Assembly (NCBI RefSeq): GCF_900099935.1 | Contig: NZ_FNEK01000003.1 | Coordinates: forward strand, 1-64,000 | Source: Aliiruegeria lutimaris | Lineage (GTDB): Bacteria; Pseudomonadota; Alphaproteobacteria; Rhodobacterales; Rhodobacteraceae | Direction of reading: 5' to 3' | Length of the DNA stretch: 64,000 bases | In this document: positions 1-64,000 of the stretch, piece after piece | How positions within the stretch are numbered: the stretch's first letter is position 1 | How the letters are laid out: the number at the start of each line of letters is the position of its first letter | Notes under the pieces: generated by a model | What the model was told of the DNA's origin: nothing | Database searches by the model: none | What the model saw: the letters and a program-made list of their open reading frames with translations, nothing else | Program-made: the position numbers and the translations under genes

Positions 1-4
1 ATTG

Positions 5-1674
5 GGCCGAGGCTGTGTGAAAACCCGAACCTTGGGTATACTCGTCTTCAACAATCGGAGGCGGGCATGTCGGGCTATATTGAGGGCGTTGACCGCGAGC
101 AGGTGACGTTTTTCCCGGAGCGGTTGGAGGACTGGATCGGAGACGACCATCCGGTTCGAGTGATTGATGCATTTGTCGACGCGTTGGATCTGGTGGAAGC
201 TGGTTTTGTACGGATGGTACCGGCGCAGACGGGCCGTCCTGGCTATCATCCTTCGGTTCTGCTGAAGCTCTTCGTCTATGGCTACATGAACCGGGTTGCG
301 TCGAGCCGGCGTCTTGAACGGGAAGCAGGGCGCAACGTGGAAGTGATGTGGCTGACCGGCAGGCTGGTGCCGGATCACAAGACGATTGCGGACTTCCGGA
401 AAGGCAACGGTCCAGCTATTCGCAAGACTTGCGCCAAGTTTGTGGAGCTATGCCGGCGGATCGGCGTTTTGTCGGCCGGAACTGTCGCCATTGATGGCAG
501 CAAGATGAAGGCGGTCAACCACCGGGACCGGAACTTCACGGCAGGAAAGGTGAAGCTTCGGATCAGCCATCTCGAGCAGAGCGCGTCGCGGTATCTGGAG
601 GAGATGAAACGGACCGACCGGAAGGAGCAATCCGAGTCGACGCTTCGCAAGATCGATCGCCTGAAGGAGAAGCTGGCCCGGGTCCGCCAGGAGGTACAGC
701 GGCTGAACGGGATCGCCAGGCGGCTCAAGGAGACACCGGACGGTCAGATCTCGCTGACCGATCCAGATGCTCGGTCGATGGCGACCTACGGCAAGGGTAC
801 CGGGGTCGTGGGCTACAACGTCCAGACCGCGGTCGACACCGAGACCCATATCATCGTTGCTCACGAAGTGACCAATGTCGTCCACGACCGAACCCAGCTC
901 ACCCCAATGGCGAAGGTTACCAAGACGGCCCTGAAAGCCGATGAACTCCATGTCATCGCCGACCGTGGCTACTTCAGCAGCGCCGAGTTTCTCGCATGCC
1001 ATGAAGAAGGGATCACCCCGACTGTGCCGCGTCCCGAGACTTCCGGCAACCGCAAGAAGGGCATGTTCGTGAAGCTGGACTTCACCTACGACACTGCGAC
1101 CGACACCTACATCTGCCCGGCAGGCAAGGCGCTGACTTATCGCTACAGCCGTGAGGAAAACGGGCTCTCGTATCGCCGCTATTGGCAGAACGACTGCCAG
1201 TATTGCCTGCTGAAAGAGCGCTGCACGACGGGCAAGGAGCGCCGGATCACCCGGTGGGAACATGAGCATCTGATCGAGGCGATGTTTGCCCGAATGGACG
1301 AGACACCGGACCTGATGAGAAAGCGGCGATGCACCGTCGAGCATCCCTTCGGCACGATCAAGGCCTGGATGGGTGCCACCCACTTCCAGACGCGAAGGCT
1401 CAGGAACGTCCGCACTGAAATGGCGCTCCACGTTCTCGCCTACAACATAAAGCGCGTGATCAACATGATCGGCGTGGGCCAGCTATTGAAGGCGATGGCG
1501 ACCTGAGGGGCCATAGGTTCCCATCTCGCAGGAAAACCCGCACACAATGCCCACCGGGAGCCGTCAGAGGTCGCTCCAAAAGGTCAGAGCCGCCAAATCG
1601 GCATCATTGGCCAAAATTCCTACCTCACGCCCAAGAACCAACAACAAGACCTGAGTTTCCACACAGCCTCGGCC
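5..1674 (+). mobile_element. IS1182-like insertion sequence, apparently complete
   Basis: A single transposase gene is enclosed by terminal inverted repeats. The left repeat is at 5-24 (GGCCGAGGCTGTGTGAAAAC). The right repeat, at 1655-1674, reads as its reverse complement with 19 of 20 bases matching (one A/G difference). No matching target duplication is visible in the bases next to the two repeats, and only four bases are available on the left. The 150 bases between the transposase stop and the right repeat hold no other gene. Confidence 0.85.
67..1506 (+). CDS. IS1182-family DDE transposase
   Basis: A 479-residue transposase that would catalyse cut-and-paste or copy movement of the surrounding element. 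The N-terminal DUF772-type region contains GRPGYHPSVLLKLFVYGYM (around residues 57-75) and DHKTIADFRKGN. DDE-type acidic residues are seen in AIDGSKMKAVNHRDRNF, in ADRGYFS and in CTVEHPFGTIKAWMG near the C-terminus. A Cys-rich stretch (YICPAGK ... CQYCLLKERC) is typical of the IS1182 group. The length is normal and no frameshift or internal stop is seen, so the copy may be active. The ATG follows a short AATCGGAGGCGGGC stretch that can serve as ribosome-binding site. Confidence 0.93.
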   Translation: MSGYIEGVDREQVTFFPERLEDWIGDDHPVRVIDAFVDALDLVEAGFVRMVPAQTGRPGYHPSVLLKLFVYGYMNRVASSRRLEREAGRNVEVMWLTGRLVPDHKTIADFRKGNGPAIRKTCAKFVELCRRIGVLSAGTVAIDGSKMKAVNHRDRNFTAGKVKLRISHLEQSASRYLEEMKRTDRKEQSESTLRKIDRLKEKLARVRQEVQRLNGIARRLKETPDGQISLTDPDARSMATYGKGTGVVGYNVQTAVDTETHIIVAHEVTNVVHDRTQLTPMAKVTKTALKADELHVIADRGYFSSAEFLACHEEGITPTVPRPETSGNRKKGMFVKLDFTYDTATDTYICPAGKALTYRYSREENGLSYRRYWQNDCQYCLLKERCTTGKERRITRWEHEHLIEAMFARMDETPDLMRKRRCTVEHPFGTIKAWMGATHFQTRRLRNVRTEMALHVLAYNIKRVINMIGVGQLLKAMAT

Positions 1675-1975
1675 GGTCGCGTCGCAACCAAAACGGACTT
1701 TGTCCGAGCGATCTGTAGCCCCGGGAGTCCGCTTCGAGTCGTTCGGACGGGATCCAGTCGGTCGGTCGAAGGGCCGAGCATCCTACCAACGTTTAAGTGA
1801 TAGCATCGGCGTCCGAACAGGCCTGCAACAGCACATTTGCACCTGCTAAGCGACAATTCCTACGGTTCCGAATAGTGGACTCGTCAAACGTTGAGGTGGC
1901 GTTGATGTAAAACGCGACATCAAAAACTTGATCGGGCGAAGCCGAATTCAAGTATTTGATATCGTGTAGGATTTC
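1675..1975. other. non-coding stretch between the IS and the tRNA fragment
   Basis: About 300 bases follow the right end of the insertion sequence. No open frame with coding character, hairpin with a T tract or repeat was seen. It runs into the CCA end of the tRNA fragment at 1976. Confidence 0.5.
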
Positions 1976-2022
1976 TGGTTGCGGGGGTAGGGTTTGAACC
2001 TACGACCTTCAGGTTATGAGCC
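1976..2022 (-). pseudogene. 3' fragment of initiator tRNA-fMet (CAT), attachment-site remnant
   Basis: On the minus strand the sequence gives the anticodon loop CTCATAA (anticodon at 2018-2016), the 3' anticodon stem, a variable loop, the T arm with GTTCAAAC, the 3' acceptor strand CCCCGCA and an encoded ACCA end at 1976. This matches the 3' half of alphaproteobacterial initiator tRNA. The 5' half (acceptor strand and D arm) is missing, because the sequence to the right of about 2022 is unrelated. Such 3' halves are what tyrosine integrases leave at one end of an element inserted in a tRNA gene. Confidence 0.75.
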
Positions 2023-2219
2023 AGAAGGTCCGATGAGATGATTACAGACCACTCTGGCCAAACGATGCGTATCGGATGGATGAGAAAAGGCTGGGAGGAG
2101 CGGCTCGGGGACCTGATGCTGGCGGAAAGCTACGCCATCGGGCGGCGGCAGTTGGCTGTCGAGCGGAACCAGAAGTTTGGCGGCGACGGCGCGAAAGGCC
2201 GAAAGCCGGTGGCCGGCGA

Positions 2220-2678
2220 TTAGTGGCCGTGGAAGCGGCCGCCCGGTCCAAATTCACTGACATCAGCGTTGAGGATCGCGTCCCATTCATCCTCAGGATC
2301 CGCTGCGCCGACTTGCGAAGCGACGTGCTGAGCCCGCCGGACGCCGATACGTTTGCCGGCCAGGTCAAGGGATTCGAGATGGGCGCGGTGAGCACGGCTG
2401 GCGCTCTCGGCCTTCTGTTGCGCCTTGGCTAGATCGGCAATTGAGAGCGACAACAGATGGGCCTCGTCGATCAAGCCCTCCCACATGCGATAGTTCTGAT
2501 CCATCCGCGCCGTTGCGTCTATAACCCGGAAATCCGATGGGAGGAGCGAACGCATGGCGCTCAGGGTGGCGATAAGGGCGTTGCGGTAGTTCAGGCCCTC
2601 GGTGTCGAGCCGGACAGTTGGGGCCGGCCAGCCAGAACTCGGGAGAGCGGCGATCTTGCGGCGTTTGGAAGTGGTCAT
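2220..2678 (-). CDS. hypothetical protein at the left end of the element
   Basis: A 152-residue soluble protein that I do not recognise. It starts MTTSKRRKIAALPSSGWP and has a helical, Ala-rich central part (residues ~85-125, with AQQKAESASRAHRAHLESLDLAGKR split over it) that may form a coiled coil. The C-terminus is acidic then Gly-rich. Upstream (2690-2760) is an AT-rich stretch with a TATATAGC-like block that could be its promoter, so it may be transcribed separately from the upstream chain. Its place at the end of a satellite-like element is where small terminase- or capsid-modifying proteins often sit, but nothing in the sequence proves that. Confidence 0.55.
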   Translation of the reverse strand: MTTSKRRKIAALPSSGWPAPTVRLDTEGLNYRNALIATLSAMRSLLPSDFRVIDATARMDQNYRMWEGLIDEAHLLSLSIADLAKAQQKAESASRAHRAHLESLDLAGKRIGVRRAQHVASQVGAADPEDEWDAILNADVSEFGPGGRFHGH

Positions 2679-2819
2679 CGGCGGTCAACTCCAATCGTAA
2701 GTTTCCATTATCTATCATCAAGTCGCCGTTTCTTTCGCTATATAGCACAATTTGAGTGATAATTTGGAAAGTTTTCTGCGTAGAAAGCACCCCTGCGCGG
2801 TGCTGGGGTCCCCAAGCTC

Positions 2820-3183
2820 TCATTTCTGAAATACCCCCCCTGCGATCAATGACTTTGCCCCTACTGCCGGTGGAGGGGGAGAACAGGACTTGTTGGGCTC
2901 TTTCTGGCGTTTCGCGGACGGGTGCAGGCGGTGGCACAGGTCGCATTGTTGCCTGACGCGCCCGCGTCTGTCCCACGCTCCCGCGATGCAGGAGAACCGC
3001 GTCCTCGACGAGGGCCTCGCCACGCCTGCGGTGGGCCTTGTGACGGCGAGCGATCGCGCGGTCTTCCCGCTCCATCAAACCCCTCAGGTCGTCTTCAGTC
3101 ATCCGTCCGCACTCCGAAATAGGCCAGCCAGGCTGCGACAAGGCCGTCTGTTTTCGCCCGATCGAGCAGGCGCCGCTGGTCAT
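2820..3183 (-). other. unresolved small-ORF region after the 97-residue gene
   Basis: An ATG at 3183 overlaps the stop of the preceding gene in an ATGA arrangement, and a second ATG at 3102 begins MTEDDLRGLMEREDRAIARR. That frame stays open far into the 2220-2678 gene, which argues against it all being real. A second frame (ending at 2820) encodes a Cys/His-containing stretch QQCDLCHRLHPSAKRQ. A third frame encodes DQRRLLDRAKTDGLVAAWLA but lacks a good start and ends at an ATGACTGA overlap with the 3102 ATG. The region is probably coding, with one or more very short genes or a decayed gene, but I cannot settle the frame. Confidence 0.3.
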
Positions 3184-3473
3184 CGTTCAGCGGCTGACAG
3201 GCCTACCAGGTGATCAACCCCAACGTCTGACAACTGATAGATCAACAGCGAGTTGCGAGACCTGGATACCAGGGCCAGGGTTGTCACCGATCGGATCCGT
3301 CGGGCAAAACGCTGGAGCGCCTTGAGCGACCGGCGCTTGCCCATCTTGTCAATGTCCTTCGAGATCTTGTCGAGGTCGCGCTTACTCGATGTCTGGACCA
3401 GGCTGAGCACGTCGCTGGAGAAGCGACGGGCCATCGCCTCGCGGAGCTGGAAGTTGTCTTGAGGGCGGTTCAT
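3180..3473 (-). CDS. hypothetical 97-residue protein
   Basis: Unrecognised small basic protein. The start chosen is the ATG at 3473, which overlaps the stop of the methyltransferase-like gene as ATGA (3470-3473), so translation is probably coupled. The longer upstream frame is a shadow of that gene. The sequence is helical and Lys/Arg-rich in the middle (SSKRDLDKISKDIDKMGKRR), ending with a more hydrophobic stretch. It is part of the minus-strand operon of the integrated element. A nucleic-acid-binding role is possible from composition only. Confidence 0.5.
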   Translation of the reverse strand: MNRPQDNFQLREAMARRFSSDVLSLVQTSSKRDLDKISKDIDKMGKRRSLKALQRFARRIRSVTTLALVSRSRNSLLIYQLSDVGVDHLVGLSAAER

Positions 3474-4081
3474 GAACGCAGATCCTTCAGGAACAGGGCC
3501 TGGTCGGCCCACTGGTTGGCCATCGCTGCCGCAACACCCGGAAAGAACCGCGAGCGCTCTTTCTGGCGGTCGGCGGATGGCGGCATGCGATGCACGCGGA
3601 CCTCCGCTGTGGAGCCGTCGAGATCGCTTGTAGGCACAAGAGGCGACAGCCCGCCTCTGAGCCAGAAGCATGTACGCTTCCTCTCGTCGTCGCCATGCTG
3701 CCATGGCTGGAGGGTGAAATCGGGCCCGCGTCCGATGATCTCGCGCGCGTATTTGTGGTGAACCGGATTCTCGACAGCCACGCAGTACGCGTTCGCGTTG
3801 AGACAGGCGGTGAAGAACTCCGCGCCCGCGCGGACCTCGGCCCATTCTTGCCGCTCTACCCGCCACCGCACGCCGCTGTTGGCCAGATAGGTGCATGGAG
3901 GGTGGGCGATCACGAGGTCCCAGCGCTCGCGGAGGAATGGCAGTACGTCACCCTGGTGATGCGGGGTGATGGCGCTTTCGGTCGGCAGGACGTCGCACGT
4001 CAGTACATCGTGGCCTGCGCGGGTGAAGGCATCGCCGACGGTGCCTGAATATTCGCAGGCAAAAAGGATGCGGAGGGTCAT
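3470..4081 (-). CDS. minimal C5-cytosine methyltransferase-like protein
   Basis: A 203-residue protein with the fold signatures of phage-type DNA cytosine methyltransferases. These are an N-terminal nucleotide-binding motif (RILFACEYSGTVGDAF, residues ~3-18), the PC catalytic motif in IAHPPCTYLANSG (around residues 58-70) and an ENP motif in VAVENPVHHKYA (around residue 100). It is much shorter than a complete C5 methyltransferase and shows no clear target-recognition region or C-terminal motifs IX/X. It may be a compact phage enzyme or an inactive relative. The start overlaps the ProQ-like gene's stop as ATGA (4078-4081). Its likely role is protecting or marking element DNA, by inference from context. 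Confidence 0.65.
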   Translation of the reverse strand: MTLRILFACEYSGTVGDAFTRAGHDVLTCDVLPTESAITPHHQGDVLPFLRERWDLVIAHPPCTYLANSGVRWRVERQEWAEVRAGAEFFTACLNANAYCVAVENPVHHKYAREIIGRGPDFTLQPWQHGDDERKRTCFWLRGGLSPLVPTSDLDGSTAEVRVHRMPPSADRQKERSRFFPGVAAAMANQWADQALFLKDLRS

Positions 4082-4518
4082 TTCTTCACCCTCCGCTTCA
4101 GGAGGCGCTGGGCGTGCTGGCGCTCGTCATCGGTCACGGTTCCGCGGTCGCCTGGAGCCGGGGATCCGTCGAGGAGGTAACGGGTGGAGCCGTCAGCAGC
4201 GAGGGCCTCGAGGTAGGGCGCCCAGGTGGTGCGGCGCTGGCAGGCTTGTTTGATGGTCCAGAGGTCGAGATCCGGGCAGGCCTCGGCGAGGGCACGATGG
4301 ATGCCGCGCGCGAGCGGTAGGATCTTGGAACGCTTGCCGAAGGCGGCGGGGAAGCGGGCTGCCAGGTCCGCCATGATGTCGTCACGGCTTGCCTTCCAGG
4401 CGCCCAGGCGCTTCTGCCTGGCAGCTTGTTGGGCGACCTCCTGGAGCCTGGCCTCCGTCGTGGTGGAGGGGAGTTTCAGGGTCAAAATCGGCCTGCGGCG
4501 GGTAGTCTGGTCGTTCAT
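4078..4518 (-). CDS. ProQ/FinO-domain RNA-binding protein
   Basis: A 146-residue protein with a ProQ/FinO core: ARFPAAFGKRSKILPLARGI (residues ~54-73), then a helix pair with QACQRRTTWAPYLEALAADG and a terminal DLDG-like YLLDGSPAPG, followed by a basic tail HAQRLLKRRVKK. Family members bind structured RNA, and several plasmid and phage members regulate copy number through antisense RNA. The N-terminal third is basic and Gln/Ala-rich. The gene is coupled to the methyltransferase-like gene downstream and lies next to the iteron cluster and helicase gene, so control of element replication is a reasonable inference. It is not the housekeeping chromosomal proQ. Confidence 0.75.
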   Translation of the reverse strand: MNDQTTRRRPILTLKLPSTTTEARLQEVAQQAARQKRLGAWKASRDDIMADLAARFPAAFGKRSKILPLARGIHRALAEACPDLDLWTIKQACQRRTTWAPYLEALAADGSTRYLLDGSPAPGDRGTVTDDERQHAQRLLKRRVKK

Positions 4519-4841
4519 TTTGGTCTCCGTTTGGTGTCTGGTCTCCTATGCGGGGGGCGTTTCCTCCGTGTTTTTTGGCTGCTACAGACGGGCCGTAGGC
4601 CAACCTGTTATCTAATTGAAATTAAAAGACTAACCGGAATAGGTGGGCTAAGTGGGCATTTTGGGGGGTGATATACAGCCTATTAGAAATCGTGTATCCC
4701 ATTGTACTTCAGGTATAAGGGTGTGTGATGGTGGTGTGAGAATAATTGAATAGTGAACAAGCCCACCTATCCCACCTACTAAAAATTTCACTATTAATAA
4801 CAGCATGTTATTGACCTTTAGTAGGTGGGACATAGGTGGGG
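4519..4841. other. candidate replication origin of the element (iteron cluster)
   Basis: This AT-rich gap between the ProQ-like gene and the helicase gene contains 9-bp repeats of the form TAGGTGGGN. On the plus strand they lie at 4640-4648 and 4649-4657 (the second is TAAGTGGGC), and at 4822-4830, 4833-4841 and 4843-4851. On the minus strand they lie at 4761-4769 and 4770-4778. The last two groups face each other across an AT-rich core (4779-4821). The last repeat overlaps the helicase stop codon. Iterons beside an SF3 primase-helicase are how P4-type and plasmid origins are built. Confidence 0.6.
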
Positions 4842-4851
4842 TTAAGTGGGG
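4640..4851. repeat. seven 9-bp iterons, TA(G/A)GTGGGN
   Basis: There are four direct copies in two tandem pairs and three more in a loose direct array. Five carry TAGGTGGG and two TAAGTGGG. The pairs at 4640/4649 and 4761/4770 have exactly 9-bp period with no spacer. The three at 4822/4833/4843 have 10-11 bp period, close to one helical turn. This spacing and orientation pattern points to cooperative protein binding. Confidence 0.7.
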
Positions 4852-6452
4852 TTATTCGTGGATTTCGAACCATTTGCCTTCCGCGCGACGGCATCGGCCA
4901 CCACCCGTCGGTTTCGCGCCCTCCTGGCCTCCATTTTGTCGGCCTCCAGCGTGATCTTGAACTGGTAGCCTTTCAGGTATTGGCTGCCTTGCGGGGTGGT
5001 GATCCTGTACCCAGCGTGCCTGAGCGCGGCCGTGATCTTCCTGGTTGATTTGGGCTCGTATTTGTTCTCCTTGCACCAGTCCGTGTACCGCTCCCGGAAC
5101 GTCGTCATCTTGATGCGGGCGTCCGGCTTCTGGACCATCTCCGAACGCACGAAGGCGAGGACCGAGTCCGCAGCTTCCCTCCACTCCTGGCGCGCGAGCT
5201 TCCCTCGCAGGGGCTCGTCCAGGCCGCCCCGATCGACGACCCGCTGGCGCGCTGCGATCAGGACGTTGAGGATCCCGCTCATTTCCGCTTCCAACTTCGC
5301 GGGTAGCTGCTCATCCGCGACTCTCAACGTTGCCGGATCAACATCCAGCTTCTCGGCCGCCTCGGCGATCTGGTGGGGCAGGTAGAACGTCTCGTCGAAC
5401 CGCACGACATACGCGCGGCGCTCAAACCCGAACGATGTATCCCTGACCGGGGGGAAGTCGTTGGCCAGAACCATCGGCGTGACCTCGCACCAGAAGTCGA
5501 ACTGCGCCCCACGCTTGGCCTCGGATCCAAGCCGCTTCGGCTCGCTAATCTTCTTGACGGTGGCGATGGGGAAAGGCGCGCCATGATCGAGATCGTCATC
5601 AACGAAGGCGATCTTTCCCAGGAGCACACCCAGGCTGAACTGGTTCACTGTCAGGCTCGATATCGGCGCGCACCTGGCCGCCGAACCAAGGAACTTGATC
5701 ATGATCTCCGACAGCTTCGTCTTCCCGTTGCTCCCGTCGCCGACGAACAACAAGAACGCTGGGAAGAGCTTCCGGGGGGAGACCACGATGGAGAGCAACT
5801 CCTCCAAGTGCCGCGCCATTTCCCGGTCGCCGCCCATCATCTCTATGAGAGCCTGCTGGAAGACTGGTGCCTCCGCCTTCGGATCGAAGGCGACATCCAC
5901 CGCACGGGTCATGTAGCTCTCTTTCCGGTGGCCCTCGTGGAACTCCATCGTCTCCATGTCCAACTCGCCGTTCAGCAGGTTCAACACCGACGGCGGCTTG
6001 GCATCGATCCCGAGGGGATCACCGTGTTGGGTGACCATCTTCCGCAAAAGCTTGCTCGCCTGCTGGACGACGGAGTCGAAGGTGAACCGCTCCAGGTCGA
6101 GGCTAGCGTGCATCCCCTCGGCGACGGCAGAGATACTCGAATCCACCTGCTCCCAGGACCTGGTCATCCAGACGCGTCCGCTCCATTCCCAAAAACGGCC
6201 GTCGTGGCAGAACATCAGCTCGTCGCTCTGCCAGACCTCGCTCAGCGTCGCTGTCGCCACCCTGTGACCATCGTCGGGGATCCCCCCGTTGGACTGCTTG
6301 TGTAGCCGCTTCAAGTCACCCATGACGCTGGCCTTCGATCGGCTGTGCCCGGCCTCGCGGCTCTTCTGGGCCAGGTCAGCCGCGAGCGGCTCCCAGAACC
6401 GGCGGGGCTGGATCACGATCTGCACCAGCTCCTCGTCGTAATCGAACTCCAT
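4842..6452 (-). CDS. SF3 helicase, D5/P4-type phage/plasmid primase C-terminal domain protein
   Basis: A 536-residue replication helicase. Walker A is GDGSNGKTKL (around residue 245), Walker B is FVDDDLD, and a sensor-type VLANDFPPV follows; these are features of the D5_N/DUF5906 primase-helicase group. The N-terminal ~200 residues match the D5 N-terminal region, with LLNGELD just before the ATPase. I chose the ATG at 6452. It overlaps the primase-like gene's TGA by one base, is preceded by a CACGGAGGGAA ribosome-binding site, and the 69 residues upstream in the open frame look like a shadow. The 3' end runs into the iteron cluster. It probably unwinds element DNA at that origin, loaded or primed by the neighbouring protein. 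Confidence 0.85.
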   Translation of the reverse strand: MEFDYDEELVQIVIQPRRFWEPLAADLAQKSREAGHSRSKASVMGDLKRLHKQSNGGIPDDGHRVATATLSEVWQSDELMFCHDGRFWEWSGRVWMTRSWEQVDSSISAVAEGMHASLDLERFTFDSVVQQASKLLRKMVTQHGDPLGIDAKPPSVLNLLNGELDMETMEFHEGHRKESYMTRAVDVAFDPKAEAPVFQQALIEMMGGDREMARHLEELLSIVVSPRKLFPAFLLFVGDGSNGKTKLSEIMIKFLGSAARCAPISSLTVNQFSLGVLLGKIAFVDDDLDHGAPFPIATVKKISEPKRLGSEAKRGAQFDFWCEVTPMVLANDFPPVRDTSFGFERRAYVVRFDETFYLPHQIAEAAEKLDVDPATLRVADEQLPAKLEAEMSGILNVLIAARQRVVDRGGLDEPLRGKLARQEWREAADSVLAFVRSEMVQKPDARIKMTTFRERYTDWCKENKYEPKSTRKITAALRHAGYRITTPQGSQYLKGYQFKITLEADKMEARRARNRRVVADAVARKANGSKSTNNPT

Positions 6453-7513
6453 CACACTTCCCTCCGTGCAAGGAATGCGCGGAGCGCATCCACGTCGAGG
6501 GCTTGCGCTGGGTTCGTGAGCCGCTGGCGGGCCCGCAGCTCCTTCATCGCGGCGCCCATTTCGTTCTTGTGCTCGAAGAACACGAACAAATCGAAGCTGT
6601 CGCCCCAGACGTAGTCGATCTTGTGCTTCGCGCCGATCTTCGCGTCGCGGTCGGCCCAACTCATGCTGACCCAGTGTGTGTGGAAGTTCCTCGTCGCGAA
6701 GGACTCGCTCGTCTGCATCGGCGAGCGCCAGTTGTCCGTAGTGGTGCCGTTGCGGACTTCCTGTACATAGCCATACCTGGCCAGCAGGTCCTCGATCGGG
6801 TTCCGCCTATTGAAGATGTCGATCATCACGATGGCGGAACGCGACGTGATCCACTTCTTCGTGTCCTCGACCTCGACCTCGCGCTCCTTCAGGAGCGAGT
6901 GCCCCTCGTCGAGGGTGAGGAAGTCGCCCGAAATCCACTCGTAGTGATAGTAGTCGCCCTTATTCGGCAAAAAGCAGAGCTGCCCTGGCCTTGCGAGGAC
7001 GGGGTCGATTATCAGGCCCTTGTCCATCAGCCTGTCGAAGAAGTTCCACTGCGCCTTGGCCCAGGTGTCACCGTCGAGGGGCTGGGCCAGCGGGATCAGC
7101 ACCCGCCACTTCCGCTCGGTGGGTTTCGCGCCGCGCGAGGCGTAGACGAGGGCCTCGACGCCGCGCCCTACGCAGGCCTGCGCCGCGGCGATGACGCGCC
7201 CCACCGGGGGGTCCCCCGCGTCGATGTCCGCCGCCAAAACGCCAAACATTCCCTGCTCGCGCTGGGTCGCATGGTTGCGCGCCTCGGGACCTGCGTAGGA
7301 GCCACATAGCATCCATGGACCGTTGATCTTCGGAACCGAGGGAGGATCCATCGCCCAGCAGACGATATCGCTCCAACCGATGGTCTCGTAGGGTGTCCCG
7401 GCGGCCTCGCGGGTGTTCTTGCTCCCGTCGCCGAGGGTGGTGGCGTGCGTGTCGCCGCTACCAAATCCTATCGGGAAGGTTGATTCTCCTATGTGGGTCG
7501 CCTGCGCATCCAT
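6452..7513 (-). CDS. primase-like N-terminal module (PrimPol/RepB-type) of the replication pair
   Basis: A 353-residue protein just upstream of the helicase gene. Residues ~85-175 contain VLAADIDAGDPP and YASRGAKPTERKWRVLIPL, which resemble the acidic and basic catalytic strands of archaeo-eukaryotic primase-polymerases found in phage and plasmid replication proteins. A later ARPGQLCFLPNKGDYYHYEW stretch is also common in those proteins. In many elements this module is fused to the SF3 helicase; here the two are separate, translationally coupled genes. The C-terminal half is not recognised. The alternative is a replication-associated protein with no priming activity. Confidence 0.65.
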   Translation of the reverse strand: MDAQATHIGESTFPIGFGSGDTHATTLGDGSKNTREAAGTPYETIGWSDIVCWAMDPPSVPKINGPWMLCGSYAGPEARNHATQREQGMFGVLAADIDAGDPPVGRVIAAAQACVGRGVEALVYASRGAKPTERKWRVLIPLAQPLDGDTWAKAQWNFFDRLMDKGLIIDPVLARPGQLCFLPNKGDYYHYEWISGDFLTLDEGHSLLKEREVEVEDTKKWITSRSAIVMIDIFNRRNPIEDLLARYGYVQEVRNGTTTDNWRSPMQTSESFATRNFHTHWVSMSWADRDAKIGAKHKIDYVWGDSFDLFVFFEHKNEMGAAMKELRARQRLTNPAQALDVDALRAFLARREV

Positions 7514-7572
7514 TGCGTCTGTCCCTCGATGTTGGAGCCAGACGCAAACTGTTGTATAAACGGTCTGCGTCC
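7514..7572. promoter_or_regulatory. candidate operator of the replication genes (TGCGTCTG half-sites)
   Basis: A perfect inverted repeat TGCGTCTG (7514-7521) / CAGACGCA (7539-7546) has a 17-base spacer, and a third partial half-site TGCGTC follows at 7566-7571. They lie directly upstream of the primase-like gene start (7513). The left half lies between its ribosome-binding site (GAGGGA) and ATG. A repressor bound here would block both transcription and translation start. The DNA-binding protein encoded at 7936-8208 is the obvious candidate partner, by inference. Confidence 0.4.
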
Positions 7573-7607
7573 AGGCTATTGGTAGTGGTCCGACGACGGC
7601 TCATGAC

Positions 7608-7628
7608 CGCCGCCCCTCGTGGGCGGCG
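7608..7628 (-). terminator. hairpin after the 7631-7939 gene
   Basis: A GC-only 8-bp stem (7608-7615 with 7621-7628) and a 5-base loop lie 3 bases downstream of the stop of the 102-residue gene. There is no T tract on the minus strand, so it is a weak candidate terminator or mRNA-stabilising hairpin. Confidence 0.35.
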
Positions 7629-7630
7629 TT

Positions 7631-7939
7631 CTACCTTTCGGGATCCATGCCTTTCAGGATGGCCCATGCGCGGGCCTGCAACGCGTTAGACTCTCGGTAC
7701 AGGTCCTGGGCTGCAACGATCTGGTCGAGGTGGGTCATCTCATCCGGATTGACCTCGAACGGCTCGTCTCCGCCGTTGCCATCATAGATGCCCGCGCGGT
7801 AGGCGTCGGCCTCCGCCTGGGTCGCGAAATCGCGGAGATAGACCGCTCCCTCCTCGTTGAGCTTGAGCACGTCACGCTCGCCTTCGTGCCAGGACGAGTC
7901 CCCAACGTGCGGATGCACTATGACTACGCGGTGGGTCAT
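7631..7939 (-). CDS. hypothetical 102-residue protein
   Basis: An acidic soluble protein of unknown function. The first 45 residues (MTHRVVIVHPHVGDSSWHEG ... AVYLRDFATQAEADAYRAGI) look like a small alpha/beta fold of the kind seen in DUF2188-like phage proteins, but I cannot assign a family. Its ATG overlaps the stop of the DNA-binding protein gene as ATGA (7936-7939), so the two are co-translated. It is likely an accessory early gene of the integrated element. Confidence 0.55.
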   Translation of the reverse strand: MTHRVVIVHPHVGDSSWHEGERDVLKLNEEGAVYLRDFATQAEADAYRAGIYDGNGGDEPFEVNPDEMTHLDQIVAAQDLYRESNALQARAWAILKGMDPER

Positions 7940-8208
7940 CCTGCTTTCCTTTCTTCGTTTGCGCGGGCCGCCTTCTGCGTCTCGCTCCAGGGTTCATCAA
8001 TGACGGCCTCGTATTTCGGCTGGGCTTTCACCCAGGCATCAAGGTCGTCGGGATCGTAGAGGGGGGTGCGGCCATTGCGTGTGTAACGCGGGCCCTCGCC
8101 GCTGGTTCGCTTGGTCTGGAGTGTCGAGACCTTCATCTCGAAATTCCACGTCTCGAGCAGATAGGCAGCGGCCTGGTCCTGCTTCAGCAGGGGGCGTGTT
8201 GTCGTCAT
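7936..8208 (-). CDS. helix-turn-helix DNA-binding protein (AlpA/MerR-like excisionase type)
   Basis: A 90-residue protein. LLKQDQAAAYLLETWNFEMK followed by VSTLQTKRTSGEGPRYTRNG and PLYDPDDLDAWVKAQ forms the pattern of the winged helix-turn-helix family pfam12728 (excisionase/AlpA-like), where the second helix and the wing recognise DNA. AlpA-type proteins switch on excision or the late genes of satellites and islands. I start at the ATG at 8208, preceded by GGAGG with good spacing, not at the upstream TTG. It is coupled to the downstream 102-residue gene. A palindrome (8256-8281) lies in its upstream region. Confidence 0.75.
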   Translation of the reverse strand: MTTTRPLLKQDQAAAYLLETWNFEMKVSTLQTKRTSGEGPRYTRNGRTPLYDPDDLDAWVKAQPKYEAVIDEPWSETQKAARANEERKAG

Positions 8209-8255
8209 TGTACGTGCCTCCGAATCGTCATGGAGGCATGGATAAATCAAATTTT

Positions 8256-8281
8256 TTGGGAGTAAGGAGCCTTAGCCCCAA
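8256..8281. promoter_or_regulatory. imperfect palindrome upstream of the helix-turn-helix gene
   Basis: TTGGG-AG-TAAGG pairs with CCTTA-GC-CCCAA around a two-base centre (12-bp half-sites with a short internal mismatch), flanked by T runs on both sides. It lies 48 bases upstream of the 8208 start. On the plus strand it is followed by TTTTTT and would look like a terminator, but no plus-strand gene ends here. On the minus strand it is followed by A residues. An operator is therefore the better reading. Confidence 0.35.
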
Positions 8282-8323
8282 TCTTTTTTGTTCATGGTAT
8301 GTTCTTTGCCGCGCGCGGCAAAA

Positions 8324-8662
8324 TCAGCGCCTGGTGGGCAGGCGCCGTTGCAGTTCGTCATGACTTGGAACGGGTGAGAGGCCCTCTTCCTTCATCTTCC
8401 GGCGGATCCTGGCTGCCCGTTCGCTCTTTCGGTGGATGCCCGAGTCGAGCGTGGCGTCGAGCGCGAAGACGCGGGCCCAATCGATCACGCGTGGGCGCCC
8501 GCCCGTCTTGCCCAGGTCGCGGGCATGGTATTGGGCGGCCATCGCGTCCAGTTCCGTCCTGGCATCGCGCGCCTCGGCGAGCAGGATATTGATCGCGTCG
8601 CGCAGGAGCGGGTCCTGACGGCAGGCTTCCCAGACGCGTCGGCTGGCCTCGATCCTATCCAT
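8324..8662 (-). CDS. hypothetical 112-residue protein next to the integrase
   Basis: A charged, mostly helical protein of unknown family. The N-terminal half is a long helix (around residues 20-45, LRDAINILLAEARDARTELD), and the C-terminal half is basic with ARIRRKMKEEGLSP. It overlaps the 3' end of the integrase gene by 8 bases, so it is co-translated with it. Small genes in this place in satellites often encode recombination directionality or regulatory proteins, but no such motif is visible. Confidence 0.55.
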   Translation of the reverse strand: MDRIEASRRVWEACRQDPLLRDAINILLAEARDARTELDAMAAQYHARDLGKTGGRPRVIDWARVFALDATLDSGIHRKSERAARIRRKMKEEGLSPVPSHDELQRRLPTRR

Positions 8663-9881
8663 GAGCGAGCCTCACGACATTGTCGGCGGTCTCGTGCCCG
8701 ATGATGTCGCCCAGGACCTGCCCCCATTGGCGCGCGGCAGTCCGCATCGCAGCGACCCGCGCAGAACTCTGGTATGTGCCCTTGATCCCTGACCGGACGT
8801 GCATCAGCCACAGGTCGAAGGCATCCTCGTCGATCGTCTCGACCTCCTCGCCCGTCAGCGTCGAGGCGGTGCGGCGCAAGTCATGAAGCTGCCAGCCTGT
8901 CACACCTGAGAGGTGATCGAGTTTCGCCTTGGCGGCTGATGACAGGCTGACCATCGGGCCTCGGTCGCCGTCGAAGACGTAGCCCTCGCCCTCGCCCACC
9001 ACCCCGAAGGCGATGTCGTTGAGTGGCAGGGCCCAGGGCCTGCGGCTCTTGTTGCCGCGTGCATCGGCGCCCACGCGGATCAACTGCTTGCCGAGATCGA
9101 CGTTGGAGTAATGCAACTCACGGGCGATGGAGGTTCGAACGGGCATCGCGATCAGGAACCGCACCAGGCGCCCGTAGCGGCCCATCTGGTCGCATGTTTC
9201 CCAGACTGCCTTGATCTCCTCGGGCGAGAGGAACCGCTCACGCTGGATGCTTCCAAGTGGCGCCTCGACGGCATCGGCGGGGTTGGACTCGAGCAGGCCC
9301 AGCGTGACAGCAAGCCGGAGCATCCGGTGGATGACTCCGTGGATCTTCTTCCTGGAGCTGGGCGCCAGGTCTGCCAGTTTCAGGTGCGCCTTGCGGATCG
9401 TCACGGGGGTGATGCTCGAGATGGGCGTATCGGCACCCAGGAGCCCGATCGCCCGCCGCGCGTCCTTCTTCTCGCTCTTGATGGAATCCGGACGGGGGAT
9501 CTTTCGCTGCTTTGACAATCCGCCGGCCTCGAACAGCCGGAGATACTCGTCGGCGATCTTGGCGACCGTTACCTCCTGGGCCTTGCGCGTCTCCTCCTCT
9601 GCGACAGGGTCGATCCCCTGACGGAACAGGGATCGCAGCTCCTCGGCGCGGATGCGAGCGGCCTTCGCGGGCATCACGCCTGCATCGCCGATCGTGATGT
9701 AGCGCTGCTTCCCACCTTTTACGCGCCCGTAGAACGCCCAGGCGCAGCCTGTACGGTTCACCCGCAGGCGGAACCCCCTCAGGCTCGTATCGGACAGGAT
9801 AAGCGTGTCGGCGCCCTCGGGGAGGGATACCTTGCGCGGAGTATCGGCGCGGAGCGCCTGGGTGATGCTGACAGTGGGCAT
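8655..9881 (-). CDS. int: tyrosine recombinase / P4-type integrase
   Basis: This integrase inserts and excises the element at a tRNA gene. The N-terminal arm-binding domain (RGFRLRVNRTGCAWAFYGRV, DUF4102-like) is followed by a SAM-like core-binding domain and the catalytic domain. Catalytic residues seen are Arg in MPVRTSIARELHYSNVD, HxLRR in LHDLRRTAST, a His in LMHVRSGIKGTYQ and the likely nucleophile Tyr in the same GTYQ. The ATG at 9881 (408 residues) is preferred over an upstream GTG at 9935 (426 residues). The gene reads away from the tRNA-Leu fragment 160 bases upstream, the usual layout for an integrase next to its att site. Confidence 0.88.
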   Translation of the reverse strand: MPTVSITQALRADTPRKVSLPEGADTLILSDTSLRGFRLRVNRTGCAWAFYGRVKGGKQRYITIGDAGVMPAKAARIRAEELRSLFRQGIDPVAEEETRKAQEVTVAKIADEYLRLFEAGGLSKQRKIPRPDSIKSEKKDARRAIGLLGADTPISSITPVTIRKAHLKLADLAPSSRKKIHGVIHRMLRLAVTLGLLESNPADAVEAPLGSIQRERFLSPEEIKAVWETCDQMGRYGRLVRFLIAMPVRTSIARELHYSNVDLGKQLIRVGADARGNKSRRPWALPLNDIAFGVVGEGEGYVFDGDRGPMVSLSSAAKAKLDHLSGVTGWQLHDLRRTASTLTGEEVETIDEDAFDLWLMHVRSGIKGTYQSSARVAAMRTAARQWGQVLGDIIGHETADNVVRLAHG

Positions 9882-10039
9882 TCTCGATTCCAGTAGACAA
9901 CCAGTAGACAAACCAGCCTGATATATGGCTGGCACTCAACTGATACTGAAATCCTAGTAGACACACAATAGGCTTTATTTTGAATGGTATTTGCCAAATT
10001 TCCCCTAGAAAAGTCCTTTGCGTTCAATAGCTCTTCGAA

Positions 10040-10097
10040 GGATTCAAAATCCCCCGTCCTAGCGGGCGTGAGAGTTCGAATCTCTCCTCGGGCACCA
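10040..10097 (+). pseudogene. 3' fragment of tRNA-Leu (CAA), attachment-site remnant
   Basis: The plus strand reads the anticodon loop TTCAAAA (anticodon CAA), the 3' anticodon stem, a long type-II variable arm (CGTCCTAGCGGGCG), the T arm GAGAGTTCGAATCTCTC, the 3' acceptor strand CTCGGGC and an encoded ACCA ending at 10097. The matching 5' strand GCCCGAG and the D arm are absent upstream, so the gene is not functional. It marks the right junction of an element integrated into a tRNA-Leu gene, directly beside the integrase. Confidence 0.8.
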
Positions 10098-10546
10098 ATC
10101 AATTTCAATGACTTGCGGCCTAGGTTTTCGGGGCAAACGCAAATTAAGCTGCTGGCTTCCACAAGCGCCATCCACATCAGCTGTCAGACCACTCAAGTGG
10201 GGCTGCCGAGGGGAGGCTCACACCTTCGTGGCGACGCAACGACATAACTGCTCGAAAAAGCAGTAGAATCTGGTCCGTCTCAACTTCTTTTGCAGCGCCG
10301 CCGGCCCCGGCGCGCCAGCCCAAAGAGCCTGAGGCACTTTCTTCGCCAGACCCGGCTCTACTGTATCAACCTCCGACATGACCGCTCTTCTTCGCGGATC
10401 GTCACAATCCGACCTTGGAAAGTCGGTGCCGTTTGGGGGCTGTCGTGGGGACCAGGGCCTGATCGCACCCTAGTTCCTGAAGGCGGACCTGTGCCGACCG
10501 CTTCGCCAAGGCACAACGCAATCAGATATTTCTTGCAAGAAGGATC
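10098..10546. other. non-coding stretch between the element and the nos operon
   Basis: About 450 bases with only shadow-type frames and no recognisable gene. A short palindrome around TTTCTTGCAAGAA lies at about 10530, just upstream of the NNR box. Confidence 0.4.
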
Positions 10547-10560
10547 TTAACAAAAGTCAA
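10547..10560 (+). promoter_or_regulatory. NNR/FNR-type box of the nos operon
   Basis: TTAACAAAAGTCAA fits the NNR half-site pair TTAAC-N4-GTCAA known from denitrifying Alphaproteobacteria. It is centred about 63 bases upstream of the ATG at 10617. A class-II promoter with the box near -41.5 would start transcription close to 10595. Confidence 0.75.
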
Positions 10561-10616
10561 GGATGCCGCCTCGGATTCAGTGTTGTTGAAAAGTGAAGCA
10601 CTCGATTTGGGTCAGG

Positions 10617-11096
10617 ATGCAGCAACACTCGCATATCCCCGGAACGCAGCAGCGGCTGCAAAGGAGCAAGCGGAAACTCCTTGCCGTCTTGCTCTGCATG
10701 CTTGTGGTCATGCAGGCAATGTTGCCTGTACCGGCCGCAGCCTATGCCGGTGGCGACCTGGTCGAGATCTGTTCCGAATCCGGTGTCTTGGTGCTTCGCA
10801 TCGATGCCGATGGGAACGTGATCGATCCCGAAGATGCTCCTTGTCCGGAGTGTGACGATTGTCAGCTCTGTGCGAACGTCGCTCTCGGTGATCAGCCGGC
10901 TCAGTTCCGGACAATCCGGGAAACTGGCCATGCAGTCCGGCCCGATTGGATTGCTACACAGCCGGTCAAAGACAATCCGGCCCAGTTCTGGGCAGACAAC
11001 CGCGCTCCCCCGCTCCGCAGCGAAAAGGCAACAGACTTGTCTATAATTCCGTTCATGGGGCCGCCCCTTACCGAGGGGAGGGCGCGATGGATATGA
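10617..11096 (+). CDS. CopL/DUF2946-like secreted Cys-rich protein leading the nos operon
   Basis: A 159-residue protein with a long basic N-region and a signal/membrane segment (LLAVLLCMLVVMQAMLPVPAAA), then a Cys cluster CPECDDCQLC that could bind copper. The C-terminal half contains AQFWADNRAPPL, like the Pro-rich ends of CopL/DUF2946-type proteins. I chose ATG 10617 over the GTG at 10593, because the NNR box predicts a transcript start at about 10595 that would leave no leader for the GTG. It overlaps the nosR start by 10 bases. A role in copper supply to NosZ or in NosR assembly is inference. Three similar proteins occur in the copper block. Confidence 0.65.
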   Translation: MQQHSHIPGTQQRLQRSKRKLLAVLLCMLVVMQAMLPVPAAAYAGGDLVEICSESGVLVLRIDADGNVIDPEDAPCPECDDCQLCANVALGDQPAQFRTIRETGHAVRPDWIATQPVKDNPAQFWADNRAPPLRSEKATDLSIIPFMGPPLTEGRARWI

Positions 11097-13279
11097 AACG
11101 CGCCTTCACCTTCTGGCTTTGGGTTTTCGGCCTCACGCTCGCCGTTATCGGTACTCAGGCAGACCGCGCAGCCGCCGAAACCCTCGCCAGCTTCCTTCCC
11201 AACCTGACAGCTTCCGATTTTCATCCCGAGGCCGATTCCTTCGGTCCTGTGCGGGACGACATCTCCGTCGCCCCCTTGCTGAAAGGCGGTGAACGGGTTG
11301 CATGGGCGTTTCTCACATCGGATTTCGTCAGCACGACAGGATATTCCGGCAAGCCGATTCACGTCGTCGCGGCAGTCGATGACGATGCCGTGCTGACCGG
11401 CGTGCAACTGGTCAAGCACTCGGAACCCATTGTTCTGATCGGCATCCCCGACCGCAAGGTGAAGGCGCTTACCGAGTCCTATGCCGGGCTGGATCTGAAG
11501 GCCGAGGCCGAGGCGGGCGGCTCTGCGCATGATCTCGACATCATCTCGGGCGCGACAGTCACGATCATCGTGATCGACGATTCCATCGTTCGTGGCGGTT
11601 TGAAGGTTGCCCGCGCACTCGGCCTTGGCGGGCTGGCGCTGGAAACGACCGGGCCGAAGCGCGAACTGGACCTGTCCATCACCGGCACGGAGAATTGGAA
11701 GTTTCTGTCGGGCGACGGCTCGATTCGGCGCCTGACACTCGATGTCGGAAAAGTCAACGCGGCCTTCGAGGAGACGGGCGACGAACGCGCCATCAAGCGG
11801 CCAGAAGCGGGCGAGCCGGGCGATACCTTCATCGATATGCACATGGCGCTGGTTTCGGTGCCCTCTATCGGCCGGTCGCTTCTGGGCGACAACGAATACC
11901 GCAACCTCACGGAATGGCTGGAGGAAGGCGAGCACGCGATCCTCGTACTCGGGCGTGGCACCTATTCCTTCAAGGGGTCCGGCTATGTGCGCGGCGGCAT
12001 CTTCGACCGAATCCAGTTGATCCAGGGCGACAGTTCCGTGCGCTTCTTCGACAAGCAACACCGGCGACTTGGCGATCTGGCAACCGGCGATGCTCCGACA
12101 TTCTCCGAGATGGACCTGTTCCGGATCCCCGCCGATGCCGGGTTCGATCCCGCCGAGCCGTTCCGCCTGCAACTGCTGGTCCAGCGAGCCGTCGGGGCCA
12201 TCGAGAAAAGCTTCCTGACATTCGATCTCGGCTACAACTTGCCTGAGCGCTACCTGCTGCCGGCGGCGACGCCGAAAGCGGTTGATGCGCCCGGGGATGA
12301 AGCCGCCGCCAAGGCCGCGCTCTGGCAGCGGATCTGGAAGGACAAGACGGTCGAGATCGCTGTTCTGTGCGTGATGTTGCTTGTTCTGACAGCGACCTTC
12401 TTCTTCCAGTTCCAGGCGACGGTGAATGCCCGCGTCTTCTACTGGTTCCGCATCGGGTACCTGACGATGACGCTGGTGTTCGTCGGCTGGTACGCAAATG
12501 CGCAGCTCTCGGTCGTCAACCTGATGGCACTGGCCGGGCAGATGCGCGCGGGCTTCACCTGGGACGCCTTCCTGATGGACCCGCTGGTCTTCATCCAGTG
12601 GTTCGCTGTCGCCGCCGCGCTGCTCTTCTGGGGGCGCGGGGCCTATTGCGGCTGGCTCTGTCCGTTCGGCGCACTTCAGGAACTCACAAACCAGATCGCG
12701 CGGTTCTTCAGGCTGCCGCAATGGGAACTGCCGTGGGGGCTGCATGAACGGCTCTGGCCGATCAAGTACATGATCTTCCTGGGGCTGTTCGGCGTCTCGC
12801 TGGCCTCGATCCCGACCGCGGAACATCTGGCCGAGGTGGAGCCGTTCAAGACCGCGATCATCCTGAAATTCGTGCGCGACTGGCCCTTCGTCGTCTTCGC
12901 CGTGTCGTTGCTGGTCGCCGGCCTGTTCGTGGAGCGGTTCTACTGCCGCTATCTCTGCCCGCTCGGCGGCGCGCTGGCGATCCCGGCGCGGATGCGGATG
13001 TTCGACTGGCTGCGCCGCTACAAGGAATGCGGATCGCCCTGCCAGATCTGCGCGAACGAATGCCCGGTGCAGGCGATCCACCCAACCGGCGAGATCAACC
13101 CGAATGAATGCGTCGACTGCCTGCATTGCCAGGTCCTGTACCAGTCCAAGGCCAAGTGCCCCGTTGTCATCCGGCAGATAAGGCGGCGCGAGAAGGTCGG
13201 AAACCCGCTGGAAATGCCGCCCACCAACCACCCCAACGCAAAGAAAATGAAACCTGAAGGAGGGAACGCACGTGTCTGA
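11087..13279 (+). CDS. nosR: NosR, membrane flavo-iron-sulfur protein of N2O respiration
   Basis: A 730-residue protein required for nosZ expression and for electron delivery to N2O reductase. A signal segment is followed by a periplasmic FMN-binding domain with the SGATVT attachment motif (around residues 156-161). Membrane helices follow, carrying the Cys motifs [16 protein letters not shown] and [11 protein letters not shown]. The C-terminal ferredoxin-type domain has [17 protein letters not shown] and ECVDCLHCQ. The ATG at 11087 has a GAGGGGAGGG ribosome-binding site; the upstream 47 codons of open frame overlap the CopL-like gene. It overlaps nosZ by 8 bases. FMN is attached by NosX, encoded in the same operon. 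Confidence 0.95.
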
Positions 13280-15182
13280 TAAAATGAAGCAACTGGCGAT
13301 GACACGCCGCGGAATGCTCGGTGCCACGGCCACGGGGGCAGTGCTCGCCTCTGCCGGCTTCGGCGGAACGATGATGGCTGCCACCCCCGCGAGGGCCGCG
13401 GCCGGAAATGCCAGCCTCGAGCCGGGCGAGCTGGACGACTATTACGGCTTCTGGTCCTCGGGCCAGACCGGCGAGCTGCGCATCCTGGGCGTGCCGTCCA
13501 TGCGCGAGCTGATGCGGATCCCGGTTTTCAACCGCTGCTCGGCCACCGGCTGGGGCCAGACCAACGAGAGCCTCAAGGTGCTGACCGAGGGCCTGACCGA
13601 GGAGACGAAGAAGTTTCTGGCCTCGAACGGCAAGAAAACCTACGACAATGGCGACCTGCACCACCCGCACATGTCGTTCACCGACGGTACCTATGACGGC
13701 CGTTACCTGTTCATGAACGACAAGGCAAACACCCGCGTGGCTCGCGTGCGCTGCGACGTGATGAAATGCGACAAGATCGTCGAGATCCCGAACGCGCATG
13801 ACATCCACGGCATGCGGCCGCAGAAATACCCGCGCACGGGCTATGTCTTTGCCAATGGCGAGCACGAGGCGCCGCTGGTCAATGACGGCAAGATCCTCGA
13901 CGATCCGTCGCAATACGTGAACATCTTCACCGCGATCGACGGCGACACGATGGAGATCGCCTGGCAGGTGATCGTCTCGGGCAACCTCGACAACACCGAT
14001 TGCGATTACCAGGGCAAATACGCCTTCTCGACCTCCTACAACTCGGAAATGGGCATGAACCTGGCCGAGATGACCGAGAACGAGATGGACCACGTCGTCG
14101 TGTTCAACCTCAAGGAGATCGAGGCCGGTGTCGCCGCTGGCGACTACCAGGAACTGAACGGCGTCAAGGTGATCGACGGCCGAAAGGGTCAGAACAAGAA
14201 ATACACCCGTTACGTACCGATCCCGAACTCGCCGCACGGTGTCAACACCGCACCGGACGGCAAGCATGTCTGCATCAACGGCAAGCTGTCCCCGACCGTT
14301 TCGGTGATGGATGTGACCAAGCTCGATGCGTTGTTCGACTCCGACGCCGATCCGCGCTCCTGCATCGTGGCCGAGCCGCAGCTGGGCCTCGGGCCGCTCC
14401 ACACCGCCTATGACGGCAAGGGCAATGCCTTCACCACGCTCTTCCTCGACAGCCAGGCCGTGAAGTGGAACATCGAGAAGGCGATCGAGCAGTATAACGG
14501 CGCCGACGTGGACCCGATCATCGAGAAGATCGACGTGCACTACCAGCCGGGCCACAACTCGACCTCCATGGGCGAGACCAAGGAGGCCGACGGCAAGTGG
14601 CTGGTCTCGATGAACAAGTTCTCCAAGGACCGGTTCCTCAACACCGGCCCGCTCAAGCCGGAGAACGAACAGCTCATCGACATCTCGGGCAGCGGCATGA
14701 AGCTTGTGCATGACGGGCCGACCTTTGCCGAGCCGCACGACTCGATCATCGTGCGCCGCGACATCGTCAATCCGCGCAACGAGTGGGACCGCAACGACCC
14801 GATGTGGGAAGATGCCCGCAAACAGGCCGAGGCCGATGGCGTCGATCTGGACTGGGGGCACGAGGAGCTCATTCGGGACGGCAACAAGGTGCGGGTCTAC
14901 CTCTCCTCCGTGGCGCCGGAATTCTCGATGGAGAAATTCACCGTCAAGCAGGGCGACGAGGTCACCATTTATGTCACCAACATGGACGATATCGACGACC
15001 TGACCCACGGCTTCTGCATGGCCAATTTCGGCGTCGCGATGGAGGTCGCGCCGCAGGCCACGGCCTCGGTCACCTTCGTTGCCGACCGCCCGGGCGTGCA
15101 CTGGTACTATTGCCAGTGGTTCTGTCACGCGCTCCACATGGAGATGCGCGGCCGGATGTTCGTCGAACCGAAGGGCGCGTAA
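13272..15182 (+). CDS. nosZ: nitrous-oxide reductase NosZ (clade I, Tat-exported)
   Basis: The 636-residue copper enzyme reduces N2O to N2 in the periplasm. The Tat signal [20 protein letters not shown] shows export in folded form, as in clade I enzymes. The seven-bladed propeller carries the CuZ histidines (for example DLHHPHMSF and DIHGMRP). The C-terminal cupredoxin holds CuA with [18 protein letters not shown]. The GTG start at 13272 overlaps nosR, and length and motifs are complete. Copper for CuA/CuZ is expected from NosDFYL downstream. It is co-transcribed with nosR under the NNR box at 10547. Confidence 0.97.
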
Positions 15183-15185
15183 GCC

Positions 15186-16442
15186 ATGCGTCTGCTCCGG
15201 GCTATCCTGCTGCTGATCGCCTCGCCGCTTGCCGCGGCCGAGTGGGACGTGCCAGCACGGCCTGGGGCGATTGCCGAGACACTGGCCCGGGCCGCGGAGG
15301 GCGACGTGCTTCGCTTGCGGCCCGGGACCTATCCCGAAACCGTCGAACTGGCTTTCCCGGTCACGCTCGACGGACAGGGCCACGCGATCCTCGACGGACA
15401 GGACCGGGGAAGCGTGCTCACCGTGACTGGCGCGGACGTCACGGTGACCGGGATCACGGTCATCGGATCGGGGTCCGCCCATGAGGAGATCGATTCCGGC
15501 ATCAAGCTGACCAAGGGGGCCACTCGCGCCCGTGTCGTCGGCAACGTGCTGGAGGGCAATCTCTACGGGGTCGACATCCACGGCGCGCGCGACGCCGTGG
15601 TTGCCGGAAACACCATCACCGGACGCACCGACCAGCGGATGAACGACCGCGGCAATGGTGTCTATGTCTGGAACGCACCCGGTGCGGTGGTCGAGAACAA
15701 TGACATCCGGCTGGGGCGCGACGGGATCTTCGTGAATTCCTCCAAGAAGAACATCTTCAGGAACAACACCTTCCGCGACCTGCGCTTTGCCGTGCATTAC
15801 ATGTATGCCAACCAGTCCGAGGTGACGGGCAATGTCTCCATCGGCAACGATCTCGGCTACGCGGTGATGTTCTCGAAGCAGGTCAGGGTGGCAAACAACG
15901 TCTCCATCGATGACCGCGAGCATGGCGTGATGATGAACTATGCCAACCACAGCGAGATCACCGGCAATTACGTGAAGGGGACGGAGCAGAAATGCGCCTT
16001 CCTCTACAACTCCAACAAGAACCTGTTTTCCGACAACCATTTCGAAGGTTGCGGCATCGGCATCCACTTCACCGCCGGCTCCGAGGGAAACCGGATCCTA
16101 GGCAATGCCTTCGTCGCCAACCGGACCCAGGTGAAATACGTCTCCTCCCGCTGGGTGGAGTGGTCCGAGGAGGGCAGGGGCAACTACTGGTCCGATTTTG
16201 CCGCCTATGACCTGAATGGCGACGGCATTGCCGATGCGCCCTACCGACCCAATGACAGCATGGATCACGTGCTCTGGACCCAGCCTGCGGCCAAGCTGCT
16301 GCTCGGCTCCCCGGCGGTGCAGCTCGTGCGATGGTCACAATCTGCCTTCCCGGCGCTCTTGCCGGGCGGGGTGATCGACAGCCACCCGCTTATGCAGCCG
16401 CGAAAGATCGACCTGACCGGATGGGAGGGACTGAATGACTGA
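15186..16442 (+). CDS. nosD: NosD, periplasmic CuZ-maturation protein
   Basis: A 418-residue exported protein with a cleavable signal peptide (LLRAILLLIASPLAAAE). The rest is a right-handed beta-helix of CASH/NosD repeats with many N-x-[IF] turns (VVAGNTITGR, IFRNNTFRD, EITGNYVKG, LFSDNHFEGC). NosD works with the NosFY transporter to assemble the CuZ site of NosZ. It starts 3 bases after the nosZ stop and overlaps nosF by 8 bases. Length and order are normal. Confidence 0.95.
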   Translation: MRLLRAILLLIASPLAAAEWDVPARPGAIAETLARAAEGDVLRLRPGTYPETVELAFPVTLDGQGHAILDGQDRGSVLTVTGADVTVTGITVIGSGSAHEEIDSGIKLTKGATRARVVGNVLEGNLYGVDIHGARDAVVAGNTITGRTDQRMNDRGNGVYVWNAPGAVVENNDIRLGRDGIFVNSSKKNIFRNNTFRDLRFAVHYMYANQSEVTGNVSIGNDLGYAVMFSKQVRVANNVSIDDREHGVMMNYANHSEITGNYVKGTEQKCAFLYNSNKNLFSDNHFEGCGIGIHFTAGSEGNRILGNAFVANRTQVKYVSSRWVEWSEEGRGNYWSDFAAYDLNGDGIADAPYRPNDSMDHVLWTQPAAKLLLGSPAVQLVRWSQSAFPALLPGGVIDSHPLMQPRKIDLTGWEGLND

Positions 16443-17331
16443 TATCCTGACAATCGACAGCGCCAGCAAGCGGCGTGCCGGACAGCTGACGCTCGACGCC
16501 GTGAGCCTGGCGCTGGCCCCAGGTGAGCGCGTGGCGCTTCTTGGCCATAACGGCGCCGGAAAATCCACGCTGATGAAGCTGATCCTCGGGCTGACGCGGC
16601 TGGATGGCGGCGCGATCCGTATCGCCGGCGCCAGGCCCGGGAGCAATGCCGCCCGCCTTGCCACTGCCTTCCTTCCGGAAGCGGTGAGCTTTCACAAGTC
16701 ACTCACGGGACGTGACCAGCTTTCGCTGTTCGCGCGTCTCGCCGGCGTCGGAACCGCGCCGGTGGCCGGCCTGCTGGAGCGGGTCGGCCTTGCCGATGCG
16801 GCGGACCGGCGCATCGGCACCTATTCCAAGGGGATGCGCCAGCGGCTTGGGCTGGCGCAGGTTCTGCTCGGCAAACCGGCCGTGGCGCTGCTGGATGAAC
16901 CGACAAGCGGGCTGGATCCGCTTTCGCGCCAGGAGCTTTACACGATCATCGACGAGTTGGCCGAACAGGGGACCGCAGTGTTGGTGGCCTCGCACGCGCT
17001 GACCGAGGTCGAGGCGCGGACCGACCGCATTGCGATCCTGCGCAAGGGGCGCCTGGTGGCCAACGACACGCTGGCGAGCCTGTCGCACAAGGCGGGCCTG
17101 CCAACGAAACTGCGCATTCGGGCCCGCCAGGGTGCGGCCGACCGGTTCGCCGCGGATACCGGCGGGCGGCGCGTAAATGGCGCTTCCATTGAGCTTTCCT
17201 GCGCGCCCGAGGCCAAGATGGAGCAGCTCCGCCGTTTCGCCGCCATGACCGACACGGTGGAGGATATCGAGATGACTCCGCCACGGTTGGAGGACCTTTA
17301 TCGCCACTTTGCACAGGAGGAAGGCGCATGA
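16435..17331 (+). CDS. nosF: NosF, ABC transporter ATPase for CuZ assembly
   Basis: A 298-residue cytoplasmic ATPase with Walker A GHNGAGKST (residues ~37-45), signature YSKGMRQRLGLAQ and Walker B VALLDEPTSGLDP, followed by the switch His in ASHALTEVE. It energises NosY and NosD during maturation of N2O reductase. It overlaps nosD at the start and nosY at the end (ATGA, 17328-17331), so the stoichiometry is probably set by coupling. Confidence 0.95.
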   Translation: MTDILTIDSASKRRAGQLTLDAVSLALAPGERVALLGHNGAGKSTLMKLILGLTRLDGGAIRIAGARPGSNAARLATAFLPEAVSFHKSLTGRDQLSLFARLAGVGTAPVAGLLERVGLADAADRRIGTYSKGMRQRLGLAQVLLGKPAVALLDEPTSGLDPLSRQELYTIIDELAEQGTAVLVASHALTEVEARTDRIAILRKGRLVANDTLASLSHKAGLPTKLRIRARQGAADRFAADTGGRRVNGASIELSCAPEAKMEQLRRFAAMTDTVEDIEMTPPRLEDLYRHFAQEEGA

Positions 17332-18152
17332 TCGGTCGTGTTCTTGCCGTCGCTCGCACCGAATGGCTCATTGTTCGCCGCAACCGCTGGCTGTTTCTGG
17401 CCACGCTCATCATGCTGCTCTTCGCCCTGGCGCTGACCTTCGCCGGCTCCGCGCCGACAGGAACGCTCGGCGTCGACCGGCTGACCGTGGCCGTGGCTTC
17501 GATGACCACGCTCTCCGTCTATCTCGCGCCGCTTCTGGCGCTGATGATGAGCTTTGACTCCATCGCCGGAGAGGCCGATCGCGGCAGCCTCGCGCTGTTG
17601 CTCTCCTACCCGGCCGGGCGGGGCGAGATCCTCGGGGGAAAATTTCTCGCCCATCTGGCGGCGCTCGGTTTTGCCATGAGTGTCGGCTTCGGCACGTCCG
17701 GTCTCGTCGTCGCGGCCACCGGCGGGGCGTCGTTGGAAAGCGCGCTGGCGGTTGGGCGCCTGATCGGCACGTCGATCCTGCTCGGGGCCGTCTTTCTGGT
17801 ATTCGGCTACCTGCTGTCCAGCCTCGCGGGCAGCCCGGCCGCGGCCGCAGGGCTCTCCGCAGCATTGTGGCTTGTCGTCGTGGTTCTCTATGATCTTGGA
17901 CTGCTGGGCGCTGTTGTGGCCGATGCGGGGGGCTATTTCACGCAGAATGTCTTCCCCTGGGTGTTGACCGCCAATCCTGCCGACGCGTTCCGGCTCTGGA
18001 ATGTCACCTCCTCGTCGGATGTGGCGCTTGCCACGGGTATGACCGGCGTTTCCGGGAGCCTGCCGGTCTGGGCCGCCCCCGCCTCGATCGTTTTTTGGCT
18101 GGTAGCCGGCTTTGCCATGGCCCGCACCGCGTTGCGGAGGCTGGAGCCATGA
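17328..18152 (+). CDS. nosY: NosY, membrane subunit of the NosDFY complex
   Basis: A 274-residue ABC-2-type permease with six hydrophobic segments. The first starts at about residue 20 (WLFLATLIMLLFALALTFAG) and the last is at about residues 245-265. It anchors NosF at the inner membrane and contacts NosD in the periplasm. The characteristic RGSLALLLSYPAGRGEILGG loop follows the second segment. Both ends overlap neighbours by ATGA. Confidence 0.94.
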   Translation: MIGRVLAVARTEWLIVRRNRWLFLATLIMLLFALALTFAGSAPTGTLGVDRLTVAVASMTTLSVYLAPLLALMMSFDSIAGEADRGSLALLLSYPAGRGEILGGKFLAHLAALGFAMSVGFGTSGLVVAATGGASLESALAVGRLIGTSILLGAVFLVFGYLLSSLAGSPAAAAGLSAALWLVVVVLYDLGLLGAVVADAGGYFTQNVFPWVLTANPADAFRLWNVTSSSDVALATGMTGVSGSLPVWAAPASIVFWLVAGFAMARTALRRLEP

Positions 18153-18667
18153 AGCGCGTTCTGCTGCCCTGCCTGCTGTTGCTGCTGACCGCCTGCAAGC
18201 AAGAGGTCGCAGAGGCCCCGGATCCGACCCCCATGACCGATAGCGCGCTCAGCTATTTCTGCCAGATGAACGTGGCCGAACATGGTGGTCCTAAGGGACA
18301 GATCCATCTCGAAGGCTACCCGGCGCCGATCTTCTTCGCGCAGGTGCGGGACATGGTCGCCTATCTCAAGAGCCCGGAACGTGACGCCGATATCCTCGCG
18401 ATTTATGTCAGCGACATGGGCGCGGCGCCCTCCTGGGCGGAGCCCGGCGCCGAGAACTGGATCGCCGCCGATACCGCGCATTTCGTCGTGGGTGCCGGGG
18501 TCGCGGGCGGTATGGGCGCACCTGAAATCGTGCCATTCGCACAACCCGCCAAGGCGCAGGCCTTCATCGATCGATATGGTGGCGCCGCGATGCCGCTGGG
18601 TACTATCCCGGACGAGGCCGCCCTGGGCGCGGTCGACCTGAACCAGCCGTTGGAGCAACCCTCATGA
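18149..18667 (+). CDS. nosL: NosL, copper-chaperone lipoprotein
   Basis: A 172-residue outer- or inner-membrane lipoprotein with lipobox LLTAC at residues ~9-13. The Cu(I)-binding region YFCQMNVAEHGGPKGQ has the CxM...H...GPKxQ pattern of NosL. It delivers copper to apo-NosZ via NosD. The ATG at 18149 overlaps the nosY stop; the upstream 18 codons of open frame lie inside nosY and were rejected. It overlaps nosX by 4 bases. Confidence 0.94.
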   Translation: MKRVLLPCLLLLLTACKQEVAEAPDPTPMTDSALSYFCQMNVAEHGGPKGQIHLEGYPAPIFFAQVRDMVAYLKSPERDADILAIYVSDMGAAPSWAEPGAENWIAADTAHFVVGAGVAGGMGAPEIVPFAQPAKAQAFIDRYGGAAMPLGTIPDEAALGAVDLNQPLEQPS

Positions 18668-19593
18668 TCTCGTCCCTGACGCGCCGGCGTTTCCTTGCAA
18701 TCTCGGCCAGCGCCGCCGCCGCGCCGGCACTGGCCAGCCAACCGGCAGCGTACTGGCGCGGGCTGGCGCTTGGTGCCGGGGCAAGCATGCAGCTTGCAGG
18801 GCTCGCGACAGATCGGGCCGCGCCCGTCTTCTCCGCGGTGGAGGCGGAACTGCGCCGGCTGGAAGCGATCTTCAGCCTCCACCGGCGCGGCTCGGCCATC
18901 GACAGGTTGAACCGCGATGGCCGGCTGGATCACCCCCCCGCCGAACTCCTGGAAGTCCTGACTCTGGCAGGACGCCTGCACGACGTTTCCGGCGGCGCCT
19001 TCGATCCCACGATCCAGCCGCTCTGGGAACTCCAAGCGGCGCGCGCGGTCTCCGGATATCCGGCCAAGGCCGGGGAGCTATCGGAAGCGTTGAAACGAAC
19101 GGGGTGGCGGCACCTGCGGATGGATACACGGCAGATTGCCTTCGCCCGTCCCGCCATGGCGCTGACGCTCAACGGCATCGCGCAAGGCTACATCACGGAT
19201 TGGGTTGCATCGCTGCTGCATGCGCGGGGCCTGCATAATATCCTGATCGACATGGGCGAGATCGTGGCAAGCGGGACGCGCTCCGACGGGGCTGCCTGGG
19301 TGTCCGGTGTCGCGCGGCCGGACGGTCGCGTTATCCACAAGGTGCAGCTGCGCGATCGGGCGCTTGCGACCTCGTCCCCATCGGGCACGCTGCTGGATCC
19401 GCGGGGCGAGGTTGGCCACATCCTCCATCCCGAGACGGGCCTGCCGGCGATGGGGCAGGGGGTGGTCTCGGTAAGCGCGCCACGCGCGGCGCTTGCCGAT
19501 GGCCTGTCGACCGCCTGCTGCCTGCTGAGCGCGGAAGGGGCCGCGACCGCTGTTACTGCATTTCCGGATGCGCGCCTGGAGGTGATCGCCTGA
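18664..19593 (+). CDS. nosX: NosX, ApbE-family FAD:protein FMN transferase
   Basis: A 309-residue exported protein with Tat-type signal SLTRRRFLAISASAAAAPAL. The ApbE fold shows FSLHRRGSAIDRLNRD, GGAFDPTIQPLW, ALTLNGIAQGYITDWVA and DMGEIVASG, which bind Mg2+ and FAD. It covalently attaches FMN to a Thr of NosR. Last gene of the nosRZDFYLX run, coupled to nosL by ATGA. Confidence 0.93.
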   Translation: MISSLTRRRFLAISASAAAAPALASQPAAYWRGLALGAGASMQLAGLATDRAAPVFSAVEAELRRLEAIFSLHRRGSAIDRLNRDGRLDHPPAELLEVLTLAGRLHDVSGGAFDPTIQPLWELQAARAVSGYPAKAGELSEALKRTGWRHLRMDTRQIAFARPAMALTLNGIAQGYITDWVASLLHARGLHNILIDMGEIVASGTRSDGAAWVSGVARPDGRVIHKVQLRDRALATSSPSGTLLDPRGEVGHILHPETGLPAMGQGVVSVSAPRAALADGLSTACCLLSAEGAATAVTAFPDARLEVIA

Positions 19594-19609
19594 ACCGGGT
19601 TGTCCGGGC

Positions 19610-19909
19610 CTATCCCTCCCGACGTGGCCTCCGCTCGGCCTCGTCCATCAGCCCGCGCACCCATCGCGCGGCCATCCAGCCGGCGGGTATTCCCAGTGGC
19701 AGGCTTGCCCAGATCGCCAGGGCCGGCGAGATCGCGGGCAGGCCGATCGCCTGTCCCATCAGGCCCAGCATGAAGAGGTTGATCGCCACGGTGGCGGCGG
19801 CAAACGGATAAAGCAGGACGGCAAGCTTTCGGATCGACCAATGGCCATCTGCACCGCTTGTGCTGACCTGCTTGCCGGCCTCTGCGCGACTGGCTTTCGT
19901 GCCTGGCAT
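19610..19909 (-). CDS. NnrT-like small membrane protein
   Basis: A 99-residue protein with a polar N-terminus and two hydrophobic segments (LLYPFAAATVAINLFMLGLM and an ISPALAIWASLPLGIPAGWM region), followed by a positively charged C-terminus. It resembles the small NnrT proteins encoded next to nnrS in denitrifying Rhodobacterales. The function is not established. It is divergent from nnrS and shares with it the NNR box at 19973, 64 bases upstream of this start. It ends 17 bases from the convergent nosX stop. Confidence 0.6.
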   Translation of the reverse strand: MPGTKASRAEAGKQVSTSGADGHWSIRKLAVLLYPFAAATVAINLFMLGLMGQAIGLPAISPALAIWASLPLGIPAGWMAARWVRGLMDEAERRPRREG

Positions 19910-19972
19910 TTCGGTTGCTCCGCCCCGATTGGTGGTGATGCCTCAAAATGCCACGGCGCCTGCCTGGTTTCC

Positions 19973-19986
19973 TTGACTTTCGTTAA
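19973..19986. promoter_or_regulatory. NNR box between nnrT-like gene and nnrS
   Basis: TTGACTTTCGTTAA is the reverse complement of TTAAC-GAAA-GTCAA and matches the NNR consensus. It lies 64 bases upstream of the nnrT-like start and 106 bases upstream of the nnrS ATG, so it can drive both divergent genes. It is identical over all 14 bases to the norC box. Confidence 0.75.
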
Positions 19987-20091
19987 GGTGCCGGGCCCGC
20001 CGGAAGTCTATTCCCGCAGCATGATCCGTATACCGCTTGCCGTGCGGTCCGGAGTTTCACCTTTCGCAGGCACCACGAGGACTGAACCGCC

Positions 20092-21291
20092 ATGACTCCC
20101 CGCATGAACATCTTCTTCTCGGAGGGCTTTCGGGTCTTTTTCCTGTTGGCGGGGCTCTATGCTGTTTTCGCGGGGGTCATCTGGGTGATCTGGCTGACAG
20201 ACCCTTTTCCGGGCGGCGTGCTCGGTGCTCCGCACTTTGCCGTTCCGCCGCAGCAATGGCACGCGCATGAGATGATTTTCGGCTATGCCAGCACGGCGCT
20301 CGGCGGTTTCCTTCTGACGGCCGTGCCCAACTGGACCGGTACCCAGGCTGCGCGCCACCTGTTCGTCATCCTTACATCCAGCATCTGGCTGGCCGGGCGT
20401 TTGGCCGTTTGGTTTGCGGTGGTGCTGCCCGCAGGGCTGGTGGCATTGCTGGATCTTGCCTTCCTGCCCATCCTTATCGTCAAGATCGCCCAGCAACTGA
20501 TGAAACGGCCCAAACCGCAGAACGTTCTGTTCGTGCTGTTTCTTTCCATCGTGTGGGCCGGGAACCTGATGGTGCATCTTGAGTGGATGGGGATCACGGC
20601 TGACACGCTCGACACCGGGATGCGCGTCGGGCTGCTGGGGCCGTGTTCGATGATCGGAGTGCTCGGTGGCAGGGTCACGCCGGGATTCACACGCAATGCC
20701 ATGAAACGCGCGGACCTGCCCGAGCAGGCCTGGCCCCGGTCAACGGAGATGTTGGACAAGGCCGGGCTAGTCCTGGCGGTCATACTGCCGCTTGCCTTGC
20801 TGGTCGGGGTGCCAGCAGTCCCGGTCGGCGGGCTCGCGATCCTGTCTGGGGGCGTGCAACTTGTCCGGCTCTCGCGCTGGAGCGGGCGTTGGACCCTGAA
20901 CCAACCCATCCTGCTGGCCCTGCATCTCGGGATGGCCATGCTTGGCCTTGGCCTGGTTCTCTGGGGACTGGCGTGGCTGGGGTCCGGCGATGAAGTCGCG
21001 GCGCTGCACCTGCTTGGAATCGGGGCCGTCGGCGGTATGACGCTCGCTGTCATGAGCCGCGCGGTGCTCGGCCACACCGGTCGGGAACTGATCGCTCCGG
21101 GGCCGGTCGCGGCGAGCTATCTTCTCATCGCGGCGAGCGCCGTTCTGCGCTGGATCGGTTCGGAACTGTCCGGGGACTTGTATTTCCCGCTGGTGGTCGG
21201 CTCCGGTCTTTGCTGGGTGCTTGCCTTTGCGCTTTATACCGTCTCCGTTCTTCCGCTGGTGACTGCCCCGCGCCTGCCCAGGGTGGGTTGA
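20092..21291 (+). CDS. nnrS: NnrS, haem-copper membrane protein of nitric-oxide response
   Basis: A 399-residue polytopic protein with about twelve hydrophobic segments. Family motifs are seen: FRVFFLLAGLYAVFAGVIW near the start, WHAHEMIFGYASTALGGFLL (around residues 60-79) with the conserved WHxHEM, and GGMTLAVMSRAVLGHTGR near residue 315. NnrS proteins relieve NO stress and are expressed under NNR control. A downstream ATG at 20104 is an alternative start. It lies between the nos and nor operons. Confidence 0.92.
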   Translation: MTPRMNIFFSEGFRVFFLLAGLYAVFAGVIWVIWLTDPFPGGVLGAPHFAVPPQQWHAHEMIFGYASTALGGFLLTAVPNWTGTQAARHLFVILTSSIWLAGRLAVWFAVVLPAGLVALLDLAFLPILIVKIAQQLMKRPKPQNVLFVLFLSIVWAGNLMVHLEWMGITADTLDTGMRVGLLGPCSMIGVLGGRVTPGFTRNAMKRADLPEQAWPRSTEMLDKAGLVLAVILPLALLVGVPAVPVGGLAILSGGVQLVRLSRWSGRWTLNQPILLALHLGMAMLGLGLVLWGLAWLGSGDEVAALHLLGIGAVGGMTLAVMSRAVLGHTGRELIAPGPVAASYLLIAASAVLRWIGSELSGDLYFPLVVGSGLCWVLAFALYTVSVLPLVTAPRLPRVG

Positions 21292-21403
21292 AGCTCCGGG
21301 ATCCACGCATCGCCCGCGCCTTGCATCCTGCAGCGCGGTCCTTCGGTGTGCCGAAAGCCCTCTGACGAGCCCAATCTCGCGTGCCACAAGCATTTTCACA
21401 TAC

Positions 21404-21417
21404 TTGACTTTCGTTAA
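21404..21417 (+). promoter_or_regulatory. NNR box of the nor operon
   Basis: TTGACTTTCGTTAA, identical to the box at 19973, is centred 70 bases upstream of the norC ATG. Class-II placement predicts a transcript start near 21452, which rules out the TTG at 21430 as translation start. Confidence 0.78.
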
Positions 21418-21480
21418 GGCGAGTCGGGCTTGCACCTTTCATCCTTCTTTCATCACCAACGCTTCGCAAAGGAGCGCGCA

Positions 21481-21933
21481 ATGCGCGAAGTCATGACAAA
21501 AAGCATGGCCCGCAATACCTTCTATGGCGGGTCATTGTTCTTCATTCTCATCTTCCTGGGCCTTTCGGTCCACTCACATCGCTACATCGTCAACCAGTCG
21601 ACCGACGCGAATACGCTCAACGAGAGCGTGGCCGCGGGCAAACGTGTCTGGGAACACAACGCCTGCATCAACTGCCACACCATTCTTGGCGAGGGCGCTT
21701 ATTACGCTCCGGAAGTGGGCAACGTGATGACCCGCTGGGGCGTTCTGGACGATCCCGAGGCCGCATTCGAAACCCTCAAGGGCTGGATGGAATCCATGCC
21801 GACCGGCATCGAGGGCCGCCGCCAGATGCCGAACTTCCACTTGACGGATGACGAGATCCGCGACCTCACCAATTTCCTGATCTGGACCGACAAGATCGAC
21901 GCGCAGGACTGGCCGCCGAACGACGCCGGCTGA
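21481..21933 (+). CDS. norC: nitric-oxide reductase cytochrome c subunit NorC
   Basis: A 150-residue membrane-anchored cytochrome that passes electrons to NorB. One N-terminal membrane helix (FFILIFLGLSV) precedes the haem site CINCH in NACINCHTILGEGAYYAPEV. The Met ligand lies in RRQMPNFHLTDDEIRDL. The ATG has an AAGGAG ribosome-binding site 8 bases upstream. First gene of norCBQDEF, under the NNR box at 21404. Confidence 0.95.
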   Translation: MREVMTKSMARNTFYGGSLFFILIFLGLSVHSHRYIVNQSTDANTLNESVAAGKRVWEHNACINCHTILGEGAYYAPEVGNVMTRWGVLDDPEAAFETLKGWMESMPTGIEGRRQMPNFHLTDDEIRDLTNFLIWTDKIDAQDWPPNDAG

Positions 21934-21953
21934 AGGAAAGAGAGAACAGAGAT

Positions 21954-23324
21954 ATGAAATACCAATCACAGAAGATAGCCCTGGCCTACTTCGCCGTCGC
22001 AATGGGGCTTTTCGCGGTGCAGGTGACGATGGGGCTCGTGCTGGGCTGGGTCTATGTCTCGCCCAATTTCCTGAGCGAGTTGCTCCCATTCAACATCCTG
22101 CGGATGCTGCACACCAATTCGCTGATCGTCTGGTTGATCTGCGGCTTCTTCGGAGCGGCCTATTTCCTGATCCCGGAGGAGGCGGAGCGCGAGATCCACT
22201 CCACCAAGCTCGCCTATCTGCAACTGATCATCCTGGTCGTGGGCACGCTGGGCGTGGTGCTGACCTACACGTTCAACCTCTTCGAGGGCAACTGGCTGCT
22301 CGGCAAGGAGGGCCGCGAATTCATCGAACAGCCCAAATGGGTCAAGATGGGCATCGTCGTTGCGGCGCTGATCTTCCTCTACAACGTCACGATGACGGTG
22401 CTGAAGGGCAAGAAGACCGCCATAACCAATATCCTGCTGCTGGGCCTCTGGGGGCTGGCGCTGCTGTTCCTGTTCTCCTTCTACAACCCGGAGAACCTCA
22501 GCCTCGACAAGCAGTACTGGTGGTACATCGTGCATCTGTGGGTCGAGGGCGTCTGGGAGCTGATCATGGCGTCGATCCTGGCCTACCTGATGCTGAAGCT
22601 GACCGGCGTCGATCGCGAGATCGTCGAGAAATGGCTCTATGTCATCGTCGCCGCCGCGCTCTTCTCCGGCATTCTGGGCACCGGCCACCACTATTACTGG
22701 ATCGGCACGCCGGGTTACTGGCAGTGGATCGGCTCGATCTTCAGCGCGCTGGAAGTCATCCCGTTCTTTGCCATGATGGCCTTTGCCTTCGTCATGGTCT
22801 GGAAAGGCCGCCGGGACCACCCGAACAAGGCCGCGCTCCTCTGGTCGCTCGGCTGCGCCACGCTGGCCTTCTTCGGCGCCGGCGTCTGGGGTTTCCTGCA
22901 CACGCTGCACGGGGTGAACTACTACACTCACGGCACGCAGATCACTGCCGCGCACGGGCACCTGGCCTTCTTCGGCGCCTACGTCTCGCTCAACCTCGCC
23001 ATCTTCACCTATGCCATGCCGATCCTGAAAGGACGCGACCCCTATAACCAGGTGATCAACATGGCGTCCTTCTGGCTGATGGCCGGTGGCATGACCTTCA
23101 TGACCTTCGTGCTGACCTTCGCCGGCACCCTGCAGACGCATCTGCAGCGCGTCCTCGGGGAATACTTCATGGACGTGCAGGACCAGCTGGCATTGTTCTA
23201 CTGGATGCGCTTCGGGGCCGGTATCGCCGTGGTGCTCGGGGCGTTGCTCTTCATCTACGCCGTGGCCATGCCCCGCAAGGAGATCATTGAACCCGGCAAG
23301 ACCGCCGAAGTTCCGGCAGAGTAA
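21954..23324 (+). CDS. norB: nitric-oxide reductase catalytic subunit NorB
   Basis: The 456-residue, 12-helix haem-copper-type enzyme reduces 2 NO to N2O in the inner membrane. Haem and FeB ligands are seen in RMLHTNSLIVWL, VHLWVEGVWELIM, TGHHYYWIG and LHGVNYYTHGTQITAAHGHL. The FeB-associated Glu is in WVEGVWELI. It is a cNor type because norC precedes it by 20 bases. No quinol-oxidising extension is present. Confidence 0.96.
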   Translation: MKYQSQKIALAYFAVAMGLFAVQVTMGLVLGWVYVSPNFLSELLPFNILRMLHTNSLIVWLICGFFGAAYFLIPEEAEREIHSTKLAYLQLIILVVGTLGVVLTYTFNLFEGNWLLGKEGREFIEQPKWVKMGIVVAALIFLYNVTMTVLKGKKTAITNILLLGLWGLALLFLFSFYNPENLSLDKQYWWYIVHLWVEGVWELIMASILAYLMLKLTGVDREIVEKWLYVIVAAALFSGILGTGHHYYWIGTPGYWQWIGSIFSALEVIPFFAMMAFAFVMVWKGRRDHPNKAALLWSLGCATLAFFGAGVWGFLHTLHGVNYYTHGTQITAAHGHLAFFGAYVSLNLAIFTYAMPILKGRDPYNQVINMASFWLMAGGMTFMTFVLTFAGTLQTHLQRVLGEYFMDVQDQLALFYWMRFGAGIAVVLGALLFIYAVAMPRKEIIEPGKTAEVPAE

Positions 23325-23329
23325 TCGAA

Positions 23330-24139
23330 ATGGATGGATCCATGACACATGCGAAAGGGGCGGCCGACGCCCCCTTCTACCTGCCCCAGTCCGACGAATG
23401 CACGGTCTTCGAGGCAGCCCATGAAAACGGCCTTCCGGTCCTGCTCAAGGGGCCGACCGGCTGCGGCAAGACACGCTTCGTCAGCCACATGGCGGAACGT
23501 CTGGGCCGACAGCTCTACACCGTCGCCTGCCATGACGACCTGGCAGCGGCGGACCTGATCGGACGCTATCTGTTGAAGGGCGGCGAGACCGTCTGGGTGG
23601 ATGGCCCGTTGACCCGTGCGGTCAGGGAGGGCGCGATCTGCTATCTCGACGAAGTGGTGGAAGCGCGCAAAGATGTGACGGTCGTGCTGCACCCACTCAC
23701 GGACGACCGTCGCATCCTTCCTATCGACCGCACGGGTGAAGAACTGGTTGCGGCGGCGGGCTTCATGCTCGTGGCCTCCTACAACCCCGGCTACCAGAAC
23801 ATCCTGAAGACCTTGAAGCCGTCCACGCGACAGCGTTTCATCTCTGTCGAATTCGGGTTCCCCAGGCCGGACCTGGAAATTCGCGTGGTCGCGCAGGAGA
23901 GCGGGCTTGACGAAGACCGTGTTCGCGTACTCGTGCGCCTCGCCGGCAAGCTGCGTGCGCTCAAGGGGCAGGACATCGAAGAGGGTGTCTCGACCCGTCT
24001 GGTCGTCTATGCAGCAACTTTGATCCGGCAGGGTATGGGCATTGAACGGGCCATTCTCGCGGCGATGATCGAACCGCTCACCGATGATGAGGACGTGAAG
24101 CGCGGTCTTCTCGATCTTGTCACGGCGGTCTTCGGATAA
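23330..24139 (+). CDS. norQ: NorQ, MoxR-type AAA+ ATPase for NorCB activation
   Basis: A 269-residue AAA+ protein with Walker A GPTGCGKTRF (residues ~40-49), Walker B ICYLDEVVEA, sensor 1 VASYNPGYQ and an arginine-finger stretch LKPSTRQRF. With NorD it inserts or activates the non-haem iron centre of NorB. A second in-frame ATG at 23342 is possible. It lies 5 bases after norB. Confidence 0.94.
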   Translation: MDGSMTHAKGAADAPFYLPQSDECTVFEAAHENGLPVLLKGPTGCGKTRFVSHMAERLGRQLYTVACHDDLAAADLIGRYLLKGGETVWVDGPLTRAVREGAICYLDEVVEARKDVTVVLHPLTDDRRILPIDRTGEELVAAAGFMLVASYNPGYQNILKTLKPSTRQRFISVEFGFPRPDLEIRVVAQESGLDEDRVRVLVRLAGKLRALKGQDIEEGVSTRLVVYAATLIRQGMGIERAILAAMIEPLTDDEDVKRGLLDLVTAVFG

Positions 24140-24149
24140 GGTCATCCAG

Positions 24150-26087
24150 ATGAGCAGGATCGAATTCGAGCCGTGGGAACCCGAGGAAACCGTCGGAAAA
24201 CTGTGGCACGCCTTTGCCAGCCGTCTGGATGCGCCGGAGGTGCATCATGGCGCCGCGGTCGACCTTTCGGAGGTCGCGGGGCGGTTGGCGGTCCTGTTCC
24301 GCGGATTGGGGGGCGGCCATTCGGTCGAGCTGCGCCCGATCTCCGACGAGATCTCCCGCCACCGGCTGAGTTTCCTGCGTCGCCTGGGAACTGAGGTCGA
24401 AACCGCCCCTAGAGCGAGTTTCGACGGCGAGATCCTCCGTCTCCCCGCGCGTCTGGCGGTGTTCCCGAAACGCGAAGCAAATGCGGCGCTCTATCTGTGG
24501 TTGACGGCGGCTGTGGCCCATGCGCCCGACCGGATCGCGGAGGACGATCCGCTGCGCTCGGATCTGCGCGCACTGATGGCGGCTCAGGCGATGGTCTCTG
24601 CCGCGCTGGAGAACGCGCCCGGCTTGCGCGATCTCTATGCGGCCCTGTGCGAGGGCACGCTTCATCAAAGACCGACTCCCACGTTGCCGGTTGTCGAAGC
24701 CCGCATGGAGGCGCTCCTGCGGCACATGCTCGGCGATCGGGCGGCTCTCTCGCCCGAGGTGAAGGCGCTGCAAGACGCCATGGCCTCGGGGGAGCTCTTT
24801 GCCATTTCCGCGCCGCGCGGCTACCGGCCCTTCCGCCCCGTGCCCCTCTGGCCGGACCTGCGTGAGGTCGTCTTCTCGGCGGGCGACGAGGTGGAAACGC
24901 GCGAAACCGATGGTACCCCGGAAGAGGCGGGCGACAAGACATTCCGTGCCCGGCGGCGGCAGGCAGATCAGGCCGAACGGGCCGACAGCCTGATCCTGCA
25001 CAAGTTCGAAGCGATCCTGAGCTGGGCGGAGTTCCTGAACCTCAATCGGCGTGTCGATGACGACGACAATGACGATGCGAAGAAGGCGGCCGAGGATCAG
25101 GACGAGATCGGTCTGGGGCAGATCTCCAAGGCGCCCGCGACGCGGCTGAAGCTGCATCTGGACCTCGCGCCGGAGGATGTGGACCGGGAGCGGCTCTCCG
25201 CGAAGCTGACCTATCCCGAATGGGACGCCCGCTCGGGCAGCTACCTGCCGGACCATGTCCGTGTGCTGGCCAGCACCGCGGAAGCGCGGGAGGAATACGA
25301 AGGTTATGCCAAAGACCCGCGCACGGCGCGACGGATCCGCTCGGTCAGGCGGCAGTTCGAAGCGCTAAGGCCGGGCAGGGTCGTGACCCGAGGGCATCTG
25401 GATGGCGACGCGCTCGACCTCGACGCCACCGTGCGGGCCCAGGTCGACTGGAAGGCGACCGGGCAGGGCACAGAACGGATCTGGACACAGACGCGGCCGG
25501 AAGCGCGCGATCTGGCGGTGTCGATCCTGCTCGACGTGTCCCGCTCCACCGAGAGCGCTGTTTCGGGGCGCGCGGTGATCGACATCGAACGCGAGGCGCT
25601 GGACGCGATGGCCTGGGGGCTCGACGCCTGCGGCGACGATTTTGCCATCAATGCCTTCTCCTCGCTCAAGCGCCACCGCGTCTACGTGCAGAACTGCAAG
25701 CGTTTCGACGAACCGATGTCCCGCATCGTCGAGGAACGGATCGGTGGGCTGAGGCCCGGTTTCTACACAAGGCTCGGCGCGGCCATTCGGCACGCAAGCG
25801 CCGGGCTCGCCACGCAGACCCGAAAACGCAAGCTGCTTCTGGTCATCACCGACGGCAAACCGAACGATCTGGACCACTACGAAGGCCGCCACGGCATTGA
25901 AGACACGCGCATGGCGGTGCGCGAAGCACGCCGCGCTGGTCAATCCGTTTTTGGCGTCACGGTCGACAGGACGGCCAAGAGCTGGTTCCCGCGTCTTTTC
26001 GGGCAGGGTGGGTTCGAGGTCGTTCCCGACCCGGACAAGCTCACCCAGGCGCTGCCGCAGATATACCGGCACCTGGTCGGAGCCTGA
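24150..26087 (+). CDS. norD: NorD, VWA-domain partner of NorQ
   Basis: A 645-residue cytoplasmic protein. The C-terminal von Willebrand A domain has the MIDAS motif DVSRSTES (around residues 460-467), with TDGKPNDLDHY later. An acidic Asp-rich stretch (VDDDDNDDAKKA) sits mid-protein. It acts with NorQ on NorCB. The ATG at 24150 is preferred to an upstream start at 24117 inside norQ, as it gives the family-typical MSRIEFEPWEPEE beginning. Confidence 0.93.
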   Translation: MSRIEFEPWEPEETVGKLWHAFASRLDAPEVHHGAAVDLSEVAGRLAVLFRGLGGGHSVELRPISDEISRHRLSFLRRLGTEVETAPRASFDGEILRLPARLAVFPKREANAALYLWLTAAVAHAPDRIAEDDPLRSDLRALMAAQAMVSAALENAPGLRDLYAALCEGTLHQRPTPTLPVVEARMEALLRHMLGDRAALSPEVKALQDAMASGELFAISAPRGYRPFRPVPLWPDLREVVFSAGDEVETRETDGTPEEAGDKTFRARRRQADQAERADSLILHKFEAILSWAEFLNLNRRVDDDDNDDAKKAAEDQDEIGLGQISKAPATRLKLHLDLAPEDVDRERLSAKLTYPEWDARSGSYLPDHVRVLASTAEAREEYEGYAKDPRTARRIRSVRRQFEALRPGRVVTRGHLDGDALDLDATVRAQVDWKATGQGTERIWTQTRPEARDLAVSILLDVSRSTESAVSGRAVIDIEREALDAMAWGLDACGDDFAINAFSSLKRHRVYVQNCKRFDEPMSRIVEERIGGLRPGFYTRLGAAIRHASAGLATQTRKRKLLLVITDGKPNDLDHYEGRHGIEDTRMAVREARRAGQSVFGVTVDRTAKSWFPRLFGQGGFEVVPDPDKLTQALPQIYRHLVGA

Positions 26088-26089
26088 CC

Positions 26090-26659
26090 ATGACCGAAAC
26101 GCAAGCCCGGTCCGAGCCGCGCAATGCGCTGGACGAGCTTCCCGGCGAGCTTCTCATGTGGGTGCTCATCGTCAGCGAATTGCTGGTGTTCGGTGCCGGG
26201 CTTGCGGCCTTTCTGGGGGTGCGGATCTCCGATCCCTTCGGTTTCGCCGAGGCGCAGGACCACCTTCACCGCACCGGAGCCGCTCTTAATACTGTGGTTC
26301 TGATCACAAGCGGCTTCCTGGCCGCGCGCGCGGTTCAATTGCGGCGGAACGGACAGAGGACCATGGCCCGCTGGCACCTGATAGCCGCGATGCTTCTTGG
26401 CGGGGTGTTCCTCTGGATCAAGGGGATCGAATTTGCCGAGAAGGCAGAACAGGGGATCGGGGTCGAAACCCATCCGTTCTTCATGTTCTACTATCTGCTG
26501 ACCGGGTTTCATGCCGCGCATGTCGTCGCCGGAATCGTCATTCTCGGTCTCGTTGCGATCTGGGACGAGGCGCACATCATCGAGGTCGGCGCCGCTTTCT
26601 GGCACATGGTCGATCTTGTCTGGGTGCTGCTCTTCCCCGTCGTCTACCTGCTTGCGTGA
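26090..26659 (+). CDS. norE: NorE, cytochrome oxidase subunit III-like protein
   Basis: A 189-residue membrane protein with five hydrophobic segments and the subunit-III pattern PGELLMWVLIVSELLVFG, then YYLLTGFHAAHVVAGI and AFWHMVDLVWVLLFPVVYL. It supports nitric-oxide reductase activity or assembly in Paracoccus-type nor operons. It starts 2 bases after norD. Confidence 0.9.
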   Translation: MTETQARSEPRNALDELPGELLMWVLIVSELLVFGAGLAAFLGVRISDPFGFAEAQDHLHRTGAALNTVVLITSGFLAARAVQLRRNGQRTMARWHLIAAMLLGGVFLWIKGIEFAEKAEQGIGVETHPFFMFYYLLTGFHAAHVVAGIVILGLVAIWDEAHIIEVGAAFWHMVDLVWVLLFPVVYLLA

Positions 26660-26665
26660 GTCTCC

Positions 26666-26938
26666 ATGCCCCTGAAATCACTTACATACGCCTGGCTCTC
26701 CCTGATCCTGTTGAGCGGTGCCTCGGCGGCAATTGCCGTAATGGTTTGCCAGAACGCGGTGCCCACCATGACCGGCGCCGCCACCCTGTTGGTCGCCTGG
26801 ATGAAGATGCGCGTGATCCTGTCGCGCTACCTGGGTCTCTGGCGGGCGCCCTCATGGAGAGCGGGCTTCAACGGGGTTCTTGGGGGGTACTGCCTGCTTT
26901 TGCTCGGGCTCTACGTGATCCCGGTGCTCGCGAGCTGA
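26666..26938 (+). CDS. norF: NorF, cytochrome oxidase subunit IV-like small protein
   Basis: A 90-residue membrane protein with three hydrophobic segments. LVAWMKMRVILSRYLGLWRA is the typical core of NorF and small subunit-IV-like proteins. It lies 6 bases after norE and completes norCBQDEF. Family members improve NO reductase activity; the mechanism is unknown. Confidence 0.88.
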   Translation: MPLKSLTYAWLSLILLSGASAAIAVMVCQNAVPTMTGAATLLVAWMKMRVILSRYLGLWRAPSWRAGFNGVLGGYCLLLLGLYVIPVLAS

Positions 26939-26989
26939 CATCTTCTGTCGGGGAGCAACGAATTTCGGGACGAGAAGGGAGGAAAGAAA

Positions 26990-27373
26990 ATGCGTTGGCA
27001 CATTCTCATCGGAGGCGCTGCGATTGTGTTCGGAACATTGACCATTCTGTCCGGCGGTATGGTGCTCTGGGGACCGCAGGCCGTTCGAGAGGGGGCGGGT
27101 GACATCGTTCTGCCCGTGCTCTGGTTCAATGCTTTTTCCGGACCGGCATATGTGGCAGCCGGCGTCGGAATTGTCTTCCGGCGTGCCTGGGCTGTGACGC
27201 TTTCCCGCGTGATCGCCACAGCGATTGCCATCGTGCTGGGGGTATTCGTTATCCTGATCCTGGCAGGTTCCGCCTGGGAGGCGCGCACGCTTGTGGCGAT
27301 GGTCGTGCGGCTGGCCTTCTGGATCGTCGCGGCGCGGATCGCGTCTCTCGCAAGAAACGAGATTGCCGGCTGA
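26990..27373 (+). CDS. hypothetical four-helix membrane protein, end of the nor cluster
   Basis: A 127-residue protein with four predicted membrane segments, starting MRWHILIGGAAIVFG and ending in a basic tail. A strong GGGAGGAAAG ribosome-binding site precedes the ATG. It lies 51 bases after norF on the same strand and before the convergent regulator. I do not recognise the family. Position suggests co-expression with nor genes, though no own NNR box is visible. Confidence 0.65.
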   Translation: MRWHILIGGAAIVFGTLTILSGGMVLWGPQAVREGAGDIVLPVLWFNAFSGPAYVAAGVGIVFRRAWAVTLSRVIATAIAIVLGVFVILILAGSAWEARTLVAMVVRLAFWIVAARIASLARNEIAG

Positions 27374-27435
27374 CGGCGTGGCCATTGGCCCGACAGAGGT
27401 CCCCGGCACGCGCGCCGAACGCCGGCAGGTCAGAC

Positions 27436-28137
27436 CTACCTGTTCCAGGAGTCCGCGGGATCCGACATCGCGAACTCCCGCAACCGTTCGATGTTCTCGA
27501 TCGCCGCATCGTAACGGTTCACCTTGACCCCGAAGGTTCTGAGCTTTGCAAACGCCCGTGACAGGCTTTCCGGCTTCATCCCCAGACGACCGGCAATCAG
27601 CACCTTGTCATAGGGAAGCGTTACCACGCAGCTATTCTCGTCACTGTCGGAGATTTCGAGCAGGAATTCCGCAAGGCGTTGGGCACCCGTCTGGGCCTTG
27701 AGCTGTTCGAGCTGATCGACGAGCGAATGGAGGTGGGTGAATGTGGAGGCAAGGATCGAAATGCTCACCTCCGGATCCTTCCGCATCGTTTCGAGCAATG
27801 CACTGGTCGGGATCTGGAGCAGATGGCAATCCGTGACGGCTTCGGCGGAAACGGGGTATTTCTTGTTGCGAAAGGCAACGGCCTCGCCAAAGCTTTCGCC
27901 TTTTGTGAAGACCGAAACGACAGTCTCGCCGCCGTTCGGCGCGACACGAAACAGTTTGACCCACCCGTCGATGACAATGTGGATAGACCGCGCGGTTTCT
28001 CCATGAAGGAACAGCGTTTCGCCACGTTCATGCTTGTGCCAGGTCGATTTCGCGATCAGTTGTTCGACATGCTCGTCTGGAAGGCTCTGCATCAACAAGG
28101 ACTCGCGGGCAATATTTCTGCGTTTCTCGTAAGGCAA
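27436..28137 (-). CDS. Crp/Fnr-family NO-responsive regulator (NNR/DNR type)
   Basis: A 233-residue regulator with a cyclic-nucleotide-binding fold (ERGETLFLHGETARSIHIVI, then GESFGEAVAFRNKKYPVSAE), a long dimerisation helix and a winged helix-turn-helix IAGRLGMKPESLSRAFAKLR. The Glu/Ser/Arg of PESLSR are the residues that read TTGAC/TTAAC-type boxes. No N-terminal FNR-type Cys cluster is present, consistent with the haem-NO-sensing NNR/DNR branch. It is the likely activator of the three NNR boxes in this window. It is convergent with the 26990 gene. Confidence 0.85.
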   Translation of the reverse strand: MPYEKRRNIARESLLMQSLPDEHVEQLIAKSTWHKHERGETLFLHGETARSIHIVIDGWVKLFRVAPNGGETVVSVFTKGESFGEAVAFRNKKYPVSAEAVTDCHLLQIPTSALLETMRKDPEVSISILASTFTHLHSLVDQLEQLKAQTGAQRLAEFLLEISDSDENSCVVTLPYDKVLIAGRLGMKPESLSRAFAKLRTFGVKVNRYDAAIENIERLREFAMSDPADSWNR

Positions 28138-28488
28138 GGGATCTGTCCTCGATAAGCTGGAAGGTTACCGGAGGGAGCGTGGCTGATCTGGCAGCGACCG
28201 GAGTGCCGTCCAGCAAATACCGAACAGCCCCGAGAGGTCAACGCCCATTCCGGCACCCGTCCTGCGTGCGGCTTGACTATGTTCATGCAAGCCCTCGGTT
28301 CCGCGCCCTTGCATCCCCGGTGCAAATGAAGGTGGTGATGAAATGGATTCGGCGCTTTTCGCGATCCTCGTCGCGATGCCGATCCCGGTCGTTTCGCGGT
28401 CGCAAAATCATGCACGAAGGTCCGCTCGGCGAGTTCCAGGAAATGGCGCGGCGGCTTTTACCAGCGTAACGGCCGCCGCGCCTTGTCG
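28138..28488. other. upstream region of the NNR/DNR gene, no gene seen
   Basis: About 350 bases with only shadow frames. A weak NNR-like site (TTGACTATGTTCAT, 28274-28287) has only one good half, so autoregulation cannot be claimed. The region also holds the 3' flank of cusF. Confidence 0.4.
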
Positions 28489-28830
28489 TCAGTTCGGCAT
28501 GATCGCTCCGATGGCGTACATGCCGTCATCGCCCTTGAGGAGCATCAACGTGACCTCGTCGCCGGGTGAGAACTCCCCCATCATCTCGGCATTTTCCAGA
28601 AGCGGCAGGTCCATCGTCATTGCCGGCCATCCGATCTCGGGGATCGGGCCGTGGCTGACATTTGCCGTGCCGTCTCCGATTTCATTGATAGTGGCCGTGG
28701 CGTGAACCGCGCCCTCCATCTGCTGGTCGGACATCGGCATGTTGGCGTGGTCCATTCCGTGCGACGCTTGTGCGAGCGCGGCGCCTGTCGAGAGGGCGAG
28801 GATGGTCAGGGTTTGAAAAAGAGTCTTCAT
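28489..28830 (-). CDS. cusF: CusF-like periplasmic copper chaperone
   Basis: A 113-residue exported protein with signal peptide MKTLFQTLTILALSTGAALA. A Met/His-rich linker (SHGMDHANMPMSDQQM) precedes the CusF OB-fold. The Cu(I) site shows His, Trp and two Met in SHGPIPEIGWPAMTMDL, matching CusF H36/W44/M47/M49. It hands copper or silver to the CusBA pump, whose gene ends 26 bases upstream in the same operon. Confidence 0.88.
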   Translation of the reverse strand: MKTLFQTLTILALSTGAALAQASHGMDHANMPMSDQQMEGAVHATATINEIGDGTANVSHGPIPEIGWPAMTMDLPLLENAEMMGEFSPGDEVTLMLLKGDDGMYAIGAIMPN

Positions 28831-28856
28831 GAGCGTCCTTTCAGGTTTATGGATGG

Positions 28857-31800
28857 TTACTCCGCCGGGACAGGCGCCTGGCCGGAGGGTTGGGTTGGAG
28901 TGGAAGAGGCGATCTCCCGATTGACACGGGGGAGCGCGAGCTGTTTCCAGATCACGAAGATCGCGGGGATCACGAACAGGGTCAGGATCGTCGCCGTGAC
29001 CATGCCGCCGATCATGGGGGCCGCGATCCTCTGCATGATCTCCGACCCGGTGCCGGTGCCGTACATGATCGGAATCAGCGCCGCGAAGATCGTGGCAACC
29101 GTCATAACCTTCGGGCGCACGCGCAGCACGGCGCCTTCGAAGACGGCCTCCTCGATATCGTTCCTGTCGAGCCTGCGCCCTTCACCCTGCGCAAGCTTGC
29201 GCCTCTTTTCCCATGAGAGATTCAGGTAGAGGAGCATCACGATGGCCGTCTCGACCGCGACCCCCGCCAGCGCGATAAAGCCGACCAGCACCGCCACCGA
29301 GGTATCGAAACCAAGATACCACAAGAACCAGACGCCTCCCGACAGTGCCACCGGCAGCGCGGCGAGGATGATCCCCACCTCGATCACGCGGTTGAAGGCC
29401 ATGAACAGCATCAGCGTGATGATCAGCAGGGTCGCCGGCGCGACGATCGTGAGCCGCTCCTGCATTCGTTCGATATACTCGTATTGGCCGGACCAGTTCA
29501 GCGCATAGCCGGGTGGCAAGGTGACCTGTTCGGCGACCCGTGCACGTGCTTCGGCGACGTAGCTGCCGAGGTCCCGCCCGGCGATGTCGATGAAGACGAA
29601 GCCGGTGCGCCGCGCATTCTCGGAACGGATCATGCCCGGGCCATCGACGATGCGGATTTCCGCCAGCGCGGCGAGCGGTACATGGGCGCCCGAAGGCGTG
29701 ACCACCGGCAGTGTCTTCAGCCGTTCGGGGCTGTCGCGCCACGATTGCGGATAGCGCAGGTTGATCGGGAACCGTTCGAGCCCTTCGACGGATTCCGAGA
29801 CCTGCATGCCGCCGATGGCAGTTTGCACGACGTTCTGCACGTCCTGCACGCTCATCATGTAGCGGGCCGCGGCCGCGCGGTTGACGTCGATCTCGATGAA
29901 CCGCCCGCCCACGGGCCGCTCGGCATAGGCAGAAGCGGTGCCGTCAATGCCGCGCACGGCCTCCTCCACGGCAATGCCGATCCGTTCGATCTGTTTCAGG
30001 TCCGCCCCGGTGATCTTGACGCCGACCGGCGTCTTGATGCCGGTCGCCAGCATGTCGATCCGGTTCTTGATCGGCTGGATCCAGACATTGGTCACGCCGG
30101 GCACCTGCACGACCCGGTCCAGCTCGTCACGGATCCTTTCCATCGTCATACCGGGGCGCCATTCGCTTTCCGGCTTCAGCTGGATCGTCGTCTCGATCAT
30201 CGTCAGCGGCGCGGGGTCTGTCGCGCTATCGGCGCGGCCAAGCTTCCCGTGGACGGTCTCGACCTCGGGGACGGTGGCAATCAGGCGGTCGGTCTGCTGG
30301 AGCACTTCGCGCGCCTTGCCGATCGAGACCCCGGGATAGAGCGACGGCATGTAGAGGAAATCGCCCTCGTTCAGTTCGGGCATGAATTCCGATCCAAGGC
30401 GTTGCAGCGGGTACCACATCGAGCCGACCACGGCGGCCGCGAGCACGGTCGTCGCCCAGGGCCAGGCGATGGCCGCATCGAGGAACGGGCGGTAGAGGAA
30501 CACGACAACGCGGTTCAGCGGGTTCTTGCGCTCGGGAACGATGCGCCCGCGCACGAAATACCCCATCAGAACCGGCACGAGCGTGATCGACAGGATCGCC
30601 GCGGCGGCCATGGCATAGGTCTTGGTATAGGCGAGTGGCTGGAACAGGCGGCCTTCCTGGTTCTCCAGGACAAAGACCGGCAGGAAGCTGACGGTGATGA
30701 TCGCCAGCGAATAGAAGAGCGCCGGCCCGACCTCGGAGGCGCATTCCTGCACGATCTGCCAACGGTTCTCGGCGGTCAGCTTCTCCTTTTCGAGACGCCG
30801 GTGCATTGCCTCGATCATGACGATCGAGGCATCGACCATCGCGCCGATTGCGATGGCGATCCCGCCCAGCGACATGATGTTGGCGTTCACTCCTTGCGCC
30901 CTCATCAGGATGAAGGCCGCGAAAATCCCGAGCGGAAGTGACAGCAGGATCACCAGCGACGAGCGCAGATGCAGCAGGAACGCCGCGCAGACGAGCACGA
31001 CGACGATGAATTCCTCCGTCAGCTTCTTCTGCAGGTTCTCGATCGCGCGTTCGATGACGCCGGAGCGATCATAGGTCGTGACGAGTTCGACGCCTTCGGG
31101 CAGGTTCGGGCGCAGTTCCTCGATGCGGGCCTCCACCGCCTTGATCGTGGCGAGTGCATTGCCGCCCCAGCGAAGGATGACAACGCCGCCAACGGCATCC
31201 CCCTCGCCGTCGAATTCGCCGACGCCACGGCGCATCTCGGGCCCGAGCCGTATATCGGCCACGTCCCCCAGGGTGAGCGCCGCGCCCCGCTCGTTGACCA
31301 TCAGGGGAGCACTGGCGAGATCGGCCAGCTCGTCGATGTAGCCCGACGACCGCACCATGAACTCGGCCTCGCCCATTTCGATCACGCTGCCGCCGGTCTC
31401 CCGGTTGGCCGACCGAATGGCGTTTGCGAGCTGGTCGAGCGTGATGTCGTAGGCGCGCAGCTTGTTGGGATCGACGACCACCTGGTACTGCTTGACCATG
31501 CCGCCGATCGTGGCGACCTCCGACACACCTTCGACGGCCTGGAGCTCGTATTTCAGGAACCAGTCCTGCAGTGTCCGAAGCTGTGCGAGGTCGTGCGTCC
31601 CCGTCCGGTCGATCAGCGCGTATTGGTAGATCCAGCCGACGCCGGTTGCATCCGGCCCGAGTTGCGGCGAGACCCCCTCAGGCAGGCTGCCGGTGATCTG
31701 GCCGAGATACTCCAGAACGCGGGATCGCGCCCAGTAGAGGTCCGTTCCATCCTCGAACACGACGTAGACGAAGCTGTCGCCAAAGAAAGAGAAGCCGCGC

Positions 31801-32045
31801 ACGTCCTTCGCGCCCGGCACGGCCAGCATCGCGGTGGCGAGCGGGTAGGTGATCTGGTTCTCGACGACCTGCGGCGCCTGCCCTGGATAGGGCGTGCGGA
31901 CGATGACCTGCACGTCCGAAAGGTCGGGGATCGCGTCGACCGGTGTCTCGCGGATTGCCCATATCCCGGCGGCGGCCATCATGAAGGCCAGCGCCACGAT
32001 GACGAACCGGTTTGCGATCGACGCGCGGATGATTGCAGGGATCAT
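28857..32045 (-). CDS. cusA: CusA/CzcA-type heavy-metal RND efflux pump
   Basis: A 1062-residue inner-membrane proton-driven transporter with the RND layout of twelve helices and two large periplasmic loops. Recognisable stretches are IRETPVDAIPDLSDVQVIV, GGIAIAIGAMVDASIVMIEA (helix 4 with the acidic proton-relay residue) and a Met-containing pore region. The subgroup (DLSDVQV, YDRS in VELVTTYDRSGVIERAI) is the monovalent Cu/Ag type rather than Czc. Its ATG overlaps the cusB stop (32042-32045). No outer-membrane cusC is seen beside it. Confidence 0.92.
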   Translation of the reverse strand: MIPAIIRASIANRFVIVALAFMMAAAGIWAIRETPVDAIPDLSDVQVIVRTPYPGQAPQVVENQITYPLATAMLAVPGAKDVRGFSFFGDSFVYVVFEDGTDLYWARSRVLEYLGQITGSLPEGVSPQLGPDATGVGWIYQYALIDRTGTHDLAQLRTLQDWFLKYELQAVEGVSEVATIGGMVKQYQVVVDPNKLRAYDITLDQLANAIRSANRETGGSVIEMGEAEFMVRSSGYIDELADLASAPLMVNERGAALTLGDVADIRLGPEMRRGVGEFDGEGDAVGGVVILRWGGNALATIKAVEARIEELRPNLPEGVELVTTYDRSGVIERAIENLQKKLTEEFIVVVLVCAAFLLHLRSSLVILLSLPLGIFAAFILMRAQGVNANIMSLGGIAIAIGAMVDASIVMIEAMHRRLEKEKLTAENRWQIVQECASEVGPALFYSLAIITVSFLPVFVLENQEGRLFQPLAYTKTYAMAAAAILSITLVPVLMGYFVRGRIVPERKNPLNRVVVFLYRPFLDAAIAWPWATTVLAAAVVGSMWYPLQRLGSEFMPELNEGDFLYMPSLYPGVSIGKAREVLQQTDRLIATVPEVETVHGKLGRADSATDPAPLTMIETTIQLKPESEWRPGMTMERIRDELDRVVQVPGVTNVWIQPIKNRIDMLATGIKTPVGVKITGADLKQIERIGIAVEEAVRGIDGTASAYAERPVGGRFIEIDVNRAAAARYMMSVQDVQNVVQTAIGGMQVSESVEGLERFPINLRYPQSWRDSPERLKTLPVVTPSGAHVPLAALAEIRIVDGPGMIRSENARRTGFVFIDIAGRDLGSYVAEARARVAEQVTLPPGYALNWSGQYEYIERMQERLTIVAPATLLIITLMLFMAFNRVIEVGIILAALPVALSGGVWFLWYLGFDTSVAVLVGFIALAGVAVETAIVMLLYLNLSWEKRRKLAQGEGRRLDRNDIEEAVFEGAVLRVRPKVMTVATIFAALIPIMYGTGTGSEIMQRIAAPMIGGMVTATILTLFVIPAIFVIWKQLALPRVNREIASSTPTQPSGQAPVPAE

Positions 32046-34231
32046 TGCGTCAGGCCTTCCGGGGCAGCGACGCCGACAAGCGTCATGGAGAAATCGGGGT
32101 TGCGATCCAGCAGGAGTGTCAACTCCGCGCCGACAGGCAGATCGGCCGGATCGACGCGTTCGGCGATGGCGAAATCCATGGTCATGCCGGGCATGCCGAT
32201 CTCGGTCATCGGGCCATGCGTGACGTTCGCCATCCGCGCGTCCGGGTCGACCGAGTTGATCTGACCCGACACTTTCATGGGAGGCGTGAGAGGCGCGACT
32301 TCAGCCAGCACCATCGTCATGCCGTCCGGCCGGGCGAAGGTGAGCGTCATCTCGGTGCCGGTGACGAGCCCGGCAGGGTCGAGCGCCGGATCGATGGCGA
32401 AATCCATGGTCATGCCGGGCATGCCGATTTCCTTCATCGGCCCATGTGTGACGGTGGCCATGCGGGCTGCGCTGTCGACGGAGACGATTGTGCCGGCGAC
32501 GACGATGGGCGGTGCTGCCTCGGGTTGGGCGGGGTCGGTGGACGCGGGCGCCGGGTCGCCGACGGCACGGACAGCGATGACCGAGAACATTCCGCCCTCG
32601 TCCTTTGCCAGGTCGAACGCGATGGGCGTCTCGAGCCGAACCGTGTCCGGATCCAGACCGGATACGGACAGGTCCATCTGCATCGCCGGCCAGCCGAGCT
32701 CCGGTATCGGATCGTGTTTGAGCGTCAGTTTGCCGTCCGGCGTGACCGCCAGCGCCATTCCGGTACCGGTGGCCGCGACGCCATTGTCGGGCACGAGTTC
32801 CAGCAGCCCAAGAAGCCCGTCCGCGCCGCGTGCGGCCGTGAATGCAACCTTCTCGCCCTCTTCAAGCCGGTCGAGCGGCACGTCTGCCCGCACCGGGAAC
32901 CGTGAGGTTATGGCGGGCCAGTCGAGGCTCTCCAGTGCGTCGTGGCTCACGGTTGCCAGGCGGTTTTCGCTGTCAAGTGCGACCAGTGTTCCGGTGCCGC
33001 GCGCCGGTTCCTGATCGGTCGGCGCCATCCGCATGAAACCGGCGCTCAGGGCGCTTTCGCTGTCGATGAGGAACTGCGCCGAGGCAACAACCTCCTCGCC
33101 CGGGGTCAGCCCCTGAAGGATCTCGGTGCGTCCACCCTCGCCGAAACTGTCGCGCAGCCCGGTTGTGACGAGGCGCGGGCGAAAGGTACCCTTGCCTGTC
33201 TTCAGGATCACGCGTTCGGCCGCGCCGGTGCGGATGACGGCCTCGGAGGGGACGGTCAGAACCTGTTGGCTGGTCTCCGGCAGGAGGCTCACGCTTCCGA
33301 ACATGCCCGGGCGCAGCAGGCCCTCGGCGTTGTCGAAGCTCAAGCGCACGGGCAGGGTGCGGGTGCGCGGGTCGAGCTCCGGATAGACGTAGTCGATCTC
33401 GCCCTCGAAGCTGCGGCCCGGAAGATGCTCGAACCGGGCCACGGCGCGCATCTCGTTGGAAAGGCGGGCGATATCACGCTCGAACACATCCACGATCAGC
33501 CAGACGCTGCTCAGGTCAGCAACGGAGAAAGCGCGGATTCCGGGCTGGAGATACATGCCGTCTGCCGCTTCGAGCGAGATCACGACGCCATCCTGCGGCG
33601 CCTCGATCTCGATATTGCGCGCAAGCTCCCGGGTCCGTTCGATCTCCGCCAGTTGGCGGGAAGACATCCCGTGGCTCAGCAGCTTGTTGCGCGCGGAGTC
33701 GAGGATGCGGGGGTCGGAGTCATCGAGCGCCCGGATCAGATCGCCGGTCGCTGCCGCGACCAACGGCGAGAACAGGTCGAACAGGACCTGGCCTTGTTCA
33801 ACCCGGTCTCCCACGGCTCGCACTTCAAGGCGCTCGATCCAGCCTTCCACGCGGGTATGGACATGGCTCGTCCGGTGCTCGTCATAGCCGACGAAGCCCA
33901 CGGTCTCGATGCGCTGCGCGACATCGGTCACCTGGGCCAGCGCGGTTCGGACACCGATCGCATTGATCTCGGCCGCGCTCAGCGTGACCTCCCCGGGGTC
34001 GCCCGAGGGTTCCTGCCCGGCATAGACCGGGATCAGGTCCATTCCCATCGGGGACTTGCCCGGCCCGTCGCGGCGGAAATTCGCATCCATTGGCGCAACC
34101 CAATAGAGGATTTCCGGCTCGTCTGAGCCGTTGGGGACCACGGGATTGAGGTAGAGCCGCTCAAGATAGATCCCACCGGCCATGCCCCCGGCGAGGGCAA
34201 GAATACTAAGCGCCGCATAACGTCCGCGCAT
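32042..34231 (-). CDS. cusB: CusB-type adaptor with four C-terminal CusF-like domains
   Basis: A 729-residue periplasmic adaptor. A membrane anchor (residues ~6-25) is followed by a metal-binding module LYWVAPMDANFRRDGPGKSPMGMDLIPVY, then the usual hairpin, lipoyl and barrel domains to ~residue 400. The remaining ~320 residues are four CusF-like repeats. Repeat 1 (SHDALESLDWPAITSRF) has lost both Met ligands. Repeat 2 (KHDPIPELGWPAMQMDL) is canonical. Repeats 3 and 4 (THGPMKEIGMPGMTMDF, THGPMTEIGMPGMTMDF) have Met in place of the Trp. Ordinary CusB has about 400 residues. It is operonic with cusA and cusF. Confidence 0.9.
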   Translation of the reverse strand: MRGRYAALSILALAGGMAGGIYLERLYLNPVVPNGSDEPEILYWVAPMDANFRRDGPGKSPMGMDLIPVYAGQEPSGDPGEVTLSAAEINAIGVRTALAQVTDVAQRIETVGFVGYDEHRTSHVHTRVEGWIERLEVRAVGDRVEQGQVLFDLFSPLVAAATGDLIRALDDSDPRILDSARNKLLSHGMSSRQLAEIERTRELARNIEIEAPQDGVVISLEAADGMYLQPGIRAFSVADLSSVWLIVDVFERDIARLSNEMRAVARFEHLPGRSFEGEIDYVYPELDPRTRTLPVRLSFDNAEGLLRPGMFGSVSLLPETSQQVLTVPSEAVIRTGAAERVILKTGKGTFRPRLVTTGLRDSFGEGGRTEILQGLTPGEEVVASAQFLIDSESALSAGFMRMAPTDQEPARGTGTLVALDSENRLATVSHDALESLDWPAITSRFPVRADVPLDRLEEGEKVAFTAARGADGLLGLLELVPDNGVAATGTGMALAVTPDGKLTLKHDPIPELGWPAMQMDLSVSGLDPDTVRLETPIAFDLAKDEGGMFSVIAVRAVGDPAPASTDPAQPEAAPPIVVAGTIVSVDSAARMATVTHGPMKEIGMPGMTMDFAIDPALDPAGLVTGTEMTLTFARPDGMTMVLAEVAPLTPPMKVSGQINSVDPDARMANVTHGPMTEIGMPGMTMDFAIAERVDPADLPVGAELTLLLDRNPDFSMTLVGVAAPEGLTQ
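32164..32428. repeat. intragenic direct repeat in cusB
   Basis: A 37-base block is identical at 32164-32200 and 32392-32428, 228 bases apart (76 codons, one domain length), with further similarity on both sides. It encodes the GMPGMTMDFAI core of CusF-like repeats 3 and 4 and indicates a recent in-frame duplication. Confidence 0.85.
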
Positions 34232-34320
34232 GACGACCTCCAGACGGCCGATCCCTGTTCGATCAACCCAAAGACAACGATTTGGCCACGAACCCTGTGT
34301 TCAGGGTCGCAGGTGCGATG

Positions 34321-34713
34321 TCAGAGGGACCGGGGAGGACGTTCGGGCAGAGAGGCTGCCTGCAACTTTATGGAAGATGTCGCCAATGGGCGCTGGCTGG
34401 CGCGGCGTGCGAAGGATTCGGGCGCCAAAAGATACGCAGGTTGCAGCTCCGCAGGGCAACATCCCGCGAAATGGCAACCCGATGACTGCACCGTGTCGGA
34501 AGGGCAGTGCTCGGAGGCGGCATTCGTTGCCGCCGCATGAGGCGTTGCGTGTCCCGTATGGGTTTCTGCCGGTGCTGCCGTTTCCTGTGCGACCGCGCCG
34601 GCCGCGTGAGCGGTGTGCTGCGCCCCGCCGTAGACAAAGGACAGGCTTCCGATCACCAGCGTCAAGCAGGTGAGCAGGGTAATGAGGCGCCTTGTGGCGG
34701 TCTGGACTGTCAT
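34321..34713 (-). CDS. CopL/DUF2946-like secreted His/Cys-rich protein
   Basis: A 130-residue exported protein with signal segment RRLITLLTCLTLVIGSLSFV. A His/Ala/Thr-rich stretch (ETHTGHATPHAAA) is followed by Cys residues in SEHCPSDTVQSSGCHFAGCC and a Pro/Arg-rich end PERPPRSL. This layout is that of CopL-type metal-binding leader proteins. It lies 89 bases upstream of cusB on the same strand, so it may be first in the cus operon. The start is uncertain: ATG 34713, or an in-frame GTG at 34722. Confidence 0.6.
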   Translation of the reverse strand: MTVQTATRRLITLLTCLTLVIGSLSFVYGGAQHTAHAAGAVAQETAAPAETHTGHATPHAAATNAASEHCPSDTVQSSGCHFAGCCPAELQPAYLLAPESFARRASQRPLATSSIKLQAASLPERPPRSL

Positions 34714-34870
34714 CTTTGTCACGAGACGCGTCTATCTCGGGCTGGCTGATCGGACAATATACATTCTCGCGATCAGCGCGTGGAAGGGACGTTTGCCAGA
34801 AGGTTCCGTAGAGCACGGAAGGCAGACCGGGTTTGGCACAAGGCAGGCGAATGAGCCTTCCCGGATCGGT

Positions 34871-34898
34871 GTCCGCGGGTCAGTAGCGGCCCGCGGAC
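34871..34898 (-). terminator. strong hairpin after the dihaem cytochrome gene
   Basis: A perfect 9-bp GC stem GTCCGCGGG / CCCGCGGAC with a 10-base loop lies just 3' of the dihaem cytochrome stop (34903). It lacks a T tract on the minus strand, so termination or mRNA-end protection is only probable. Confidence 0.45.
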
Positions 34899-34902
34899 GC
34901 TG

Positions 34903-35790
34903 TTACTCGGCGTCAAGCACATAGGTTGCCATCGCGGTTAGGTCTGCGTCGCTCAGAAAGGCTGTTCCCCCCTGAACCACCTCGCCCATGCTGCCGCCGA
35001 ACGAGTCTCCGTCTGGCATGAGGCCCGTGCGGAGCGCGAAGGCAAGGTTTTCAACCGTCCAGCTTCTGGCGCGGAGATCGGCCGGTCGGAGGGAGGGCGC
35101 GTTGTCTCCCCCGGGGAGGTCCTCGTTGCCGGAGAATGTCGCGCCTCTCGAACGTGCGCCTGCAAGGTTTCGGGGTGTATGACAGGCCCCGCAATGCGCG
35201 GCGCCCCTCACCAGTTCACGTCCCCGGTTCCAGGCGGCGCTCCTGCCGTCGACGGGATCCGTTTCCGGGCGAGTCAGGAACATGGCCCGCCAGAGCTTGA
35301 GAGCCCATCTTTGGTTGACCGGAAACGGTGCCTCATGCTCTGGACTTGGCTCGGGCACCGCCGGAACGGTCTGAAAGGCCGCCCACAGATCGGCGATCTC
35401 CTGATCGGAGAAATTCGCGTAGAACGGGTAGGGGAAGGTGGGGAAGTAGGGCTCGCCTGTCGGCGAAATTCCCTGCCGCACCGCCTTTGCGAAGTCTTCG
35501 ACCGTCCAGTCGCCAATGCCGAGGTCGGGGTCTGTGGTCAGGTTGGGTGGATAGAAGGCGCCGAACGGTGTCTTCAGCGGTGCCCCTCCCGCCAGCGGCG
35601 CGGCGCCGCCCGCGATGTCGGTATGGCAGGCGATACAACCGCTGGCCCGTGCGAGATAGGCGCCGCGGTTCACGTCTCCGGTCAATTCGATCGGGGCGGG
35701 AGGGCTTCCGACCGGCCGGAACATCAGGCCGAGCACAATTGCCCCGCCTGCCATCGCGAGGATTGCCGCAGTGCGCAGCAGAGCCAGCAT
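34903..35790 (-). CDS. dihaem c-type cytochrome, dehydrogenase-partner type
   Basis: A 295-residue exported protein with an N-terminal hydrophobic segment and two haem motifs, CIACH (in RASGCIACHTDIAGG) and CGACH (in GAAHCGACHTPRNLAG). The architecture and the stretches TPFGAFYPPNLTTDPDLGIG and YPFYANFSDQEIADLWA match cytochrome subunits of alcohol/aldehyde-type dehydrogenases. No dehydrogenase partner is nearby, so its donor and acceptor are unknown. I start at ATG 35790, one base after the cytochrome c' stop; upstream codons are a shadow. Confidence 0.82.
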   Translation of the reverse strand: MLALLRTAAILAMAGGAIVLGLMFRPVGSPPAPIELTGDVNRGAYLARASGCIACHTDIAGGAAPLAGGAPLKTPFGAFYPPNLTTDPDLGIGDWTVEDFAKAVRQGISPTGEPYFPTFPYPFYANFSDQEIADLWAAFQTVPAVPEPSPEHEAPFPVNQRWALKLWRAMFLTRPETDPVDGRSAAWNRGRELVRGAAHCGACHTPRNLAGARSRGATFSGNEDLPGGDNAPSLRPADLRARSWTVENLAFALRTGLMPDGDSFGGSMGEVVQGGTAFLSDADLTAMATYVLDAE

Positions 35791-35791
35791 G

Positions 35792-36355
35792 TCACTTCTC
35801 CTCGGCGCGGAACCTTGTATGGCAAGCCGTGCAGGCCTGACTGACCATGGCAAAGGCCATGCCGGCGGGCATCTGGCCAATATGTTCGGCACTCATCATC
35901 GGCGCACCACCGCCCATCATGCCCTGTCCACCCATCATTCCCTGGCCGCCCATCATGCCACCTTGCGTCGGCATCCCGCCGACACCGTTCTCCGCGGCGC
36001 GTTCCAGGCCCTCGGCAAAGATCTCAAGTTGTTGCGCAAGCCCAGTGAAGGTCTCCCAATCCTGCCAGATCTCGGGCCTGGCCTCCGAGGGGGCACCACC
36101 GGTCCCTTCGGGGAACTTGGATGTCATGGCCTCGCCGGCATGGGCGGCGATCCTTGCTGCTCCTGACCGCACGGCATCCGGATCATAGGGCGCGGTGCCC
36201 TGCATCATCGGCGCAAGCGCTTTCACGACCTCCGCCATGGCGGCCATCCCATCCATGCGTTCCTTGACAATGCCCATCGCCCCACTGTGGGCAAAGGCCG
36301 TGGCCGCGATGAGAGTGATGCCGGTCGCGGCGCTCAGATTTCGTTTCAGTTTCAT
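35792..36355 (-). CDS. cytochrome c'/c-556-type protein with Met/Gly repeat
   Basis: A 187-residue exported protein with signal segment RNLSAATGITLIAATAFAHS. The four-helix cytochrome c' pattern is seen, with C-terminal haem motif CTACH in QACTACHTRFRAEEK. An insert before the last helix contains the repeat GGMMGGQGMMGGQGMMGGG, which is not part of usual c-556 proteins and could bind Cu(I) through Met. It lies within the copper/cytochrome run. Confidence 0.8.
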   Translation of the reverse strand: MKLKRNLSAATGITLIAATAFAHSGAMGIVKERMDGMAAMAEVVKALAPMMQGTAPYDPDAVRSGAARIAAHAGEAMTSKFPEGTGGAPSEARPEIWQDWETFTGLAQQLEIFAEGLERAAENGVGGMPTQGGMMGGQGMMGGQGMMGGGAPMMSAEHIGQMPAGMAFAMVSQACTACHTRFRAEEK

Positions 36356-36397
36356 GGATCTGCTCCTGTCTTGTCCTGTCCTCAAATCGGTCTTGGG

Positions 36398-36754
36398 TCA
36401 GGACGCGACGCGCGGTGGTGGGGGATCAAAGCCGTGCTTGATGCCTGGCTCGATGCGCCCGTGTGGCAGGAACTCCTGCCCGTCGAGCTCGGCAGGCGGA
36501 AATGGCATCGCGTGGATCTCGACGATGGCCTGGAAATGGCAGTCGATCCCCGGATGACACTGTCCGGCCAGTTCGCCCTCGGTGGAGGCCGGATGATGAT
36601 GGGAATCTTCCCGGGCCTGTTCGAAAGGTGCCGCAACCCGATGGTCGGCGGCATGCGAGAGGGCCGGAGGAAATGCCGGCGGCGCGATCAGGACGAACAC
36701 AAGCACCAGCGCCACGGCGCGGTACCAGAGTGTCATGTTCCGGTCGCGCTTCAT
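36398..36754 (-). CDS. CopL/DUF2946-like secreted protein
   Basis: A 118-residue protein with an N-terminal hydrophobic segment (YRAVALVLVFVLIAPPAFP). A His-rich part (EDSHHHPAS) and CHPGIDCHF follow, and the end is Pro-rich (FDPPPPRVAS). The composition and ending resemble the other three CopL-like proteins in the window. Its ATG overlaps the upstream cytochrome gene's stop (ATGA, with a GTG three bases further upstream), so they are co-translated. The role in copper handling is inferred. Confidence 0.55.
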   Translation of the reverse strand: MKRDRNMTLWYRAVALVLVFVLIAPPAFPPALSHAADHRVAAPFEQAREDSHHHPASTEGELAGQCHPGIDCHFQAIVEIHAMPFPPAELDGQEFLPHGRIEPGIKHGFDPPPPRVAS

Positions 36755-37236
36755 CACCTGATCCCGTTCTCCCGCTGCAATTCCCGGATATAGAGCGTAA
36801 CCCGTGCGATCTCGGTATCAGAGATGCCCTCGACCGGGGGCATGCTCCCGAAGCTCCAGTGATGGGCCCGCACCCCCGTCTTTGCCGCGAGGAGAAATGC
36901 CATGTCGCCATGGTGGCCCGGCTCGTAGATCTTGTGGACCAGCGGCGGGGCGACCCCTTGCTGGCCGGCTGCATGGGTTCCGTGGCAGCCGGCGCATTTC
37001 GCGTCGAATGCGGTTCTTCCGTGTTGGGCATCTGCTGACAGCTCCGCTGGAAGCCGCACCTCGACCATCGGCGCGCCACCGGCAATGAGCTCCTGTCCAT
37101 CGGATATCCTTTCCGACGGCACCCGGGCCTGCGACATCAGAATCGCGATGGCGATCAGACCGGCGGTCACGATCGGGAATGCAAACAGTCTATTCACCAG
37201 TTCAAGTATCTCCCGCAGCCATCCCGCATTTGCCAT
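36754..37236 (-). CDS. membrane-anchored monohaem cytochrome c
   Basis: A 160-residue protein with one N-terminal membrane segment (FPIVTAGLIAIAILMSQA), then a class I cytochrome domain with haem motif CAGCH in KCAGCHGTHAAGQQG. The axial Met is probably in FGSMPPVEGISDTEIARVTLYIRE. It is related to cytochromes of copper-oxidation or c-type electron wiring. Part of the minus-strand copper/cytochrome run; electron partners are unknown. Confidence 0.82.
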   Translation of the reverse strand: MANAGWLREILELVNRLFAFPIVTAGLIAIAILMSQARVPSERISDGQELIAGGAPMVEVRLPAELSADAQHGRTAFDAKCAGCHGTHAAGQQGVAPPLVHKIYEPGHHGDMAFLLAAKTGVRAHHWSFGSMPPVEGISDTEIARVTLYIRELQRENGIR

Positions 37237-37362
37237 CCCTCCAGTGCTGGAAGGTCAACAGCGAATTCGCGACAAGAGGGTGTGTTCGATATCGACCTGC
37301 GTTCCGGTGGTGCAGGGCAACGGCATCGAAAGCCATGCCGGGGAGATGGGCGCCCGCGCGCA

Positions 37363-37869
37363 TCATTGCCCGGACATCCCCGTGTCCATGCCGGGCAGAC
37401 CTGCCTGGAAGATGCGTTTCGCCTCGGGCCAGTTCGCCTTGACGAAAGACAGGATGGCGATGATCTCGCCATCCTCGAGGATGTCCCCGAAGGCCGGCAT
37501 GTCGCTCTCGTAACCGGGCACCACCGCCTCGATCCCCGATTTCGTCATCGCGAAGAGATGCGCGTCGGAATGTGTGAAGGAATGGCCGGAGCCGTCCTGC
37601 GGCGGTGCTGGCATGCGCCCCGTGTCGAGGCGCCTGCGCCAGTCCGGCTGGCCCTCCCGGTTCTCGCCATGACAGGCGGCGCAATGCTCCGCATAGAGCA
37701 CTTCGCCGGCGGCAATCGTCTCGGCGCTGGAAGGGGCGCCGAGAAAGGTCACCTCCGCAGGGCTGCCGGCCGCGGCACCCGAGGCGCTCGCCACGGCCAG
37801 GGTGGCGGCGGCCAGCAGACACGCCGCCTTCCGCTCTTCCGACCCTTTCGCAGGATGGGTCTTACTCAT
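37363..37869 (-). CDS. exported monohaem cytochrome c
   Basis: A 168-residue periplasmic cytochrome with signal segment AACLLAAATLAVASASGAAA. The haem motif CAACH lies in HCAACHGENREGQP. The likely axial Met is in SDMPAFGDILEDGEIIAILSF, the typical class I C-terminal helix. It overlaps the DUF411 gene by 8 bases and so belongs to the same transcription unit. The 126 bases to the next gene hold nothing clear. Confidence 0.82.
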   Translation of the reverse strand: MSKTHPAKGSEERKAACLLAAATLAVASASGAAAGSPAEVTFLGAPSSAETIAAGEVLYAEHCAACHGENREGQPDWRRRLDTGRMPAPPQDGSGHSFTHSDAHLFAMTKSGIEAVVPGYESDMPAFGDILEDGEIIAILSFVKANWPEAKRIFQAGLPGMDTGMSGQ

Positions 37870-38281
37870 TCGAAAAGACCTCTATCCCCTCCGGTCCGTA
37901 GGAATAGACCTTGAGCGTCCCGTATTTCTCACGCGCCATGCCGGGAGAATTCTGCGGCATGCCGGGCAGGATCAACCCGGTGATCGCCGGCCGTTCCGTC
38001 AGCAGCCGCGCGATGACTTCCTCGGGCACATGGCCGTGAACCTCGTAACCGCCGATTTTTGAATGGTGGCAGGACAGCCCCTGCTCGGGAACGCCAGCCG
38101 CCATCGCCCGCCGGGCGACATTGGTGTCGTCGACAATCTCCACGTCGTAGCCACGGTCTTCCATGTATTCCGCCCAGAGACTGCAGCAGCCACAGCTCGG
38201 GTCGCGGTAGACGGTGACCGGTTCGGCAGCAAGGGCGGGCGTTGCGATCAGGGCGAGGATTGCAAGGGTGGGTTTTTTCAT
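37862..38281 (-). CDS. DUF411 exported metal-binding protein
   Basis: A 139-residue protein with signal peptide KKPTLAILALIATPALAAE. The DUF411 thioredoxin-like core has RDPSCGCCSLWAEYMEDRGY with the CxCC metal or redox motif, then LSCHHSKIGGYEVHGHVP. DUF411 proteins are found with copper-resistance genes and probably bind Cu(I). It sits between the BNR-repeat gene and a cytochrome gene. Confidence 0.88.
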   Translation of the reverse strand: MKKPTLAILALIATPALAAEPVTVYRDPSCGCCSLWAEYMEDRGYDVEIVDDTNVARRAMAAGVPEQGLSCHHSKIGGYEVHGHVPEEVIARLLTERPAITGLILPGMPQNSPGMAREKYGTLKVYSYGPEGIEVFSNE

Positions 38282-38293
38282 TGGGAATTTCCT

Positions 38294-39220
38294 TCAGAGG
38301 ATCGTGGAGGCCGTCCAGGACAGGCCGGCGTCTCGGCTGTGCAAAAGCCTGCCTTCGGCTGCCGCGACGAGGGTGTCGGGATTGGTCGGGTCGCTGGCGA
38401 GGGCCGCGGCACCGAGCGAATTTGCCTTGCTCCAGATCAGGCCGGCATCGATGCTGGCCCAGATCCCGGAGGGCAGGGCGGCCCAGAGACGGTTCGGTGC
38501 CGCGGGCGAAGATACGAGGGCCCAAACGGGCTCTCCGGCCGGGAGCGGGACCATATCGGGCGCCTTGGCGCCCTCCAGTAGGGCGTCCAGCGCGTGTTCT
38601 GGCTGCACGTCTTGCCACCGGCAGAAACAGTCGGGGACGCGTTGCAGCCCAGCGGTCGAGCCGCCATAGAGCCATATGCCGCCCATCCCGCTGGCGAGGT
38701 CGACCGACGCCAGGCTGAGCACGTCTCGCTCCTCTCCGGCGATGAAGGGGCGATCCATCACGAATTCCCAGTTTTCTCCAGCATCCTCGCTGCGCCAGAG
38801 TCCGTCACCGGGGATGGCGGCGTAAAGCGTGTCCGGCAGCCGTGCGGCGGTGGCGAGTGCCGCGATCTCGGTCGCAGGCAAACCCCGGCCGCCTGGGACG
38901 AGAGGTTCGCCCTGGTTGTACGAAACCGCCACGCCGCCGCCTTCGAGTGCGACGATCAGGCGGTTCGGCCGCTCGGGATGCGTCGTGAGCGCCACCGGTT
39001 TGCGGTCCGGTCGGGTGCCCTGGCGCCAGCTGGCACCACCGTCCTCGCTGATCAGAAAGACGTCGCCAACGGCGACCGCGCCGCTGCCCGTGAACGCGAC
39101 TGCGTGAGCCCCGGCCGGTGTCGCGGCCCCCAATGCCGGCGTTATTCCCAGGATCGAGGCCCCCATGACACCCCCCATGAAGGCGCGCCTGTTGAGCCGA
39201 AGTTCTTTGAAATATGTCAT
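38294..39220 (-). CDS. Tat-exported BNR-repeat (sialidase-like propeller) protein
   Basis: A 308-residue protein. The Tat-like signal LNRRAFMGGVMGASILGITP is followed by a beta-propeller with repeated Asp-box motifs (SEDGGASWRQG, SEDAGENWEF, SIDAGLIWSK, SRDAGLSWTA). Such F510_1955-type glycosyl hydrolase-like proteins occur in copper-resistance clusters, where the function is unknown. A short Cys pair (DCFCRW) lies mid-protein. It is 12 bases upstream of the DUF411 gene. Confidence 0.78.
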   Translation of the reverse strand: MTYFKELRLNRRAFMGGVMGASILGITPALGAATPAGAHAVAFTGSGAVAVGDVFLISEDGGASWRQGTRPDRKPVALTTHPERPNRLIVALEGGGVAVSYNQGEPLVPGGRGLPATEIAALATAARLPDTLYAAIPGDGLWRSEDAGENWEFVMDRPFIAGEERDVLSLASVDLASGMGGIWLYGGSTAGLQRVPDCFCRWQDVQPEHALDALLEGAKAPDMVPLPAGEPVWALVSSPAAPNRLWAALPSGIWASIDAGLIWSKANSLGAAALASDPTNPDTLVAAAEGRLLHSRDAGLSWTASTIL

Positions 39221-39308
39221 TTTCCGTTGTCCATGGATGGAGATGGAGAGACGTCGGCGCTGGCGCGCAATCGATCTCGTCACTTGCGCCGGGATCCGGC
39301 GCGGCGGT

Positions 39309-39650
39309 TCACATCAGAAAACGGGGTCGCGGTGGTGTCTGCGCCGGTGGTTCTGCCCGGTTGCGAAACGCTGCGTCGGCATAGCCAAAGGCGTCGGCGT
39401 TGCCGGTCACGGGGTCCGCCCATTCGACGGGCAGTGCTGCCAATTGAGCCGCGAAACAGAGCCCGCCGCATTCCGACGAACCTTCCGGACTGTGCTCATC
39501 GCAGTCGGCACAATCGAGGGCACCCATATGGGTGTGCACCACTTCGGGCATGTCAATGGGCATCGTTCCACCGGCCGCGCCCTGAACCACCGTGCCCAGG
39601 ATGAACGCGACAAACATGCAGGCAGAGAGGAGTCTGACCATAAGTGACAT
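39309..39650 (-). CDS. CopL/DUF2946-like secreted Cys-rich protein
   Basis: A 113-residue exported protein with hydrophobic segment LLSACMFVAFILGTVVQGAA. A metal-binding looking region THMGALDCADCDEHSPEG, ECGGLCF and a Pro/Arg-rich end PPAQTPPRPRFLM follow. This is the first gene of the minus-strand copper/cytochrome run. The start is uncertain; ATGs at 39713, 39650 and 39641 are all in frame, and I use 39650. Confidence 0.55.
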   Translation of the reverse strand: MSLMVRLLSACMFVAFILGTVVQGAAGGTMPIDMPEVVHTHMGALDCADCDEHSPEGSSECGGLCFAAQLAALPVEWADPVTGNADAFGYADAAFRNRAEPPAQTPPRPRFLM

Positions 39651-40110
39651 CGACCAAAATATGCCTGCAAGTTTGAAAGATGTCGACGGAGCGATCGTCG
39701 CAAGGGACGGCATGCGATCCGCAAGGTTGCTCGGCTAGGGAGTAGATCAATCGATCCTCGCGCGCTCCTGTGGCATGGCCTCCAAGATCTGCCGGAAACG
39801 GCAAGGCTGATCGACGTATCGCAGTAGCCTGACCGATTTTGCTGCCACACGAGGCGAAGGCGGCATTCTGAAAAAGACCCGCGATCACGGCGAGCGTTGA
39901 GCAGATATCAGGCGGGAGCGCTCTGAATGGCGGGTTTGGGCCAGAAGCGAATGTTTTTGGGATGAGCACCGTTCACTCGACGCGGCGGCGCGGAATGGAC
40001 TTTCCCGGGATTTTTGGAGGGCGTTTAGGTCACTTCGCGGCGCCGTGATGCGTCGGTGCCGCGCGGTGTTCCCCCAATATATCCCGAGATCCACGGATTC
40101 GGCATGAAAA
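39651..40110. other. non-coding stretch between the copper block and the CoA-transferase
   Basis: About 460 bases with only shadow frames. It should hold the promoter of the minus-strand copper/cytochrome run, but no clear CueR- or CopR-type operator was recognised. Confidence 0.4.
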
Positions 40111-40137
40111 AGCCGGGGCGGACATGCCGCTCCGGCT
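40106..40137 (-). terminator. rho-independent terminator of the acetyl-CoA hydrolase gene
   Basis: An 11-bp stem (40111-40121 with 40127-40137, one mismatch) with a 5-base loop is followed on the minus strand by a run of T. It lies 29 bases past the stop at 40166. Confidence 0.85.
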
Positions 40138-40165
40138 GTTTTCTTTCCACGTTCGCGCAGCTGGA

Positions 40166-41719
40166 TCAGGCGCGCATCGTCTTCTTTTCAAGGAAGCGCT
40201 GATGCCAGGACAGCGCTTCGCTGGGCAGCATCGGCGTGTGCAGGCCGAGTGCGTTTTTCTTGGCGCGCTCGTAATAGTCTTCGAGCTGCGGTTTGTAGTC
40301 CGGGTGAGAGCAATTCGCGATGATCAGTTCCGCACGCCTTTTCGGCGAAAGTCCACGCAGGTCGGCAAGGCCCTGCTCGGTCACGATCACCTGAACGTCC
40401 TGAGTGATGTGGTCGGCATGGCTGACATGCGGCACGATTGTCGAGATATCGCCTTTCTTGGCGATCGACGGCGACACGAAGCAGGACAGGTAGGCATTGC
40501 GGGTGAAGTCGCCCGAGCCACCGATGCCGTTCATGATCCGCGAGCCCATGACGTGGGTCGAGTTGATATTGCCGAAGATGTCGGCCTCGATCATGCCGTT
40601 CATGGAGATCGTGCCCAGGCGGCGGATGACCTCCGGGTGGTTCGAAATCTCCTGCGGGCGCAGGATGATCTTGTCACGGTAGAAATCGAGCTTTTCCCGG
40701 AACCGGATTGCGGCCTTGTCGGACATACCGAAGGCGGTCGAGGAAGCGCAGAGCATCTTGCCGTCATCGATCAGGTCCATCATCCCGTCCTGGATGACCT
40801 CGGTATAGGCCATCAGGTCATGGAAGGGCGAATCCCGCAGGCCGGCGAGCACGGCGTTGGCGACGTTGCCTACACCCGATTGCAGCGGCAGAAGCTTGTT
40901 GGTCAAGCGGCCTTTTTGCACTTCCCACTTCAGGAACTCCATCAGGTGGCCGGCGATCGTCTTGGAGACATCGTCGAGCGGCGGGAAGGGGGCGTTCTTA
41001 TCGGGAAGGTCGGTCTTGATGATGCCGACCACCTTGTGCGGGTCGCAACGCAGGGTCCGTTGGCCGATGCGATCATTGGCATGGACCATCGGGATCGGCA
41101 CCCGGTTCGGCGGCAGTGCCGTGCCGTAGTAGATGTCGTGCATCCCCTCCATGCGCTCGTCATGCCAGTCGTTCACCTCCAGGATCACCTTGTCGGCGCA
41201 ATCGATCCAGGTCTTGTTGTTGCCGATGGAGGTGGCGGGGATCAGCGAGCCGTCTTCCTTGACGCCGGTGACTTCGATCACGGCGACGTCCAGGTTGCCG
41301 AAGAAGCCTTCCCAGACCATCGGGGCGACGTGGGAAAGGTGCAGATCGAAATATTCCATCTCGCCGCGGTTGATCTTCTCGCGCTCGATCGGATCGGAAT
41401 TGTAGGGCAGGCGGTATTTGATCGCGTCGGCCTTGGCGAGGGCGCCGTCGAGTTCGGGGCCGGTGGAGGCGCCGGTCCAGAGGCCGATCTTGAACGGATC
41501 GCCAGCTTTATGCGCGGCCTCGATCTGCCCGGCAAGGGCCTGCGGCAGAGCCTTGGGGTAGCCGGAGCCGGTAAAGCCGCTCATGCCGACTGTGTCGCCG
41601 GATTTGATCAGTGAAGCCGCGTCATCGGCGCTCATGACCTTTGAGCGAAGATAGGAGTTCTGGATACGATCTGTCGTGGCCACGATTGGTGTCTCCTTAT
41701 TCTGATCCGTTATCGACAA
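40166..41719 (-). CDS. acetyl-CoA hydrolase / succinyl-CoA:acetate CoA-transferase family protein
   Basis: A 517-residue class I CoA-transferase. The catalytic Glu is in HDLMAYTEVIQDGMMDL (around residue 305), with the oxyanion-hole glycines in GMSGFTGSGYPKALP near residue 47 and GIGGSGDFTRNA near residue 400. Length and motifs fit SCACT/acetyl-CoA hydrolase, which moves CoA between succinyl- and acetyl- groups in central carbon metabolism. It is a lone gene with its own terminator. An internal ATG at residue ~29 (MSADDAASL) could also be the start. Confidence 0.9.
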   Translation of the reverse strand: MSITDQNKETPIVATTDRIQNSYLRSKVMSADDAASLIKSGDTVGMSGFTGSGYPKALPQALAGQIEAAHKAGDPFKIGLWTGASTGPELDGALAKADAIKYRLPYNSDPIEREKINRGEMEYFDLHLSHVAPMVWEGFFGNLDVAVIEVTGVKEDGSLIPATSIGNNKTWIDCADKVILEVNDWHDERMEGMHDIYYGTALPPNRVPIPMVHANDRIGQRTLRCDPHKVVGIIKTDLPDKNAPFPPLDDVSKTIAGHLMEFLKWEVQKGRLTNKLLPLQSGVGNVANAVLAGLRDSPFHDLMAYTEVIQDGMMDLIDDGKMLCASSTAFGMSDKAAIRFREKLDFYRDKIILRPQEISNHPEVIRRLGTISMNGMIEADIFGNINSTHVMGSRIMNGIGGSGDFTRNAYLSCFVSPSIAKKGDISTIVPHVSHADHITQDVQVIVTEQGLADLRGLSPKRRAELIIANCSHPDYKPQLEDYYERAKKNALGLHTPMLPSEALSWHQRFLEKKTMRA

Positions 41720-42088
41720 CGGTTTCAGCTATTTTTACGCACGACGACAGGCCTCGTCATCGGCCGGAATTCGCTCTCAAGTGGCGTTCATGCTCTGCAA
41801 ACTACCAAATTGGAGCGCTGTACCCGTGCCTTATGCCCATTACGATGATGCGATCAATGCGACCATAATGCGTTGTGAGGTCAAAAGGTACCTGCTTGGA
41901 TGAATTTGGTTTAATATATTGAAAAATATAAAAAATACCCGTGTTGCACGCGGTGCAACGCCATGGGCTTTCGAAGTCACCTGATCGGGCTCGTCTTGTC
42001 GGGGAGAATTGGCTTCCATGGAGCTCGCCCCTTTGCTCGACAGGGGCGACATCCTGTCCGCAAACTTCCCGCAACCATAAACAAAATG
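41720..42088. other. promoter region of the CoA-transferase gene, with palindrome
   Basis: This gap has an AT-rich core (41905-41935) beside a perfect palindrome GTTGCAC-GCG-GTGCAAC at 41943-41959. No gene is seen. The right part (about 41990-42088) is the junction to the IS3 remnant. Confidence 0.45.
41943..41959. promoter_or_regulatory. perfect 7-bp inverted repeat, candidate operator
   Basis: GTTGCAC and GTGCAAC flank a 3-base GCG centre, next to an AT-rich tract, 224 bases upstream of the CoA-transferase start. It is an operator-like dyad; the regulator is unknown. It could also be an end of the mobile-element remnant. Confidence 0.4.
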
Positions 42089-42865
42089 CCCGCATCCGAC
42101 CGTTGAAACTCTCGACAAAGCCGTTCTGCATCGGCTTGCCCGGTGCGATGTAGTGCCATTCGATCCGGTGACCGGAACATCAGCGCGGGATGGCGTTACT
42201 GGTTAGCTCGGTCACGTTGTCGCTGACAATCATGCCGGGCTTTCCGCGGCGCTCGATCAGGGCGGTCAGCTCGCGTGCCAAACGACGCCCCGAGATCGAG
42301 CTTTCCGGATCCGCCGGGATGCATTCCCGGGTGACATCGTCGACCACGTCGAGAACCCGGAAGCGCTGGCCGTTGGCGAACTGGTCGTGGACGAAATCCA
42401 AAGACCAGCGTGCATTGGGTCGCGCCGCGACCAGAAGCTGAGCCCGAGTCCCGACAGCCTTCCGCCGCACCTTCCGTTTTCGCACCGTCAGCCCCTCTTC
42501 GCGGTAGAGCCGGTAGATGCGACTGATCCCCGAGGGAACACCCTCGCGGCGCAGCAAGACGAACAGGCGCCGGTAACCGAACCGCCTTCGCTCATTGGCC
42601 AGGTTCCGCAAGCGACCGCGCAGCACCGTGTCCGGCGCGCGTTGAGTCCGATAGCGGATCATCGCTCGATCCGCGCCGACGATGTGGCAGACCCGCCGTT
42701 CCGATAGGCCATGCTCGGCACGAAGATACGCAACGACTTCCCGCTTCACGGCGGGCCCTGCCACTTTTTTGAATCCAGGTCCTTCATCGCCGCCAGATCC
42801 AGCATCTGCTCGGCCTGCAGCTTCTTCAGCTTCGCGTTCTCATCCTCGAGCGCCTTCAGCCGCTA
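42089..42865 (-). pseudogene. decayed IS3-family element (OrfA fragment plus broken OrfB)
   Basis: On the minus strand an OrfA C-terminal piece (42865-42746; RLKALEDENAKLKKLQAEQM) is cut by an upstream in-frame TAG and followed by an A6G slippery stretch. OrfB (42764-42180, 194 residues) keeps the HTH_21 region and the rve integrase start WSLDFVHDQFANGQRFRVLD. It ends early at DNVTELTSNAIPR, where DNGTELTS is expected. The continuation [14 protein letters not shown] (from 42131) is in another frame and then lost. No complete inverted repeats are seen, so the element is dead. Confidence 0.8.
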
Positions 42866-43064
42866 GGCTCCAGACTTCGGTAACGGGGCGGGCTCTGTCA
42901 ATGGGGATTGCCCACACACGATCGTCCGACGCTCTCCTTTGAGCGCCGATCATCTGTATTTTTTGTCCGTTGTGGCGTTTCTCGCCAGCCCTTCTTTAAC
43001 AGATCTCCCTCGGGTTCATGCTTCGGTCCGTGGTCGGCGCGATGGCCGCCAACATGATGCTGGT
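42866..43064. other. non-coding junction next to the IS3 remnant
   Basis: About 200 bases without a supported gene or repeat. Confidence 0.4.
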
Positions 43065-43253
43065 TCAGTGCGGTATCCCGCCGATCTTGTAGGTTAGAAG
43101 CGTCGAGGTGACCGAGATAACCAGCAGCAATATTCCCACACTGCCCATCGCAAAATTGATCTGCGTGCGGATGCTCCAGCCATTCCAGGCCAGGTTGGTC
43201 TTCTTGAGCGACATCGCGAACTGTTCCGTTGCTTGTGACAGGGGTTCTGGCAC
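43065..43253 (-). CDS. short membrane protein, possibly the N-terminal stub of a sensor protein
   Basis: 62 residues from a GTG start. A polar N-terminus is followed by NGWSIRTQINFAMGSVG and one membrane segment (ILLLVISVTSTLLTY), which resembles the first helix of chemoreceptors or sensor kinases. It ends after KIGGIPH, with no periplasmic or signalling domain. With the decayed IS beside it, a truncated receptor gene is likely, but a genuine small protein cannot be excluded. Confidence 0.4.
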   Translation of the reverse strand: MPEPLSQATEQFAMSLKKTNLAWNGWSIRTQINFAMGSVGILLLVISVTSTLLTYKIGGIPH

Positions 43254-43324
43254 CAGCTAGAACATACAAGTCCTAATGTTTCGGAAACCGCCGCGCGTTC
43301 CGGCCGACGGTTTTTCGCCTGAAC

Positions 43325-45313
43325 CTAGGGAAGCTGATCGCGCAGGGCCAGCAGGTCCGGTGCCTTCGGGTTGCGGGCCAGTGCCGCGTCGAGGGTCTGC
43401 CGTGCTTCATCCATCCGGTCGGAGGCGGCTTGAAGGCGCACGATCATGGACCAGGCACTGGTCATCTGCGGGTCTAGCCGAACCGCTTCGCCGAAGGATG
43501 CCAGTGCCCCTTCGAGGTTGCGGGTGGTCAAGGCGATGCCGCCAAGAACAAGCTGCGTTTCGGGGAAATCGGCGGTCGCTGCGAGGGTTTGCTGCCATTC
43601 GCCCATCGCCGCCTGCATGGCTTCGGCCTGTTTCGTGGGCAGGTGGGCGATCGACGCGGCGAGCAGCTCACGCACCGCGGAATTGCGCACCAGGCGCGTG
43701 TCGTCTTCCAGCAGGCGCAGCAGCCGCAGGGTCATGTCGGTGGGAGCGGCGGCGCGTTGAAGGCCGGCCGCGTTGGCGCGCACCACCGGGTCTGGGTCCG
43801 ATAGCAGGCCCTGCATCCGGTCGGCCAGCTCGGGAGTGCCAAGGGGCAGCAGCATCTCGAGCGCGGTGGCGCGGACAATCGCTGGCAGGTTCGACAGCGC
43901 AATTTCCGCGAGGTTCTCCAATTCCGAAGCGTCGCCCTTGCGGATCGCGGCGAAAGTGGTGGCGAAATGCGGTCCGCGATATTGGGAGTCGGGGAAACGC
44001 TTTTCCAGCTCCTGCTGTGCCCAGAACGGTCCCTCGGTGGCGTGGCAATCGGTGCAGGCATTCGGCGCGCCCGTGCTCACCGACAGGTCCGGCCGCGGTA
44101 CGCGAAAGGAATGGTCGTGGCGTCCGTCCACGCCCATGTAGACGCGCTCGATCATGTGGCAGGAGACGCATTGCGCGCCCTCGCTGTCGGGTTCGTGGAA
44201 GTGGTGCTCGACACTGTCATACTCGGCCAGCTTCAAGCTGGGGAAATCCGGGTTGCCGGCCGGCGAATGGCAGCTCAGGCAGATGCCGTTGCCTTCGTTG
44301 TAATGGGTGGCGCTATGCACGTCGTGGCAATCGGAGCATTGCACGCCGGCGGCATACATCTTTGATTGCAGGAAGGAACCGTAGACATAGACCTCGTCGA
44401 GGATCTGCCCGTCGGCTTCGTAGAGTGGATCGCGCAGGGTCGAGAGGCGATAGGCGTCGTGGAAGGGCGTGCCGGGCAGGGGGGAGGCGGCCTCCAGCGG
44501 GCCGCGCCGGGCGTGGCAGGCGGCGCATTGCTGGATCTCGGTCTCGGCGTCGCCCGAGGTAAAATCGGCGGAGAAGCCGGTCGGGCTCAGCCCTTCGATT
44601 GGCCAGCCGGGCAGATCGCCTTCCGCCGCGGCCCAGTCCAGATGCAGGGAGCCGGGGCCGTGGCAGGCCTCGCAGCCGACGCCGATCTCGGAATAGGTGG
44701 AGTTGTAGCGTTTCTCCTGCGCATCGTAATTGCGCTGGTAGTTCGTGGAATGGCACTCCGCACAGCGGTTGTTCCATGTCTTGTAGGGGCCGGTCCAGTG
44801 GAAGGCCTCCGAAGCCGGCAGATGCTGGTCGGGATACATGTGGAACCACTCGTTGCGCACGGTATCCCAGGGGATGTCGAATGTCTGGAACCGTCCCGGC
44901 TCGGTCTCGACGAAATATTGCTGCAGCGGTGTAATGCCGATCACGCCGGCAACGGGCCAGCGCGTCATGGCGCCGTCGGGGCCGTCGCTTTCTATGAAAA
45001 GCTGTTCCCCCTCGCGGCTGAATTGGGTGGTCACACCGCGATGGGTGAAGCTCGCGTCGTCGAAATCGGCCAGCACACCTTCGCTGGTTTCCGTCCAGGC
45101 CAGGTCGTGATGCGAACCTTGCCAGTCCTCCCACTCCGGCGCGTGGCATTCCGCACAGGCGGGGCTGCCGACATATTCGGGCGGCTCGGAAGACTCCTCG
45201 GCCGGTGCCGGACCGGAAACAAGGCTGGCCGCGAACAGGAGCCCGGCCGCGAAGACGCGCCCGAAAAGGCCTGCGGCCTTGGCAAGGGAGCGGGGGGATG
45301 CGGCGGCTGACAT
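43325..45313 (-). CDS. octahaem c-type cytochrome with HEAT/TPR-like C-terminus
   Basis: A 662-residue exported protein with signal segment VFAAGLLFAASLVSGPAPA. Eight CxxCH motifs run from residue ~50 to ~445: CAECH, CAECH, CEACH, CAACH, CSDCH, CLSCH, CVSCH and CTDCH. The last ~220 residues have no haem and look like HEAT repeats (LPAIVRATALEMLLPLG, DPDPVVRANAAGLQRA) then TPR units (LEGALASFGEAVRLDPQ). This matches the cytochrome-c/TPR fusion family of unknown substrate. I use ATG 45313, with a GGAG ribosome-binding site. The Crp-type gene lies upstream on the same strand. Confidence 0.87.
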   Translation of the reverse strand: MSAAASPRSLAKAAGLFGRVFAAGLLFAASLVSGPAPAEESSEPPEYVGSPACAECHAPEWEDWQGSHHDLAWTETSEGVLADFDDASFTHRGVTTQFSREGEQLFIESDGPDGAMTRWPVAGVIGITPLQQYFVETEPGRFQTFDIPWDTVRNEWFHMYPDQHLPASEAFHWTGPYKTWNNRCAECHSTNYQRNYDAQEKRYNSTYSEIGVGCEACHGPGSLHLDWAAAEGDLPGWPIEGLSPTGFSADFTSGDAETEIQQCAACHARRGPLEAASPLPGTPFHDAYRLSTLRDPLYEADGQILDEVYVYGSFLQSKMYAAGVQCSDCHDVHSATHYNEGNGICLSCHSPAGNPDFPSLKLAEYDSVEHHFHEPDSEGAQCVSCHMIERVYMGVDGRHDHSFRVPRPDLSVSTGAPNACTDCHATEGPFWAQQELEKRFPDSQYRGPHFATTFAAIRKGDASELENLAEIALSNLPAIVRATALEMLLPLGTPELADRMQGLLSDPDPVVRANAAGLQRAAAPTDMTLRLLRLLEDDTRLVRNSAVRELLAASIAHLPTKQAEAMQAAMGEWQQTLAATADFPETQLVLGGIALTTRNLEGALASFGEAVRLDPQMTSAWSMIVRLQAASDRMDEARQTLDAALARNPKAPDLLALRDQLP

Positions 45314-45418
45314 GGGGATTCTCCTGTTGTCTTCGGCCACGCTATCCCCGCGGGGGCTGAATCGGCCAGAGGCGAAGTTGCGAAAGTGGCTGCCGTTTCG
45401 TCACGGGGTAGACGCGTC

Positions 45419-46129
45419 TCAGTCACAGGCGAAACGAAAAAGTTCATCGCGGTCCAGCAACCGCAACCGGCCATAGCCGAGTTCGATCGCGTTTATTTCC
45501 GAGAGCGCGCGCAGGCATCGCTGCACCGTCGGCAGCGAAACGGCCGTGTGCTCGGCCAGTTCCTCCTGCGACAGCTCGATCCAGCCGTCGGGGCTGCTGA
45601 TGGATTCGGCGATATGCAGAAGGCGCAGCGCGATGCGGCTGTTTGCGCGCGTGACCGACAGGTTGGCCAGCAGCCGCAGCGCGGTCTGCATGTTCGCATG
45701 GGTCAGCGCATAGAAGTCGCGCATCATCTCCGGATGTTTCCGCACGAGTTCCCGCAGCTTTTTACTCGGCAGGAACAACGCCTGAACCGGCCCGCGCGCC
45801 ACGACGCTCACCAGCCGCCGCTGGTCCGAGAACAGCGCCAGGTCTCCCACCCAGAACCCCGCCTCGGCGCGATGGGGGGTGAGCATCTCCTTGTTCTCGC
45901 CCGGGATCAGGATCTGGACCACGCCGGAAACGATACCGAACAGGCCGTTGGGCTGATCGCTCAGGTTGTAAAGCGGCTGGTCGGATTCGAAACTGGCCAA
46001 ACGCCCGATGCCAAACAGGGCCTCGCGCGTTGCGTTATCCCGCTCGGCCAGCCATCCACGTTCGAAAAGGACGGACCTGGCTTCGTCAAGCGGTGGAGGT
46101 TTGGCGACTTTCTTTTGGGAAACATTCAT
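45419..46129 (-). CDS. Crp/Fnr-family transcriptional regulator
   Basis: A 236-residue regulator with a cyclic-nucleotide-binding fold (NLSDQPNGLFGIVSGVVQIL, WVGDLALFSDQRRLVSVVAR) and a winged helix LSQEELAEHTAVSLPTVQRC. No Cys cluster for FeS is seen in the N-terminus. I chose ATG 46129, since the upstream 53 codons lack protein-like character. It is divergent from the first sulfatase gene across 201 bases and 105 bases upstream of the octahaem cytochrome, so control of either or both is plausible. Confidence 0.85.
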   Translation of the reverse strand: MNVSQKKVAKPPPLDEARSVLFERGWLAERDNATREALFGIGRLASFESDQPLYNLSDQPNGLFGIVSGVVQILIPGENKEMLTPHRAEAGFWVGDLALFSDQRRLVSVVARGPVQALFLPSKKLRELVRKHPEMMRDFYALTHANMQTALRLLANLSVTRANSRIALRLLHIAESISSPDGWIELSQEELAEHTAVSLPTVQRCLRALSEINAIELGYGRLRLLDRDELFRFACD

Positions 46130-46330
46130 TTGATGGGATAGCCAAAATGATATCGGACTAGAAATAACGAGCATGGAGAGCTTAGAGTTGCTTTGTGCGC
46201 CTGTCGACGCCGCTGATGGGCGTGCAGTGTTTTTGTTCGAGTGGGCCGGCGCGGTGATGACCCGGTCATGCAGAGATGGTTTGTTCAAAGAAGGCGGTTC
46301 GTCAGAAACCGCTATCCAGGGAGAAATTGA

Positions 46331-47935
46331 ATGCGATCAAGACTTTCATTACGAGCCGTGCTCGGCGCGTCGTTCATGGGGCTTGCGCTGAGCGCGACAG
46401 GCGCCTGGGCACAAGACGCCGACAAGCCCAACATCCTGGTGATCTGGGGGGATGACGTTGGCCAGTCCAACATCTCGGCCTACACAATGGGCCTGATGGG
46501 ATACCGGACGCCCAATATCGACCGGATCGCCGAGGAGGGGGTCATCTTCACCGACTATTACGGTGAACAATCCTGCACCGCCGGCCGCTCCTCCTTCATC
46601 ATGGGGCAGTCGGTCTTCCGCACCGGGCTTTCCAAGGTCGGCCTGCCGGGTGCCAAGGAAGGCATGATGGTCGAGGATCCGACCATTGCCGGCCTGCTCA
46701 AGGCCGAAGGCTACGCTACCGGTCAGTTCGGCAAAAATCACCTCGGCGACCGCGACGAGCATCTGCCGACCAACCACGGGTTCGACGAGTTCTTCGGCAA
46801 TCTCTATCACCTCAACGCCGAGGAAGAGCCGGAGAACGAGGATTACCCGGGCGAAATGGTTCTGCCCGATGGCTCCACCTTCCGCGACAAATGGGGGCCG
46901 CGCGGTGTGATCAAATCCTCCGCCGACGGGACCATCGAGGATACCGGGCCGCTGACCATCAAGCGGCAGGAAACCGTCGATGATGAAACCGTCGCCGCCG
47001 CGATTGATTTCATCCAGCGCTCGGAAGACGCCGACACGCCGTGGTTTGTCTGGTGGTCCGGCACCCGGATGCATTTCCGCACCCATGTCAGCGAAGAGCG
47101 CCGCGAGATGGCCGACGAGATCGTCGGCAAGCATGTCGACGAGTACCAAGCCGGCATGATCGAGCATGATATGCACATCGGCATTTTCCTCGACAAGCTG
47201 GACGAGCTTGGCATCGCCGACAACACCATCGTCTTCTACTCCACCGACAATGGCGTCCACATGAACACGTGGCCGGATGCAGGCATGACGCCGTTCTGGG
47301 GTGAGAAAAACACCAACTGGGAAGGCGCGTGGCGCGTTCCGTCGATGGTCCGCTGGCCTGGCAAGATCGCCGAGGGCGAGGTGATCAACGAGATCGTCCA
47401 TCACATGGACTGGCTGCCGACCTTCCTGGCCGCTGCCGGCAACGAAACCATCAAGGAAGACCTGCTGGAAGGCGTCACCGTTGCCGAAGTGGGCGGCGGT
47501 CGCGACTACCGGGTGCATCTGGACGGATACAATATCCTTCCGCTGCTGACCGGAGAGGCCGAGGAGAGCCCGCGCAAGGAGATCTTCTACTTCACCGATG
47601 ACGGCGACCTTGCCGCGCTGCGCTACATGGACTGGAAGATCACCTTCCTGGAGCAGAAGGCCTGGGGAACTTTCCGTGCATGGATGGAGCCGCTGACACC
47701 GCTGCGCGTTCCGCTGATCTTCAACCTGCGCCGCGATCCGTATGAGCGCGGTTACCGGACCTCCAACACCTTCTACGACTGGATGCTCGACCGCGCCTAC
47801 ATGCTGGTACCGGCACAGGCCTACGTGGCCAGCTTCCTTGAGACCTTCAAGGAATACCCGCCGCGTCAGGAAGCAGCCTCCTTCAGCCTTGACAAGGTGA
47901 TGGAGACGCTGTCGCAGCCGGGCGGCGCCCAGTAA
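46331..47935 (+). CDS. exported arylsulfatase-family hydrolase (first of two)
   Basis: A 534-residue alkaline-phosphatase-superfamily enzyme with signal peptide AVLGASFMGLALSATGAWAQ. Metal ligands are in NILVIWGDDVGQSN and FYSTDNGVHMNTW. The formylglycine site is EQSCTAGRSSF: Cys is present, but the usual Pro of CxPxR is Ala. KNHLGDRDEHLPTNHGFDEFFG is typical of this subgroup. The N-terminal half is closely similar to the second sulfatase at 48093. The substrate (sulfate or phosphonate ester) is unknown. A terminator follows at 47960. Confidence 0.9.
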   Translation: MRSRLSLRAVLGASFMGLALSATGAWAQDADKPNILVIWGDDVGQSNISAYTMGLMGYRTPNIDRIAEEGVIFTDYYGEQSCTAGRSSFIMGQSVFRTGLSKVGLPGAKEGMMVEDPTIAGLLKAEGYATGQFGKNHLGDRDEHLPTNHGFDEFFGNLYHLNAEEEPENEDYPGEMVLPDGSTFRDKWGPRGVIKSSADGTIEDTGPLTIKRQETVDDETVAAAIDFIQRSEDADTPWFVWWSGTRMHFRTHVSEERREMADEIVGKHVDEYQAGMIEHDMHIGIFLDKLDELGIADNTIVFYSTDNGVHMNTWPDAGMTPFWGEKNTNWEGAWRVPSMVRWPGKIAEGEVINEIVHHMDWLPTFLAAAGNETIKEDLLEGVTVAEVGGGRDYRVHLDGYNILPLLTGEAEESPRKEIFYFTDDGDLAALRYMDWKITFLEQKAWGTFRAWMEPLTPLRVPLIFNLRRDPYERGYRTSNTFYDWMLDRAYMLVPAQAYVASFLETFKEYPPRQEAASFSLDKVMETLSQPGGAQ

Positions 47936-47959
47936 GCTCCGGGCATAGAAACACCGAGG

Positions 47960-47985
47960 AAGGCCGCCCGCTGGCGGCCTTCTTT
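47960..47985 (+). terminator. rho-independent terminator after the first sulfatase
   Basis: A 9-bp stem AAGGCCGCC / GGCGGCCTT with a 4-base loop is followed by CTTT. It lies 25 bases after the stop at 47935, so the second sulfatase probably has its own promoter. Confidence 0.8.
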
Positions 47986-48092
47986 GGAAATAAAAGATCG
48001 TGCTGAAGATTCTTTTTGAAACGACTCGATTTCACGCCAATCTACTGACTTATGCCCGCGAGGAATTGCGCGGGATAATCAGGGAGGATTAC

Positions 48093-49652
48093 ATGACCAA
48101 TCGTATCTCCGCACCATGGCGCAGCCTCGCTGCCGCCGCCGTGCTGTCGGGGCTGGGAAGCGGCGCCGCGCTGGCGCAGGACAGCGACCAGCCCAATTTT
48201 CTGATCATCTGGGGCGACGACGTCGGCTACTGGAATGTCAGCGCCTACAACCAGGGCATGATGGGCTACCAGACGCCCAATATCGACCGCATCGCCAATG
48301 AGGGCATGCTCTTTACCCATGGCTATGGCGAGCAGAGTTGCACCGCCGGCCGCGCGTCCTTTGTCACCGGCCAGTCGGGTTTCCGTACCGGCCTGCTCAA
48401 GGTCGGCCTGCCGGGCGCGCCGGAAGGCATGTCCGAGAAGGACCCGACCATTGCCGAATACATGAAGTCCAAGGGCTACATGACCGGCCAGTATGGCAAG
48501 AACCACCTCGGCGACCGCGACGAGCACCTGCCGACGAACCACGGTTTCGACGAGTTCTTCGGCAATCTCTATCACCTCAATGCCGAAGAGGAGCCCGAGA
48601 ACGCCGACTATCCGAAAGATCCGGCCTTCCGTGAGAATTTCGGCCCGCGCGGCGTGATCAAGTCTTCCGCCGACGGCGCGATCGAGGATACAGGCCCGCT
48701 CACCCGCAAGCGCATGGAGACGATCGACGAGGAGGTCACCGCCGGAGCGCTCGATTTCATCGACCGCGCGGTCGCGCAGGAGAAGCCCTTTTTCCTGTGG
48801 TACAACACCACGCGGATGCACATCTTTACCCACCTGAAGGAAGAGAGCCAGGGCGTCACGGGCCTGGGTGTCTATCCCGACGGCATGGTCGAGCATGACA
48901 AGATGGTCGGCCAGATGCTCGACAAGCTCGACGAGTTGGGCATCGCCGACAACACCGTGGTGATGTACTCCACCGACAATGGCGCCGAGGTGTTCAGCTG
49001 GCCCGATGGCGGTACCACGCCGTTCCGGGGCGAAAAGAATGACAACTGGGAAGGCGGCTTCCGCGTTCCGATGATGATCAAGTGGCCGGGCGTCATCGAG
49101 CCGGGCCGCAAGTCCAACCAGATCATCAGCCATCTCGACTGGTTCCCAACCTTCATGTCCGCCCTTGGCGATACCGACATGAAGGAGCGGATGCTCTCCG
49201 AGGCGCCCTTTGGCGAGGGCAACGAGCCGGTGCACCTGGACGGCTATGACTTCATGCCCTTCTTCAAAGGCGAGACCGAGGAAGGCCCGCGCAAGGAGTT
49301 CTTCTATTTCTCCGATGGCGGGGACCTGATGAACCTGCGTTACAACCAGTGGAAAGTGGTCTTTGCCGAGCAACGCGAGCACGGCTTCAACGTCTGGCAG
49401 GAGCCGCTCACCTTCCTGCGGCTGCCCAAGGTCATGAACCTCTACAGCGATCCGTTCGAGCGGGCCGAGCACGAGAGCATCGGCTATTCGCAGTGGCGTC
49501 TGGAGCGGGCCTATCTGCTGGTGCCGGCGCAGGCCTTCGTGGCGCAGTTCCTGTCGACCTTCGAGAAATTCCCGCCGCGCCAGAAGCCGGCGAGCTTCTC
49601 CATCGACCAGGTACTGCAATCGCTGCAGACCGGCGGCACGTCGAGCAACTGA
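48093..49652 (+). CDS. exported arylsulfatase-family hydrolase (second of two)
   Basis: A 519-residue paralogue of the upstream sulfatase. The signal peptide contains LAAAAVLSGLGSGAALAQ. It shares LIIWGDDVGYWNVSAYNQGMM, EQSCTAGRASF with the same CTAGR site, GKNHLGDRDEHLPTNHGFDE and MYSTDNGAEVFSWPDGG. ATG 48093 is preceded by AGGGAGGA; codons upstream in the open frame precede the signal peptide and were dropped. The C-terminal parts of both proteins are also alike (VPAQA-[YF]-VA at the end). Confidence 0.9.
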   Translation: MTNRISAPWRSLAAAAVLSGLGSGAALAQDSDQPNFLIIWGDDVGYWNVSAYNQGMMGYQTPNIDRIANEGMLFTHGYGEQSCTAGRASFVTGQSGFRTGLLKVGLPGAPEGMSEKDPTIAEYMKSKGYMTGQYGKNHLGDRDEHLPTNHGFDEFFGNLYHLNAEEEPENADYPKDPAFRENFGPRGVIKSSADGAIEDTGPLTRKRMETIDEEVTAGALDFIDRAVAQEKPFFLWYNTTRMHIFTHLKEESQGVTGLGVYPDGMVEHDKMVGQMLDKLDELGIADNTVVMYSTDNGAEVFSWPDGGTTPFRGEKNDNWEGGFRVPMMIKWPGVIEPGRKSNQIISHLDWFPTFMSALGDTDMKERMLSEAPFGEGNEPVHLDGYDFMPFFKGETEEGPRKEFFYFSDGGDLMNLRYNQWKVVFAEQREHGFNVWQEPLTFLRLPKVMNLYSDPFERAEHESIGYSQWRLERAYLLVPAQAFVAQFLSTFEKFPPRQKPASFSIDQVLQSLQTGGTSSN

Positions 49653-49664
49653 TCGAAGCCAATC

Positions 49665-49689
49665 GGGGGCGCGGTGCAGTCGCGCCCCC
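49665..49689 (+). terminator. GC-rich hairpin after the second sulfatase
   Basis: A 9-bp stem GGGGGCGCG / CGCGCCCCC with a 7-base loop is followed by a T/C-rich stretch. It is 12 bases past the stop at 49652 and 45 bases before the HAD gene start. Confidence 0.6.
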
Positions 49690-49734
49690 GTCGTTCTTCC
49701 TTCTTTACCAGATTTTGAACCAGCGAGTTTCCCG

Positions 49735-50703
49735 ATGATCCGGCCCCTTCTTTCCGCTTCCGCCCTGAGCCTGGCCGCAACCGCCCTCTGGGCCGACCCG
49801 CTGCCCTCCTGGAATGCGGGCGAGACCAAGTCCGCGATCATTTCCTTCGTCGAGGCGGTCACCGACCCGGCCTCCGAAACCTATGTCACCCCCGCCGACC
49901 GCATAGCCGTCTTCGACAATGACGGTACGCTCTGGGCCGAGCAGCCGGCCTATTTCCAGCTCTTCTTCGCCATCGACCAGGTAAAGAAACTCGACGCCTC
50001 TGCGCTTACCTCCGATGCCCTCAAGGCGGCTGCGGCGGGCGATGTCGAGGCGTTGCTTGCGACTGGCAAGGAAGGCTTGCTGGAAGTGCTGGCCGCCTCC
50101 CATACCGGCATGTCGGTGGCCGACTTCCAGGCCTCCGTTGCCGCGTGGCTGGACGAGGCCCGCCACCCCACCACCGGCAGGCCCTATGACGCGATGGTCT
50201 ACCAGCCGATGCTGGAGTTGCTGGTCTATCTGCGAGACGAAGGCTTCGACACCTATATCGTCTCCGGCGGCGGTATTGATTTCATCCGGGTGCTGGCGCC
50301 GGATGCCTATGGCATCGACGAGGCGCAGGTGGTGGGCTCCTCGCTCGTCACCGAATACGTGCTGGGCGAGGCCGGGCCGGTCCTGATGAAGATGCCCGAT
50401 CTCTTCTTCAACGATGACAAGGCCGGCAAGCCGGTGGCGATCAATCACCATATCGGCAAGCGCCCTATTTTTGCCGGCGGCAATTCGGATGGCGATTTCC
50501 AGATGCTGGAATGGACCACGTCGGGAGAGGCGCCGGGCTTCGGCCTTTATGTCCACCATACCGACGCAGATCGCGAATGGGCCTATGACCGCGAGGGCCA
50601 TATCGGCGTGCTGAACCGGGGGCTGGACGAGGGCGCCGAGCACGGTTGGCATTTCGCCGACATGGCGAAGGACTGGGCCGTGATTTTCCCCGCCACGGAA
50701 TGA
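49735..50703 (+). CDS. exported HAD-superfamily phosphatase
   Basis: A 322-residue protein with signal peptide LLSASALSLAATALWADP. The HAD motifs are motif I FDNDGTLWAEQPAYFQLFF (residues ~61-79), motif II IVSGGGIDFI, a Lys in the NDDKAGKP region and motif III GGNSDGDFQML. It is probably a periplasmic phosphoserine/phosphomonoester phosphatase. Position between the sulfatases and the MoxR operon suggests joint use in scavenging organic sulfate and phosphate esters, which is inference. Confidence 0.85.
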   Translation: MIRPLLSASALSLAATALWADPLPSWNAGETKSAIISFVEAVTDPASETYVTPADRIAVFDNDGTLWAEQPAYFQLFFAIDQVKKLDASALTSDALKAAAAGDVEALLATGKEGLLEVLAASHTGMSVADFQASVAAWLDEARHPTTGRPYDAMVYQPMLELLVYLRDEGFDTYIVSGGGIDFIRVLAPDAYGIDEAQVVGSSLVTEYVLGEAGPVLMKMPDLFFNDDKAGKPVAINHHIGKRPIFAGGNSDGDFQMLEWTTSGEAPGFGLYVHHTDADREWAYDREGHIGVLNRGLDEGAEHGWHFADMAKDWAVIFPATE

Positions 50704-50725
50704 GACCATGGTCCGCGAGTTCAGA

Positions 50726-50857
50726 ACGATCCTTCGGATCGTGCCTCCGGCGGGGATATTTGGAGGAAAGATGAATTCGGTGCGTGGGACCGGGCTTCCT
50801 CTTTCCGGAAATATCCCGGGGGAGTCGCGGCCTGCCGCGACGGGGGCAGCGCCCCCG
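50726..50857. repeat. clustered intergenic hairpins and Rhodobacterales-type short repeat
   Basis: Four elements lie together: hairpin ACGATCC-TTC-GGATCGT (50726-50742); CCTCCGGCGGGGATATTTGG at about 50744-50763, with an inverted partner GGAAATATCCCGGGGG at about 50807-50822; hairpin GTCGCGG-CCTG-CCGCGAC (50824-50841); and hairpin GGGGGC-AGC-GCCCCC (50842-50856). The CCTCCGGCGGGGATATTTGG motif is of the kind common between genes in this order of bacteria. It lies between the HAD stop and moxR. Confidence 0.6.
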
Positions 50858-50901
50858 ATCAAGACGATTGCGACCGGAATGTCCGTTGAGGAGAGGTTTC
50901 C

Positions 50902-51879
<978 letters not shown>

Positions 51880-51889
51880 GGCGCGGGCG

Positions 51890-52831
51890 ATGCCGGAGCC
51901 CACCACACCGCGCGACCCGCGCATCCACACCGATCTTGCCCATCTGCGCAAGCTGGCAGGTTCCGCACGCGCTCTCTCATTCCTGCCGCGCCAGCCCGCG
52001 CGTTCGGCGCTCAATGGCCGCCATGCCAGCCGGCTCCGGGGCCGGGGCCTCAATTTCGAGGAGCTGCGCAACTACCAGGTGGGGGACGACCCGCGCACCA
52101 TCGACTGGAAGGTAACCGCGCGCACCGGCGAGCCTTATGTGCGTGTCTATACCGAGGAGCGCGACCGCCCGGCGCTGCTGCTGGTCGATCAGCGCATGTC
52201 GATGTTCTATGGCAGCCAGCGCAACATGAAATCGGTTACCGCCGCCGAGGCCGCCGCGCTCGCGGCCTTCCGCATCCGCGCGCAGGGGGATCGCGTCGGC
52301 GGCATCGTCTTTACCGACGACACCCTGGCCGAGCTGCGCCCCAAGGCGTCGAATGTCGCACTGAACCGGCTGCTCACCTGCATTGCCGATGCCAATTGCG
52401 CGCTCCATGCCGAGCGCGAAGTCGCCCGCTCCATGCCGCTCAACCGACCGCTGGAGGCCGCCGCGCGGATCGCCACAACCGGCAACCTGATCCTTGTCTT
52501 TTCCGATTTCGCCGAAGTGGACGACAAGACCGAGCGTCTTGTCCGCCGGCTCGCGCAGCATAATGACGTGATCCTCTTCCCGGTCTCCGACCCGTCCGGC
52601 CTCAGCTTGCCGGAAGATTTCCGCATCGTTGCCTCGGATGGCACCTTGCAGGTCGAGCTTGATGCGCGCGAGGCCGAGACGATGCGACGGGTCGAGGAAG
52701 TCGTCGGCTCCCGCATCGCCCGTGCCATTGGCTGGACGCGGAAATACGGCGTGCCGGTGCTGCCGCTCTCGGCCGGGCGCGAGACGCTGCCGCAGCTGAT
52801 GGAGCTGATGGGCCTGCGGGGAGGGCGCTGA
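51890..52831 (+). CDS. DUF58 protein of the MoxR operon
   Basis: A 313-residue protein with the DUF58 core motif LRGRGLNFEELRNYQVGDDP-RTIDWK (residues ~47-72) and a VWA-like fold after it (ALLLVDQRMSMFYG, VFSDFAEVDD). DUF58 proteins always pair with MoxR. It starts 10 bases after moxR, and the stop overlaps the next ATG by one base. Confidence 0.92.
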   Translation: MPEPTTPRDPRIHTDLAHLRKLAGSARALSFLPRQPARSALNGRHASRLRGRGLNFEELRNYQVGDDPRTIDWKVTARTGEPYVRVYTEERDRPALLLVDQRMSMFYGSQRNMKSVTAAEAAALAAFRIRAQGDRVGGIVFTDDTLAELRPKASNVALNRLLTCIADANCALHAEREVARSMPLNRPLEAAARIATTGNLILVFSDFAEVDDKTERLVRRLAQHNDVILFPVSDPSGLSLPEDFRIVASDGTLQVELDAREAETMRRVEEVVGSRIARAIGWTRKYGVPVLPLSAGRETLPQLMELMGLRGGR

Positions 52832-53313
52832 TGGCGGACCTTCCCGAGACGGATGGCAAGAACCTCGTCGAGATGCTCGACATGCTCAAGCCGATCCCGG
52901 AACCCGAGCCGATCTCGATGATCCCAGCCACGTCGGGCTGGATCTGGCTCGGCCTCGCGGTGATCGGCCTGCTGTGTTTTGCCGGCTACCGCGCGCGGCG
53001 GTATTGGAACGCGAATGCCTATCGACGCGCCGCACTTGCCGAGCTGGCACGGGCGGGCGACAAGCCGGAGGCGATTGCCGCCATCCTGCGCCGTGCCGCG
53101 CTCGTGGCCTATCCGCGTGCCGATGTGGCCAGCCTGACTGGCCCGGACTGGTGCGCCTTTCTCGACAAGAGCTACGGCGGGGACGGGTTCTCGGGCGACC
53201 TCGGCGCCGCGCTCACCCGCGCCCCGTGGCGGGAGGTGCCGACGGATCCGGCCGTGACCGCACTGGCACGGCGCTGGCTCAAGAGCCACAAACCGGCGAG
53301 GCGCGTGACATGA
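52831..53313 (+). CDS. DUF4381 membrane protein of the MoxR operon
   Basis: A 160-residue protein with one membrane helix (residues ~33-52, WIWLGLAVIGLLCFAGYRAR) and a cytoplasmic domain containing RRAALVAYPRADVASLTGPDW, the DUF4381 signature. It overlaps the BatA gene by 4 bases. It probably anchors the MoxR/Bat complex to the membrane. Confidence 0.88.
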   Translation: MADLPETDGKNLVEMLDMLKPIPEPEPISMIPATSGWIWLGLAVIGLLCFAGYRARRYWNANAYRRAALAELARAGDKPEAIAAILRRAALVAYPRADVASLTGPDWCAFLDKSYGGDGFSGDLGAALTRAPWREVPTDPAVTALARRWLKSHKPARRVT

Positions 53314-54293
53314 CGCTGTCGCTGGCCTTCCCCTGGGCGCTCCTGCTGCTGCCCGCACCGCTGCTGGTCTGGCGTTTCGCGTCGCCCCATCGCGACCGCA
53401 CCCGCGCGCTGCGCATTCCTTTCTTCCGCCAGATCACGGAGGCTGCCGGGCTGGAGCCACGCCCCGGTTCCGTCATCCTTCAACGCCGAAAGGTACAGAT
53501 GCTTGCCGCTATTCTGTGCTGGCTGTTGCTGGTGCTGGGCCTCGCGCGGCCGGAACTGCTCGGCCAAAAAGTGGTGGTGGAAAAGGCCGCGCGCGACATG
53601 GTGCTGGCGGTCGATATTTCCGGCTCGATGGATGCGCGCGATATGCAGGACGAGGCGGGCGAGCGCCAGCAGCGCCTGCAATTGGTCAAGGACGTCGTGG
53701 GCGGCTTCATCGAGGCGCGCGACGGCGACCGCATCGCGCTCATCGTCTTTGGCACCCGCGCCTTCGTGCAGACGCCCTTTACCGAGGATCTCGACTCCGT
53801 GCGCGAATTGCTCGACGGCACGCAGGTCGGCATGGCCGGGCCGGATACTGCCATTGGCGACGCCATCGGGCTGGCCATTCGCACATTCGAAACCTCGGAG
53901 GTGGAGCAGCGGCTGCTCGTGCTGCTCTCCGATGGCGCGGACACGTCGAGCCGCATGTCTCCCGTCAACGCCGCCGAGATCGCCGCGCAGGAAGGCGTCA
54001 CGATCTACACCATCGGCGTGGGCGACCCGACGGGGGCAGGCGATGACAAGGTCGATCTCAAGGCGCTCGAAGACATCGCCAACCGTGCGGGTGGCCAGTT
54101 CTACTACGCAACCGATGGCGAGGGCTTGCAGGCGATCTATGCCGAGATCGAACGGCTCAATCCGCGCATCACCGAAACCGTCAGCTTCCAGCCAAAACAG
54201 CCGCTGGCCTGGATCCCCTTCGCGCTGGCCGCGGTGATCATGATACTGGCGAGCGGATGGATGCAGATGACAAGCCGCAGGAGGGAAGCATGA
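53310..54293 (+). CDS. BatA-type VWA-domain membrane protein
   Basis: A 327-residue protein with an N-terminal membrane pair and a C-terminal helix (IPFALAAVIMILASGWMQM) around a VWA domain. The MIDAS motif is VDISGSMDARDM (around residues 100-111), with LLSDGADTSS and the following Asp-containing loops. The ATG at 53310 overlaps DUF4381 by ATGA; the longer upstream frame is a shadow. Confidence 0.9.
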   Translation: MTLSLAFPWALLLLPAPLLVWRFASPHRDRTRALRIPFFRQITEAAGLEPRPGSVILQRRKVQMLAAILCWLLLVLGLARPELLGQKVVVEKAARDMVLAVDISGSMDARDMQDEAGERQQRLQLVKDVVGGFIEARDGDRIALIVFGTRAFVQTPFTEDLDSVRELLDGTQVGMAGPDTAIGDAIGLAIRTFETSEVEQRLLVLLSDGADTSSRMSPVNAAEIAAQEGVTIYTIGVGDPTGAGDDKVDLKALEDIANRAGGQFYYATDGEGLQAIYAEIERLNPRITETVSFQPKQPLAWIPFALAAVIMILASGWMQMTSRRREA

Positions 54294-55822
54294 TGGGCGG
54301 CTTCCTCGACGCGCTCGGTGCATTCCACCTGCTCAGGCCGTGGGCTTTGCTGGCGCTGCTCCCGCTGGCGTTGCTGTGGTGGCGCATCCGGGCCTTGCGC
54401 GGTGATTACGGCAAACCTGCCACCGGCATCGCGCCGCATCTGGCCGAGGCCCTGACAGTCGGGCAGGGGGGGGAGCGTCGCCTGCAACCCATCGACCTGG
54501 TGATGGCAACGGTGATCCTGCTGGTGCTGGCCGCGTCCGGGCCGACATGGAGCCGCGTGCCCAACCCGCTCCTTGCGCAGAGCGCGCCGCTCGTGGTGGC
54601 GCTGGAGGTCTCCGAGAGCATTGAGGCGCCGGACCTGCCGCCGAACCGGCTCGACCGGGCGAAGTTCAAGATCCTCGACCTCGTGGAGGACCGCGCCGGC
54701 GCGCGCACTGCGCTCATCGCCTATGCTGGCACCGCCCACCGCGTCGCCCCGCTGACCGAGGACCCGAATATCCTGCGCTCCATGCTGGAGGCGCTCACAC
54801 CCGCCGTCATGCCTCAGACAGGCGACAATGCCACCGCCGCGCTGGAACTGGCAAAGGAAGAACTGGCGAAATCGGAGACGCCCGGTGCGATCCTCTTCGT
54901 GCTGGACGCGTTGAACCAGTCCGATGTCGCGGCGTTTGCCGATCTGGGCGAGATCCCGATGATCTTCCTTCTTGCCGCCCCCGAAGGCAGCCCGCGCGGG
55001 GCGCTGGATGCGCTGCCCGGCGCGCAGGTGATCCAACTCACGGCGGACGACACCGACATCCGCGCCATCGACCGCGCCGCCGCCTCGGCCTATCGCGCCG
55101 CACTTCTGGGCGATGAACGGCTCGACTGGGATGATCGCGGCTGGCTGCTCGGCTGGCTCGCCCTGCCGCTTCTGCTGATGTGGTTCCGCCGTGGCTGGAC
55201 GATGCGATGGGCTGTGCTGCTGACGCTTGGACTTGGGGTCTCCGCACCGGGGACAGCACGCGCCGATGTGGTGGACTGGTTCTTTACCCCCGATCAGCAA
55301 GGGATGCGCGCCTATCGGCAAAAGGACTTTGCCCGCGCCGCAGAGCATTTCCAGGACCCGATGTGGCGCGGCCTCGCACTGTTCCGCTCGGGGCAGTACC
55401 CGGATGCGGTGGACCTCTATTCCCGGCTGGACACGCCCGAGGCCGCCTTTGGCGAGGGCATGGCGCGGACGCGCAACCGCGAATACCGCCCCGCCATCGC
55501 GGCCTATGAAAAGGCGCTTGAATTGCAGCCGGATTTCCCGGAGGCGGAGTGGAACCTGGAAGTCACCAAGGCGATCCTGACCTATGTCGAGGACGCGCGG
55601 GAGGCGGGCGATACCGGCGAGGAACAGGGGATCGGGGCCGACGATGTCGTCTTCGACAACGAGGCGGAGCGGGGCGCGGAGACGCAGAAAGACTACTCGG
55701 AGCAGGAGGAGGGGCAGGGCTTCCAGACCGCCGAGCAATGGATGCGCTCGGTTGATACCGATATGGGGGATTTCCTGCGCACGCGCTTCCTGCAGGAGAA
55801 TGCGAACGGGGGGCAGCCATGA
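54290..55822 (+). CDS. BatB/BatC-type protein: VWA domain fused to TPR region
   Basis: A 510-residue protein. Membrane helices at the start (PWALLALLPLALLWWRIRAL) and before residue ~300 enclose a VWA-like domain whose MIDAS site is altered: VALEVSESIEAPDL has Glu in place of the first Asp. The C-terminal ~200 residues carry TPR repeats (FRSGQYPDAVDLYSRLDTPE, YRPAIAAYEKALELQPDFPE), as in BatC. It is coupled to its neighbours by ATGA at both ends. Confidence 0.87.
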   Translation: MMGGFLDALGAFHLLRPWALLALLPLALLWWRIRALRGDYGKPATGIAPHLAEALTVGQGGERRLQPIDLVMATVILLVLAASGPTWSRVPNPLLAQSAPLVVALEVSESIEAPDLPPNRLDRAKFKILDLVEDRAGARTALIAYAGTAHRVAPLTEDPNILRSMLEALTPAVMPQTGDNATAALELAKEELAKSETPGAILFVLDALNQSDVAAFADLGEIPMIFLLAAPEGSPRGALDALPGAQVIQLTADDTDIRAIDRAAASAYRAALLGDERLDWDDRGWLLGWLALPLLLMWFRRGWTMRWAVLLTLGLGVSAPGTARADVVDWFFTPDQQGMRAYRQKDFARAAEHFQDPMWRGLALFRSGQYPDAVDLYSRLDTPEAAFGEGMARTRNREYRPAIAAYEKALELQPDFPEAEWNLEVTKAILTYVEDAREAGDTGEEQGIGADDVVFDNEAERGAETQKDYSEQEEGQGFQTAEQWMRSVDTDMGDFLRTRFLQENANGGQP

Positions 55823-57090
55823 GAGTGTTCGTCCTCGCTCTTAGCCTTCTGCTGCTCCCTCTCGGTCTCCTTGCCCAGACAGAGAACGCAGCCACGCAAT
55901 CGGCGGTCGAACCGCTCGTCCGGGTTTCGCTGGAGCCGGAAACCGGCGTGGTGGGCCAACCGATGGTGCTGCGTATCTCGATCCTCGTGCCGACCTGGCT
56001 GCCGCAGCCGCCCGCCTTCCCGAGCATGGAGGCGCCCAATGTCATCACCCGCTTGCCCGAACGCGCCTCGGGGCCGATCAGCGAAAGCGTAAATGGCGAG
56101 ACGTGGTCGGGCGTCAGCCGCGCCTATCGCCTCTACCCGATGCTGCCGGGCGAGGTGAGCCTTCCGGCGCAAAGCATCACCGTGACCTATGCCGACCCCG
56201 ACACCACCCAGCCCGTGACATATGAGGCGCCGCTGGAGCCGATCCGCTTCCAGGTGCGTGTGCCGGAGGGCGCGGAGGGGCTGGACCCGCTGATCCTGGC
56301 CAGCGGCTTCACGCTGGAGCAGAGCATCGAGGGCGCGGATGGTCCGCTGGGGCAGGGAGAGGCGGCAACCCGCACCGTTACTGCCCGGATCGAGGGCACC
56401 TCGCCGCTGTTCATTCCGCCCCTGTTACCGGGTGTGCAGAGCGATGCAGTCAAAGCCTATCCCAGGGATCCCGTCGTGCGGGAGACGGAGGAGCGCGGCG
56501 TGCTGTCCGGCAGCCGGACCGAGGTGGAAACCTATGTCGCGCAATATGGCGGGGCGGTGGATCTGCAGGCGATCGCCCTCGACTGGTTCAATACCGACAG
56601 CGGCAAGGTGGAAACCGCGCGCCTCGAAGGGGCGCGGCTGGAGGTTGACGCGCCCGCGGCGCCGGCCCTGCCGAAGGTTACCCCGCGCGAGGTCGCAATG
56701 CTGGTGGGGGCAGGGCTGTTGTTCGGGCTGCTGCTGTGGGCCGGCAACCGGTGGCTCCTGCCGCCGCTGAAGAGCCGGCACGCCGAGCGCCGCGCGGCGC
56801 GGCTGGCCAGCGAGGGGTTTGCCGCCCATGAAGTGGCGCGCGCCATTGCGCAAACGGACCTGTCGGGTGTTGTAACGGCGCTGGCGCTCTGGTCGCAGCG
56901 TTGCCCGGGCGATGAGGATGCGCTGGAGCCCGCGCTGGCCGCGATTGGCGCCGAACGTTTCGGCCGCGGCGGTGGCGATGCCGGGCAGGCGGCCTGGCAA
57001 CAGCTGCGGGTTGTCTTCGAGGCCGAGCGCAAGCGCCGCCTTCACGGCACGAACGGGCGCGGTGCGCTCCCGCCCCTGAACCCATCCTGA
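55819..57090 (+). CDS. BatD-like exported membrane protein
   Basis: A 423-residue protein with signal peptide VFVLALSLLLLPLGLLAQ, periplasmic Ig-like domains (VSLEPETGVVGQPMVLRISI) and a C-terminal membrane helix (VAMLVGAGLLFGLLLWAGNR), followed by a basic cytoplasmic tail. This is the BatD layout that closes MoxR/Bat operons. It overlaps the preceding gene by 4 bases. Confidence 0.87.
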   Translation: MRVFVLALSLLLLPLGLLAQTENAATQSAVEPLVRVSLEPETGVVGQPMVLRISILVPTWLPQPPAFPSMEAPNVITRLPERASGPISESVNGETWSGVSRAYRLYPMLPGEVSLPAQSITVTYADPDTTQPVTYEAPLEPIRFQVRVPEGAEGLDPLILASGFTLEQSIEGADGPLGQGEAATRTVTARIEGTSPLFIPPLLPGVQSDAVKAYPRDPVVRETEERGVLSGSRTEVETYVAQYGGAVDLQAIALDWFNTDSGKVETARLEGARLEVDAPAAPALPKVTPREVAMLVGAGLLFGLLLWAGNRWLLPPLKSRHAERRAARLASEGFAAHEVARAIAQTDLSGVVTALALWSQRCPGDEDALEPALAAIGAERFGRGGGDAGQAAWQQLRVVFEAERKRRLHGTNGRGALPPLNPS

Positions 57091-57187
57091 AGCCCGTGGA
57101 AACCGGCGCGCGCTGCGGCGCTCTTTCGCATGGCGCCGGGCGCGGGCATGGCCATTCTCGGGCAAGGCAACGCGAAAGGGATACGAC

Positions 57188-57709
57188 GTGACCGACAAGC
57201 CGGAAATCCGAGACGGAGAGCATCTGCTCGACTTCGATCCCGCCGAGCGCACCGAGGCCGGTGTTGCCTTCATCGGCCATATCCGCAGCCCCTGGACCGA
57301 GCGCGCGGAGTGCCCCCGCAACATCTCCACCGCCCGCGAGGACGGGCGCGGCGCGCGGATCGTGCTGCGGGAGGGCTACGCGGAGGGGCTCGCCGGGCTG
57401 GAGGCCGGGCGGCACCTGATGGTGCTCTACTGGATGGACCGGGCGCGGCGCGACCTGATCGTGCAGAACCCGCGCCACACATACGCCCCGCGCGGCACCT
57501 TCGCCCTGCGCTCGCCCAACCGGCCGAACCCGGTCGCCATGTCCGCGGTGACCATCCGCTCCATCGACCTCGCGTCGGGCGAAATCGAGATCGACGCCAT
57601 CGATTGCCTGGACGGAACCCCGGTCGTGGACATCAAGCCCTGGCTTCCCGGGATCGACGTGCCGGCAGGCGTTTCGGTGCGGGAAGAATCGGATAGCGCC
57701 CGTTCGTGA
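57188..57709 (+). CDS. trmO: TrmO-family tRNA (N6-threonylcarbamoyladenosine37-N6) methyltransferase
   Basis: A 173-residue SAM-dependent enzyme of the TsaA/TrmO beta-barrel class that methylates t6A37 of tRNA-Thr. Signatures are GHIRSPWTERAECPRNI (residues ~30-46), TFALRSPNRPNPVAMSAVTI with the conserved RSPxRPNP, and CLDGTPVVDIKPWLP. The sequence is complete. It lies 97 bases after the Bat operon and is probably not part of it. Confidence 0.9.
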   Translation: MTDKPEIRDGEHLLDFDPAERTEAGVAFIGHIRSPWTERAECPRNISTAREDGRGARIVLREGYAEGLAGLEAGRHLMVLYWMDRARRDLIVQNPRHTYAPRGTFALRSPNRPNPVAMSAVTIRSIDLASGEIEIDAIDCLDGTPVVDIKPWLPGIDVPAGVSVREESDSARS

Positions 57710-58526
57710 TTCGCATCACCATTGGCGGAGCGAGTCGGTCTGGGCGGCACAATCTCGGCTCAGAGCCTGAAATTGGTGCTCGAACGATAACGATCCATTA
57801 ACCGTTTTGGCAAAACCCTTCCGATTTGTGGCAAGATCTGGGCGTTGACGTGACGTCTTCTTGATTGTTGCCAATCGTGAAACGCAACCATCAACATATG
57901 GTGCCGGAACTGCCGGTTTGCGGGGGGTGCAGGGCTGAAATGTGTCGGAAACATGGCGGAGCGGTCTCACAAAGCCGCAAAACCGGAAACAATTGGCACC
58001 GTGGGTCAGTCGGGCGAGTCCCGAGAAATATAGGATTTCCACGGTATTGCCCCATTTCCGTCGCCATTTTTCCGACAATTTTCGCTTCCTTGGCTACATC
58101 CTGACGCGGTATACCTGAACGGCCTGACTGGGGGGCGTTGACTTTTGGCCACGGGGGCGGCCGCACGCAGGAACATGGCCGGGGGGGTCGTGGGTGAACC
58201 ATGCGATTATGCGATCGCAGGCGGACATGCGGGACGTCGGTGTGGGAATTACACCGTGCAGGCGTCCAGGCGGATTTCGACGTTTCATTCCACCTCGGCA
58301 TAGGTTCGGCAGATCCTTGAGGGCCATTCGCCCCGTGTGGGTCTGTTGGTGTGAAAGTGAACGGATTGGAGTTGGCCAAATGGCAACCGGTAAGACACAG
58401 ACGAGACCCGAGCGCAGCGCGGTGCCTGTGCGTCGTTCCGTTCGCATTCGGAACACGAAATCAAGTTTTAATCGTCACGGGTCCAATATGCCGCGACCCC
58501 ACGGCTTTAATCGATAGGAGGCGGCT
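57710..58526. other. long intergenic region upstream of the RTX/Hint gene
   Basis: About 815 bases with only weak shadow frames on both strands. It is lower in G+C in places and ends with a TAGGAGG ribosome-binding site for the 58527 start. No recognised operator, RNA gene or repeat was found; a long regulated leader for the secreted protein is possible. Confidence 0.4.
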
Positions 58527-61500
58527 ATGACCAATGTCCTTTTGGATTTCAACGATCTGGCCACGGGCGCCATCGTTGGCGATCAATTCAATGACCTCGG
58601 CGTTACGATTTCGTCTGGATCCACCGGCAACCCGCCGATGATTTTCGACACGGCTAACCCGACAGGCGGAGACTATGACCTCGCTTCGGAAACGGCCGGC
58701 AAGGCGCTGATCATTTCCGAAGACGGCGATTCCACCGACCCGGACGACAATGCCGGCGGTGGAACGATCACCTTTGACTTCGACAGCGCGGCGCATGTGC
58801 GCAGCCTGAACCTGATCGATTTCGAACATGGCGGCGAGATCCGCTGCTATGACGAAAATGGCGATGTGATCAAGACGATCACGCTGCCGGGCACCGCCGA
58901 TGGCGGTTACTATTTGGCCGAGGTCGACTGCGAGGGTGTCTTCTCGATGGAGGTCTATTTCCCGGCCTCCGGCGCGATCGACGACCTGGCCTATTCCATC
59001 GACCTGCCGGCGGAGCTCGACGGCATCGTCGAGGGCACGAATGGCGACGACTATATCGACGACGCCTATACCGGCGACCCCGAAGGCGACATGATCGACA
59101 ATGGCGATGCCGTCCTGCCCGGCGAAGGCCCGGACGACGACATCGTCTATGCCGGCGCGGGCAACGATACCGTTCTGGGCGGCGAGGGCGACGACGAGAT
59201 CTGGGGCGACCGTGCCCAGGTCGAGAACGACACCGTGACCATTACGCTGGGCGAGGGGACGACCGTTTCCTATCCGAACCAGCTTTTCGTCTACACCATC
59301 GACCCTGACACGGGCGAGATCTCCAACCTGGAGATCCTGAGCTCCAATACGATCCACGAGGGCGGCAACGTCTATGAATACGACGTCCAGCCGGGCGATA
59401 TCGTCGGCGTCGGCATCTACAGCCCGGACGGCACCTTCCTGTCCTCGGGGTATGGCGCCAATGTCGACCTGAACAGCGACGGCGTGGAGCATACCACCCT
59501 CGTCGGCGTGGATTCGAACGGCGCGGTGACGATTGCGTTCGAAGACATGAAGAATCTGGGCGACGCGGATTTCAACGATGTGGTCGTGACGGTGGACCTG
59601 GGCAATTCCGGCGCCACCTTTGACAACGCCCATGTCGACTACACCTCTGATGCGCCCGATCCCGATGATAGCGCGGCGGGCGATGACATGCTCGACGGCG
59701 GCGTCGGCGATGACGAGATCCATGGCGGTGGCGGCAATGACACCATCATCGGCGGCGACGGATCCGACACGGTCTATGGCGACGACGGCGATGACGTGAT
59801 CGACACTTCCTCGACCGGCATTCCGCTGCCCGATCTGGGTTTCGGTCCCTATGGTCCCGTCCCGATTATTCCGGCCGATAGCGACCCGACCGACGACATG
59901 GACACCGTCTATGGCGGCGCGGGCAACGACACGATCACCACCGGCGACGATGCCGACTATATCGACGGCGGCGAAGGTGACGACACCATCGATGGCGGGC
60001 TGGATGCCGACACGATCCTGGGCGGCGACGGTGCCGATACGATCATCGGCGGCGAAGGCTCCGACGAAATCGATGGCGGCGCGGGCGACGACACCATCTA
60101 TGGTGGTCTCGGCGCCGACCCGGCGCTCGACCCGCTGAACATCAAGGATGACGGCACCGACACTTACGGCGCCGATCCGACGCCGGATAACGGCATGGAT
60201 GTGATCCATGGCGGCGACGGTAACGACACCATCTATGGCCAGGACGACGACGACACGATCTACGGCGATGCCGGCAACGACTATATCGATGCCGGGATCG
60301 ACGATGACTATGTCGAAGGCGGCGAGGGCGACGACACCATCCTCGGTGGCCAGGGCGATGACGAGCTGCATGGCGGCGACGGCGCGGACAACGTGTTCGG
60401 CGGCGAAGGCGCCGACACGATCACTGGCAGCGCAGGCGGCGATATCCTCTTTGGCGGCTTCGACAGCGACACCGATACCATCGATGGCGGCGACGATGCC
60501 GATATTATCGGTGCACTTGCCGGCGATGTGGTTGTCGGCGGCGAGGGTGGCGACGATAACGACGCTCTGGTCGTCGGTGGGCTGGCCACGGTTGATTACG
60601 ACGACACCGACCCGGAAGCCGGTACTGTCACCTTCTATGACGAAGACCTGAACGAAGTTGGCACTGCCGAGTTCTCGGAAATCGAGAATGTCTATGTGGT
60701 TGGCGGCAACACGGATCCCGCCCTAGCCAGTACCTTTGCAACCGGCTTCAACTCCATCGACGGCGTGGTCGAGGGTACAAGTGGCGACGACCTGATCGAC
60801 ACCAGCTACACCGGCGACCCCGATGGCGACATGGTCGATGGCGACGACGCGGTCCCGCCGCTCGTCGACGAGGAAGATGTGATTGTCGCTGGCGATGGCG
60901 ATGATACCGTCTATGCCGGACTCGATTCCGATCTGGTCTTTGGCGGTGACGGCAATGACACAATCTTCGGCGAGGAGGGCAGCGACGGTATTGCCGGCGG
61001 CGATGGAAACGACACGCTGAGCGGTGGAGAAGGGCGTGACATCGTCTTTGGCGAAGATGGTGACGACACCATCTCGGGCGATGCCAACGTGGCCGGCGAT
61101 GGCGGCGACCTGCTATATGGCGGCGACGACCAGGACACTTTCGTTAACGTGGGCGACAAGGACTTCGTGGTCGGTGGCGAAGGTGGTGTCGACAATGACA
61201 CGCTCGACCTGACCGGCCTCGGTCCGCTCAAGGTGACCTGGACCAATAACGATCCGACCACCGAATCCGGCTTCGTGGAGTTCTTCGATGCGCCGGGCGG
61301 CAACGTGATCGGCCGAACCGAGTTCCGCGAGATCGAGAACATCATCCCCTGCTTTACCCCGGGCGCCCGCGTGGCGACGCCCTCGGGCGAAAAGCTGGTG
61401 GAAGAGCTCTGCGTCGGCGACAAGGTTCTGACTCGCGACAACGGTGTTCAGGAAATCCGCTGGTACGGCCAGAAGCGGCTCGACTATGGCACGCTCGCCT

Positions 61501-61931
61501 CGGTGCCGCATCTGCAGCCGATCCTGATCCCGGCGGGTTCGCTGGGCGACGGGTTGCCGGAGCGCGACATGATGGTCTCGCCCAACCACCGCATGCTGGT
61601 CGCCAATGACCGTACCTCGCTCTATTTCGCAGAGCACGAGGTTCTGGTGGCGGCCAAGCACCTGGTTGGCCGGAGCGGGATCAAGCGTCTGCCGCAATTG
61701 CAGACGACCTATATCCACCTCATGTTCGACCGCCACGAGGTCGTGCTGGCCGACGGTGCCTGGACCGAGAGCTTCCAGCCCGGTGACTACACGCTGAACG
61801 GCATCGATAGCGAGCAGCGGGGCGAGATCCTGGAAATCTTCCCGGAACTCGGCACGGTGCAGGGCCGCAACGATTACGTCGCTGCGCGCCGCACGCTGAA
61901 AAAGCACGAGGTGCTTCTGCTGCAAGAGTAA
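58527..61931 (+). CDS. large RTX calcium-binding protein with DUF4114 and C-terminal Hint domain
   Basis: An 1134-residue acidic protein without a classic signal peptide, fitting type I secretion. The N-terminal ~165 residues form a beta-sandwich-like domain. RTX nonapeptide blocks (GGxGxDxUx) lie at about residues 205-235, 385-430, 460-560, 570-680 and 770-850. A DUF4114-type segment contains AFEDMKNLGDADFNDVVV at about residue 350. From ~940 on is a Hint_2 domain beginning IIPCFTPGARVATPSGEK with VSPNHRMLV and a later MFDRHEVVLADG. EGTNGDDYID...TGDPEGDM and EGTSGDDLID...TGDPDGDM mark an internal duplication. Its role is probably extracellular, adhesive or structural. Confidence 0.9.
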   Translation: MTNVLLDFNDLATGAIVGDQFNDLGVTISSGSTGNPPMIFDTANPTGGDYDLASETAGKALIISEDGDSTDPDDNAGGGTITFDFDSAAHVRSLNLIDFEHGGEIRCYDENGDVIKTITLPGTADGGYYLAEVDCEGVFSMEVYFPASGAIDDLAYSIDLPAELDGIVEGTNGDDYIDDAYTGDPEGDMIDNGDAVLPGEGPDDDIVYAGAGNDTVLGGEGDDEIWGDRAQVENDTVTITLGEGTTVSYPNQLFVYTIDPDTGEISNLEILSSNTIHEGGNVYEYDVQPGDIVGVGIYSPDGTFLSSGYGANVDLNSDGVEHTTLVGVDSNGAVTIAFEDMKNLGDADFNDVVVTVDLGNSGATFDNAHVDYTSDAPDPDDSAAGDDMLDGGVGDDEIHGGGGNDTIIGGDGSDTVYGDDGDDVIDTSSTGIPLPDLGFGPYGPVPIIPADSDPTDDMDTVYGGAGNDTITTGDDADYIDGGEGDDTIDGGLDADTILGGDGADTIIGGEGSDEIDGGAGDDTIYGGLGADPALDPLNIKDDGTDTYGADPTPDNGMDVIHGGDGNDTIYGQDDDDTIYGDAGNDYIDAGIDDDYVEGGEGDDTILGGQGDDELHGGDGADNVFGGEGADTITGSAGGDILFGGFDSDTDTIDGGDDADIIGALAGDVVVGGEGGDDNDALVVGGLATVDYDDTDPEAGTVTFYDEDLNEVGTAEFSEIENVYVVGGNTDPALASTFATGFNSIDGVVEGTSGDDLIDTSYTGDPDGDMVDGDDAVPPLVDEEDVIVAGDGDDTVYAGLDSDLVFGGDGNDTIFGEEGSDGIAGGDGNDTLSGGEGRDIVFGEDGDDTISGDANVAGDGGDLLYGGDDQDTFVNVGDKDFVVGGEGGVDNDTLDLTGLGPLKVTWTNNDPTTESGFVEFFDAPGGNVIGRTEFREIENIIPCFTPGARVATPSGEKLVEELCVGDKVLTRDNGVQEIRWYGQKRLDYGTLASVPHLQPILIPAGSLGDGLPERDMMVSPNHRMLVANDRTSLYFAEHEVLVAAKHLVGRSGIKRLPQLQTTYIHLMFDRHEVVLADGAWTESFQPGDYTLNGIDSEQRGEILEIFPELGTVQGRNDYVAARRTLKKHEVLLLQE

Positions 61932-61958
61932 GTGCATTTACGGCATAAACTGAAACTC

Positions 61959-61984
61959 GGGGGAGCGGAGACGCTCCCCCGTTT
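61959..61984 (+). terminator. rho-independent terminator of the RTX/Hint gene
   Basis: A perfect 9-bp stem GGGGGAGCG / CGCTCCCCC with a 4-base loop is followed by GTTTT. It is 28 bases past the stop. Confidence 0.88.
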
Positions 61985-62154
61985 TCGTTTCGGGGCGTTC
62001 TGCGCAAGGTGCTGCGATCGCTCGGAAAAGTGGCCCAAAAGACTCACTCTTGGGCTGAGATCGAATCGATCCGTTTTCGGCCTGCCATGGCGAGCCGACG
62101 TGGTGTTACCTGCCTCTAACGGACGGCCAAAAAAGAGCCGCCGAAGAGGCAGGA

Positions 62155-62526
62155 ATGATAGCAGAACACAAGCTGGCCGCAGCACGGCCGGACCCCGACG
62201 CGTCGGCGCATCCCGCGCTGCGAGTCTTTCAATCCGGTGACACGGTCATGACAAGAGGTGGCGAAGTGCCGGTCGAACGATTGCGGCCGGGGGACCGCGT
62301 CGAAATGGAGACCCTGGAAGCAGGCACCGCGGTTCAGTGGATGGAACTGCGCCGCTGCGCAAGTACCGGTCTGATCAGGATCCAGGTCATGTTCGGACGG
62401 CAAGCGCGCCGAAAAAAGGCGCCGACGGCCCTGCCAGTTGGCGGACGGGTTTCCAACAAGAAGGGCACACTGCAACTCGACGCGGGATACGCTTCGGCGG
62501 CGGTGGCAGGCAAACGGGTGCACTGA
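62155..62526 (+). CDS. short Hint-like protein, probably a truncated relative
   Basis: A 123-residue protein. Residues ~23-75 (VFQSGDTVMTRGGEVPVERL, then RPGDRVEMETLEAGTAVQWM and LIRIQ) align with the first half of Hint domains, matching the preceding gene's pattern of ARVATPSGEKLVEELCVGD and VQEIRWYG. The nucleophile Cys of CFTPG is missing (RVFQSG). The second half, including the VSPNHR block, is replaced by a basic unrelated tail, as after a frameshift. It may be a pseudogene. Confidence 0.45.
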   Translation: MIAEHKLAAARPDPDASAHPALRVFQSGDTVMTRGGEVPVERLRPGDRVEMETLEAGTAVQWMELRRCASTGLIRIQVMFGRQARRKKAPTALPVGGRVSNKKGTLQLDAGYASAAVAGKRVH

Positions 62527-62576
62527 ACGAGCGCCGAACTGTAGCGTCGGTGGGCGCGTCTCCCGCTTTCAGGCAT

Positions 62577-64000
62577 TCAGCCTCTCATGCGTGCGCCATC
62601 CGGATCGAAAAGCGGTTTTGTATGGAGCGTGGCCGGGCGCATTGCCCCGAGGATCTCGATCTCTGCCCGCAATCCTTCCACGATCCGCTCTGTCGGCACG
62701 AAGCCAATGGCGACCGATTTCCCTGCGAAATGCGAAAAGCCGCCCGACGTGCAGAAACCTTCGACCTCGCCGTCGATCCAGATCGCTTCGTAGGCCACCA
62801 CATCGGCATCCTCAGCCTCGACGAAGAAGGTGCAGAGCTTTCGGCGCGGCCCCTTGGAACGCTCGGCCTCGGCGGCTTTCCGGCCAATAAAATCTTCGGG
62901 TTTCTTCCAGTTGATGAACCGGTCCAGACCCGTTTCCGCGGGCGTGTAGTCTGGCGAGTACTCCCGCAGCCAAGAGCCGAACCCCTTGTCGAGCCTGAGT
63001 GACATCATCGCCCGCATCCCGAAGGGGCGCAGGCCGAGGTCTTGTCCGGCCTCGGTCAGCACATGCCACAGGTGTCGCTGGCTTTCTGGCGCCACGAAGA
63101 TCTCGTAGCCCAGATCGCCCGTATAGGAGAGGCGCTGCACGACCGCATCGGCCATGCCGATCGTCATGCGGCGGACATCCATGAACCGGAACGCCTCGGC
63201 CGATACGTCCGAACGCGTGACACGACGGAGCAGTTCACGCGCATTCGGTCCGGCGATCTGGAAGCCCGTACGACGGTCCGAGACATTGCGCACCCGCACG
63301 CCGCTGCCGCTTTCGAGATGCTGCTCGAACCAGCGCAGGTGGTAATCCTGCGCGCTATAGGAGGCAGTGAGCTGAAAATCGCCCTCGGCCAGACAGGAGA
63401 TGGTGAAATCGCCGATCAGTCGCCCCGAAGGCTCCAGCATCGGAGAGAGCGCGACCCGACCCGGTTTGGGGATGCGGCCCGCCATGATCTTGTCCAGCCA
63501 CGCGCGGGCATTGGGACCGGTGACGCGAAACTTGCCGAAATTCTGGATCTCGTTGATGCCGACAGCCTCGCGTACGGCCATGACCTCCTGCCGCACTGAC
63601 TCCCAGGCGTTGGATCGGCGGAATGTCGGCGTCTCGTAGGGCTCCTCGCCTTCTGGCGCGAAGTAATTCACCACCTCCAGCCCGTATTGCTGGCCGAAAA
63701 CCGCGTTCATCCCTTTGAAGATGTCACACATCTGCGTGGTGCGGAACGGGCGCGCGGCGGGCAGTTCCTCGTTGGGGAAGCTCACCGAGAAGCGGTTCTG
63801 GTAGTTCTCGATCACCTTGGGAATGGTGTAGCCGGGCGTGGTCCACTTGCCGAAACGCGCCACGTCGAGGGCGAATGTGTTCTGGTCGGGCTGGCCGTCG
63901 ATGATCCATTGCGCCAGCGTCAGGCCGACACCACCGCCTTGGCTGAAACCGGCCATGACCGCCGCCGCGGCCCAATAGTTGCGCAGGCCGGGAACCGGGC
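62577..64000 (-). CDS. dimethylglycine/sarcosine dehydrogenase-like protein, C-terminal part
   Basis: The gene is open to the right edge of the window, so the N-terminal FAD domain is missing; about 474 residues are visible. The first visible residues (PVPGLRNYWAAAAVMAGFSQ) are the end of the FAD-dependent oxidoreductase domain. They are followed by an FAO-type linker and a GcvT-like folate-binding aminomethyltransferase domain (NFGKFRVTGPNARAWLDKIM, SYTGDLGYEIFVAPE, RMRAMMSLRLDKGFGSWLRE-like region). These enzymes demethylate glycine-betaine breakdown products and pass the C1 unit to tetrahydrofolate. Which substrate it uses cannot be told from this part. Confidence 0.85.
   Translation of the reverse strand, partial: PVPGLRNYWAAAAVMAGFSQGGGVGLTLAQWIIDGQPDQNTFALDVARFGKWTTPGYTIPKVIENYQNRFSVSFPNEELPAARPFRTTQMCDIFKGMNAVFGQQYGLEVVNYFAPEGEEPYETPTFRRSNAWESVRQEVMAVREAVGINEIQNFGKFRVTGPNARAWLDKIMAGRIPKPGRVALSPMLEPSGRLIGDFTISCLAEGDFQLTASYSAQDYHLRWFEQHLESGSGVRVRNVSDRRTGFQIAGPNARELLRRVTRSDVSAEAFRFMDVRRMTIGMADAVVQRLSYTGDLGYEIFVAPESQRHLWHVLTEAGQDLGLRPFGMRAMMSLRLDKGFGSWLREYSPDYTPAETGLDRFINWKKPEDFIGRKAAEAERSKGPRRKLCTFFVEAEDADVVAYEAIWIDGEVEGFCTSGGFSHFAGKSVAIGFVPTERIVEGLRAEIEILGAMRPATLHTKPLFDPDGARMRG

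Follow-up and report, generated by a model that had tools for sequence, protein, structure and literature searches.

A candidate iteron-type replication origin beside a P4-type helicase gene in a genomic island of Aliiruegeria lutimaris

A repeat array at the end of a helicase gene

We analyzed the first 64,000 nucleotides of a contig of Aliiruegeria lutimaris (NZ_FNEK01000003.1), which we call the window. Near its left end, a putative island lies between the 3' halves of two tRNA genes. Its features, with the basis for each assignment, are as follows:

1976 to 2022, minus strand: 3' half of tRNA-Met(CAU), marking the left boundary of either the island or a second element (sequence comparison)
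3470 to 4081, minus strand: DNA methyltransferase-like protein (phrog_757)
4078 to 4518, minus strand: ProQ/FinO-like protein, downstream of the candidate origin (domain profile)
4640 to 4656, plus strand: iteron pair 1, two copies of TARGTGGG (motif scan)
4762 to 4778, minus strand: iteron pair 2, two copies of TAGGTGGG (motif scan)
4779 to 4821, no strand: AT-rich core, candidate melting site (base composition, sequence)
4822 to 4850, plus strand: iteron triplet, three copies of TARGTGGG, the last overlapping the helicase stop codon (motif scan)
4842 to 6461, minus strand: P4-type SF3 helicase, 539 amino acids, candidate reader of the iterons (D5_N, DUF5906, TIGR01613)
6452 to 7513, minus strand: 353-amino-acid protein, putative primase-side half of a split primase-helicase (match to a fused homologue)
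7936 to 8250, minus strand: excisionase or transcriptional-regulator-like protein (phrog_66, E = 8e-6)
8655 to 9935, minus strand: tyrosine-type integrase (Arm-DNA-bind_3; phrog_1)
10040 to 10098, plus strand: 3' half of tRNA-Leu(CAA), marking the end of the island next to the integrase gene (sequence comparison)

The integrase gene, the excisionase-like gene, the primase-side gene, the helicase gene, the repeats, the ProQ-like gene, and the methyltransferase-like gene follow each other in one direction. The excisionase-like protein has just the weak match to phrog_66 and no match in Pfam or NCBIfam.

A first-pass annotation of the DNA had described seven copies of a 9-bp motif, in two tandem pairs and a triplet. 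When we scanned both strands for TARGTGGG, we recovered all seven copies as exact matches, spanning 4640 to 4850; the 9-bp unit consists of eight specified bases and one free base. The copies begin at 4640, 4649, 4822, 4833, and 4843 on the plus strand and at 4762 and 4771 on the minus strand, with start-to-start spacings of 9 bp in each pair and of 11 and 10 bp in the triplet. The groups are thus ordered ++ / -- / +++ as read on the plus strand. There are no additional copies with one mismatch between 4500 and 5000 and no further exact copies anywhere in the window. Shuffled windows had an average of 1.03 copies (the largest count was 4), and none of 100 reached 7. The entire genome (5.8 Mb) contains 49 matches (27 + 22), and this is the only such cluster.

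The second and third groups do face each other, as had been noted, across 43 bp that are 74% AT (4779 to 4821). For comparison, the AT content is 38% over 2000 to 10100 and 60% over 4657 to 4761. Inside the AT-rich core is a palindrome with 6-bp arms, AATAAC-AGCAT-GTTATT (4796 to 4812). The reported overlap with the helicase gene is real: the last copy (4843 to 4850) and the stop codon of this minus-strand gene (4842 to 4844) have two bases in common.

The helicase and its partner

The adjoining gene had been called an SF3 helicase, and profile searches agree. Its product matches TIGR01613, the family that includes the alpha protein of phage P4, with 129.1 bits (the cutoff is 108.7), as well as D5_N (E = 3.1e-13) and DUF5906 (E = 2.9e-6).

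Family profile searches with the product of the preceding gene (6452 to 7513) found nothing above any cutoff. However, residues 13 to 324 of its 353 residues align with residues 34 to 361 of a fused primase-helicase frame of 890 amino acids from locus L014 (36% identity, E = 2.5e-63; L numbers are our handles for loci). The two proteins from the window sum to 892 residues. In the window, the two genes overlap, with the primase-side stop codon at the helicase start (GTGATGG, within 6452 to 6461), whereas in L014 they are fused. Locus L389 is likewise split, into open frames of 438 and 527 amino acids.

When we compared the helicase to sequences in the Protein Data Bank, we found a weak relative, 7ola (E = 1.9e-5), which is labelled as a DNA primase and which we take to be a SaPI5 protein. 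Another match, 8eyr (E = 0.00097), was judged to be spurious. Structure predictions without an alignment were poor, with mean pLDDT of 40.8 and 36.1. The best of the C-terminal blocks was at residues 431 to 480 (pLDDT of 57 to 86), with a winged-helix-like order of elements. The same genome encodes a second DUF5906 helicase, on contig C67, with four copies of AGTAGCC past its stop codon.

The ends of the island

The tRNA-Leu(CAA) half lies about 105 bp from the start of the integrase gene. Compared with intact copies of this gene, it has 97% identity across 70 bp to one from another genome of the genus and 84% across 69 bp to the one from its own genome. The tRNA-Met(CAU) half at the other end is matched in all 9 genomes of the genus, and the flank to its left, back to about 1877 or further, is common to 6 of the 8 other genomes. 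Among 14 loci with this type of left flank, 6 have an intact tRNA-Met and 8 have none. The region from 1671 to 2022, including the tRNA-Met half, is probably an integration hot spot in the genus.

Comparing the two ends of the island revealed no direct repeats with lengths of at least 11 bp and no matching attachment sites. Because the ends are halves of different tRNA genes, the island may be rearranged or inert; it may be a composite (hybrid). None of the scanned proteins from the island was recognized as a terminase or as a packaging or interference protein, but several of them have no match to any family, and some phage-inducible chromosomal islands (PICIs) lack terS.

Two other observations concern the surroundings. 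The contig begins with an IS1182-family element (1 to 1675, transposase at 67 to 1506), and contigs C53 and C107, from the same genome, carry copies of it with 100% identity. Also, the extreme end of contig C82 (1501 to 1695 of locus L387) encodes a fragment that corresponds to residues 74 to 138 of the primase-side protein, with 97% identity. This fragment could be from a second copy of the gene or from a junction.

Related helicases keep the position of the repeats and change their sequence

If the repeats are read by the helicase, then similar arrays might be expected next to homologous genes. Homologues of the helicase, all of them distant, were found in 5 of 385 genomes from the class and in 4 of 390 genomes from the order (both counts include A. 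lutimaris itself), and a search of genome contigs and viral contigs did not confirm any relative. Downstream of most of the distant homologues, other short facing repeats occupy the same place: GTGACG in L014 and L015, and GTGTAG in L016. In L012, only a weak inverted pair is present. Since the nearest homologues use other repeat sequences (words), conservation of the motif cannot serve as evidence here, and we therefore sampled helicases by family instead of by motif.

Within the host's family, 86 of 295 genomes encode DUF5906. We scored 96 loci: 88 of the 90 DUF5906 loci that we fetched and 8 helicase loci (7 homologues and the window's own). Two of the fetched loci were left out, one with an internal stop codon (L265) and one with a short frame (L336), and another 21 DUF5906 matches lie outside the fetched set. 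In 51 of the 96 loci, at least four copies of a single 7-mer are found in the first 300 bp beyond the helicase stop codon, and 48 of these 51 have copies on both strands. In control regions, such arrays are rare: 4 of 96 at the end of the gene and 3 of 91 at 450 to 750 bp downstream. For 49 of the 96 loci (48 of them among the 51), none of 60 shuffles reached the observed count. After redundancy was reduced at 80%, arrays remained in 43 of 84 loci. We did not find a four-copy array within 300 bp past the stop codon in the other 45 of the 96 loci. Thus, the expectation of conserved arrays held, in 51 of the 96 loci, for short facing repeats at the same place, and it failed for exact TARGTGGG, as the homologous helicases that we examined carry other words. 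The first-pass annotation correctly called the motif an unfamiliar one, but judging from these loci, a private repeat motif is the rule in this group of helicases.

The interlocking of the repeats and the gene also recurs. In L306 and in L315 to L317, the TGA stop codon is part of a TGACGCA repeat, and the repeats overlap the stop codon in L014 to L016 as well.

We also considered eight named phage or plasmid records, which were picked by their helicase match only. Four of these have four-copy arrays: the mycobacteriophages ZoeJ (on one strand only), LilPharaoh, and TClif, and a Singulisphaera plasmid. No four-copy array was found in the other four records. In LilPharaoh and TClif, seven copies of AGCACAG and nine copies of AGAACAG, respectively, lie directly past the primase/helicase gene, and these repeats are possible origins of isolated phages. 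In both ZoeJ and TClif, the array shares bases with a small gene in the annotation.

The helicase C-terminus and the repeats tend to change together

TARGTGGG itself is common beside helicases of a VapE phage family. We scanned 79 of 80 VapE loci for the motif (the remaining one, L214, ends early), and we used the proteins from 51 of the 80, leaving aside those that were redundant or incomplete or were not selected. Of 133 exact matches to TARGTGGG, 130 lie 0 to 300 bp past the helicase gene, in 43 of the 79 loci; for the reversed motif, 0 of 25 matches are in that region. More distant members of the family carry other words.

Close relatives with different words suggest which part of the helicase matters. 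Between 21 loci with GGTGGG repeats and a close group of 9 loci with GGTAGG repeats, the VapE helicase has 18 fixed differences. Fourteen of the 18 are in the last 75 of 691 residues, which reflects essentially one divergence, as these 9 loci (repeat class B1) have closely similar C-termini. Within the GGTGGG group, these last 75 residues are no more variable than the rest of the protein. One locus departs from the pattern: L195 is close to the GGTGGG group, yet its repeats are GGTAGG. Most of its C-terminus is of the GGTGGG-group type (mean identity of 0.87). By eye, it differs at positions that include 637, 638, 659, and 681, which are 4 of the 14, and of those four only residue 659 matches the GGTAGG group. 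The repeats of L195 have changed with few changes in the C-terminus, and in the comparison with L190, its DNA identity is lowered only past the stop codon.

DNA identity between L190 and L199 is 0.80 to 0.96 for most of the gene, falls to 0.64 to 0.81 in the last 300 bp and to 0.40 to 0.71 in the next 300 bp, and beyond the repeats it is 0.85 to 0.92 (at +375 to +525) and then 0.54 to 0.91. A dip that starts at the 3' end of the gene and extends across the repeats, followed by a rise, is also seen for L173-L199 and L276-L277. Pairs of the same class show no dip: L173-L190 (0.79 to 0.88 across the origin region) and L277-L279. For L277-L280 and L276-L280, identity dips without recovering beyond the repeats.

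In the DUF5906 set, we compared the drop in identity from the core to the C-terminus. The mean difference is 0.15 for 19 pairs with the same word and 0.26 for 33 pairs with different words (Mann-Whitney P = 0.0016, which is only indicative because the pairs share members). Here, two loci have the same word if the word of either is present at least twice in the other, which includes L276-L280 and L260 with L014 or L015. Same-word pairs are also more similar in the core (0.82 versus 0.61), and some of them have unlike C-termini (0.14 for L327-L013). Nine pairs with core identity of 1.00 and unlike C-termini were judged to be alignment artefacts, and the test was repeated with a minimum aligned length.

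Together, the fixed differences, the identity dips, and the tendency in the DUF5906 set point to the C-terminus of the helicase as most likely the part that reads the repeats. They also suggest that, in these relatives, the reader and its target tend to change together.

A candidate origin and its alternatives

Several known replicons have a similar layout. As described in PMC6092414, the origin of PICIs of Gram-positive and Gram-negative bacteria lies immediately 3' of the initiator gene, with sets of iterons flanking an AT-rich region, and in Gram-negative PICIs the integrase, regulator, primase-helicase, and origin are arranged in a single direction. The window has this origin layout, and its integrase, primase-helicase, and origin are in the same one-way order, but it has another motif, mismatched tRNA halves, and no recognized terminase, packaging, or interference gene. 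For the AlpA- or MerR-type regulator of a PICI, there is only the weakly matching excisionase-like protein. In PMC7581432, the C-terminal domain of SaPI Rep is said to recognize iterons directly downstream of its own gene (citing Ubeda 2007), and Cch2 of SCCmec, a D5_N-type helicase, binds its own direct repeats downstream; its AAGTG iterons, of which three were found, are needed for activity. Like these systems, the window has a D5-type helicase with candidate cognate iterons directly downstream and a putative primase alongside, but the proteins are distant. The plasmid pRN1 has an essential origin-like stem-loop downstream of its replication gene, and similar structures are reported in several bacteriophages (PMC4234260). 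This stem-loop is about 100 bp, with no iterons recognized, whereas the window has tandem facing iterons and a palindrome with 6-bp arms. The PLE satellite has a different type of initiator, according to PMC7145576. Among titles and the beginnings of abstracts, mostly from open-access papers, we found no survey of this layout beyond PICI/SaPI, SCCmec, pRN1, and PLE, and nothing relevant to the repeat words by title among the matches listed.

The first-pass annotation had proposed that the array is the origin of an integrated element, and the P4-type helicase, the integrase and tRNA halves, and the PICI/SaPI layout all support this. Because the cluster is far beyond chance, and given the identities of the genes, the arrays beside homologues, the link to the C-terminus in VapE, and the SaPI precedent, the repeats are very probably the iterons of the own replication origin of a satellite-like element, read by the neighboring helicase. 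This kind of origin is already known; the element and the repeat word are new. We infer binding, melting, priming, and replication by this element from sequence. The helicase would bind the iterons via its winged-helix-like C-terminal domain, assemble on both sides of the AT-rich core, melt it, and unwind outward; the protein encoded at 6452 to 7513 would supply primers, and a host polymerase would complete the copy. With the origin at the 3' end of the reader's gene, reader and target would stay linked and tend to change together.

Could the repeats instead be operators, at which a regulator such as the excisionase-like protein controls a promoter for the ProQ-like and methyltransferase-like genes? 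Tandem operators are common, and a promoter is plausible where the array lies, as the gene that follows the helicase gene has the same orientation. Against this stand the facing groups across an AT-rich core, the arrays that stay with the end of the helicase gene across many unrelated neighborhoods, and the words that tend to change with the helicase C-terminus, and we consider this explanation highly improbable. It is also quite unlikely that the site is an origin whose main reader is a host factor or the primase-side protein, with the repeats acting mainly as start sites for primers. The repeats do contain GTG, where the primase of pRN1 starts (PMC4234260), and the primase-polymerase of SCCmec primes at its iterons (PMC7581432), but many relatives have repeat words that lack GTG, and the tendency of words to follow the helicase C-terminus fits better with the helicase as reader. 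Both roles could coexist.

A more serious concern, although we still doubt it, is that the site was once such an origin, in an island that has since become a rearranged, inert relic and no longer excises or replicates. The left end with half of tRNA-Met and the right end with half of tRNA-Leu fit with this, as do the IS1182-type element at the start of the contig and the nearly identical primase-side fragment at the end of contig C82. On the other hand, the helicase, its partner, and the integrase all have open frames, and none of the seven repeats has a mismatch. Also, decay would affect the present activity of the island and not the identity of the site, so it is compatible with a cognate origin that is read by the helicase.

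We are evenly divided on a broader proposal: that facing iterons at the 3' end of the reader's gene may be a general design for origins of D5/VapE-type replicons, including tailed phages, satellites, and plasmids, instead of a hallmark of PICIs, with the last 200 to 300 bp of the helicase gene and the next 300 bp forming a single specificity cassette that is exchanged or co-evolves. The proposal is made less probable by the pairs whose identity does not recover beyond the repeats and by L195, where the change is confined to the repeats. If it is correct, then origins of D5/VapE-type elements could be predicted from gene position alone. In any case, an unannotated cluster of repeats in an uncharacterized island has become a located and testable candidate origin. 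From the survey, it seems that this layout, which has been described as limited to PICIs, is common among phages, and one plasmid has it as well. Natural pairs with similar helicase cores but different C-termini and repeats should be useful for studying how initiators and origins achieve specificity.

TARGTGGG beside other replication genes

TARGTGGG is also found next to other kinds of replication genes. From at least 151 stretches with the motif, we scanned one protein from each of 20, picked because a large frame was nearby; these numbers are not a frequency, and among the matches listed, the loci in other replicons were selected by the motif itself. Several of the 20 proteins are unrelated (an Hsp70 and a Mu F-like protein, for instance). 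The C-termini of the proteins beside TARGTGGG arrays in other replicons have no detectable similarity to that of the window's helicase or, across unrelated families, to each other, so a common reader of TARGTGGG is not supported. Motif scans placed TARGTGGG past a VapE gene with Prim-Pol (L118) and past a DUF5906 gene (L079); L118 is on the contig of a tailed phage, as shown by its genes for a sliding clamp and a terminase. The motif is also found past genes of Prim-Pol types (L159, L161, and L152) and of a TOPRIM/RecA-like type (L102). In Acidisoma, a partly duplicated array of TARGTGGG in the order +++ -- +++ (2862 to 3106 of L037) lies just past a primase-like gene.
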